The position numbers and the translations under genes were made by a program. A stretch of DNA of 39,373 bases from NCBI GenBank assembly GCA_017540265.1, contig JAFYBJ010000058.1, positions 1 through 39,373 of the forward strand. The letters are read 5' to 3'. The DNA comes from Lachnospiraceae bacterium. GTDB lineage: Bacteria; Bacillota; Clostridia; Lachnospirales; Lachnospiraceae. Positions within the stretch are counted from its first letter, which is position 1. Each line of letters starts with the position of its first letter. Shown here piece by piece: positions 1 to 39,373 of the stretch. Under the pieces are notes generated by a model. The model was not told the DNA's origin. It did no database searches and worked only from the letters and a program-made list of their open reading frames with translations.

Positions 1-633
1 ACCATAGTACTGTATTACGGTGACAGATGGGATGGCCCCAAGTCTATAGGGGATATGCTCGATGCTGACACCGACCTTAAAAGCTCAGGATATTTGCAGA
101 ATTACAGGATAAACCTGATCGAAGTAAACAACATGAGTGATGAGGAACTGGACAGGTTTAAGACAGATGTAAAGCAGGTCTTTAAATTCATAAGGAATCG
201 TAAAGATAAAGAGAAGATGTCAGGGATCATAGAGAAGGATCCGTATTACAGCAATGTAGAAAAGACCGCACATGACATGATGGCAGTCTATGGCGGCTTG
301 CGGGGATATAAGATAAATGAGGCGGATTACAGATCAGAAGGAGGAGGTATCAATATGTGCAAGGCATGGGATGACTGGAGAGAAGATGGAAGAAATGAGG
401 GCAGAAAAGAAGGCAGAGAAGCTGAACGTATAAATACCGAGCGCGAGCGCCGCAGGGCGGAAAAGGCGGAGGCAGAAACACAAAAAGCGGAAGAAAAAGT
501 AAAAAAGGCGGAAGCGGAGACTCAAAAAGCGGAGGAAAAGGTAAAAAAGGCGGAGGCGGAAACTCAAAAGGCGGAGGCTGAAATAAAAAGACTGAGGGAG
601 AGAGTCGCGCAGCTGGAGGCGGCAGGGATGTGA
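1..633 (+). CDS. Rpn / PD-(D/E)XK transposase-like protein, C-terminal part
   Basis: The reading frame is open from base 1, so the gene is cut at its 5' end; 210 residues and the stop are visible. The first residues (VLYYGDRWDGPKSIGDML, then an INLIEV segment) resemble the C-terminal half of the Rpn family (recombination-promoting nuclease/putative transposase), which is abundant in Lachnospiraceae. The nuclease core should lie upstream of the window and cannot be checked. The C-terminus, from about base 400, is a highly charged Arg/Glu/Lys/Ala segment with three near-identical 14-residue units, predicted to be a long coiled coil ending in a leucine-containing helix (AEIKRLRERVAQLEAAGM). Family members usually end in a shorter charged EG-R-EG-R tail, so the repeat looks like a local expansion. 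DNA-cleaving or recombination-promoting function is inferred from the family only. Confidence 0.7.
   Translation, partial: TIVLYYGDRWDGPKSIGDMLDADTDLKSSGYLQNYRINLIEVNNMSDEELDRFKTDVKQVFKFIRNRKDKEKMSGIIEKDPYYSNVEKTAHDMMAVYGGLRGYKINEADYRSEGGGINMCKAWDDWREDGRNEGRKEGREAERINTERERRRAEKAEAETQKAEEKVKKAEAETQKAEEKVKKAEAETQKAEAEIKRLRERVAQLEAAGM
463..588 (+). repeat. 42-bp in-frame tandem repeat, three copies
   Basis: Three consecutive 42-bp units start at 463, 505 and 547. Each encodes 14 residues close to KAEAETQKAEEKVK; the third ends in AEAEIK. Differences between units are mostly synonymous (gaa/gag, aaa/aag, aca/act), which suggests duplication followed by drift under protein-level selection. Fourteen residues is two heptads, so a change in copy number would keep the coiled-coil register. 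Confidence 0.9.
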
Positions 634-735
634 TCATGAATATTTACATGATATAAATCGGAAGCAAAGGAATAGAGCGGCTGCTGGAAAAGCATGCTCA
701 CATTCAATGAGATAAAACGGGGTTATTGAATTAAA

Positions 736-1320
736 ATGAAAATCAGGCAAATAAAGATCAATACAGAAAGTGAATACAGGAAATTTCTGGGAAAACTAAA
801 AAGATACAGGGGGCTTCTGTACAGAAATACCCGGTTTGAGATCAGCTCTGCCCTGCATAATGAAAGAATAAGGGATATGGAAACCGCTCTTAACATTAAA
901 AACCGCAGGCAGCGTATCGAATATCTCTATGACCGTGCCTGTGATATCGTGGATGAATATAACAATAAGAACGGTATAATCTGTCATTACAGTGCCGAAG
1001 GTATATGCGAGGATCCGAAGCATCAAAAAAATAAGAACGGATGCTGTTTTATATGTTATCTCCAAAGTTCCGAAGGCTGTCCAACAAAAAATCTGTCATG
1101 CAAATTGTTCTATTGTGATCATATGTGCAGCAAATATGTGCCTATAACGATGGATGATATAGACCTGCTTAAATTGTTCACATGGAGCCAGAGAGAAATA
1201 ATAAAGAGCAATGAATTTCTGGACAGAAAAACATATATTGATATCCTGTGGGTTGGAAGCTATATGCTCTTCTGTCTTTATTCGATCAGAAAGCTTTTCC
1301 GGATGAGAAAATATATATGA
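736..1320 (+). CDS. Cysteine-rich protein of unknown function
   Basis: This is a 194-residue protein that I do not recognise. The N-terminal 75 residues are basic and helical. The centre (about residues 83-134) carries ten cysteines, including CC-x2-C, GCP, SCKLFYC and DHMC spacings, plus histidines. This suggests a metal site (zinc or iron-sulfur). The C-terminus has a hydrophobic stretch (ILWVGSYMLFCLYSI) before a basic end, possibly a single membrane segment. The start codon lacks a strong ribosome binding site; a GGGG lies 13 bases upstream. It follows the Rpn-like gene by 102 bases and converges on trmL. Its function is unknown. The cysteine spacing makes a chance ORF unlikely. Confidence 0.6.
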   Translation: MKIRQIKINTESEYRKFLGKLKRYRGLLYRNTRFEISSALHNERIRDMETALNIKNRRQRIEYLYDRACDIVDEYNNKNGIICHYSAEGICEDPKHQKNKNGCCFICYLQSSEGCPTKNLSCKLFYCDHMCSKYVPITMDDIDLLKLFTWSQREIIKSNEFLDRKTYIDILWVGSYMLFCLYSIRKLFRMRKYI

Positions 1321-1386
1321 TGCCGGGGACCGGTCCCGAAATTATTTTGTTAATGATCCCGGGGCACCGCCGGAACGGGACATTTC

Positions 1387-1935
1387 TTATGAAAGTGTGC
1401 CATCGTAGGATTCAAGATAGTCCTCTCCCTTTTGAACTTCAGTAAAAGAAAGATCAGGGTAGCCAAGCTGCCTTAGTACTTCATAAATGACTATTGCAGC
1501 GGCATTAGAAAGATTAAGGCTTCTGCATTCCGCCTTCATGGGGAGCCTGAAGCACCTGTCCAGGTTTTCTTTTAATAAATCGGCGGGGATGCCTGTGCTT
1601 TCCTTACCGAAGATAAGGAAGATGTCTTTATCCGATGGAAGTGCGGCAAAATCAATGTCTGATGGCGGCTTTTTCCCGTAGCGTGTCATAAAGAAGTATT
1701 CACCCGGATTTTTTCCTCTAAAATCCTCATAGTCTTCATAAAGAGTATAATCCGCCCAGGTGATATGGTTTGTGGTAGCTCTTTTAAATTTCGGATCTTC
1801 TATGTTAAACCCCAGGGGCTTTATAAGGTGCAGCTTAAAACCTGCGGCAACGCAGGTGCGCATTATATTCCCTGTATTCTGCGGGATCTCCGGCTCGTAA
1901 AGGACTACGTTCAGTTTTCTTATGTTATTATCCAT
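1387..1935 (-). CDS. trmL: tRNA (cytidine/uridine-2'-O-)-methyltransferase TrmL
   Basis: TrmL is a SPOUT-class enzyme that uses S-adenosylmethionine to 2'-O-methylate the wobble nucleotide (position 34) of certain tRNA(Leu) isoacceptors. The 182-residue length is close to the usual ~155-180 for the family. Visible motifs in order are NVVLYEPEIPQNTGNIMRTC (residues 9-28), LGF in the middle of the first third, IFGKESTGIP (catalytic/SAM loop), and the C-terminal knot segment RSLNLSNAAAIVIYEVLRQ with the conserved SLN-L-A pattern. The start at 1935 has an AGAAGG-like ribosome binding site just upstream on the - strand. It is transcribed away from the clostripain gene and towards the cysteine-rich gene. 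No oddities were seen. Confidence 0.93.
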   Translation of the reverse strand: MDNNIRKLNVVLYEPEIPQNTGNIMRTCVAAGFKLHLIKPLGFNIEDPKFKRATTNHITWADYTLYEDYEDFRGKNPGEYFFMTRYGKKPPSDIDFAALPSDKDIFLIFGKESTGIPADLLKENLDRCFRLPMKAECRSLNLSNAAAIVIYEVLRQLGYPDLSFTEVQKGEDYLESYDGTLS

Positions 1936-1994
1936 GTGTGAAATTGTACCTTCTTTTACAGCTTATGCGCAAGTGCCTTACATATGTGTTTTTG

Positions 1995-2023
1995 TTGCAG
2001 AATGTATTCTTTTATGAAATAAT
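1995..2023 (+). promoter_or_regulatory. Possible promoter for the clostripain-like gene
   Basis: TTGCAG (1995-2000) and AATAAT (2018-2023) are 17 bases apart, about 40 bases upstream of the start codon at 2063. Both boxes are imperfect matches to the sigma-A consensus. The call rests on position and spacing only. Confidence 0.35.
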
Positions 2024-2062
2024 GCAGATATCTGTGCATTTGATCAAAAGGGGAGGTTTGCG

Positions 2063-4003
2063 ATGAAAAATCTTATACGGATACTGTCGGTATTTGCATT
2101 GAGTTTTGCTCTTTCATTTGCTTTCGGAGGGGGAGATGTTCTTGCTGCAGGTGAATCGGTATCCTTTAATGTAACAGGTGTGATCAAAGGAGACGTTCCC
2201 AGATCTGCTTCCGAAAAGACCACCGTTCTTGTATATATGATCGGATCAAATCTGGAATCAAAGAACGGTCTCGGTACAGCAGATATCATTGAGATGATAA
2301 ATGCGGGCACGGGAAATAATGTGGATGTGGTGCTGCAGACCGGAGGAACCACAAAATGGAATAATGATGTTTATACGCCGGGACAGGTGCAGAGAAGCTC
2401 CATTACGGCTTCCGGCCAGATAAGGATCGAGAAGGATCTTGGAAAGATATGCATGGCCGATCCTGCGGCATTAACTGATTTCATCAAATGGGGAGCCGCA
2501 AATCACAAGGCAGACAGGTATATACTGGTGCTCTGGGATCACGGCGGCGGTATACCGGTGGGTTTCGGTGTTGATGAACTTTACCCGAATGAAAGACTTA
2601 CAGACTATGAGATAAGGACAGCTTTAAAAAATGCCGGCGTTCATTTTGAAACCATAATGTTTGATGCCTGCCTTTGCTGCACGTTAGAGATGGCTATTGC
2701 TGTCCGTGACTGTACAGATTACATGCTCTGCGCAGAGACAACTGTAAGCGGAACCGGTATGTATTATACCGGCTGGCTGTCGACCATAGAAAAGAATCAG
2801 GGCGTAACCGCGGATACTTATTGTGTGCAGGCTCTGCAGGATTACAGGGAAGCGATACATAAAAAGAATTATACCGGTTCGCTTTCTGTCCTTAAGACAC
2901 AGTTCATTACCGATGTGTATTCATCGTATAAGCAGTATTTGATCGAACTTGCAGCTAATTATGATTATTCTGCTTATTACAAGGCAAGAAACCTCTGCCC
3001 GAAATATAACGGAACCGATTCCGTGGATATAAAGCAGCTTGCGAGGAATCTTCCGAATAAAAAGTCCATAGCGCTTGAAAATGCCATTACAAATGTTACC
3101 GTGCATACATGGAGTGATGGTGACAGCCTGGGACTTACCGCATATTCACCGTTTGCGTATCCCCAGTATTATTCACAGGGCAGGCTTTCTTTCACGGGAC
3201 TTGGGTATGGTGAAGATATATTGAAATTCTATGACCGCTTTGTCAGCGACGAATTAAGGGCGATTGGCGGAGATGCCCTTAATTATGCGGGAAGCTGGTA
3301 TGTACAGTCTTCTGCATCAGGCACCCAGAATAGTTCTGCACAGAGTACAGGCAATACAAATGCGGAAGATAAGCTTACTGCCTATGATGCAGGCGATCAT
3401 GGTGAGATAAAACTTACGGATAAACAGCTTTCTTATGCGATGACGAATGAAATAGAACAGCAGCTTTTCATTTTTTCAAAGGATGGAAAGTCATTATATT
3501 CTTTCGGAAGCATGAAGGGTGTTACGCCTGTTTCCGATAAGGGGATCATCAGGGTTTCAAGACCTTCGGTCTGGGTACATTTAAATGGATTGCCTGCATG
3601 TTTTAAGTGCACGTCTTATAAGAACAGGCAGAACTCATATGAGATGGAAGGGTATGTATATGCATACGTAAACGGAAATGCTGCCGTCATAGATCTTAAA
3701 TTTACGCCGGCTTCGATCTATCCTTCGATCAGTGGATATACTCTCTATGATGTCAAGAAGGATAAGACCACCGGAAGCCGCAAGAATCTGCTTACTACCG
3801 ATATACTTCAGGCGGCGTGGCCGGTGATGGATTCGAATGGAAATATGAGTTTAGTATCTGCGGGAGATCTGTGCTTTGCATCGGCAAACATAATTGCGCT
3901 TGAGTCATATACGGCAACGGATAAGGCTGTTGTGGTATATAATATCGAAAAGTCTTCTGCTAAAACGATAAGCTCGGATCCTTTGGATCCTGATTCGTTT
4001 TGA
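2063..4003 (+). CDS. Secreted clostripain-like cysteine protease (peptidase family C11)
   Basis: A 646-residue protein starts with a typical signal peptide: MKNLIRIL, a hydrophobic core, then a cleavage region near VLAAG at residues 26-29. The C11 catalytic domain spans about residues 50-390. The catalytic histidine is H160 in LWDHGGG and the nucleophile is C203 in FDACLCC, the classical His-Gly and Asp-Ala-Cys pair of this caspase-like fold. C11 proteases cleave after basic residues, often after self-activation. A Ser/Thr/Asn-rich linker (about residues 412-435) leads to a ~200-residue C-terminal domain, which I do not recognise and which may bind substrate or the cell surface. No LPXTG or SLH motif is visible, so it is probably released or loosely attached. 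The ribosome binding site GGGAGG (2051-2056) fits the start at 2063. It looks monocistronic. Confidence 0.9.
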   Translation: MKNLIRILSVFALSFALSFAFGGGDVLAAGESVSFNVTGVIKGDVPRSASEKTTVLVYMIGSNLESKNGLGTADIIEMINAGTGNNVDVVLQTGGTTKWNNDVYTPGQVQRSSITASGQIRIEKDLGKICMADPAALTDFIKWGAANHKADRYILVLWDHGGGIPVGFGVDELYPNERLTDYEIRTALKNAGVHFETIMFDACLCCTLEMAIAVRDCTDYMLCAETTVSGTGMYYTGWLSTIEKNQGVTADTYCVQALQDYREAIHKKNYTGSLSVLKTQFITDVYSSYKQYLIELAANYDYSAYYKARNLCPKYNGTDSVDIKQLARNLPNKKSIALENAITNVTVHTWSDGDSLGLTAYSPFAYPQYYSQGRLSFTGLGYGEDILKFYDRFVSDELRAIGGDALNYAGSWYVQSSASGTQNSSAQSTGNTNAEDKLTAYDAGDHGEIKLTDKQLSYAMTNEIEQQLFIFSKDGKSLYSFGSMKGVTPVSDKGIIRVSRPSVWVHLNGLPACFKCTSYKNRQNSYEMEGYVYAYVNGNAAVIDLKFTPASIYPSISGYTLYDVKKDKTTGSRKNLLTTDILQAAWPVMDSNGNMSLVSAGDLCFASANIIALESYTATDKAVVVYNIEKSSAKTISSDPLDPDSF

Positions 4004-4023
4004 TAAAACGGATACTTATACTT

Positions 4024-4053
4024 TTGACACAGACAGAGTATTTGTGCTATGAT
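4024..4053 (+). promoter_or_regulatory. Promoter of the T-box-aspS-gatCAB operon
   Basis: A perfect TTGACA (4024-4029) and TATGAT (4048-4053) are separated by 18 bases. This places transcription start near 4060, at the 5' edge of the T-box leader. Confidence 0.8.
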
Positions 4054-4059
4054 TGCGCA

Positions 4060-4331
4060 TATATTTAATGCTATGAAGGAGACTCCTGCAGGGGAGGGTG
4101 ACAGAGAGAAGGCGTCATGGGCTGAAAGCGCCTTTCACTATTAAGCTGTAAGGGGAACACTCCGGAGCAGATGCTTCGAGGAGGCTTCAGGGTTCTCATT
4201 AGGGGCATACGTAGGCTGCACGAAACGCAGTTAAATGAGAGAAGGTGCATGTCACCTTAACGCGGGTGGTACCGCGGATGAATGTTTATCCGTCCCGTGA
4301 TACATGTTTTCATGTGTCACGGGATTTTTTT
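4060..4331 (+). promoter_or_regulatory. T-box riboswitch controlling aspS-gatCAB
   Basis: The leader contains the invariant T-box core AACGCGGGTGGTACCGCGG at 4259-4277. The antiterminator folds as CGCGGG (4261-4266) with CCCGTG (4294-4299), a seven-base bulge TGGTACC (4267-4273), and GCGG (4274-4277) with CCGT (4290-4293). The terminator uses 4294-4306 with 4311-4323, so the two structures are mutually exclusive. Upstream are a Stem I-like distal element (AAGGCG...CGCCTT around GGCTGAAAG, 4109-4134), a hairpin closed by TCTCATT (4194-4200) and AATGAGA (4234-4240), and AAGGTG/CACCTT at 4242-4258. The likely specifier lies in GGAACACTCC: GAAC at 4155-4158 just before CTCC, which pairs with GGAG at 4078-4081. 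No clear GAC or GAT Asp codon occupies that place. I could not fold Stem I completely. This element fills the 4004-4358 gene gap. Confidence 0.92.
4294..4331 (+). terminator. T-box regulated intrinsic terminator
   Basis: A 13-bp stem (4294-4306 with 4311-4323, one T-G wobble) closes a TTTT loop and is followed by ATTTTTTT. Its 5' arm shares CCCGTG with the antiterminator, as required for tRNA-dependent switching. Confidence 0.92.
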
Positions 4332-4358
4332 GACACTACAGTTTTTTTGGAGGTTCAT

Positions 4359-6104
4359 ATGAGCGACATTTACAGAACAGTCACATTAAACGAGATTCGC
4401 GAGGATAAGATCGGAGAGACCGTGAAGGTTGCGGGATGGGTCGAGAATATCCGCGATCACGGAGGCGTTTCATTCATCGATCTGAGAGACAGGTACGGAG
4501 TGATACAGGTGGTCATGAGGGATACATCCCTTCTTGAGGGGATAGTAAGGGAGGATTGTGTTTCCATAGAGGGCCCGGTACAGGAACGCTCCGAAGATAC
4601 CTATAATCCAAAGATCGAGTCCGGAACCGTTGAGGTTGAGGCTAAGAGCATAACGGTCCTTGGAAAAGTTTACAGGCAGCTTCCTTTTGAGGTGATGACC
4701 TCAAAGGAGACAAGGGAAGAAGTGAGGCTTAAATACAGATATCTTGACTTAAGGAACAGGAAAGTGATGGACAATATGATCTTCCGTTCGAAGGTCATAA
4801 GCTATTTAAGGGAAAAGATGACAGAGCTTGGCTTCCTTGAGATACAGACCCCCATACTCTGTGCATCCTCTCCGGAAGGTGCAAGGGACTATATAGTTCC
4901 TTCAAGAAAGTACAAAGGAAAGTTCTATGCTCTTCCTCAGGCGCCGCAGCAGTACAAGCAGCTGCTCATGGTATCCGGTTTTGATAAATATTTCCAGATA
5001 GCTCCCTGTTTCAGGGATGAGGATGCCAGGGCTGACAGGAGCCCCGGTGAATTCTATCAGCTGGATTTTGAGATGAGTTTCGCAACCCAAGAGGATGTCT
5101 TTAAGGTGGGCGAGGAGGTGCTTACAGCGACCTTTAACAAGTTCGCTCCCGAGGGTGCGGCGATCACCCAGGCACCTTACCCTGTAATATCCTACAAACA
5201 GGCAATGTTGGAATTCGGCACGGACAAGCCGGATCTGAGGAATCCTTTAAGGATAATAGATGTGACAGAGTTCTTCCAGAGATGCACCTTCAAGCCCTTC
5301 CACGGAAAGACGGTTCGTGCGATAAATGTTCACAGTCAGATGTCAAAGGGCTTCCATGAAAAGCTCCTTAAGTATGCACAGTCGATCGGCATGGGCGGTC
5401 TGGGATACCTTGAGGTGCAGGAGGATATGTCCTATAAGGGGCCTATCGACAAATTCATTCCGGATGATATGAAGGCTGAGATAAAGGAGCTTGCGGGACT
5501 TTCTGCGGGAGATACCATATTCTTCATAGCGGATAAGGAAAAGCAGGCAAGTCTCTTTGCGGGACAGTTAAGGAATGAGATAGGTGCAAGGCTGGATCTT
5601 TATGAGAAGAATGCTTACCGTTTCTGCTATATAAATGATTTTCCCATGTATGAATATGACGAAGAGGAAAAGAAGATAGGATTTACACACAATCCTTTCT
5701 CTATGCCCCAGGGCGGTCTTAAGGCGTTAGAGGAGAAGGATCCACTTGATATTCTGGCATATCAGTATGATATAGTCTGCAACGGCGTGGAGCTTTCCAG
5801 CGGTGCTGTAAGAAACCATGACATGAAGATCATGGTAAAGGCATTTGAGATAGCGGGCTACGGCGAGGAGACACTTAAGGCTAAGTTCGGTGCTCTCTAC
5901 AATGCATTCCAGTTCGGAGCTCCTCCTCACGCAGGAATGGCGCCCGGTGTTGACCGTATGATAATGCTCCTCAGAAATGAAGAGAATATAAGGGAAGTGA
6001 TACCTTTCCCCATGAGCGGTACGGCACAGGATCTTATGTGCGGTGCGCCCGGAGAGGTCACGGAGCAGCAGCTTCGTGAGGTGCATATCAAGGTCAGGGA
6101 TTAA
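4359..6104 (+). CDS. aspS: Aspartyl-tRNA synthetase, probably non-discriminating
   Basis: A 581-residue class II synthetase of the bacterial type (usual ~590) charges tRNA(Asp) with aspartate, and probably tRNA(Asn) as well. Order: N-terminal OB-fold anticodon domain (1-~105), class II core with motif 2 (FRDEDARADRSPGEFYQLDFE), the inserted GAD domain (about 290-410), and motif 3 (GMAPGVDRMIMLL) near the end. The OB-fold has IRDHGG with His34. In characterised bacterial AspRS, Leu here goes with tRNA(Asp)-only enzymes and His with non-discriminating ones. The start at 4359 is chosen because GGAGG lies at 4349-4353 and because an upstream in-frame ATG at 4245 would translate the T-box terminator. 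It is the first gene of an operon with gatCAB, whose product would amidate Asp-tRNA(Asn). Confidence 0.97.
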   Translation: MSDIYRTVTLNEIREDKIGETVKVAGWVENIRDHGGVSFIDLRDRYGVIQVVMRDTSLLEGIVREDCVSIEGPVQERSEDTYNPKIESGTVEVEAKSITVLGKVYRQLPFEVMTSKETREEVRLKYRYLDLRNRKVMDNMIFRSKVISYLREKMTELGFLEIQTPILCASSPEGARDYIVPSRKYKGKFYALPQAPQQYKQLLMVSGFDKYFQIAPCFRDEDARADRSPGEFYQLDFEMSFATQEDVFKVGEEVLTATFNKFAPEGAAITQAPYPVISYKQAMLEFGTDKPDLRNPLRIIDVTEFFQRCTFKPFHGKTVRAINVHSQMSKGFHEKLLKYAQSIGMGGLGYLEVQEDMSYKGPIDKFIPDDMKAEIKELAGLSAGDTIFFIADKEKQASLFAGQLRNEIGARLDLYEKNAYRFCYINDFPMYEYDEEEKKIGFTHNPFSMPQGGLKALEEKDPLDILAYQYDIVCNGVELSSGAVRNHDMKIMVKAFEIAGYGEETLKAKFGALYNAFQFGAPPHAGMAPGVDRMIMLLRNEENIREVIPFPMSGTAQDLMCGAPGEVTEQQLREVHIKVRD

Positions 6105-6123
6105 AAAGGAAGGATACGCACAA

Positions 6124-6417
6124 ATGGCAAATATAATAAGTGATGAAACTATAGAATATGTGGGGATCCTGTCAAAGCTTAAATTGAATGATGAGCAGAA
6201 GGAGCAGGCAAAGAAGGATCTGGCACAGATGCTTGATTATATAGATAAGCTGGGAGAACTGGATACGGAAGGTGTGGAGCCCATGACCCATGTACATCCG
6301 GATGTCAATGCATTCAGGGAGGATGTGGTCACAAACGGTGACGATCATGAGGCGATACTTTCAAATGCGCCGGAGGAAAGAGAGCAGGCCTTTGCGGTAC
6401 CGAGAACATTTGATTAA
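6124..6417 (+). CDS. gatC: Asp/Glu-tRNA amidotransferase subunit GatC
   Basis: This is a 97-residue small subunit of the GatCAB amidotransferase, close to the usual ~95. GatC wraps around GatA and stabilises the A-B complex. Typical features are visible: ISDETIEYVGILSKLKLNDEQ at the N-terminus, DLAQMLDYIDKLGELDTEGVEPMTHV in the middle, and FREDVV followed by LSNAPE near the C-terminus. The start at 6124 is chosen over the upstream in-frame ATG at 6043, because the latter lies inside aspS and because AAGGAAGGA precedes 6124. The gene sits 19 bases after aspS and 31 before gatA. Confidence 0.95.
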   Translation: MANIISDETIEYVGILSKLKLNDEQKEQAKKDLAQMLDYIDKLGELDTEGVEPMTHVHPDVNAFREDVVTNGDDHEAILSNAPEEREQAFAVPRTFD

Positions 6418-6448
6418 GCAGCCGGATATAATATGAGGTTAGTTTACT

Positions 6449-7891
6449 ATGGCAGATAAGATAAATGAGATGACAGCCGTATCTCTCGGTAAAGAGATAG
6501 CTGCAGGCAGGGTGAGTGTAAAAGAAGCGCTGGATTCCTGCTTTGAGATGATAGAGAAAAGGGAAGACGAAATAAATGCATATATCACACTCGATAAGGA
6601 TAATGCATATAAAAGAGCCGAGGATATACAAAAAAAGATATCTTCAGGCGAGCTTTCCTCACCCGTTGCAGGTGTGCCGGTGGCAATAAAGGATAATATG
6701 TGCACCAAAGGGCTTAAGACCACCTGTGCATCAAGGATACTCGGAAATTTTGTGCCCACCTATACTTCCACAGCAGTTGAAAATCTGGAAAAAGCAGGAG
6801 CCGTGATCTTAGGAAAGACGAACATGGATGAATTTGCCATGGGTTCCACTACGGAAACATCGGCTTTTGGTGTAACAAAGAATCCGAGAGATACATCCCG
6901 TGTTCCGGGAGGGTCATCGGGCGGTTCTGCTGCTGCAGTCGCTGCGGATGAGTGCATATTTGCGCTGGGGTCAGATACGGGAGGTTCCATCCGGCAGCCG
7001 GCAGGATACTGTGGAGTGGTTGGTATGAAGCCTACATATGGAACAGTTTCCCGTTACGGACTTATAGCTTACGGATCCTCTCTCGATCAGATAGGACCCA
7101 TTACCAAAAATGTAGAGGATACAGCTGCTGTCCTTGAAGTGATCAGTTCTTATGACAAAAAGGATTCCACTTCACTTAACAGAAAGGATACTGCCTTTAC
7201 ATCAGCCTTAAAGGAAGATGTTAAGGGATTGAAGATAGGTATACCTTCGGATTATTTCGGAGAAGGGCTTGACCCTGAAGTGGCTGCGGCTGTAAGAAAA
7301 GCGGCAGATGATCTTAAGGCGGCAGGCGCTGAGGTTTCAGAATTTGACTTAAGTCTGGTAGAGTATGCGATACCTGCCTACTATACGATAGCAGATGCCG
7401 AGGCAAGCTCGAATCTGGAGCGCTTTGACGGCATAAAATACGGATACAGGGCAGAAGAATATAAAGATCTTCACGATCTTTACAAGACCACACGTTCCGA
7501 AGGCTTCGGCGAGGAAGTAAAGCGCCGTATAATGCTCGGCTCGTTCGTGCTTTCTTCAGGATATTATGATGCTTACTATCTTAAGGCACTTAAGGTGAAG
7601 GCACTCATAAAGAAGGCGTTTGATGAAGCATTTTCAAAGTATGATCTGATACTTGGACCTGTGGCTCCCACCACAGCTCCGGAGCTTGGAAAGAGTCTTT
7701 CGGATCCGCTTAAGATGTATCTTGGTGATATCTATACGATATCCGTAAATCTGTCAGGGCTTCCCGGTATATGTCTTCCCTGCGGGAGGGACAGTAAGGG
7801 ACTTCCTATAGGTCTTCAGCTCATAGGCGATTGCTTTAAGGAGGATATCCTTATAAGGACCGCATATACATACGAAAGGATGACACGATGA
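6449..7891 (+). CDS. gatA: Asp/Glu-tRNA amidotransferase subunit GatA
   Basis: GatA is the glutaminase subunit. It hydrolyses glutamine and sends ammonia to the GatB active site for conversion of Asp-tRNA(Asn) to Asn-tRNA(Asn) or Glu-tRNA(Gln) to Gln-tRNA(Gln). At 480 residues it has the normal length of the amidase-signature family. The Ser-cisSer-Lys triad is complete: K81 in VAIKDNM, S156 in GGSSGGS, and nucleophile S180 in SDTGGSIRQPA. The spacing is the same as in the Staphylococcus aureus enzyme. The ribosome binding site is weak (GAGG, 11 bases upstream). Its stop overlaps the gatB start as ATGA, which suggests translational coupling and balanced stoichiometry. Confidence 0.97.
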   Translation: MADKINEMTAVSLGKEIAAGRVSVKEALDSCFEMIEKREDEINAYITLDKDNAYKRAEDIQKKISSGELSSPVAGVPVAIKDNMCTKGLKTTCASRILGNFVPTYTSTAVENLEKAGAVILGKTNMDEFAMGSTTETSAFGVTKNPRDTSRVPGGSSGGSAAAVAADECIFALGSDTGGSIRQPAGYCGVVGMKPTYGTVSRYGLIAYGSSLDQIGPITKNVEDTAAVLEVISSYDKKDSTSLNRKDTAFTSALKEDVKGLKIGIPSDYFGEGLDPEVAAAVRKAADDLKAAGAEVSEFDLSLVEYAIPAYYTIADAEASSNLERFDGIKYGYRAEEYKDLHDLYKTTRSEGFGEEVKRRIMLGSFVLSSGYYDAYYLKALKVKALIKKAFDEAFSKYDLILGPVAPTTAPELGKSLSDPLKMYLGDIYTISVNLSGLPGICLPCGRDSKGLPIGLQLIGDCFKEDILIRTAYTYERMTR

Positions 7892-9366
7892 GTAAGGAAT
7901 ACGAGACAGTCATAGGACTTGAAGTACACGTGGAGCTTGCCACAAAGACGAAGATATTCTGCGGCTGTTCGACAGCTTTCGGGGGGGCTCCCAATACACA
8001 TACATGCCCTGTCTGCACAGGTATGCCCGGTTCTCTTCCGGTGCTCAATAAGCAGGTGGTGGAATATGCAATGGCCGTGGGGCTTGCAACAAACTGCGAG
8101 ATCACAAGGCATTGTAAATTTGACAGGAAGAATTATTTCTATCCCGACAATCCGCAGAATTATCAGATATCGCAGCTGTATCTTCCGATATGCAGGAACG
8201 GTCATGTGGATATAGAGCTTGGAAGAGTCTCTGTAAATCAGAAGAATGCAGGCAAGGAGGCCGGTGAGATAAGGCATAAGCAGGTCCGCATCCATGAGAT
8301 ACATATGGAAGAGGATGCGGGAAAGCTCATACATGATGAGTGGGCCGATGAGTCACTGGTGGATTACAATCGTTCGGGTGTGCCCCTCATAGAGATAGTA
8401 TCTGAGCCGGATATGCGTTCCGCGGAGGAGGTCATAGCTTACCTTGAAACGCTGCGCCAGACCATACAGTATCTGGGAGCTTCCGACTGCAAGCTTCAGG
8501 AAGGCTCCATGAGAGCGGATGTAAATCTTTCGGTGCGTGAAGTGGGAAGCACTGAGTTTGGTACCAGGACAGAGATGAAGAATCTCAATTCCTTTACATC
8601 GATCACGCATGCCATAGAAAATGAACGTGAGCGCCAGATAGATATCATTGAATCCGGCGGGAAGGTGGTACAGGAAACCAGGCGTTTCGATGATGCAAAG
8701 GGTGAATCCTATGCGATGCGAAGCAAGGAGGATGCGCAGGATTACAGGTATTTCCCCGATCCCGATCTTATCCCTGTGGATATATCCGATGAATGGATAG
8801 AGAGAGTAAAGGCTGCACAGCCTGAATTCAGGCCGGCAAAGATAGAGCGCTACAAGGAAGAATACGGCATACCGGACTACGATATAGAGCTTATAACCCA
8901 GTCAAAACGCATGGCTGATATATTTGAGGAATCCGTAAGGCTTGGTGCAGATGCAAAGAAGGTCTCCAACTGGCTTATGGTAGAGACCATGAGGCTCCTT
9001 AAGGAAAAGAATATGGATGCCGATAAGCTTGTGTTCTCACCGGCGCATCTTGCAAAACTTGTGGAACTTGTTGATAAGAAAGTGATAAACAACAATACCG
9101 CTAAGGAAGTTTTTGCACAGATGTTTGAGGATGATACAGATCCCGTGAAGTATGTGGAGGAGCATGGCCTTAAGCAGGAAAATGACAGCGGAGCCATAAA
9201 GGAGATATGCAGTGCTGTCATAGAAGCAAATCCCAAATCTGTTGAAGATTATAAGGGCGGAAAGGAAAAGGCGATAGGTTTCCTTGTAGGCCAGGTAATG
9301 AAACAGGCAAAGGGAAAGGCTGATCCGGGAACCGTTAATGAGATATTAAAGGAGCTGCTTTCTTAA
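7888..9366 (+). CDS. gatB: Asp/Glu-tRNA amidotransferase subunit GatB
   Basis: GatB is the tRNA-binding and kinase/amidotransferase subunit. It activates the side-chain carboxylate of misacylated Asp- or Glu-tRNA with ATP and transfers ammonia from GatA. At 492 residues it is slightly longer than the usual ~476. The N-terminal catalytic cradle begins YETVIGLEVHVELATKTKIFC. A zinc-type Cys set is present at C25, C27, C40 and C43 (FCGC...CPVC). The PDNPQNYQISQ and DYNRSGVPLIEIVSEPD segments are typical. The C-terminal YqeY-like tail domain (about 350-492) ends in KADPGTVNEILKELL. It overlaps gatA by 4 bases. With aspS and gatC/A in one operon, the full indirect Asn-tRNA pathway is encoded together. 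Confidence 0.97.
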   Translation: MSKEYETVIGLEVHVELATKTKIFCGCSTAFGGAPNTHTCPVCTGMPGSLPVLNKQVVEYAMAVGLATNCEITRHCKFDRKNYFYPDNPQNYQISQLYLPICRNGHVDIELGRVSVNQKNAGKEAGEIRHKQVRIHEIHMEEDAGKLIHDEWADESLVDYNRSGVPLIEIVSEPDMRSAEEVIAYLETLRQTIQYLGASDCKLQEGSMRADVNLSVREVGSTEFGTRTEMKNLNSFTSITHAIENERERQIDIIESGGKVVQETRRFDDAKGESYAMRSKEDAQDYRYFPDPDLIPVDISDEWIERVKAAQPEFRPAKIERYKEEYGIPDYDIELITQSKRMADIFEESVRLGADAKKVSNWLMVETMRLLKEKNMDADKLVFSPAHLAKLVELVDKKVINNNTAKEVFAQMFEDDTDPVKYVEEHGLKQENDSGAIKEICSAVIEANPKSVEDYKGGKEKAIGFLVGQVMKQAKGKADPGTVNEILKELLS

Positions 9367-9372
9367 AGTTTA

Positions 9373-10413
9373 GTGGATATAAGAAGGATACATTACATTG
9401 ATAGTGCAAAATGCCTGGGCATCATACTCGTGGTGCTCGGGCATTTGTGTTCTGTGGAAGGTGTGTGCGGTACCACATATCCCGTAAGATGGCTGTCATA
9501 TTTTATGCTGCCTTTATTTTTCGCTGCCTCGGGATCGCTCATGAGTGCAAAAAAGGAGACGGAACGCGATCTTAAAGCGTTTATTGTAAAACGTCTTAAA
9601 AGCCTTATCGTACCGTACATATCATTTTCACTTATTTATTTTCTCATAGGTCTGCTTAATTATTTTACCGGCCGTATGGATGCGATGACGGTAAGAGAGC
9701 ATGTCATATCATCTGTTATATTTACCGGTTATTCAACATTGTGGTTTCTTCCCGTGCTTTTTGTCTCGGAGATATTTACATATGTGCTTATAAAAAGATT
9801 AAAGAAACCTGCATTATATGTTGCGGCTGCCTTTGGGCTTGCCGTTATAGCTTTTGCCGTGGATGAGTTTCTGATAAAGGGGTATTTGGAAGGTATAAAT
9901 ATTTATGCTGCGGGATTCCTTAGAATATTTACAAAGAGTTTAACATCCTCATTTTTTATGGCAGCGGGGGCTGCGGCATTTCCTGTGATGGCAGCTCTTT
10001 CCGGCAAAGTCCCGGTTTTTATTGCGGGGACAGTCCTTCTTTTGATTGAAAGCGTTATTGCCTTTATCTTTAAGGATATAGCAGATTTAAACAACATGCG
10101 GCTTGGAAATCCTGCCATATATCTCCTGGGCAGTCTCTCCGGAACCTTTGGCAGCCTGCTTATACTAAACATGCTTCCGGAGATCAGGGTATTTTCCTTT
10201 TTCGGAAAAAACGCCCTGATCATTATGGCTACACATCTTAACTTTTATATACTTCTTATTGCGATGAAGCTTGCCGGTATCGTTTACGGATCATCATCAG
10301 GTTTTGTTTTTATTTTTATCACAATGATCATATGTTTTATCCTGGAAATCCCGTTATGTATTTTATTTAACAGGTATTTTTTCAGACTTCTGGGAAGAGC
10401 ACATGCGGCATAG
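9373..10413 (+). CDS. Acyltransferase 3 family membrane protein
   Basis: This is a 346-residue polytopic protein with about ten hydrophobic helices. The N-terminal signature (RIHYIDSAKCLGIILVVLGH, then FMLPLFFAASGSLMS) is that of the acyltransferase 3 superfamily, which O-acylates (often O-acetylates) extracytoplasmic sugars, peptidoglycan or polysaccharides. The His of VVLGH matches the conserved catalytic histidine in TM1. It starts with GTG six bases after gatB and has no strong ribosome binding site of its own; the nearest purine run lies within gatB. It is therefore probably expressed by read-through or reinitiation from the gat operon. There is no obvious functional link to tRNA amidation. 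The substrate is unknown. Confidence 0.82.
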   Translation: MDIRRIHYIDSAKCLGIILVVLGHLCSVEGVCGTTYPVRWLSYFMLPLFFAASGSLMSAKKETERDLKAFIVKRLKSLIVPYISFSLIYFLIGLLNYFTGRMDAMTVREHVISSVIFTGYSTLWFLPVLFVSEIFTYVLIKRLKKPALYVAAAFGLAVIAFAVDEFLIKGYLEGINIYAAGFLRIFTKSLTSSFFMAAGAAAFPVMAALSGKVPVFIAGTVLLLIESVIAFIFKDIADLNNMRLGNPAIYLLGSLSGTFGSLLILNMLPEIRVFSFFGKNALIIMATHLNFYILLIAMKLAGIVYGSSSGFVFIFITMIICFILEIPLCILFNRYFFRLLGRAHAA

Positions 10414-10452
10414 CAGAATAGTTCATGATCAGTAAAAAGGGAGATATGACAG

Positions 10453-13400
10453 ATGTCTTTAAGATTCTATATAGGGGCTTCCGGTTCCGGAAAAACAGGC
10501 AGAATGGAAGAAGATATGACTGCCCTTGCAATAAAAGATATTGACAGGCAGTTTATTTATATTGTTCCGGATCAGTTCACCCTTCAGACACAGAAGGAAA
10601 TGGTGGAAAAGAGCCCGAGGAAAGGGATAATGAACATTGATGTGCAGAGCTTCGGAAGGCTTATGCACAGGATAAACGATGAGGTGGGCGGAACAGACAG
10701 GCTGATACTTGATGATACCGGGAAGAATCTTATTTTGCGTAAGGCAGCCTTTGAAATATCCGGTGAATTAAAGGTCATAGGAAAAAATTTTAAGCGGACG
10801 GGTTATGTACATGAAGTGAAGTCTGTTCTTTCGGAATTTGAACAGTACGGACTAAAATCTGCCGATCTTGATAAGCTCATAGATGGCACGTCTTCTAAGC
10901 CTCTTCTTAACGGAAAACTAAAAGATCTTAAGCTTGTATATGAAAAGATGGAGGAATTCTGCAGGGAAAGGTATATCACCAAGGAAGAAAAAATGGATGT
11001 ACTGGCAGAGGGGATTTACAGGTCGCAGGCTCTTAAAGGAGCGGTGGTGGCTCTTGATGGTTTTACGGGATTTACACCGGTACAGGATAAGGTTCTTAAG
11101 GCTCTTCTTATGACCTGTGCGGAAGTCTGGGTAAGCATAATCCTTCCTGCAGAGGAATATGAGGATTATCTGGCGGATAACGATGAACACAGGCTCTTTG
11201 CCATGAGTATGAAGACAATGGGAAAATTAAGACAGCTTGCAAAGGACTGTGGCTGCAGGGTGGAGGAGCCTGTATTTCTTTACGGCGATCCGGTTAAGCG
11301 TTATGAGACTAATCCGGGACTTTCAGCTCTTGAAAGGAATCTTTTCAGGGAAAAAAGAAAAAGTGCAGTAAAAGCGGAAAATATAAAGCTGTTCAGGGCC
11401 AAAGATCCGGAGACGGAGCTTAGGGAGATATTCTTGCGCATACTTGAACTTAGCTTAAAAGAAGGTTATGCCTATAAGGATATAGCCGTGGCAGTAAGCG
11501 ACATGGAAACTTATGCCGATTTTGCCGAAAGCCTGGCAGAGACATACGGCATCCCGGTATTTACGGATTATTCCAGGAAACTGATGATGACTCCGTTTAC
11601 CGAATTTATCACTTCTGTTCTTGAGGCTGTGGTTTCGGATCTGTCATATGAGAGTGTGATGCATTTTGCCAAGAGCGGTATGGCACCTTTAACGGATGAT
11701 GAGATCTGTACTTTGGATAATTATCTTTTTGCCACAGGTATACGCGGATATAAAAAATATTGTGAGCCTTTTACGAGGCTTCCCCGTTACGTTAAAAAAA
11801 GATATCCGGAAAGCGAAAGGCAGGCAGAATATTTAAAAACCGTAAATGATATCAGAGTAAAGATAACAGAAATGCTCGCGCCCTTTACGGAATATAAGAA
11901 GGGCGGAGACGCCGCAGAGATAAGCGAAAGAATTTATGAGCTTATGTTAAAGGCTGACTGTGCAGGGAAGCTTGGCGCTTTTGCCAAAAAAGCCGCGGTC
12001 CGTGGAGATATCGTAAGGGAGAAAGAGTATGAGCAGCTTTACAGATATATATGCGGGCTTCTTGAGCAGATTCACAGCCTGCTTAACGGCAGTTTCATGG
12101 AGCTTTCGGAATACCTGGAGATATTGAAGGCCGGCATAGAGGAAATATCCGTAGGCGTTCTTCCAATGGATATTGACAGGGTGGTAATAGGTGATATGCA
12201 AAGGACGAGGTTTAAGCCCGTAAAGATCCTTTTTGCCGCAGGCTTTAATTCCGATCTTGTTCCGGGAACGAATTCCTCGGGGGGGATGATATCAGATATG
12301 GACAGGGAATATCTGGGAAGTCTTGGCTTTGAGCTTGCGCCCACGCCGAGACAGAAGATGTTCATGCAAAGACTGTATATCTACCATGTGCTTACAAGGC
12401 CTTCCGAACAGCTTATAGTCTCATACAGCGCCTTAAACAGAGAAGGGGCTTCCATCAGACCATCATATGTGTTGTCACATATAAAAAATATATTCACCGA
12501 CCTTGTCACGGAATATGCCGAGGACAGAAAGGGGCTTTTACTTATGCCGGCAGGAAGAGGCGATGCGAACCTGCTTCCCGTATTCCTGTCCGAGGCTGCG
12601 GCGGGAAGTATAGATACTGATAATGAAAAACTCCTTGCGGTGCTGGTTCACCGGAAAAAGGAAACTGATCCTGAAGGATTACTTGAACTTATGGAGGCTG
12701 CTTACGGGGCGTATGTTTCCAACCCGCTTTCTAAGAGGGCTCTTTATTATCTTTACGGGAACGGACTTATTACAAGCATAAGCAGCCTTTCCCGTATGGC
12801 GTCCTGTCCTTATTCCTATTATCTGGCTTACGGCATGAGGCTTGAGGAAAGAGAGAATGCCGGTTTTAATGTCATGGATATCGGCAATATATATCATGAC
12901 GCTTTGAGAATATTAGATGGGAAGTTTAATGCGTTAAATATCGACTGGGCCGATATCCCGGAAGATATGCTTGACAGCCTTGTGGAGGAATCACTCCTTA
13001 CGGCCCAGGGGGCGTACGGAACGGATATGCTCTATGCCGATAAGAGAACGGCATATCAGGCTGTAAGGATGAAGAGGATACTTACGACCGGCGTGCAGGC
13101 TCTTTCCTTCCAGTTTGGCAAAAGTACTTTCAGGCCCTTTGCACATGAACTTCCGTTCAAAAGAGAGATAGGAAAAGAGGGAGAACTTAAGGTCTTTTTA
13201 AACGGACGTATAGACAGGCTCGATACTTCCTCTTCTCCGGACGGAATGCTTCTTAAAGTAGTGGACTATAAATCCGGGAAAAAGGATATCAACATGGATG
13301 AATTATATTACGGAACACAGCTTCAACTCCCGGTATATCTGAATGAAGGTCTTAAGATCCTGAAGGAGCGTTTCCCGGGGCAGAATATAATACCGGCTGC

Positions 13401-13869
13401 TTTATTCTACTTTACCATAAGGGATCCGTATGTCGAAGCAAAGGAAGGTCTGATACCGGGCGATGAAGAGGTTAAAAGAATAATACTCTCGGAACTTAAG
13501 CCTTCCGGATATTTTTCGCAAAAGGAATCGGTGCTTGATGCACTTGACAGGAATATTAAAACTGCGGGTGTTTCGGAAGCGGTAAATTACAAACAGAAAA
13601 GTGACGGAACGGTAAGAGCCGGCATAAATATCCTTTCTGAGGATGAAATGGATGCCCTCCTTTCCTTTACCGAAAAAAAGATAGAGGGATTGGCAGGAGA
13701 GATATGTGACGGGAATATTTCCGTAAGCCCTCTCGGAGATGCATGCAAGTATTGCAAAGGGGCGGAAATATGTCCTTTCGACAGTTCCGTAAAGGGCTTT
13801 AAGAAACGGAAAAAGGATATTAAGGCATCTTCTGCCAAAGAGATCATATGTACCGGAGGTGCGGAATAA
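10453..13869 (+). CDS. addB: AddAB helicase-nuclease subunit AddB
   Basis: This is the 1138-residue AddB subunit of the Firmicute double-strand-break resection enzyme. AddAB unwinds and degrades ends until it meets its Chi sequence, then gives a 3' tail to RecA. The N-terminus has a Walker A (FYIGASGSGKT, K14) in an otherwise inactive helicase fold. The C-terminal nuclease has GRIDRLD (D921, D924), VVDYKSG (D938, K940) and TQLQLPVY. Four cysteines bind a 4Fe-4S cluster: C785 (ASCPYSYYL) and C1098, C1101 and C1107 (CKYC-x5-C). The 3/6 spacing matches Bacillus subtilis AddB. The start at 10453 has GGGAGAT upstream. The stop overlaps the addA start as TAATG. Confidence 0.96.
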   Translation: MSLRFYIGASGSGKTGRMEEDMTALAIKDIDRQFIYIVPDQFTLQTQKEMVEKSPRKGIMNIDVQSFGRLMHRINDEVGGTDRLILDDTGKNLILRKAAFEISGELKVIGKNFKRTGYVHEVKSVLSEFEQYGLKSADLDKLIDGTSSKPLLNGKLKDLKLVYEKMEEFCRERYITKEEKMDVLAEGIYRSQALKGAVVALDGFTGFTPVQDKVLKALLMTCAEVWVSIILPAEEYEDYLADNDEHRLFAMSMKTMGKLRQLAKDCGCRVEEPVFLYGDPVKRYETNPGLSALERNLFREKRKSAVKAENIKLFRAKDPETELREIFLRILELSLKEGYAYKDIAVAVSDMETYADFAESLAETYGIPVFTDYSRKLMMTPFTEFITSVLEAVVSDLSYESVMHFAKSGMAPLTDDEICTLDNYLFATGIRGYKKYCEPFTRLPRYVKKRYPESERQAEYLKTVNDIRVKITEMLAPFTEYKKGGDAAEISERIYELMLKADCAGKLGAFAKKAAVRGDIVREKEYEQLYRYICGLLEQIHSLLNGSFMELSEYLEILKAGIEEISVGVLPMDIDRVVIGDMQRTRFKPVKILFAAGFNSDLVPGTNSSGGMISDMDREYLGSLGFELAPTPRQKMFMQRLYIYHVLTRPSEQLIVSYSALNREGASIRPSYVLSHIKNIFTDLVTEYAEDRKGLLLMPAGRGDANLLPVFLSEAAAGSIDTDNEKLLAVLVHRKKETDPEGLLELMEAAYGAYVSNPLSKRALYYLYGNGLITSISSLSRMASCPYSYYLAYGMRLEERENAGFNVMDIGNIYHDALRILDGKFNALNIDWADIPEDMLDSLVEESLLTAQGAYGTDMLYADKRTAYQAVRMKRILTTGVQALSFQFGKSTFRPFAHELPFKREIGKEGELKVFLNGRIDRLDTSSSPDGMLLKVVDYKSGKKDINMDELYYGTQLQLPVYLNEGLKILKERFPGQNIIPAALFYFTIRDPYVEAKEGLIPGDEEVKRIILSELKPSGYFSQKESVLDALDRNIKTAGVSEAVNYKQKSDGTVRAGINILSEDEMDALLSFTEKKIEGLAGEICDGNISVSPLGDACKYCKGAEICPFDSSVKGFKKRKKDIKASSAKEIICTGGAE

Positions 13870-16800
13870 TGGGAATGGATTTTACTGCAGAACAGCAGGC
13901 CGTTATTGATCTAAGAAACGCAAATCTTATAGTTTCCGCAGCTGCCGGAAGCGGAAAGACGGCAGTACTGGTTGAACGCATAATATCCCTTATAACGGAC
14001 AGGGAAAAACCTGCGGATATAGACAGGTTTCTTATAGTGACTTTTACAAAAGCTGCCGCTGCGGAAATGAAAGAGAGACTTTCTGCAGCATTGTTAAAAC
14101 TGATGGAGGAGCATCCGGAGGATAAACGTCTGCTTAAACAGGAAAGCCTCATACAGAATGCGATGATATGTACCATCGACAGCTTTGCTTTTTATGTGGT
14201 AAGGAATCATTTTACGGCGATAGGCCTTGAACCGGGCTTCAGACCCATGGATGACGGGGAAAAAGCGCTTATGGAGGCCGATGCCATGGAAATGCTCTTG
14301 GAGGAAGAGTATGAAAAGCAGCTTCCGGAATTTCTTGAGCTTGTTGAAAGCTATACGGCAGGTACGTCAGAGGACACTTTGGAGGGGATGATAAGCGCAC
14401 TTTACAGGACAGCTCTCAGTGAACCTTTTCCGGAAAGATGGCTTAAGGAAGCTCTTTTAAAGAATGAACAGGATACGGTTTCTCCCTACGACAGTGCGTG
14501 GGTACTTTACGGGATCAAAAAAGCCGGATCATATCTTAAGAAAGTTATAAGGGCATGTGACGAGGGAATAAGGCTTTCATCGATGGAGGACGGTCCTGCT
14601 GCATATCTGGAAAATTTTGCATATATAAAGAACTTCGCCGAAATCATACTGAATTCGTCCTCTTACCGGGATGCCGTCCATGCAATGGAAAACTATTCAA
14701 AGCCCAGGCTTTCTTCAAAGAAGGGAAAGAATGAAGATCCGGATATAAGGGCAAGAGCTAAGGCTTTAGCTGACAGCGCAAAAGAACTGATGGAAAAGGC
14801 AGGGGTCGTATATTCTTATTCAGAGGAAAGCCTTGCAGAGGATATCAGACTTTCTTCGGCGCATACGGCGGAGCTTATACGTCTTACACTAAGGTATCTG
14901 GAGATATTTGATGGTATGAAGAGGGAAAAGAATGTCCTTGATTTTCCTGACATGGAACATCTTGCTCTTAAGATCCTCTATGATGAAAATGAAAAGACCA
15001 CTCCCGCAGCAGAGGAATACAGAGATTATTTTGAATATGTATTTACTGATGAATACCAGGACAGCAATATGGTTCAGGAGTATCTTCTTAAGGCGGTCGT
15101 GGGAGAGGATAACGGCTTTTTCGTGGGAGATGTGAAGCAGTCTATCTATGGTTTCAGGCATGCAAGACCGCAGATCTTTCTTAACAGATATGAAAGAAGT
15201 TCGGATACAGGTACAGACAGATCTATCGATCTTAATAAGAATTTCAGGAGCCGGGAAAATATCCTTACGCCTGTAAATGATATCTTTAACGTATTAATGA
15301 CAAAGGACAGGGGCGGCATAGAATATGATGAAAGGGCAAGGCTCTATGCGGGAAATATGGACTATCCGGAATACGAGGGATCGGGCGCAGAGTACATAAA
15401 GCTGTATCTTTCAAAAGATGAGGACAGACTTTTGGAAGATTCTGCGTTAAAAAACTATGAGGCATTATTATGCGCAAAAGCCATAAAGGATCTTTTTGAC
15501 AAAGGCTATGAAGTATATGACAGAGAAAGAGGTAAAATGCGTCCGGTCCGTTATTCGGATATCGTGATATTGGTAAGACAAAGAGGATATGAAGAAGCCC
15601 TGGAAGAAGCCTGTGCCCGCCGCGGCATACCTCTTTATCATGAAAGCTCTGCAGGCTATTTTGATACCCCGGAGATCAAGCTTGTCCTGAATGCATTAAA
15701 AGTGATAGACAATCCCGACGATGATATATCTCTATACGGAACACTTACGGGATTCCTTAAGATCTTTAGTGATGAGGATATGGCATTTTTTGCCTCTTTA
15801 AAGAGGTCGAGGGGAGGCGGACTGTATGAGAATATCGTATATGCCTCGGAAGATGAGGGTGAGATACCGGATAAGATAAGGAGAGGGGCAGATGCCTTCC
15901 TTGGATTCTTAAAAAAATACAGGGAGCTGTCGAGGGAAGCCGGAGTAAGGGAACTTACGGAAAAAATGATAAATGAAAACGGTTTTTCAGAGAGGATATC
16001 AGCCATGCCGGGAGGGCTTCAGAGAAGAGCCAATCTTTCGATGCTGCTTGAGAGGGCCGATGGATTTGAACAGACCTCCTACAGGGGGCTGTTCAGGTTC
16101 GTAAGATATATAAAAGGATTAAAAGACAGGGATGTTGATTACGGTGAGGCGGCAGTTCTGGATGAAAAGGCTGATGTGGTCAGGCTTATGACGATACATA
16201 AGAGCAAGGGTCTTGAATTCCCGGTTGTGATAATGCCCGGGCTTTCACAGGCTTTCCGTTTTACGGACTCTTTGGCGGAGTGTATATCGGACAGTGACAT
16301 GGGGATAGCCTTAAAAGCTGTGGATACGGGGAAGCGAGTTATCAGGAAAGGCTTTAAGTATAATGTTTTTTCCGCAAAGAAAAGGGCAGATGCCATAGCC
16401 GAAGAGATAAGGCTCTTATATGTGGCACTTACAAGAGCAAAGGAAAAGTTGATACTGATAGATGCTGCGGTATTGGGAAAGGAAAAGCTCTCGCCGGATA
16501 TAAGGGAACCGGAGGAGGCGGGGAAATATGCCGATCTTTTAAGATATGCCATTATAAACGGAGATTTTCCGAAGCATGCGCTTATAAGAAGTATTACGGA
16601 AGAGGAACTTGCCGCCAATGAGGCGGCGGTTATGGATGAGGCGTTTAATAAGTCAAAAGAAGGATATGAGGGAGTTCCCGATCCCGGGCTCCTTAAGGAA
16701 TTCGAGAGAGCGCTTGAATATACCTATGCTTTTCCGGCATATAAAGGCCTTTTTGCAAAGACGACTGTGACGGAATTAAAAAAAGCCGCATATGATGATG

Positions 16801-17408
16801 AACCGGAGGCAGGAGAAACGAGGGCATTTCCCGAAAAAGAGGTAAAAGATTATGTGCCTTCTTTCATAAAACCGGCAGAAGACGGTGCAAGAAGAGGTAC
16901 TGAGACTCATAAACTTATGGAAAATCTGCCTTTTGATGACCTTGATGCATTACGTCAGAGCAAAGACCTGCTGAATAAACATATCGAAGAGGAACACCGT
17001 AAGGGGAGGTTAAAAAACCCGGAACTGATAAATTTAAAGGAGGTCGTTTCTTTTATATCATCGGATCTGGCTAAACGAATGGAAGAGGCAAAAAAGGAAG
17101 GAAAGCTTTACAGGGAGCAGCCGTTCTTCTTTGCAGTGCCTGCAACAGAGTTTGACAGTGATTTTCCCGAAGAGGAAGATATCCTGGTTCAGGGCGTTAT
17201 AGATGCATTTTTTGAAGAAGACGGCGCTCTGGTGCTTGTTGACTACAAGACAGACAGACTAAAGTCTGCGGATGATTTTATAAAGCTCTATGCAAAACAG
17301 CTTGAGATATATGCAAGGGCCCTTGAACAGATAAGGGGGCTTAAGGTAAAGGAAAAACTGATTTATTCCTTCTGCCTTGGCAGTACGATAGAAATCCCGT
17401 CCGAATGA
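13869..17408 (+). CDS. addA: AddAB helicase-nuclease subunit AddA
   Basis: This is a 1179-residue UvrD-like (SF1A) helicase with a C-terminal RecB-type nuclease; the family is usually ~1200. Helicase motifs in order: Walker A SAAAGSGKTAVL (K30), VTFTKAAAAEMKERL, VFTDEYQDSN (motif II), GDVKQSIYGFRHA (III), RLMTIHKSKGLEFPVV (V), and LLYVALTRAKEKL (VI). The nuclease has QGVIDAFFEE and VDYKTD (D1125, K1127) near the end. The start at 13869 is preferred over the in-frame ATG at 13848 inside addB, since GGAGGT (13855-13860) sits 8 bases before it and it overlaps the addB stop by one base. AddA gives the motor and one of the two nuclease sites; AddB gives the other and Chi recognition. Confidence 0.97.
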   Translation: MGMDFTAEQQAVIDLRNANLIVSAAAGSGKTAVLVERIISLITDREKPADIDRFLIVTFTKAAAAEMKERLSAALLKLMEEHPEDKRLLKQESLIQNAMICTIDSFAFYVVRNHFTAIGLEPGFRPMDDGEKALMEADAMEMLLEEEYEKQLPEFLELVESYTAGTSEDTLEGMISALYRTALSEPFPERWLKEALLKNEQDTVSPYDSAWVLYGIKKAGSYLKKVIRACDEGIRLSSMEDGPAAYLENFAYIKNFAEIILNSSSYRDAVHAMENYSKPRLSSKKGKNEDPDIRARAKALADSAKELMEKAGVVYSYSEESLAEDIRLSSAHTAELIRLTLRYLEIFDGMKREKNVLDFPDMEHLALKILYDENEKTTPAAEEYRDYFEYVFTDEYQDSNMVQEYLLKAVVGEDNGFFVGDVKQSIYGFRHARPQIFLNRYERSSDTGTDRSIDLNKNFRSRENILTPVNDIFNVLMTKDRGGIEYDERARLYAGNMDYPEYEGSGAEYIKLYLSKDEDRLLEDSALKNYEALLCAKAIKDLFDKGYEVYDRERGKMRPVRYSDIVILVRQRGYEEALEEACARRGIPLYHESSAGYFDTPEIKLVLNALKVIDNPDDDISLYGTLTGFLKIFSDEDMAFFASLKRSRGGGLYENIVYASEDEGEIPDKIRRGADAFLGFLKKYRELSREAGVRELTEKMINENGFSERISAMPGGLQRRANLSMLLERADGFEQTSYRGLFRFVRYIKGLKDRDVDYGEAAVLDEKADVVRLMTIHKSKGLEFPVVIMPGLSQAFRFTDSLAECISDSDMGIALKAVDTGKRVIRKGFKYNVFSAKKRADAIAEEIRLLYVALTRAKEKLILIDAAVLGKEKLSPDIREPEEAGKYADLLRYAIINGDFPKHALIRSITEEELAANEAAVMDEAFNKSKEGYEGVPDPGLLKEFERALEYTYAFPAYKGLFAKTTVTELKKAAYDDEPEAGETRAFPEKEVKDYVPSFIKPAEDGARRGTETHKLMENLPFDDLDALRQSKDLLNKHIEEEHRKGRLKNPELINLKEVVSFISSDLAKRMEEAKKEGKLYREQPFFFAVPATEFDSDFPEEEDILVQGVIDAFFEEDGALVLVDYKTDRLKSADDFIKLYAKQLEIYARALEQIRGLKVKEKLIYSFCLGSTIEIPSE

Positions 17409-17414
17409 CACGGG

Positions 17415-17443
17415 TGGAAAGATGGAAAGGTATCTGTTATAAT
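17415..17443 (+). promoter_or_regulatory. Promoter of the HD-GYP gene
   Basis: TGGAAA (17415-17420, 4 of 6) and a perfect TATAAT (17438-17443) are 17 bases apart. TGT directly before the -10 makes an extended -10 (TG-n). Transcription would start near 17450, about 30 bases before the start codon. This separates the gene from addBA. Confidence 0.65.
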
Positions 17444-17478
17444 AGGACACAGTTTTTTTAGAATCAGGGGTTAATGGG

Positions 17479-19080
17479 ATGCTGATCACGGAAGATATAG
17501 ACAGACTGCTCGATCTGGGCTACAGTATAGCGACGGAGAAGAATTTCGTCACGCTTTTTGATATGATACTCGAAAAGTGTGTTGATTTTACCAATGCTGA
17601 CGGCGGAACTCTTTATATGGCGTCGGAAGGCAGCCTTAAGCATCTTCTTGATATAAACAGGACCCTTGATTCTGCAGGGCATAAAAACAGTATCACAGAG
17701 GCTGACAAGCATACCGCAGCCGATGATGATACCGATATATTCACATATTGCTATCATCATCCCGAAGATGTGCTTAATATTCCTGATATTTATTCCGATG
17801 ACCGTTTCGATACAACGGCAATAAAGGAATTTGATAAAAAGAATTCATATCTTACCCAGTCGGTTTTAGTGACACCCATAATGGCATCAAAGGAAGAAGT
17901 GCTTGGTGTGATGATGCTCTACAACTGTAAGGATGTGGGGCACAATATAATACCATTTGATACTGACTATGAACGTATGGTGCAGTCCCTGACTGCACAG
18001 ATGGCAAACACCTTAACCAGCATGATGCTCATACAGAATCAGGATGAGCTGCTTGGATCTTTCGTCGAATGTATGGTTATCGCGATCGACGCGCGTACTC
18101 CCTATAACGGCAAGCACACAAAGCATGTGGCCAGATACTGTATGGAGATCACGGATTATATAAACACGCTCCATACCAGGGGGGATATAGATGTATTCAT
18201 TACTCCCGATGCGCAGGAACAGCTGCACATGGCGGCTATGCTCCATGATATCGGAAAGATGATAACACCGAGAGAAGTTTTAAACAAAGCGACGAGACTG
18301 GGTGAAGGATACTCGGATCTTAAGAATAAGCTTGAAAAAATAAGGCTCAAGATGAAGATAGACATGCTTGAAAACAGGATGACTCCTGCAGCATGGCAGA
18401 AAGAAGATGAGCTTTTAAAGAGCTTTCTGGAGCAGCTCGATACATTTAATACGGCAGGTTTTCTCTCTGATGAGCAGATCGCTTTTATCGACAGCATGGC
18501 CGGAAAGCATTACACTGATGCGGATGGAGAGAAGATACCGTATCTGAACGAATATGAGAACCGGTCATTACATATAAGGAAAGGAACTCTTACCGAGGAA
18601 GAGAGGCTCATCGTTAACCGCCATGTGACTTATACGGCGCAGATGCTTTCAAAGATCAATTTCTTCGGCAAGTATGATAAAGTCAGGGAAATAGCCTCGA
18701 ATCATCATGAGTACTTAAACGGAAGCGGTTATCCCAGAGGCTTGAAGGAAGATCAGCTGGATATACTCACCAGGATCATAACTGTATGTGATGTGTTTGA
18801 TTCCCTTACGGCAGATGACAGACCATATAAGAAAAAGATGACATTAGATCAGGCACTTCATATCTTAAATGAGATGGTTGATGAGGGCAAGCTTGACGGT
18901 GGCATAGTGACGATAGTCACGGATTATATGACGAAGAATTTCGACAGCCTTCTCGTAAGGATGAAGGAAGAAGAGATAAGAGATAAAGAAGAGGAAGAAA
19001 GCAAATTCGGTGATTTCCAGCAGGACGGAGCACGGATGGAGGAAACGGAAAAAGCAAACGGAGTTCTTTCAAATAATTAA
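17479..19080 (+). CDS. GAF / HD-GYP domain phosphodiesterase-like protein
   Basis: This is a 533-residue cytoplasmic protein with no membrane segment. An N-terminal GAF sensor domain (about 15-175; VDFTNADGGTLYM, SVLVTPIMASKEEVLGVMML) is followed by an HD-GYP domain (about 200-480). The metal motif HD is H256-D257 (MLHDIGKM), followed by H382, HHE at 409-411, and GYP at 417-419. HD-GYP proteins usually hydrolyse cyclic di-GMP or related dinucleotides. Two features are unusual: N414 replaces the Asp common in HHE-x2-DG-x-GYP, and about 97 extra, partly coiled-coil residues (270-367) lie between the HD motif and KGTLTEEE. The acidic C-terminal tail (EEEIRDKEEEES) is probably disordered. An AGGGGT ribosome binding site precedes the start. 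It is monocistronic, with its own promoter and terminator. Confidence 0.88.
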   Translation: MLITEDIDRLLDLGYSIATEKNFVTLFDMILEKCVDFTNADGGTLYMASEGSLKHLLDINRTLDSAGHKNSITEADKHTAADDDTDIFTYCYHHPEDVLNIPDIYSDDRFDTTAIKEFDKKNSYLTQSVLVTPIMASKEEVLGVMMLYNCKDVGHNIIPFDTDYERMVQSLTAQMANTLTSMMLIQNQDELLGSFVECMVIAIDARTPYNGKHTKHVARYCMEITDYINTLHTRGDIDVFITPDAQEQLHMAAMLHDIGKMITPREVLNKATRLGEGYSDLKNKLEKIRLKMKIDMLENRMTPAAWQKEDELLKSFLEQLDTFNTAGFLSDEQIAFIDSMAGKHYTDADGEKIPYLNEYENRSLHIRKGTLTEEERLIVNRHVTYTAQMLSKINFFGKYDKVREIASNHHEYLNGSGYPRGLKEDQLDILTRIITVCDVFDSLTADDRPYKKKMTLDQALHILNEMVDEGKLDGGIVTIVTDYMTKNFDSLLVRMKEEEIRDKEEEESKFGDFQQDGARMEETEKANGVLSNN

Positions 19081-19106
19081 AAAAAGCCGGCATCAGCCGG
19101 CTTTTT
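19081..19106. terminator. Bidirectional intrinsic terminator
   Basis: An 11-bp stem (AAAAAGCCGGC at 19081-19091 with its complement at 19096-19106) closes a 4-base loop. It has U-tracts in both directions. It directly follows the HD-GYP stop codon and lies 14 bases beyond the thiT stop on the other strand, so it can serve both converging genes. Confidence 0.93.
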
Positions 19107-19120
19107 CATTTGCTTTTATA

Positions 19121-19849
19121 TTATTCCTGAACCATGCGTCCTATACGTAAAAGTGCCTTCTTTACGGGAGGAAGTGAGAGTATGAAAATTGTGATCACAG
19201 CCTCGAGAAGCAGATATGAGTAGTTGTAGCATATGGGATATATGGCGGCAAGGTTTGCAGGGAAATTCTCGGGCATGTAGTCCATCCAGTAAAGATATCC
19301 TCCTATGGTATGGAAAACGCCTCTTGCGAGTACGGCTGCGATATATCCTATCGTAAGACCGTTTCTGAATCTGTTAAAGAAACCGGATATACCAAGCGCG
19401 GTGAACGCAAAGATATAGTCGAGGAATACCTGCATGGGGTTTAACATGTAGCTTGCGCCGTCCTGCACAAATTCAAGCAGGCCGTAGGCGAGCGCTGTGG
19501 TAAGACCTATCACGGGACCGTACCAGAAGCCGATGATAGTTATAAAAAGCATGGAGCAGAGAGTGACGGAACCGCCCCAGGGCATGGGGATGAGCCTTAC
19601 ATAGGAGAGTGCAAATGCAAGCGCGATACCGAGCGCCGAAACTACTAACTGCTTTGTTGAGAATACTTTTTTTGCTGCAGCTGTAGATCCTGCGGTGTCT
19701 GTTTTTCCCTTGTCAGATTCCACAGCCATCGCGCGGGATGCCAGAAAGGCAGTAAGTACAACAAGTGCCGCTACCATAATAAGCATGACAACAGATCCTG
19801 TCTGTGTTAACGAATAATATCCGTCTTCATTGGTGATGAAATTTCCCAT
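19121..19849 (-). CDS. thiT: Thiamine-specific ECF transporter S component ThiT
   Basis: This is a 242-residue membrane protein. The core (about residues 65-235) has the six-helix ThiT fold. Typical ThiT segments are ALSYVRLIPMPWGGSVTLCSM (residues 77-97), YGPVIGLTTALAYGLLEFVQDG, a NPMQVFLDYIFAF segment and a GGYLYW segment. ThiT binds thiamine and works with the shared EcfAAT energising module, which is not in this window. The assignment is supported by a TPP riboswitch directly upstream. The start at 19849 is chosen over an in-frame ATG at 19891 because GGAGG (- strand, 19857-19861) precedes it. The usual ThiT is ~180-200 residues; here about 60 extra N-terminal residues include one more hydrophobic helix (VVMLIMVAALVVLTAFLA) and an Ala/Ser/Lys-rich linker. 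Confidence 0.92.
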   Translation of the reverse strand: MGNFITNEDGYYSLTQTGSVVMLIMVAALVVLTAFLASRAMAVESDKGKTDTAGSTAAAKKVFSTKQLVVSALGIALAFALSYVRLIPMPWGGSVTLCSMLFITIIGFWYGPVIGLTTALAYGLLEFVQDGASYMLNPMQVFLDYIFAFTALGISGFFNRFRNGLTIGYIAAVLARGVFHTIGGYLYWMDYMPENFPANLAAIYPICYNYSYLLLEAVITIFILSLPPVKKALLRIGRMVQE

Positions 19850-19890
19850 AAAAAAACCTCCGATAAAATTTTTGCATGGAGGACTGATCA

Positions 19891-19976
19891 CTGCTTTCCT
19901 TACCGGGATTATCCGGTCAGGTTCAAGGGTCCGGAAGTTACTTCCGTCTCAGCCGCAAATCAGCGCCCCTAGCTTT
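19891..19976 (-). promoter_or_regulatory. TPP (thiamine pyrophosphate) riboswitch
   Basis: Read on the - strand, the conserved THI-box pieces occur in order: AGGGGCGCT, CGGCTGAGA, ACCCTTGAACCTGA, CCGGATAATCCCGG, AAGGAAAGC. The aptamer spans about 19893-19973. Downstream, CCTCC (- strand of 19878-19882) is complementary to the thiT ribosome binding site GGAGG (- strand of 19857-19861), so bound TPP probably blocks translation. I infer this from complementarity only. High TPP would shut off thiamine uptake. Confidence 0.95.
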
Positions 19977-19997
19977 ATATTGAATTTGTACCGTGCC

Positions 19998-20026
19998 ACT
20001 ATAGCGCAGATGTGGTATGATGTCAA
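19998..20026 (-). promoter_or_regulatory. Promoter of the TPP riboswitch-thiT transcript
   Basis: On the - strand a perfect TTGACA (20021-20026) and TATAGT (19998-20003) are exactly 17 bases apart. Start of transcription near 19990 leaves the full riboswitch in the leader. The -35 box overlaps the assigned start of the divergent CPBP gene. Confidence 0.85.
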
Positions 20027-20733
20027 GAGCTATGTTCACAGGTTCATTCAAAAAAACTGTATATATACTTGCACCGCTTATCCTTTACTTTGTGACGATA
20101 AGAATTTTTATCTACGGATTGCAGATACTTTATACCCTGGGAGTGCATACAGGGGCGGCGCACGGGCTTTTTACGGGACATGCGTTTTTTTTTAAGAACG
20201 CGGTTTCGATAACATCATATGCTCTGATGATCATGCTTCTTATACTCGTATACGGAAAGACGGATGACCTTAAAGCTGCATTTAAAAAGACTGAGGTAAA
20301 AGATATCCCGCGTATGATGATCGTTTTCGCCGTGGGGGGTGTCTTTTCCGTTGGCTTAAATCTGCTGGCTGCATTTATACTTGAACATGTAAAGCTTGGC
20401 GGAGATATGGAGGTGCCTTCTTCCTTTGATCCTTCAGAGACTCCCTTTGCTGCCGGGCTTATACTTTACTGCCTGTTGGCGCCTGTGCTTGAAGAACTTG
20501 TTTTCAGGTGGCTTGAGTACGGAAGGATAAAAAGATGCTTTTCGGGAAGGATCGCAGTGATCGTTTCATCGTTGTTTTTTGCGGTGCTGCATTTTAATCC
20601 GGTGCAGATGGTATATGCATTTATAATGGGATGTATTATGGCGTTTATCATGGAACGGTATGACGATCTGAAACTTTCAATGTTATTTCATATAGCCGCA
20701 AACTGCCTTATTTTTATACCGGCTTATTTCTGA
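20017..20733 (+). CDS. CPBP family intramembrane metalloprotease
   Basis: This is a 238-residue polytopic membrane protein of the CPBP (CAAX protease/bacteriocin-processing, Abi) family. The conserved motifs are complete: EExxxR at E159-E160-R164 (LEELVFRW), FxxxH at H192 (LFFAVLHFN), and HxxxN at H225/N229 (FHIAANC). Members are glutamic-type intramembrane proteases, related to Rce1, with roles in peptide maturation or bacteriocin immunity; the substrate here is unknown. The start is uncertain: ATG codons at 20017, 20020 and 20032 all lack a good ribosome binding site, and 20017 overlaps the divergent thiT -35 box. The gene ends 22 bases before the ParB-like/BMP fusion and may be the first gene of that operon. 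Confidence 0.85.
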   Translation: MMSRAMFTGSFKKTVYILAPLILYFVTIRIFIYGLQILYTLGVHTGAAHGLFTGHAFFFKNAVSITSYALMIMLLILVYGKTDDLKAAFKKTEVKDIPRMMIVFAVGGVFSVGLNLLAAFILEHVKLGGDMEVPSSFDPSETPFAAGLILYCLLAPVLEELVFRWLEYGRIKRCFSGRIAVIVSSLFFAVLHFNPVQMVYAFIMGCIMAFIMERYDDLKLSMLFHIAANCLIFIPAYF

Positions 20734-20755
20734 CTTTCCGGAGAAAGGAAAATAT

Positions 20756-22693
20756 ATGCTTGCTGATTATATAAAAGCAATGAAAAACGGACAAAGAGAA
20801 TACAGAAACCGCGTTGCAAAGGGTGAATATCCGTATCTCCCCGTGCTTGACGAACTGATAAGTCATGTGGAGATAGACGGGCAGGTGAATCTGGGCCTGA
20901 TACAGATCCCCGTAAAGCAGATAGTTGGAACCTATTCCTCAGGCCGTACTACTGCATTTGCTGCGGATTTCATGCCCATACTTGATGAAAGTTCGGAATT
21001 TGCCATGAAATGGGGAGCTCTTTATGACAGCATGTCTGAAGAGGGCTTACGTGATCCGATAAAAGCATTTGAGTTTAACAATAAATTCTATGTCATGGAG
21101 GGAAACAAGAGGGTATCGGTTTCAAAATTCATGGATTCGGTATCTGTCATGGCAGAAGTGACCCGTATGGTTCCGAAGCGTACAGAAGAGGCATATTGCA
21201 GGTTATATTACGAGTTTATGGATTTTTATGAGCTTACGGGTATCAATTATCTGTATATGACAAGGGAGGGGAATTTCTCCAAACTTTTAAACGGGACATA
21301 CAGGGCAAAGGAAGACGAAGAAAAACATATCTGGAGCGATGATGAAAAGCTTGAATTCAAAGCCTTTTTTACTTATTTTGAAAAGGAATTTGATGCAAGG
21401 AACGAGGGCAGGCTCTCTATCAGCGCAGGTGATGCCGTAAGCGAATTTCTTGACATATTCAGCTATGATGAGGTAAAGGAGAGCACACAGACAGAGCTTA
21501 AGACTGCTCTGGCCAGATTCTGGGGCGAGTTAGTCCTCTATGACAGGAATGATGGTCCTGCCATAGTTTTAAATCCGACTCCCGAATCCAGAAAGACAGC
21601 GCTAACAAAACTCATAAGTGTGGGGCAGTCGCCGCTTAAGATAGCTTTCATACATGATAAGAGTGCGGCAACTTCCTCCTGGACTTACTCACATGAGCTT
21701 GGAAGAAAATATGTTATGGATGTATTCGGTGACAGAATAATCACTTCCTCAGTGGAAAGAGTGGAGGATGAAGAAGCTGATGATGTGTTCCAGGCTGCTG
21801 TTGATGCGGGCAACCGGGTGATATTTGCCACCTCACCAAAGCTTGCTTCACCGGCGCTTCGGGCAGCGCTTAAGAATCCGTCGATCGTTATCCTTAACTG
21901 TTCAATGAGCCTTAATCACCAGACCATAAGATCGTATTATTTGAGGATGTATGAGGCAAAATTCATAACGGGAGCCATAGCCGGCGCCATGCTTGAAAAG
22001 GGTTCTGTCGGTTATATATCCGATTATCCGATCCACGGGACCACAGCAGAGATAAATGCATTTGCTCTCGGTGTTCAGACTGTTAATCCAAGGGCAAGGG
22101 TTGAACTTGAGTGGTCCATGGTAAGGGACAGGGATCCGTTTGAGGAATATAGGAAAAAGGACATACGCATAATATCCGGAAGGGATCTTAACTCCACTGC
22201 AAGCAGAGGACAGGAATTCGGTCTTTTCAAGATGAACGATGACGGTTCGCATACTAATCTTGCCATGCCCGTGAGGCACTGGGGAAAACTGTATGAGGAG
22301 ATAATCAGTTCCATCTTAAAAGGTGCTTATAAAAATGATGAGAATGTCTTCGGCCCGCATTCGCTCAATTACTTCTGGGGAATGTCATCCGGTGCCGTAG
22401 ACGTGATCTATTCAAGGAATCTTCCTCCCGGACTTACAAGGCTCCTTAGGACATTCAGAACAGACATAATCGACATGGACCTTAATCCTTTTATGGGACC
22501 GATATATGACCAGAACGGAGTGCTTAAATGCGAGGAAGGCATGAACCTTACAGCCAGGGAGTCGGTTTCCTTTGACTGGTTAAATGATAATGTAGACGGC
22601 TATATCCCGGATATCAGTGAACTTAAGGATGATGCTGTGGAGCTTGTGAAGGTTCAGGGGATAAAGTCGAAGGATGGGGGTGAGTGGAATTGA
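20756..22693 (+). CDS. ParB-like domain fused to BMP/Med-type ligand-binding domain
   Basis: This is a 645-residue protein without a signal peptide or lipobox. Residues about 50-135 resemble a ParB/sulfiredoxin-like fold: IQIPVKQIVG, then LYDSMSEEGLRDPIKAFE, then YVMEGNKRVSVSKFM (E115-R119), in the order of ParB boxes (promise of position, a 'search more broadly' helix, then GERR-like). A helical region (135-285) follows. Residues about 294-570 resemble periplasmic BMP (PnrA/Med, nucleoside-binding) proteins: LKIAFIHDKSAATSSWTYSHELG, ITGAIAGAMLEKGSVGYISDYP, and EINAFALGVQTVNPRARV. BMP proteins normally bind nucleosides outside the cell for an ABC importer, and no such importer lies nearby. 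A cytoplasmic sensor or regulator is my inference. It overlaps the next gene by 10 bases. Confidence 0.75.
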   Translation: MLADYIKAMKNGQREYRNRVAKGEYPYLPVLDELISHVEIDGQVNLGLIQIPVKQIVGTYSSGRTTAFAADFMPILDESSEFAMKWGALYDSMSEEGLRDPIKAFEFNNKFYVMEGNKRVSVSKFMDSVSVMAEVTRMVPKRTEEAYCRLYYEFMDFYELTGINYLYMTREGNFSKLLNGTYRAKEDEEKHIWSDDEKLEFKAFFTYFEKEFDARNEGRLSISAGDAVSEFLDIFSYDEVKESTQTELKTALARFWGELVLYDRNDGPAIVLNPTPESRKTALTKLISVGQSPLKIAFIHDKSAATSSWTYSHELGRKYVMDVFGDRIITSSVERVEDEEADDVFQAAVDAGNRVIFATSPKLASPALRAALKNPSIVILNCSMSLNHQTIRSYYLRMYEAKFITGAIAGAMLEKGSVGYISDYPIHGTTAEINAFALGVQTVNPRARVELEWSMVRDRDPFEEYRKKDIRIISGRDLNSTASRGQEFGLFKMNDDGSHTNLAMPVRHWGKLYEEIISSILKGAYKNDENVFGPHSLNYFWGMSSGAVDVIYSRNLPPGLTRLLRTFRTDIIDMDLNPFMGPIYDQNGVLKCEEGMNLTARESVSFDWLNDNVDGYIPDISELKDDAVELVKVQGIKSKDGGEWN

Positions 22694-23337
22694 GGATACT
22701 TGCCCTTGCGGATAAGGAATCCAGAAACTACTGGGATTTTTATACGCCCGGAAAGCTTGACGGCATAGATCTTATAATTTCCTGCGGAGATCTGGATGCA
22801 CAGTTTCTTAATTTCCTGGCAACCTTTTCCCATGCGCCTATTATATATATTTGCGGTAATCATGATGATTATGTATCAAAACCGCCGGAAGGCTGCATAT
22901 GTATAGAGAATGACATATATGTATGCCAGGGAGTAAGAATACTGGGACTTGGCGGTTCCATGCGTTATAAACCGGGAGAAAACCAGTATACTCAGGCCGA
23001 GATGAATATGAGGATAGCGGCGGTTATGCCTAAGATATTAAAGCATGGAGGCTTTGATATACTGGTCGCCCATTCGCCTGCGTATCATATAGGAGACGGA
23101 TCGGATCTTCCGCATATGGGTTTTAAGGGCTTTGTAAAGCTGTTAGACCGCTTCAAACCTGAGTATTTTCTGCACGGACATGTACATACAAGCTACGGGC
23201 GGGAATACAAACGCTTGAAAACCTACAGGAATACGCTTATCATAAACCCTTATGAAAGTTATATTTTTGATTATGAAACGGAATACAAAGAGAATTTTGA
23301 AAAAATAAAAGAGAGGGAAAAAAGAAAAGAAAAATGA
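22684..23337 (+). CDS. Calcineurin-like metallophosphoesterase
   Basis: This is a 217-residue soluble metallophosphoesterase. The dimetal motifs are visible: IISCGDLD, ICGNHDDYV, LVAHSPAYH and FLHGHVHTSYG. The first motif is ALADKE, not the usual D-x-H, so one metal ligand may differ. The start is uncertain: GTG at 22684 (AAGGA 9 bases upstream) is used here, but TTG at 22690 would form a TTGA overlap with the upstream stop and give MRILAL, the usual beginning of the family. The C-terminal tail is very basic (EKIKEREKRKEK). The 4-bp overlap with the next gene (ATGA) suggests coupling. The substrate is unknown; relatives act on nucleotides or phosphoproteins. Confidence 0.85.
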   Translation: MELRILALADKESRNYWDFYTPGKLDGIDLIISCGDLDAQFLNFLATFSHAPIIYICGNHDDYVSKPPEGCICIENDIYVCQGVRILGLGGSMRYKPGENQYTQAEMNMRIAAVMPKILKHGGFDILVAHSPAYHIGDGSDLPHMGFKGFVKLLDRFKPEYFLHGHVHTSYGREYKRLKTYRNTLIINPYESYIFDYETEYKENFEKIKEREKRKEK

Positions 23338-24404
23338 GCTGGGAGGCAAATGTCAGAAAAGTTGTGCCTTATACCCCCGGAGAGCAGCCCGGAGGAAAGC
23401 ACATAGTGAAATTAAATACCAATGAATGTCCTTATCCGCCGGCACCTGCGGTTGAAAAGATGTTAAAAGAGGAAAGCTATGAGGATTTACGACTCTATCC
23501 GGCTCCGGATGCAGGGAACCTTGTAGAGGCTCTTGCTTCTTACCATGGTGTTAAGAAGGAACAGGTATTTGCGGGAGTTGGTTCGGATGATGTCATATCC
23601 ATGGCGTTTCTTACGTTCTTTAATTCATCAAAGCCCGTGTTTTTTCCTGATGTAACGTATTCATTCTATCCGGTGTGGGCAGATGTATATAAGATACCGT
23701 ATGAGACAAAGATGCTTGATAAGGATTTCAGGCTGGTGAAAGAGGATTATGTCACGGAAAACGGGGGTATCATAATACCTAACCCGAATGCTCCGACAGG
23801 ACTGCTTGAGCCGTTGGAGAATATCGAATATATCGTAAAAAACAATCCGGAGAGCATAGTCATAATCGACGAGGCATATGTGGATTTTGCGGGAGAGGGA
23901 GCAAGTGCTCTTCCTCTTATCTCACGTTATGACAATCTGCTCGTGATACGTACCTTTTCGAAATCAAGAGCGCTTGCGGGTTTAAGGATAGGCTATGCGG
24001 TCGGGAACGAACGTCTTATAAAATTCTTAAACGATGTGAAGTATTCCATAAACTCATATACCCTGGGAAGACCCTCGCTGCTTTTGGGAGAGGCTTCGAT
24101 AAAGGATGATGATTATTTTAAGCAGACGAGGGATAAGATAATATCCACAAGGGAACGGCTTAAAAAAGATCTTTCTGCCCTGGGATTTACCTTCGGGGAT
24201 TCAAAGAGCAACTTTATATTTGCCACACATGAAAAGTACAGGGCAAAGGAAATATTTGAGCATCTTAAGATTGAAGGAATATATGTGAGATATTTTAATT
24301 CCCCGAGGATAGACGATCATTTAAGGATCACCGTGGGAACGGATGAGGAAGCGGATATACTTGTTAAAGCACTTGATAAATATATGAAAGAGGCAGGGGT
24401 ATGA
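23334..24404 (+). CDS. hisC: HisC-like PLP-dependent aminotransferase
   Basis: This is a 356-residue fold-type I aminotransferase of the histidinol-phosphate aminotransferase group. The N-terminus has the typical PGEQPGGKHIVKLNTNECPYPP. The PLP lysine is K210 in RTFSKSRALAGLRIGY. NPNAPTG (substrate/PLP loop), IIDEAYVDFAG and the C-terminal LRITVGTDEE are also present. HisC transfers the amino group from glutamate to imidazole-acetol phosphate in histidine synthesis. No other his gene is nearby, so this copy could instead act on phenylpyruvate or another related substrate. It overlaps both neighbours by 4 bases (ATGA), placing it firmly in the operon. Confidence 0.82.
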   Translation: MSWEANVRKVVPYTPGEQPGGKHIVKLNTNECPYPPAPAVEKMLKEESYEDLRLYPAPDAGNLVEALASYHGVKKEQVFAGVGSDDVISMAFLTFFNSSKPVFFPDVTYSFYPVWADVYKIPYETKMLDKDFRLVKEDYVTENGGIIIPNPNAPTGLLEPLENIEYIVKNNPESIVIIDEAYVDFAGEGASALPLISRYDNLLVIRTFSKSRALAGLRIGYAVGNERLIKFLNDVKYSINSYTLGRPSLLLGEASIKDDDYFKQTRDKIISTRERLKKDLSALGFTFGDSKSNFIFATHEKYRAKEIFEHLKIEGIYVRYFNSPRIDDHLRITVGTDEEADILVKALDKYMKEAGV

Positions 24405-25291
24405 TTTTTATATTTGATATGTTAAAAGGAATGGTTATGGGGATAGCAAATGTTATTCCCGGAGTGAGCGGCGGGACTATGGCTGTTTCAATGGGGATAT
24501 ATGATAAACTCATTGGCTCCATAACCCATCTCTTTAAGGATCTTAAAAAGAGCATCATAACACTCCTGCCTATAGGACTGGGTATGGTGATAGGGATACT
24601 TGCACTGGCAAGGGTCATAGAATTTATGTTTGAGAGGATCCCGGTACAGACCAATACCTTTTTTATCGGTCTTATAGCAGGTGGGCTTCCCATGATCATA
24701 AAAGAGGTGAAGGGGCAAAAGATAAAGCTGTCCGGAATAGTCGGATTCCTTGTGTTTTTTGTACTGGTGATCGGCATGGCGGCACTTGACGGTGCTTCCG
24801 GAAACAATGCGGAATTTTCCAAAGGAATTACAGATATCATAAAACTGTTTGGCGCAGGGATCGTGGCAGCAGCAACAATGGTGATCCCGGGAGTCAGCGG
24901 CTCCATGATGCTAATGCTCCTTGGATATTATGAGCCTGTTATAAGTGCGGTGAATGAAGCAGTTGACGGACTCAGGGGTGTTGAGGGCGCAAGCTTTGCA
25001 TCGGCACTTTTTGTGTTGATACCCTTTGGCATAGGTGTTGTGATTGGTATATTTGCAATTGCCAAGCTTATAGAATGGCTGTTCTCAAAATTTAAGCTCA
25101 CGGTATACTGGGCTATAATAGGTCTTATCAGTGCATCACCGATTGCAATAATAATGATGAACAGTGAGAGTTTTAAGAGTATAAATGCGCTTACAGTTAT
25201 TACGGCGATCATAGCCCTGGCAGCAGGGGCTGTGATTGCTTTCTTCCTTGGAGGAGATCCGGAGAAGAAAGAAAAAAAGGAAGAGAATTAA
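24401..25291 (+). CDS. DUF368 membrane protein, PopT-type polyprenyl-phosphate transporter
   Basis: This is a 296-residue polytopic membrane protein with about eight to nine hydrophobic helices. It has the family's internal duplication: GIANVIPGVSGGTMAVSMGI near residues 14-33 and ATMVIPGVSGSMMLMLLGYY near 157-176. DUF368 proteins (PopT) have been identified as undecaprenyl-phosphate flippases that return the lipid carrier to the cytoplasmic side for peptidoglycan and teichoic acid synthesis. That role is taken from the family. The start overlaps the hisC-like stop by 4 bases. The C-terminal tail is lysine/glutamate-rich (GGDPEKKEKKEEN). Confidence 0.88.
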   Translation: MIFIFDMLKGMVMGIANVIPGVSGGTMAVSMGIYDKLIGSITHLFKDLKKSIITLLPIGLGMVIGILALARVIEFMFERIPVQTNTFFIGLIAGGLPMIIKEVKGQKIKLSGIVGFLVFFVLVIGMAALDGASGNNAEFSKGITDIIKLFGAGIVAAATMVIPGVSGSMMLMLLGYYEPVISAVNEAVDGLRGVEGASFASALFVLIPFGIGVVIGIFAIAKLIEWLFSKFKLTVYWAIIGLISASPIAIIMMNSESFKSINALTVITAIIALAAGAVIAFFLGGDPEKKEKKEEN

Positions 25292-25295
25292 GCTC

Positions 25296-26072
25296 ATGGA
25301 AGCGTACTTTGCTTTTTCTGAAGTATATGACAGTCTCATGGAGGATGTACCTTACGGACCATGGTGTGAAAAGATATGTGAGGTACTTAAAGAGCACGGG
25401 ATTGAAGACGGGCTTTTACTGGAACTGGGATGCGGAACTGGAACCATGACGGAGCTTTTGGCTTCACGCGGTTATGATATGACGGGGGTCGATAATTCCG
25501 TGGGGATGCTGGAACAGGCCGGGGCAAAAAAGGAAAGCTCGGGGCATGACATTCTTTATCTCTGTCAGGATATGAGGGAGTTTGAACTTTACGGTACCGT
25601 GAGAGCTGTTGTTTCCGTATGTGACAGTATCAATTACATAACGGATCCGGCAGAGCTTGAGCAGGTGTTTAAGCTTGTAAATAATTACCTGGATCCTTCG
25701 GGATTATTTATCTTTGATTTCAATACCGTGCATAAATACAGGGATATCATAGGCGACAGCACCATAGCCGAAAGCAGAGAGGAATGCAGCTTCATATGGG
25801 ATAATCTCTATGATGAAGAAGCAAGGCTCAATGAATATTCGCTTGCTCTTTTTATAAAGGGTGATGACGGGAGATATGACAGATATGATGAGCTCCACCT
25901 GCAGAGGGCGTATGAGCTTGAAGAGATAAAGGCCCTGCTTGAAAAAGCGGGGCTTGAGTTCGTGAGGGCTTTTGATACGGAACTTTCGATGGCCGGAGGA
26001 AAAGAAGAACCGGTGGGGAATGAAAGCGGACGTATAAGTGTCATAGCGAGGGAAAGAGGAAAGGAGGCTTAA
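25296..26072 (+). CDS. Class I SAM-dependent methyltransferase
   Basis: This is a 258-residue soluble methyltransferase. The N-terminus (YFAFSEVYDSLMEDVPYGPW) and SAM motif I (LLLELGCGTGTMTELL, about residues 40-55) are typical of the Methyltransf_11/25-like group common in Firmicutes. MTGVDNS (motif II) and LYLCQDMREFEL (motif III) follow. The substrate is unknown. The start at 25296 is chosen because an upstream in-frame ATG (25236) would overlap the DUF368 gene by about 55 bases and add a lysine/arginine run. AAGGAAG lies 12 bases before 25296. It is separated by 4 bases from the previous stop and 2 bases from nadE. Confidence 0.88.
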   Translation: MEAYFAFSEVYDSLMEDVPYGPWCEKICEVLKEHGIEDGLLLELGCGTGTMTELLASRGYDMTGVDNSVGMLEQAGAKKESSGHDILYLCQDMREFELYGTVRAVVSVCDSINYITDPAELEQVFKLVNNYLDPSGLFIFDFNTVHKYRDIIGDSTIAESREECSFIWDNLYDEEARLNEYSLALFIKGDDGRYDRYDELHLQRAYELEEIKALLEKAGLEFVRAFDTELSMAGGKEEPVGNESGRISVIARERGKEA

Positions 26073-26074
26073 AT

Positions 26075-28000
26075 ATGAAGGACGGTTTTTTAAAAGTCTG
26101 TGCAGCCACACCGAAGATAAAAGCAGCGGATCCCGGATATAATGCGGGAGTATGCATAGATGCGATAAAGCGGGCCGCAGAAAAAGGAGCGAAGGTGATA
26201 GTCCTTCCGGAGCTGGTTCTTACAGGCTATACCTGCGGAGATCTTTTTTTGCAGGAAACACTGTTGAATGAGGCAAAGGAACAGCTCTGCAGGGTGATCA
26301 TCGAAACGCGTGATGTGGATGCCCTGATCTTTATAGGTCTTCCCATGGAAGTATCGGGGAAGCTTTACAATGTGGCAGCAGTTTTTTCAAAAGCAACCGT
26401 GCTTGGTTTTGTTCCGAAACGGAATATTCCGGATTATGCCGAATTCTATGAACAGAGACATTTTTCCGAGGGAAATTCAGAACCGGTGTCCGTGTTTTTT
26501 GCGGGACAGGATGTACCGTTTGGCGGAAATATAATTTTCCAGTGTGATGCTGTCACAGGGCTTGCTGTCGGATGTGAGATATGTGAGGATCTGTGGGTGC
26601 CGGAGTCACCTTCAGTGAAGCTTACACAGGCAGGGGCCACGGTGATAGTAAATCTTTCCGCTTCAAATGAGACCGTAGCCAAGGCTTTCTACAGAAGGGA
26701 TTTGGTAAGGATGTCCTCTTCAAAGCTTTTGTGTGCTTATATCTACTGCAGCGCAGGAGACGGAGAATCTACCCAGGATCTGGTTTTTTCCGGCCATGAT
26801 ATGATAGCGGAAAATGGTGTGATGCTTGCCGAGTCAAAGCGGTTTGATACCGGAGAGATATATGCGGATATCGATATAAAGAGACTTATTCATGAACGCA
26901 GAAGGATGAGCACCTTCAGATCCGTTTTAAAATCTGAAGACGGATTTATACGTACCGGATTTGATCTAACCACCGGAGTAACGGAACTTGAAAGAAAATT
27001 TGACAGGGCACCGTTTGTTCCTTCGGATCTTTCAAAGAGAGCCGAACGCTGTGAGGAGATACTTCTTATACAGAGCCGGGGACTGAAAAAACGCCTTGAG
27101 CATACAGGGATCAAAAAAGCCGTGGTCGGTGTTTCGGGCGGTCTTGATTCAACCCTTGCGCTCCTTGTGACAGCAAAGGCTTTTGACAGTGCAGGGATTG
27201 ACAGGAGCGGTATCATAGCCGTTACCATGCCGTGTTTCGGGACCACCGGAAGGACAAAGAATAATGCCGTATCCCTTTCTGAAGCTCTCGGGTGTACACT
27301 GCTTACGGTAGATATAAAGAAAGCGGTAACGGTTCATTTTGAAGATATAGGTCTTCCTCCGGATGACAGAAGCGTTACATATGAAAACGGGCAGGCAAGG
27401 GAGAGAACACAGGTCCTTATGGATATAGCCAATAAAGAGGCTGCCCTTGTTATAGGTACCGGTGATATGAGTGAGCTTGCTCTGGGATGGGCTACATATA
27501 ACGGAGACCACATGTCAATGTACGGCGTAAATGCAGGTGTTCCGAAAACTCTTGTAAGGCATCTGGTTTCATGGTTTGCGGATACATGCGGGGATGATAA
27601 GCTTCAGACAGTGCTTAAGGATGTGCTGGATACGCCGGTCAGTCCGGAACTTCTGCCTCCTGAAAACGGTGAGATATCCCAAAAGACCGAGGATATTGTG
27701 GGACCGTATGAACTGCATGATTTCTTCCTGTATTACATATTAAGAGCCGGTTTTTCGCCGGATAAGATATACAGGATAGCTTTGAAGTGTTTTGAAGGGA
27801 TCTATGACGGGGATGTAATACTCAAATGGCTTAAGGTTTTCTGCAGAAGGTTTTTTGGCCAGCAGTTTAAGCGTTCATGCCTGCCTGACGGACCGAAAGT
27901 GGGATCCGTTGCAGTATCTCCAAGAGGAGATTTAAGAATGCCTTCGGATGCCTCATGGAGTGCTTGGGAAAAAAATATCTTAAATATAAAGGAGATATAA
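26075..28000 (+). CDS. nadE: Glutamine-dependent NAD+ synthetase
   Basis: This is a 641-residue two-domain enzyme for the last step of NAD+ synthesis (nicotinate adenine dinucleotide plus ATP plus glutamine). The N-terminal nitrilase-like glutaminase has the triad E46 (LPELVLTGY), K115 (VPKRNIPDY) and C170 (EICEDLW). The spacings of 69 and 55 are the same as in the Mycobacterium tuberculosis enzyme. The C-terminal synthetase domain has the ATP pyrophosphatase P-loop SGGLDST (354-360), GTGDMSELALGW and NAGVPKTLVRHLV. AGGAGG precedes the start. It sits 2 bases after the methyltransferase and 2 bases before the next aminotransferase. Confidence 0.96.
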   Translation: MKDGFLKVCAATPKIKAADPGYNAGVCIDAIKRAAEKGAKVIVLPELVLTGYTCGDLFLQETLLNEAKEQLCRVIIETRDVDALIFIGLPMEVSGKLYNVAAVFSKATVLGFVPKRNIPDYAEFYEQRHFSEGNSEPVSVFFAGQDVPFGGNIIFQCDAVTGLAVGCEICEDLWVPESPSVKLTQAGATVIVNLSASNETVAKAFYRRDLVRMSSSKLLCAYIYCSAGDGESTQDLVFSGHDMIAENGVMLAESKRFDTGEIYADIDIKRLIHERRRMSTFRSVLKSEDGFIRTGFDLTTGVTELERKFDRAPFVPSDLSKRAERCEEILLIQSRGLKKRLEHTGIKKAVVGVSGGLDSTLALLVTAKAFDSAGIDRSGIIAVTMPCFGTTGRTKNNAVSLSEALGCTLLTVDIKKAVTVHFEDIGLPPDDRSVTYENGQARERTQVLMDIANKEAALVIGTGDMSELALGWATYNGDHMSMYGVNAGVPKTLVRHLVSWFADTCGDDKLQTVLKDVLDTPVSPELLPPENGEISQKTEDIVGPYELHDFFLYYILRAGFSPDKIYRIALKCFEGIYDGDVILKWLKVFCRRFFGQQFKRSCLPDGPKVGSVAVSPRGDLRMPSDASWSAWEKNILNIKEI

Positions 28001-28002
28001 AA

Positions 28003-29166
28003 ATGAATTTTTCAAAAAGGCTTGACCGTTTCGGTGAGGAAATATTTGCCGCACTGAACAATAAAAGGCTTGCGCTTGAGGCGCAGGGAAAGAAAATATG
28101 GAATTTGAGCGTGGGAACTCCGGATTTTCCAGTGTCGGAGCATATAAAAAAAGCCCTTGCCGATGCGGCCATGGATCCGGAAAACTGGAAATACTCACTT
28201 CGTGATCTTCCGGAACTGACAGAGGCTGTATGTTCTTATTATGCAAAAAGATACGGTGTACATATAGAAAAGGATCAGGTAATGAGCTGCTACGGTACCC
28301 AGGAAGGAATGGGGCATCTTGCGCTTGCTCTTTGTGATAAAGGTGATACCGTGCTGCTTCCCGATCCCTGCTATCCGGTGTTCCAGTCCGGTACTTTTCT
28401 TGCAGATGCCGACCCCTGGTATTATCCTCTTACAAAGGAAAATGATTTCCTTCCCGTAGTGGCAGATATCCCTGAGGATGTGGCAAGGAAGGCAAAATAT
28501 ATCATAGTGAGCCTGCCGGCAAATCCTGTGGGGGCTGTTGCAAAGCCGGGCATATATGAAGAAATAATAGAATGGGCAAAAAAATATGATGTGCTTATTG
28601 TCCATGATAATGCTTACAGTGACATCATCTTTGACGGTAATCGCGGAGGAAGTTTCCTCGCACATCAGGGCGCGATGGAACAGGGAGTTGAATTTTTCAG
28701 CCTTTCAAAGTCATTTGATGTGACAGGAGCAAGGATAAGCTTTCTTGTGGGAAGAAAGGATGTGGTGGATGCCGTAAGGCTGCTCAGGAGCCAGATAGAT
28801 TTTGGCATGTTCTTACCTATACAGAAGGCTGCGATAGCGGCATTGACCGGTCCCTGCGATATGATAGAGAAGCAGTGCGCGGATTATGAAGAAAGAAGGG
28901 ATGCCCTTTGTCAGGGCGCAAGGAATATAGGTTGGAACATTCCCGATACCGGCGGAAGCATGTTTGTATGGGCGCCCATACCTGAAGATTATACTTCGAG
29001 TATGGAGTTCTGTATGGATCTGCTTGAAAAGACGGGAGTTCTCTGCACACCCGGATCCAGTTTTGGCCCTCATGGAGAAGGATATGTGCGTTTTGCGCTT
29101 GTTTTACCCCCTGAAGAGATAAAAAATGCGTTAAAATCTATCAAGGATAGTGGAATTTTTGCATAA
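28003..29166 (+). CDS. PLP-dependent aminotransferase, class I/II
   Basis: This is a 387-residue fold-type I aminotransferase. The PLP lysine is K236 (FSLSKSFDVTGARISF). Other family marks are SVGTPDFPVSEHIKKAL, SLPANPVGAVAKPGIYEEI and HDNAYSDIIFDG. The overall look is that of the LL-diaminopimelate/aspartate-type (AAT_I) group, but it differs from the true DapL encoded at 31475-32689. The substrate is not assigned; an amino acid/2-oxo acid exchange using glutamate is likely. The start at 28003 is chosen because GGAG lies 8 bases before it; an in-frame ATG at 27955 lies inside nadE. It is the last gene of the long operon before the glnA promoter. Confidence 0.85.
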   Translation: MNFSKRLDRFGEEIFAALNNKRLALEAQGKKIWNLSVGTPDFPVSEHIKKALADAAMDPENWKYSLRDLPELTEAVCSYYAKRYGVHIEKDQVMSCYGTQEGMGHLALALCDKGDTVLLPDPCYPVFQSGTFLADADPWYYPLTKENDFLPVVADIPEDVARKAKYIIVSLPANPVGAVAKPGIYEEIIEWAKKYDVLIVHDNAYSDIIFDGNRGGSFLAHQGAMEQGVEFFSLSKSFDVTGARISFLVGRKDVVDAVRLLRSQIDFGMFLPIQKAAIAALTGPCDMIEKQCADYEERRDALCQGARNIGWNIPDTGGSMFVWAPIPEDYTSSMEFCMDLLEKTGVLCTPGSSFGPHGEGYVRFALVLPPEEIKNALKSIKDSGIFA

Positions 29167-29195
29167 AACGCACAATTTTGTATTTTTTACTTTAT

Positions 29196-29224
29196 TTGAA
29201 AGAATTAACGTGTTAGAATAGCAT
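29196..29224 (+). promoter_or_regulatory. Promoter of glnA-dapF-dapL
   Basis: TTGAAA (29196-29201) and TAGCAT (29219-29224) are 17 bases apart in an AT-rich gap, leaving a leader of about 37 bases. A small CCGC/GCGG hairpin (about 29227-29239) lies at the start of transcription. Confidence 0.5.
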
Positions 29225-29267
29225 AACCGCATTTTCGCGGAAGCAAAAAGTTATCAAAGGAGAGGAT

Positions 29268-30602
29268 ATGGCCGGCAAATACACAAAAGAAGATATACTT
29301 CGAATCGCACAGGAAGATAATGTTGAATTCATACGTTTACAGTTTACGGATGTATTTGGCACACTTAAGAATATAGCTATCACAGCGGATCATCTGGAGA
29401 ATGCGCTTAATAATAAGTGCATGTTCGACGGATCTTCCATAGAGGGCTTTGCCCGTATTGAGGAATCTGATATGTATCTGTATCCGGATCCCGATACCAT
29501 GGAGATATTCCCCTGGAGACCCCAGCATGGCAGAGTTGCAAGACTTATATGCGATGTATACGGAACCGATGGCAAGCCGTTTGAGGGCGATCCCAGATAT
29601 GTGCTAAAAAGAGCAATTAAAAAAGCGGCGGATATGGGTTATACACTCAATGTGGGACCGGAATGTGAATTTTTCCTGTTCCAGACAGATGAAAATGCGG
29701 CACCTACCACGATAGCAAACGAAAGAGCCGGTTATTTTGATCTTGGTCCCATGGATCTGGGGGAAAATGCAAGGCGCGATATGGTGCTTACTCTTGAGGA
29801 AATGGGTTTTGATATAGAAGCTTCACATCACGAGTGCGCACCTGCGCAGCACGAGATAGATTTCAGATATGATGAGGCGCTTCGTTCCGCTGATAATATC
29901 ATGACATTTAAGCTTGCTGTAAAGACCATAGCCAGAAGGCACGGACAGCATGCAACTTTCATGCCCAAGCCAAAATACGGCACTGCAGGTTCCGGCATGC
30001 ACTTAAATCTTTCTCTTTCAAAGAAGGGCAAGAACATTTTCCAGGATCCGAAGGATGAATACGGACTCAGCAAAGAGGCGTACTGGTTCATAGGCGGCAT
30101 CATGAAGCATATGAAGGGAATGACGGCAATCATGAATCCTCTTGTAAATTCCTACAAGAGACTTGTGCCCGGATATGAGGCTCCCGTGCATATTGCATGG
30201 AGCAGCCGCAACAGAAGTCCCCTTATCCGTATTCCTTCTGCAAGAGGAGAGGGAACAAGAGTTGAGCTCAGAAGCCCGGATTCCGCTGCAAATCCCTATC
30301 TTGCAATAGCGGTTGCGCTTACGGCAGGACTTGCGGGTATAGAAGAAAAAATAGATCCTCCCGCTGCTGTAAACAGGAATATCTTTGAAATGAGCGAAAG
30401 GGAGAGAAAGAGATCAAAGATAGATTTTCTACCTTCGAATCTTCTTGATGCCGTTGAGGCACTTGAGAAGGATAAGTTGGTGATGGATGCTTTGGGACCC
30501 CATATAGCACCTCTTTATGTAAGCGCCAAGAAGCGTGAATGGGCGGCTTACAGCGAGCAGGTTACACAGTGGGAGATTGACAGATATCTTTATAAATATT
30601 GA
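29268..30602 (+). CDS. glnA: Glutamine synthetase, type I
   Basis: This is a 444-residue GSI-alpha enzyme (usual ~443), which joins ammonia and glutamate using ATP. Catalytic and signature regions in order: [18 protein letters not shown] (metal ligands), [26 protein letters not shown] (ATP-binding histidine), [37 protein letters not shown]. The adenylylation tyrosine loop of GSI-beta is absent, so regulation by adenylylation is not expected. An AAAGGAGAGG-type ribosome binding site precedes the start. dapF begins 6 bases after its stop, so the three genes probably form one transcript. Its glutamine feeds GatCAB and NadE, both encoded in this window. Confidence 0.96.
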
Positions 30603-30608
30603 GGTTTT

Positions 30609-31460
30609 ATGCATTTCGTTAAGATGGAAGGCTGCGGAAACGACTATGTTTATGTTGACGGCAGCCGTGAAAAAGCAAACGACAAAGCAGAGCTTGCAAA
30701 GCGTGTAAGCGACAGACATTTCGGTATAGGTTCCGATGGGCTCATCTTTGTAAATCCCGGGGAAAATGCGGAATTTGAGATGGAGATGTACAATGCCGAC
30801 GGATCGAGAGCCGAGATGTGCGGCAACGGGATCCGTTGTGTCGCAAAATTCATATACGACAGAGGTCTTTGTTCACCGGAGAAGAAAAAGATTACCATAG
30901 AGAGCTTTGGCATACCTCATGAAGTCGAACTTCATACCGGTGATGACGGACTTGTAGAAAGCGTAACAGTGGATATGGGTGAGCCGGTATTAAAGCCTGA
31001 GCTCATCCCTGTTGTGAGCAATGATCCCGCTTCAGAAAGCCTGATAGATGAGGAGATAATCGTAGACGGTAAGCCGTGGCGCATGACCTGTGTGTCCATG
31101 GGCAATCCCCATGCAGTGTTCTTTACAGAGGATAATTCTTTTCCTGATTTTGAAAGGATGGGCCCTTCTTTCGAACATCATAAAAGGTTTCCCAAGGCTG
31201 TTAATGCAGAATTTGCAAAAGTGATCGATGATACCCATGTGGATATGAGGGTATGGGAGAGAGGGTCCGGCGAGACCCTTGCCTGCGGAACAGGTGCCTG
31301 CGCAACTTTAGTGGCCTGTGTTTTAAACGGGAAGACCAAAAGGAAGGCAGAGATAAAATTAAGGGGCGGTGTACTTACCGTGGAATGGAATAAAGAAGAC
31401 AACAGGGTCTATATGACAGGTCCTGCAAGAACGGTATTTGAGGGCGATATTACGGTATAA
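30609..31460 (+). CDS. dapF: Diaminopimelate epimerase
   Basis: This is a 283-residue PLP-independent epimerase that converts LL- to meso-diaminopimelate, the precursor of lysine and the peptidoglycan cross-link residue. The two catalytic cysteines are present: C71 in AEMCGNGIRC and C226 in ETLACGTGACAT. The N-terminal MEGCGNDYVYVDG is typical. It directly precedes dapL, whose product makes its substrate. GAGG, formed at the glnA stop, serves as the ribosome binding site. Confidence 0.97.
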   Translation: MHFVKMEGCGNDYVYVDGSREKANDKAELAKRVSDRHFGIGSDGLIFVNPGENAEFEMEMYNADGSRAEMCGNGIRCVAKFIYDRGLCSPEKKKITIESFGIPHEVELHTGDDGLVESVTVDMGEPVLKPELIPVVSNDPASESLIDEEIIVDGKPWRMTCVSMGNPHAVFFTEDNSFPDFERMGPSFEHHKRFPKAVNAEFAKVIDDTHVDMRVWERGSGETLACGTGACATLVACVLNGKTKRKAEIKLRGGVLTVEWNKEDNRVYMTGPARTVFEGDITV

Positions 31461-31474
31461 GGAGTATACTTAAA

Positions 31475-32689
31475 ATGTTTAAGGCAAACGGGGATTATCT
31501 AAAATTACGGGGCAGCTATCTTTTTTCCACGGTTGCCAGAAAACAGGAAGAATACAGGAAGGCTCATCCCGATAAGGAACTTATAAGGCTTTCGATCGGA
31601 GATGTAACGCAGCCGCTTGCACCTGCGATAATAGAAGCTCTTCATAAGGCTGTGGATGAAATGGCGGATCCGGAAACTTTTAAGGGATATGCACCGGATC
31701 TGGGGTATTCTTTTTTAAGGGAAGCAGCTGCAGAGAATGATTATAAAGCCAGAGGCTGTGATATATCACCGGATGAGATATTTATTTCGGATGGTGCCAA
31801 GGGTGACTGCGGCAACATACAGGAGATCTTTTCGAAGGATTCAAAGATAGCGGTATGCGATCCTGTGTATCCGGTATATGTGGATACGAATGTGATGGCC
31901 GGAAGAACAGGGACTTTCGATGAGGTCAACGGTCTGTGGTCTGATGTGATATATATGCCCTGCACAAAAGAAAATGATTTTATGCCGGAGCTTCCGAAGG
32001 AAGTGCCTGATGTGATATATCTCTGCTTCCCCAACAATCCCACCGGCGGCGTGATATCGAAAGAGCGCCTGCAGGAGTGGGTGGATTACGCAAATAAAAA
32101 CGGAAGCGTGATCATATATGATGCAGCGTATGAAGCTTATATATCAAACCCGGCGGTTCCTCACAGCATATATGAGTGCGAAGGCGCAAGGACCTGCGCC
32201 ATAGAGATCCATTCTTTTTCGAAAAATGCGGGCTTTACGGGTGTGAGACTCGGATATACCGTGGTTCCAAAGGATTTAAAGAGCGGGGACGTTTTACTTC
32301 ATTCGCTGTGGGCGAGAAGGCACGGTACAAAATATAACGGTGCTCCTTATATAATCCAGAGAGCCGGTGAAGCGGTTTATTCCGAAGAGGGAAAGAAACA
32401 GCTTAAAGAGCAGGTGGCTTATTATATGAAAAATGCAGCCTGCATACTTAAAGGCGTAAGAGAGGCCGGCTTTGAAGCCTTCGGCGGAGTTGATGCTCCT
32501 TATATCTGGATGAAAACACCGGATAATATGACAAGCTGGGATTTCTTTGATCTTTTGCTTGATAAGGCAAATGTGGTGGGAACCCCCGGATCGGGATTTG
32601 GTCCTTCCGGTGAGCACTATTTCAGACTCACTGCATTCGGCAGCTATGAAAATACGGTAAGGGCTATAGAACGAATAAAAGCTATGTAA
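31475..32689 (+). CDS. dapL: LL-diaminopimelate aminotransferase
   Basis: This is a 404-residue PLP enzyme that converts tetrahydrodipicolinate directly to LL-diaminopimelate with glutamate as amino donor, skipping the acyl-blocked DapD/DapC/DapE steps. The DapL hallmarks are clear: YLKLRGSYLFSTVARK at the N-terminus, LSIGDVTQPLAPA, and FPNNPTGGVISKE. The PLP lysine is K250 (HSFSKNAGFTGVRLGY). The C-terminus has GSGFGPSGEHYFRLTAFG. Placement after dapF puts the last two steps to meso-diaminopimelate in one operon. AAGGAG lies 10 bases before the start. Confidence 0.96.
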   Translation: MFKANGDYLKLRGSYLFSTVARKQEEYRKAHPDKELIRLSIGDVTQPLAPAIIEALHKAVDEMADPETFKGYAPDLGYSFLREAAAENDYKARGCDISPDEIFISDGAKGDCGNIQEIFSKDSKIAVCDPVYPVYVDTNVMAGRTGTFDEVNGLWSDVIYMPCTKENDFMPELPKEVPDVIYLCFPNNPTGGVISKERLQEWVDYANKNGSVIIYDAAYEAYISNPAVPHSIYECEGARTCAIEIHSFSKNAGFTGVRLGYTVVPKDLKSGDVLLHSLWARRHGTKYNGAPYIIQRAGEAVYSEEGKKQLKEQVAYYMKNAACILKGVREAGFEAFGGVDAPYIWMKTPDNMTSWDFFDLLLDKANVVGTPGSGFGPSGEHYFRLTAFGSYENTVRAIERIKAM

Positions 32690-32703
32690 AGCTTGAAAAA
32701 ATT

Positions 32704-32750
32704 GTTATCCTGAGCGAAGTGATTGTCATCCTGAGCGAAGCGAAGGATCT
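32704..32750 (+). repeat. Dispersed ATCCTGAGCGAAG repeat, one full and one partial copy
   Basis: A full copy at 32725-32750 and a diverged, shortened copy at 32704-32722 are spaced 21 bases apart. The core ATCCTGAGCGAAGCG is flanked by ATCCT (32728-32732) and AGGAT (32744-32748), which can pair. The same short element is known from many unrelated bacterial genomes, where its translation gives spurious VILSEAKDL-type peptides. It sits between dapL and the DJ-1 gene and lies just before the latter's ribosome binding site. Confidence 0.8.
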
Positions 32751-32769
32751 TATACAAGGAGGAAAGCTC

Positions 32770-33324
32770 ATGAAAAGAGCAGCAGTATTATATGCAGATG
32801 GTTTCGAAGAAGTAGAGGCGCTCGTGCCCGTTGATATTTTAAGGCGAGGCAAGGTGGATACAGTAACAGTATCAATAATGGGGAGAAAGACGGTTCACGG
32901 ATCGCATCATATCGATATAGAGGCTGATGCTCTGCTTGAGGAAACTGACCTTGATCTTTTTGATATGATCGTATTGCCGGGAGGGAAGACGGGACATCAG
33001 AATCTGGAAGCATGCGGGCCGCTTATGGCTACAGTGCGTAAGTTTGACAGTGAAAAGAAATATATTGCCGCTATATGCGCAGCCCCCACGATACTTGGAC
33101 GTTTGGGTATCTTAAAGGGCAGAAAGGCTACCTGTTACGGCGGCATGGAAGATGCTCTTGCCGGAGCAGAGAAGCTTACTGATCCCGTGGTGGTGTCAGA
33201 TCATATAATCACAAGCCGCGGTATGGGAACCAGCATGGAATTTGGTTTAAAGCTCCTTGAAGTTCTTACGGATAAGCCGACAGCGGATGCCGTTGGAGCT
33301 TCGGTAATGATACCCGGGATGTGA
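32770..33324 (+). CDS. DJ-1/PfpI family protein
   Basis: This is a 184-residue protein of the DJ-1 (YajL/ThiJ) subgroup. The reactive cysteine is C103 (AAICAAPT, the nucleophile elbow). The supporting glutamate is E16 (GFEEVEALVPVD), matching human DJ-1 E18 and C106. The family is linked to oxidative or carbonyl stress (chaperone, glyoxalase or glutathione-independent repair roles), and the exact role of DJ-1 members is debated. The start at 32770 is chosen because AAGGAGG (32757-32763) precedes it. An in-frame ATG at 32719 would translate the dispersed repeat. Confidence 0.92.
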   Translation: MKRAAVLYADGFEEVEALVPVDILRRGKVDTVTVSIMGRKTVHGSHHIDIEADALLEETDLDLFDMIVLPGGKTGHQNLEACGPLMATVRKFDSEKKYIAAICAAPTILGRLGILKGRKATCYGGMEDALAGAEKLTDPVVVSDHIITSRGMGTSMEFGLKLLEVLTDKPTADAVGASVMIPGM

Positions 33325-33355
33325 TCCGGAGGAAGTCTGAAGAAGTTTTCGCTTA

Positions 33356-35086
33356 ATGAAAAGTTTACTTAAATATTTTAAAGGCTACAGGAAAGAATGC
33401 ATCATCGGACCGCTCTTTAAGCTGCTGGAAGCAGGGTTTGAGCTTATCATCCCGCTTGTTGTAAAGCAGATGATAGACAAGGGCATAGCGGCCGGTGATG
33501 TTTTTTACGTGCTTAAGATGGCGGGGATAATGATAATGCTGGGTATCATCGGGCTGATCTGTTCCCTGACGGCGCAGTACTTTTGCGCCCGCGCTGCAGT
33601 ATATTTTGCAGAGGGCGTAAAGCATGACATGTTCGAAAGAGTGATGAAGCTTTCCTATCAGGATACGGACGGTATAGGCGTATCGGCTCTGATCACCAGG
33701 CTTACAAGCGATATCAATGCGCTTCAGGGCGGGGTTAACATGTCGCTCAGACTGCTTCTCAGATCTCCCTTTGTGGTCTTTGGAGCTGTTGTTACGGCTT
33801 TTACCATCGATGTAAAGGCTGCGTGTATATTTGCAGTAACAGTAGTGATACTTACGATCATCGTGGCAGCTGTGATGTTTATAACAGGCCCCGGTTACAG
33901 GGCTGTTCAGGAAAGGCTTGATAAGGTCCTGCTTTCGGTGCGCTCATCCTTAAACGGTGTGAGAGTCATAAGAGCTTTCGGAAATGAGGAAAGGGAATTC
34001 GAAGCTTTTAAGAAAGAAAATGACGAATTAAACAGACTGCAGATATTTACGGGAAGGATATCGGCTCTTTTAAATCCGTTTACTTTTATCGTGATAAATC
34101 TTGGGACTGCCTGGCTTATCTGGGACGGAGCGCTTGCCGTGGATACCGGGAGACTGAGCCGTGGTGCCGTAGTTGCTCTGGTAAATCTTATGGGGCAGAT
34201 ACTGGTGGAACTCATAAAGCTTGCAAATCTCATAGTCCAGCTTTCAAGAGCACTTGCATGTGCGAACAGAATAGAAGACCTGCTGAAAAAAGAGCCTTCA
34301 ATGAAGGAAGGAAAAACGGGATTAAAGATAAAGGGAAAAGCACCCGAAGTGATATTTGAAGATGTGTGCATGTCATATGCGGGGGCCGGAGAGAATGCCC
34401 TGGAAGGCGTAAGCTTTAAAGCTGATCCGGGAAGTACTACCGGTATCATAGGAGGCACGGGATCAGGCAAGAGTACTATGGTAAATCTCATTCCAAGATT
34501 TTATGATGTGTCTTCAGGCTGTGTGAAGGTTGACGGGATTGATGTAAGGGAGCTTAAGTTCGCGGACTTAAGGGAAGCTGTGGCGGTAGTGCCGCAGAAG
34601 TCTGTGCTCTTTGAAGGTACGATAAAAGACAATATGCGCCTTGGCAAAGAGGATGCTTCAGATGAGGAAATAATAAGTGCTTTAAAGACTGCACAGGCCT
34701 ATGATTTTGTTATGGAAAAGGAAGGCGGACTGGAAGCTCCTGTCACACAGGGCGGAGATAATTTTTCCGGAGGACAGCGCCAGCGTTTATGCATAGCAAG
34801 GGCACTGGTAAAGAAGCCGGAGATACTCATAATGGATGATTCCGCATCTGCACTTGACTATGCGACAGATGCGGCTTTAAGAAAGGCTATCGGGGAGATG
34901 AAAGATGCCCCCACTGTTTTTATTGTTTCACAAAGGGCGGCTTCCGTCATGCATGCGGACAGGATCATAGTTCTGGATGAGGGGCATATGGCTGCATCGG
35001 GAACACATGATGAACTACTGAAGAGCTGCGATATCTACAGGGAAATATATGTCTCCCAGTTTGGCAGACCGGAGGGATCTGATTGA
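33356..35086 (+). CDS. Heterodimeric ABC exporter half-transporter (degenerate Walker B)
   Basis: This is a 576-residue half-transporter: six TM helices (about residues 10-300) followed by a nucleotide-binding domain (about 330-570). The Walker A is GGTGSGKST (K372) and the signature is FSGGQ (471-474 region). The Walker B ends D494-D495, so Asp replaces the catalytic Glu. This pattern marks the subunit that contributes the non-hydrolysing site in heterodimeric type IV exporters such as TM287/288 and BmrCD. The likely role is drug, lipid or peptide export; the substrate is unknown. The start has only a weak ribosome binding site, and an in-frame TGA at 33338 excludes an earlier start. It overlaps its partner by 4 bases (TTGA). 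Confidence 0.93.
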   Translation: MKSLLKYFKGYRKECIIGPLFKLLEAGFELIIPLVVKQMIDKGIAAGDVFYVLKMAGIMIMLGIIGLICSLTAQYFCARAAVYFAEGVKHDMFERVMKLSYQDTDGIGVSALITRLTSDINALQGGVNMSLRLLLRSPFVVFGAVVTAFTIDVKAACIFAVTVVILTIIVAAVMFITGPGYRAVQERLDKVLLSVRSSLNGVRVIRAFGNEEREFEAFKKENDELNRLQIFTGRISALLNPFTFIVINLGTAWLIWDGALAVDTGRLSRGAVVALVNLMGQILVELIKLANLIVQLSRALACANRIEDLLKKEPSMKEGKTGLKIKGKAPEVIFEDVCMSYAGAGENALEGVSFKADPGSTTGIIGGTGSGKSTMVNLIPRFYDVSSGCVKVDGIDVRELKFADLREAVAVVPQKSVLFEGTIKDNMRLGKEDASDEEIISALKTAQAYDFVMEKEGGLEAPVTQGGDNFSGGQRQRLCIARALVKKPEILIMDDSASALDYATDAALRKAIGEMKDAPTVFIVSQRAASVMHADRIIVLDEGHMAASGTHDELLKSCDIYREIYVSQFGRPEGSD

Positions 35087-36822
35087 CTAAAGACAGCAAA
35101 AAAACTTTAATAAGGGTTTTAAAGTATACCATGCCTTACAGGGCCTTTCTTATTGTGAGCATAGTGATGGCTGTATTTCAGTCCGTGCTTGCCCTGCTTC
35201 TTCCTGTTCTTACGGGGGATGCGGTGGATCTGCTTTTGGGAAGAGGTCTTACGGACTGGGATTCCTTAAAAGTGATAATGACAGAGATGATAATGGTAAC
35301 TCTGGGACAGGCAGTATGCAGTTTCCTTATGAATACCTGCAATAATCATCTGACCTACAGTACGGTAAGGGATATACGAAAGGACGCAATGAAACATATT
35401 GGAAAGCTTCCTTTATCCTACCTTGACCGACATCCTGCAGGTGAGCTCGTAAGCCGTATGATTGCGGATGTGGATCAGTTTGCGGATGGTCTGCTCATGG
35501 GCTTTACACAGTTCTTTACTGCAGTGGTCACCATAGCGGGAACACTTATACTGATGATAACCATAAGCCCGCTCATCACTGCGGTGGTGGTGCTTTTAAC
35601 ACCGCTTTCTTTTACCGTTGCTTCTTTTATAGCAAAGCGTACATACAGATATTTTAAGGAACAGTCCGAGGTAAGGGGAAAGCAGACTGCCATAATAAAT
35701 GAGATGCTCTCACAGGAAAAGACGGTCAAGGCCTTTGCGTATGAGAAAAGAGCATTGGAAAGATTTGATGAAAATAATAAAAAACTCTCGTCGGTTTCCC
35801 TGCAGGCTATTTTTGCATCATCTCTTACAAACCCCTCCACCAGATTTGTAAATAACATGGTTTATGCGGCTGTTGCCTTTGCGGGATCGGCTGCAGTCAT
35901 AAGAGGCCGTTTTACTGTAGGAAAGCTGACAGCTTTTTTAAGTTATTCAACCCAGTATACCAAGCCTTTTAATGAGATATCGGGTGTTGTTACAGAACTG
36001 CAGAATGCCATAGCCTGTGCGGAAAGGATATTTGAGCTTATAGATGCTCCGGAAGAGACAAGCGATAATGATGCCATGGAGATCGATACGGCAGAGGGAG
36101 CCGTGAATATAGAGCATATGAGTTTTTCATATTCAAAGGAGAAAAAGCTTCTTGAAGATGTGAACATAAATGTAAAACCGGGAGAGCACATCGCTATAGT
36201 GGGGCCTACAGGCTGCGGGAAGACCACTCTTATAAATCTCCTCATGCGTTTTTATGATCCGGATGAGGGCTTTATCAGGTTAGACGGTACTCCCACAACC
36301 GGGATCAAAAGGAGTTCACTCAGAAGAAATATAGGTATGGTACTTCAGGATACTTATTTAAAGCCGGGGACCATCAGGGATAATATACTCATGGGAAAAA
36401 ACGGCGCGTCCGAGGAGGAGATGATCGAGGCGGCAAAAAAAGCCCATTCGCATTCCTTCATAAAGCAGCTGTCAGACGGTTATGATACTGTTATAGGAGA
36501 AGACGGCGGAATGCTCTCACAGGGGCAGAAGCAGCTTATATGCATCACCAGACTGATGCTTGCTCTTCCACCCATGCTCATTCTTGATGAAGCCACCAGC
36601 TCCATAGATACCAGAACAGAGATGAGGATACAGAAAGCCTTTGGCAGCATGATGGAAGGAAGGACCAGTTTTATTGTTGCGCACAGGCTCTCCACGATAA
36701 AGGAGGCGGACTGCATACTGGTGATGAAGGATGGAAATATCATAGAACAGGGCAGGCATGATGACCTGCTTAAACATGACGGGTTCTACAGCAGGCTCTA
36801 TAAGAGTCAGTTTGAGGTGTGA
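35083..36822 (+). CDS. Heterodimeric ABC exporter half-transporter (catalytic)
   Basis: This is a 579-residue partner half-transporter with six TM helices (about 15-310) and a nucleotide-binding domain (about 340-575). The Walker A is GPTGCGKTT (K380). The Walker B is complete (LILDEAT, D502-E503) and the switch histidine is in IVAHRLST. The signature is LSQGQ (478-482) instead of LSGGQ. In heterodimeric exporters the odd signature of this subunit faces the Asp-bearing Walker B of the other to form the degenerate site, and that is the arrangement here. The start is TTG at 35083, with GGAGGG at 35071-35076. Confidence 0.93.
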   Translation: MTKDSKKTLIRVLKYTMPYRAFLIVSIVMAVFQSVLALLLPVLTGDAVDLLLGRGLTDWDSLKVIMTEMIMVTLGQAVCSFLMNTCNNHLTYSTVRDIRKDAMKHIGKLPLSYLDRHPAGELVSRMIADVDQFADGLLMGFTQFFTAVVTIAGTLILMITISPLITAVVVLLTPLSFTVASFIAKRTYRYFKEQSEVRGKQTAIINEMLSQEKTVKAFAYEKRALERFDENNKKLSSVSLQAIFASSLTNPSTRFVNNMVYAAVAFAGSAAVIRGRFTVGKLTAFLSYSTQYTKPFNEISGVVTELQNAIACAERIFELIDAPEETSDNDAMEIDTAEGAVNIEHMSFSYSKEKKLLEDVNINVKPGEHIAIVGPTGCGKTTLINLLMRFYDPDEGFIRLDGTPTTGIKRSSLRRNIGMVLQDTYLKPGTIRDNILMGKNGASEEEMIEAAKKAHSHSFIKQLSDGYDTVIGEDGGMLSQGQKQLICITRLMLALPPMLILDEATSSIDTRTEMRIQKAFGSMMEGRTSFIVAHRLSTIKEADCILVMKDGNIIEQGRHDDLLKHDGFYSRLYKSQFEV

Positions 36823-36826
36823 TAAG

Positions 36827-37699
36827 ATGCCCCTGGATATGATGGAAAAAAATGAAAAGCACTATTCCGAAGCGGATATTTTCCCTGAAAACGGTGCATA
36901 TGAATACAGGTACTTAAAGGGAGGACATAAGTACGGTCTTGGCGGGATGCCTGCGCCGCGGAAAGGGTCATATGTGAGTTTTTCAAAGCTGCTTAGGATG
37001 TACAGGCCTCTTATATTAAGTTTTATCATAGTGATGCTTGCTTTTGTGATGCGGCGTTATGCGGAAAGCAGAAGAGAGGCTGTATTAGATCCTTCTGCGG
37101 TGGTGATAACTGTAAGTGATCCCTCCGCCGGCGTGAGTCTTAAGATCGATACGGCGCATTTTTGTTATTACATAAGAAAGGCTGAAATTGACGGCAATAA
37201 GGCTGCCATAGAATATGATGAGACGGATCCCCGAAAATACTGGGGAGTATTTCTCGAAAAAGACAAAAGTACATCAGGCTATGTTTCGGATATCGCAAGA
37301 CAGGCAGCACTTGATTCCTGCATAAGGGATACGGTATATGCGATGGAAGCAGGAAAGGCCGGATTTAAGCTTGATGATGGAGAGCTTGAGGATATCGGAT
37401 ATGATGCGGAAGAATTCTTTAAGGATTTAAATGAAGAAGCTGCCCTGCGCACCGGACTTACAAAAGACGTGGTGCTTGAAATGGCAGAAAAAGAGGCTCT
37501 TTCACATTTTTACATGCTTGATCTTGCAAGGAAGGATGTGGAAAAAGGGGGGGCTTTAAGTGAGCTTGAAGCCGTAAGGGAAAGATATGATACGGGGGGA
37601 ACGTATTATGAAGAACTCCTTAAAGGATATGCTGTAAGCATTGATGAGGAGGAAATGTATAAGATAAAGCCTGGAAGGGTGACAATAAATAATGAATAA
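36827..37699 (+). CDS. Membrane-anchored protein of unknown function
   Basis: This is a 290-residue protein. A hydrophilic N-terminus of about 60 residues is followed by one TM helix (PLILSFIIVMLAFVM, about 62-77). The rest is a mainly helical, acidic domain, probably outside the membrane. The part after the helix (VVITVSDPSAGVSLKIDTAHFCYYI, then long helices with a YWG segment) loosely recalls the SurA/PrsA N-terminal chaperone layout without the isomerase domain. I regard this as a weak resemblance. The start at 36827 is chosen because GAGGTG (36814-36819) precedes it and it follows the ABC stop by 4 bases. An in-frame ATG at 36758 lies inside the ABC gene. Co-transcription with the exporter suggests a linked envelope role. 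Confidence 0.65.
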   Translation: MPLDMMEKNEKHYSEADIFPENGAYEYRYLKGGHKYGLGGMPAPRKGSYVSFSKLLRMYRPLILSFIIVMLAFVMRRYAESRREAVLDPSAVVITVSDPSAGVSLKIDTAHFCYYIRKAEIDGNKAAIEYDETDPRKYWGVFLEKDKSTSGYVSDIARQAALDSCIRDTVYAMEAGKAGFKLDDGELEDIGYDAEEFFKDLNEEAALRTGLTKDVVLEMAEKEALSHFYMLDLARKDVEKGGALSELEAVRERYDTGGTYYEELLKGYAVSIDEEEMYKIKPGRVTINNE

Positions 37700-37710
37700 C
37701 AAAAAAGTTA

Positions 37711-37740
37711 TTGACAGATCATATAAGTCGGTAATATAAT
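37711..37740 (+). promoter_or_regulatory. Promoter of rplM-rpsI
   Basis: Perfect TTGACA (37711-37716) and TATAAT (37735-37740) are 18 bases apart. This is the strongest promoter match in the window, as expected for ribosomal protein genes. Transcription should start near 37747. Confidence 0.9.
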
Positions 37741-37746
37741 TATCAC

Positions 37747-37826
37747 TCGTGGCGGTCTGCGCCCTTTTATGTGCCCGGACATCACATGAAAGAGAGAGAC
37801 GCCTGATGCAGATTGTTTTTAGATTC
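37747..37826 (+). promoter_or_regulatory. Structured 5' leader, probable L13 leader
   Basis: The leader can fold into an outer stem (GGCGGTCT at 37751-37758 with AGACGCC at 37797-37803, one bulged G) enclosing a hairpin ATGTG...CACAT (37769-37787 region). L13 leaders are known autoregulatory elements before rplM-rpsI in Firmicutes. I assign it by position and foldability, without a covariance search. Confidence 0.55.
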
Positions 37827-37840
37827 TGGAGGAAAGTAAA

Positions 37841-38269
37841 ATGAAGACATTTTTAGCTAATCCCCAGTCCATCGAGAGAAAGTGGTATGTTGTCGATGCG
37901 ACAGGATGCACGCTCGGACGCCTTGCAAGCGAGATAGCAAAGGTTCTGCGCGGAAAGAATAAACCTATATACACACCGAACGTTGATACGGGCGATTATG
38001 TGATCGTTGTTAACGCAGAGAAGATAAAGGTCACAGGCAAGAAGCTTGATGACAAGATTTATTACAGACATTCCGATTATGTTGGCGGCTTAAAGCAGCA
38101 GACTCTTCGTGAGAAGCTGGCAAAGAAGCCCGAGGAAGTTATTGAGCTTGCTGTAAAGGGTATGCTTCCCGGTGGCCCTCTTGGTGACGCAATGGGAAGA
38201 AAGCTTTTCGTATACGCAGGTCCCGATCATAAGCACGCAGCTCAGAAGCCCGAAGAGCTTAAATTCTGA
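37841..38269 (+). CDS. rplM: 50S ribosomal protein L13
   Basis: This is the 142-residue L13, of normal length, an early-assembly protein of the large subunit. Typical segments: [27 protein letters not shown] at the N-terminus, [29 protein letters not shown], and [21 protein letters not shown] near the C-terminus. GGAGG (37828-37832 region) precedes the start. It is co-transcribed with rpsI, as in most bacteria. Confidence 0.98.
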
Positions 38270-38290
38270 GCAGGCGAAAGGAGATAAGAA

Positions 38291-38692
38291 ATGGCTAAGA
38301 AATCAGTTCAGAAATATTATGGAACAGGCAGAAGAAAGAGCTCCATCGCCAGGGTATATCTTATGCCGGGCAAGGGAGAGATCACAATAAACAAGAGGAG
38401 CATCGATGATTATTTCGGTCTTGAGACTCTTAAGGTTATAGTAAAGCAGCCTCTTGCACTTCTTGATGCCGAAGGAAAGTTTGATGTAGTCGTTACCGTA
38501 AAGGGCGGCGGATATACAGGACAGGCCGGAGCTATCCGTCATGGCCTTTCCAGAGCACTTTGCGTAGAAGATCCCGAGAACAGACCTGCACTTAAGAAAG
38601 CAGGGTTCCTTACAAGAGATCCTCGTATGAAGGAAAGAAAGAAGTACGGTCTCAAAGCAGCAAGACGTGCGCCTCAGTTCAGCAAGAGATAA
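38291..38692 (+). CDS. rpsI: 30S ribosomal protein S9
   Basis: This is the 133-residue S9, whose C-terminal tail reaches the P-site tRNA. Typical segments: [50 protein letters not shown], and the conserved basic tail ending FSKR. AAAGGAG precedes the start. It follows rplM by 21 bases and is followed by a strong terminator. Confidence 0.98.
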
Positions 38693-38703
38693 TCATTGCT
38701 TAC

Positions 38704-38736
38704 AAACCCCGAAAACTGACGGTTTCCGGGGTTTTT
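38704..38736 (+). terminator. Intrinsic terminator of rplM-rpsI
   Basis: AAACCCCGAAAAC (38704-38716) pairs with GGTTTCCGGGGTTT, with one mismatch, around a TGAC loop. The 3' arm runs into TTTTT. It lies 11 bases after the rpsI stop. Confidence 0.9.
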
Positions 38737-38785
38737 CTTTTGAAAAAATGGGTTAAATTCCCCATGACTGATCAGGAGGTTACAC

Positions 38786-39373
38786 ATGGATAAAAAAACA
38801 AGAAAGCATTCGATATGCGAAAAGAAACCATATATCGCCATTATACTCAGCATACTATTTCCGTCGCTTTTAGCTGGAATAGGAGGTTCTATAGGTAATG
38901 CAATTTCAGAAAATGCAGGGAACATAGGTATATGCGTTTTTGCAATAATATCGATGTTGATTTTTGGGTACTGGTTCTCACCGGAATTTAAGGGATTTGT
39001 AAAGCCTGAAGCTTCAGCCAGGGACATAGGTTTAGTAATGATCCCCTTGGCGATTCTCTTAGTCTTTACGCTGATCGAGCCATTATTTTTTTATCATACG
39101 TTTTATTTTAACCCTTCTCTTAAGGCGGCTATTATGGGAATTACAGCCGGATTTGGGGAAGAGACTATGTTCAGATTATTATCACTAGCCATAGTCATGA
39201 GATATGTCCGGAAAGAGAGGCGATTTGTCGTGATAATTATACTGGCCGTAATATTCGGCATTTCTCATGCAGGAAATCTGGCTCAGGGTGCAGATTTAGC
39301 CATGACCGCGGCGCAGATACTCCACTCAACATTTCATGCTTTTTTGCTTACCGCTTTATATTTAGGAACAGGC
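38786..39373 (+). CDS. CPBP family intramembrane metalloprotease, 3' end cut by window
   Basis: The frame is open from ATG at 38786 to the last base: 196 codons without a stop. AGGAGGT (38774-38780) is an excellent ribosome binding site. The protein is polytopic: hydrophobic helices near residues 16-35, 48-65 and 82-100. It has the CPBP motif GEETMFR (E125, E126, R130) and FGISHAGN (H161); FHAF near residue 187 is the likely third motif. It is a second, divergent member of the family found at 20017-20733. The role is unknown; such genes often occur singly with bacteriocin-immunity or protein-maturation functions. Confidence 0.85.
   Translation, partial: MDKKTRKHSICEKKPYIAIILSILFPSLLAGIGGSIGNAISENAGNIGICVFAIISMLIFGYWFSPEFKGFVKPEASARDIGLVMIPLAILLVFTLIEPLFFYHTFYFNPSLKAAIMGITAGFGEETMFRLLSLAIVMRYVRKERRFVVIIILAVIFGISHAGNLAQGADLAMTAAQILHSTFHAFLLTALYLGTG

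Follow-up and report, generated by a model that had tools for sequence, protein, structure and literature searches.

In the window, by which we mean the whole stretch of 39,373 nucleotides analysed here, the aspS-gatCAB operon is very probably preceded by a transcription-terminating T-box riboswitch that is specific for tRNA-Asn, and in which G4155 lies outside any codon and forms, with C4083, the closing pair of the helix by the specifier. The tetranucleotide GAAC in its specifier loop looks like two overlapping codons, GAA for Glu and AAC for Asn, and the first-pass annotation of this DNA had taken it for a specifier of both tRNAs. Computation gave us the leader, the terminator, the place of the specifier, the helix with its covariation, the order of the genes and the discriminator bases of the relatives' tRNAs; from these we infer that the leader binds tRNA and controls termination.

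In the mechanism that we propose, uncharged tRNA-Asn (anticodon GUU) would pair with AAC at 4156-4158, while its 3' end would pair with UGGU at 4267-4270 through a G73-U wobble and so stabilise the antiterminator. A shortage of Asn-tRNA(Asn) would in this way lead to transcription of aspS-gatCAB. The specifier would sit in a compact 1x4 loop without an S-turn, with the helix closed by C4083-G4155 stacked on it.

The leader and its operon

GAAC occupies positions 4155-4158 and is followed by A4159 and by CUCC at 4160-4163, as had been annotated. The sequence around it can be aligned with the T-box model RF00230 over the full model length, from Stem I to the antiterminator (4064-4300, plus strand, 82.5 bits, E = 1.9e-18); together with the gene matches given below, this confirms that GAAC belongs to a T-box leader in front of aspS-gatCAB. 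The score stays below the Rfam gathering score of 93, which is why the T-box is absent from the result of an Rfam scan with default settings, where the sole match in the window is a TPP riboswitch elsewhere. Note that the gathering score is an Rfam threshold and not a biological feature. We do not regard it as a veto, since the parts of a T-box are present and the relatives of the leader form a family that was found with a covariance model of its own (R1, described below).

These parts, all on the plus strand, are an antiterminator with the conserved T-box sequence at 4264-4296 (from the RF00230 alignment, boundaries set by eye), the bulge UGGU at 4267-4270, which is the predicted partner of the NCCA at the 3' end of the tRNA, an intrinsic terminator at 4292-4325 with a 15-bp stem, a 4-nt loop and a T tail, and the aspS gene, which begins at 4359. 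A consensus scan also gave a sigma-70-like promoter at 4024-4053 on the same strand (TTGACA, 18 nt, TATGAT, with TG before the -10; 11 of 12 matches). One promoter-like site was found where 0.7 were expected in shuffles, so that the match is by itself no evidence of function and we treat it as a candidate site. The stretch 4068-4335 folds better than its shuffles (z = -3.60), and 4068-4195, that is, Stem I and part of Stem II, folds about as well as shuffles do (z = -0.54, with 55 of 200 equally good). Folding the whole leader in one run produced a structure that is not that of a T-box, and this fold was set aside.

By eye, the RF00230 alignment has AAC 4156-4158 (plus strand) in the three columns that follow GAA-x and usually contain the specifier, which is also its place in canonical leaders with GAA-x-AAC. 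Where the consensus has the GAA of the S-turn, the window has GGG. The placement by covariance model that had been suggested as a check thus ends on AAC and not on GAC. As the first gene is aspS, one may expect the specifier to lie at another place and to be, for instance, an Asp codon within this loop; related loops with GAC are indeed found, in front of hisS (L348) and of hisS-aspS (L363/L386). We consider this explanation highly improbable here, because the model columns, the unpaired loop and the triplet that is common to both classes of leaders all point to AAC, and because there is neither GAC nor GAU within the 1x4 loop.

The operon itself (plus strand) consists of aspS at 4359-6104, an aspartate-tRNA ligase of the bacterial type (NF001750, 749 bits, cut-off 443), gatC at 6136-6417 (TIGR00135, 91 bits, residues 32-124 of the open reading frame 6043-6417), gatA at 6449-7891 (TIGR00132, 645 bits) and gatB at 7888-9366 (NF004014, 673 bits). 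According to an excerpt of PMC2494555, the amidotransferase converts Asp-tRNA(Asn) and Glu-tRNA(Gln) to their amide forms. Since the products of GatCAB are Asn-tRNA(Asn) and Gln-tRNA(Gln), the charging of tRNA-Glu is independent of the operon, and the earlier statement that tRNA-Glu is one of the tRNAs whose charging depends on it is wrong. Neither the window's genome (73% complete) nor four genomes that are 99-100% complete (G002, G004, G027 and G034) gave an asnS above the family cut-off. A second AspRS of the window's genome, at C49, is 54% identical to that of the window, and the 700 nt upstream of it gave no T-box motif; we infer that of the two it is the T-box-controlled AspRS that serves tRNA-Asn.

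As for the other features of the window, a gene for a Clostripain-family peptidase (PF03415, 2063-4003, plus strand) lies directly upstream of the leader. An acyltransferase gene (9373-10413) stands upstream of a pair of AddB-like and UvrD-helicase/nuclease genes, probably addAB (10453-17408, plus strand). The TPP riboswitch (19879-19980, minus strand, 56.6 bits, over the gathering score) is followed by a ThiT-like thiamine transporter gene (19121-19891, minus strand, 89 bits, under the family cut-off), whose true start is probably further in, since the listed start of the open reading frame runs into the riboswitch.

Two classes of leaders

We collected 121 upstream stretches, namely that of the window, those of 80 named loci and 40 from unnamed relatives, including stretches upstream of other AspRS-like genes. 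An S-turn-free pattern, for which GGAAC and a purine were required, was found in 40 of the 121; its right strand reads GGAAC-R-CUYYGGAGC, and its left strand is GGAGACUC or AGAGACUC in nearly all cases. A canonical pattern, for which GAA-x-AAC-A was required, occurs with AGUA on the left in 34 stretches, and in the other 47 the leader takes a different form or a T-box motif is missing. In the canonical aspS leaders AAC stands in the standard place and is preceded by U in 29, by G in three and by A in two.

In a wider S-turn-free search the left GAGAC and, on the right, AAC with a purine were required, and the base before AAC was left free. The resulting set excludes the copies of the window (L001, L002) and identical Stem I sequences. 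L267, whose Stem I is identical to that of L266, was left out as well. Among 73 related S-turn-free leaders G precedes AAC in 72 and C in one; as the pattern of the wider search fixed the left C, AAC and the purine, it says nothing about the conservation of these. Given the 72 of 73, GAAC is not there by chance. For the alignment of Stem I we chose 38 representatives and aligned 37 of them (without L098); L100 was excluded from this work, as a tandem duplication had misplaced its left strand. Both L098 and L100 have tandem repeats of a 14-nt unit in the distal Stem I loop, as seen by eye. Another pattern, in which the left strand was fixed as GAGA and the right one as AACRCTCYGGAGC, had matches in 53 of 392 genomes, many of which are not T-boxes. 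Finally, the covariance model R1 was built from the S-turn-free Stem I and searched in 391 genomes of the class, where it has matches in at least 238; 25 of 30 listed loci were read for Stem I. Two R1 matches with a UGGA bulge (L349 and L352) resemble, by eye, threonine (ACC) leaders before thrS-like genes, and they too have no plain AGUA/GAA S-turn.

The conserved G is what one would expect of a two-codon T-box, in which GAAC gives AAC to tRNA-Asn and GAA to tRNA-Glu and the operon follows both tRNAs. There is a precedent for such a leader in Clostridium acetobutylicum, as summarised in an excerpt of PMC4052509. For the reasons that follow, we think that this explanation is unlikely for the window.

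A specifier loop without S-turn

The accessible part of PMC4695836 describes an AGUA/GAA S-turn in the specifier loop of most T-boxes; since the source says "most", the S-turn is not strictly a defining feature. When we looked for 5'-AGUA-3' opposite 5'-GAA-3', it was missing from the window as well as from the S-turn-free class. RNAalifold was run on the 37 aligned leaders without any given structure and returned a consensus in which GGAG pairs with CUCC, a 1x4 loop has A on one side and A-A-C-R on the other, and an upper helix is closed by the pair that corresponds to C4083-G4155. In the window (plus strand), this predicts a lower Stem I helix of GGAG at 4078-4081 with CUCC at 4160-4163, a loop of A4082 facing A-A-C-A, and directly on top of it an upper helix of 4083-4086 with 4152-4155, where the partner of C4083 is G4155, with which the presumed Glu codon GAA begins. 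The S-turn-free form thus reads as the canonical form minus the AGUA and GAA strands, with the upper helix ending right at the specifier.

The consensus, the pair counts and the partition function agree on both helices. Over the ten relevant pairs, 94.6% of the cells in the 37 leaders can pair, against 28-63% in slid controls, although the helix derives from the same alignment as the counts and is thereby favoured over its slid versions. Pairs 2, 3 and 4 of the upper helix show double changes in 1, 6 and 15 sequences, respectively. The closing pair is CG in 36 of the 37 leaders and CC in one, and because it hardly varies, its own covariation is almost absent; its left C had also been fixed by the pattern of the wider search. 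The partition function of the window's Stem I leaves G4155 unpaired with a probability of 0.02, and the bases A4156 to A4159 with probabilities of 0.98-1.00. To open GAA takes about 2.6 kcal/mol in ensemble energy, to open AAC 0.02. Single-sequence folding of the 73 leaders gave a base before AAC that is unpaired with a probability below 0.5 in 62 and mostly unpaired in 11, and an AAC whose bases are all more than 0.5 unpaired in 60 and that is not fully open in 13.

AAC therefore lies in a loop that is predicted to be unpaired, as needed for an Asn specifier. A two-codon specifier would need both GAA and AAC to be free to pair; the sequence for this is there, but G4155 is predicted to be paired with C4083 in a helix that covaries. 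One could still imagine that C4083-G4155 breathes and acts as a selector, so that the closed form offers AAC to tRNA-Asn and the open form GAA to tRNA-Glu, with UGGU kept for both G73 and A73. We find this quite improbable; if it were true, a group of transamidation operons across the family would sense two tRNAs by means of a loop that has no S-turn.

The same loop is also found with the Asp specifier GAC, in two of the 25 R1 loci that were read (L348 and L363). The gene downstream is a hisS-like one in the first (at a contig edge, and named by eye) and hisS-aspS in the second, which is also listed as L386. There U or C precedes GAC and faces a G on the left strand, so the base before the specifier follows its pairing partner.

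Genes behind the leaders in related genomes

Next, we asked which genes follow the two classes. Among the 80 named loci all 28 S-turn-free leaders stand before an aspS with gatC or gatA next to it, whereas 33 of the 34 canonical leaders precede an aspS without gat genes in the stretch of up to 3 kb past aspS. GAAC leaders in general are mostly found on aspS-gatCAB or ND-aspS-gatCAB operons. The two-codon model would predict the same association, which counts against a reading in which only tRNA-Asn is sensed.

On the other hand, the same G is found before asnS and before a hisS-aspS pair. The same loop, with GGGAAC and UGGU, precedes asnS in five leaders of four genomes (G006, G032, G018 and G021), and for asnS, which charges tRNA-Asn directly, no role of Glu is evident. 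These asnS genes are above the NCBIfam cut-off in G006, G032 and G018, and in G021 the gene is a fragment at a contig edge that is below it. The Stem I of the G006 asnS leader is 79% identical to that of the aspS leader of the same genome and 92-93% identical to those of the other asnS leaders, and two copies in G018 have an identical Stem I; as the asnS leaders are so similar, we count them as few independent events. The leader of these genes (L264-L268) is like that of aspS-gatCAB and looks as though it had been reused for asnS upon the acquisition of direct Asn charging. Likewise, a hisS-aspS pair (G895, L382) has a GGAAC leader, and the 6.4 kb examined near the pair in G895 hold no gat genes. 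Conversely, one leader of an ND-aspS-gatCAB operon has CAAC in place of GAAC (G347; L261/L284), and by eye U precedes AAC in L069 and A in L061 and L083, where aspS is followed by gat genes and GatA is about 50% identical to that of the window. In G057 a C precedes AAC, and distant gat genes lie about 950 nt past aspS. The G057 leader (L103/L285) has the bulge UGGC, and its AAC lies 124 nt downstream of the end of a tRNA-Asn gene.

Some S-turn-free leaders are followed by genes of about 30% identity that we considered to be asnS. This was rejected, as the best NCBIfam match is NF003483, aspartate-tRNA(Asn) ligase, for 14 of 14; the score is over the cut-off in 13 and below it in L261, where the gene is cut by the end of the stretch. 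In 13 of 13 lengthened stretches gatCAB lies downstream (L259, near a contig end, was left out). In the family as a whole, asnS is present in 193 of 250 genomes. No T-box motif was found at the 30 best asnS loci of these 193 genomes, up to 1.5 kb upstream (less in L306, L308 and L311, at contig ends), so T-box control of asnS was seen only in four genomes of the window's genus. Nor was a T-box motif found upstream of gatA at 25 loci of 24 genomes with canonical leaders.

The motif is also missing from the 700 nt of the upstream stretch L118 and from those upstream of aspS at nine loci of the window's own genus (L087-L094 and L096), which are aspS orthologs of 86-91% identity. Judging from these sequences, T-box control seems to have been lost or moved within the genus.

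Bulge and tRNA discriminators

By eye, tRNA-Asn has G73 in nine of nine genomes of relatives that were read and tRNA-Glu(UUC) has A73 in 11 of 11. The tRNA-Glu pattern matched in 4 of 8 and 9 of 18 genomes, some of the matches not being tRNAs, and ARAGORN covered 8 of the 11 loci of the second set; the discriminators are thus known for part of the set. In the incomplete genome of the window neither tRNA-Asn nor tRNA-Glu(UUC) was found, and the sole tRNA-Glu found there is Glu(CUC) with G73.

The UGGU of the window would form a Watson-Crick pair with A73 of tRNA-Glu(UUC) and a wobble with G73 of tRNA-Asn. Such a G-U wobble at the discriminator position of the bulge is accepted by TBDB, according to an excerpt of PMC7778990, and tRNA-Asn therefore fits. 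All 70 of 70 leaders of the wider S-turn-free set carry UGGU, so both tRNAs could be accommodated, which favours the two-codon T-box. Since UGGU accepts both, the leaders of the window and its close relatives may bind tRNA-Glu weakly. However, UGGU is also found in 24 of the 34 canonical aspS leaders, 21 of which have U before AAC and hence no GAA codon, so that it does not point to Glu.

In seven GAAC leaders the bulge is UGGC instead: L347, L354, L359 and L366, and L064, L068 and L077, which have the related form GGAGAAC (L070 has this form with UGGU). L354, L359 and L366 stand upstream of aspS-gatCAB. In G786 (L366) and in the genome of L064, UGGC and GAAC occur together on aspS-gatCAB and tRNA-Asn has G73, while tRNA-Glu has A73 in both of these and in G895 (L347) and would not pair with the bulge C. 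Here the bulge fits tRNA-Asn and not tRNA-Glu.

The bases of the specifier itself can be compared with general rules. As given in the accessible text of PMC7583486, the third base of a specifier is overwhelmingly C, through a Stem II S-turn that reads the tRNA base G34, and the base just after the specifier is preferably a purine. AAC followed by A4159 satisfies both rules, and GAA followed by C satisfies neither. Of the two-codon specifier originally annotated, the Asn part stands, as an AAC specifier on an operon for transamidation of Asp-tRNA(Asn). The Glu part is not supported, in view of the paired G4155, the leaders of asnS and hisS-aspS, the UGGC bulges and the variants with C, U or A before AAC.

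Comparison with known systems

The available part of a 2008 survey (PMC2494555) reports no T-boxes upstream of amidotransferase genes. Asn T-boxes on the transamidation pathway are already known, and what is more unusual in our finding is the loop without S-turn. In the literature searched, read in excerpts and with two T-box surveys of 2008 and 2009 outside it, we came upon no account that treats Stem I specifier loops without an S-turn as a class, and the novelty of the loop is provisional. This conserved loop serves both Asn and Asp specifiers, and the window's member lies below the Rfam threshold: the leader is like RF00230 in that it aligns with the full model from Stem I to the antiterminator, and unlike it in its 82.5 bits against 93 and in having GGG instead of GAA in the S-turn columns.

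With the canonical tRNA-Asn T-boxes (L006 and 33 others) the leader shares a related aspS downstream, the AAC specifier and the T-box sequence. They differ in that they keep the AGUA/GAA S-turn, have mostly U before AAC (29 U, 3 G, 2 A), and in 33 of 34 cases have no gat genes beside aspS.

Another close system is the Asn/Glu two-codon T-box on the transamidation operon of C. acetobutylicum (Saad et al. 2013, via the excerpt of PMC4052509). As in the window, overlapping Asn and Glu codons are found in the specifier loop of a leader on a transamidation operon. We compared that leader by its description; for the window, the prediction places the first base of GAA within a helix. Before two tRNAs are deduced from overlapping codons in a specifier loop, the structure thus has to be checked, and in the window such a check corrected a tempting misreading. 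If the two-codon leader of C. acetobutylicum has the same loop, the same pairing test can be applied to its Glu codon.
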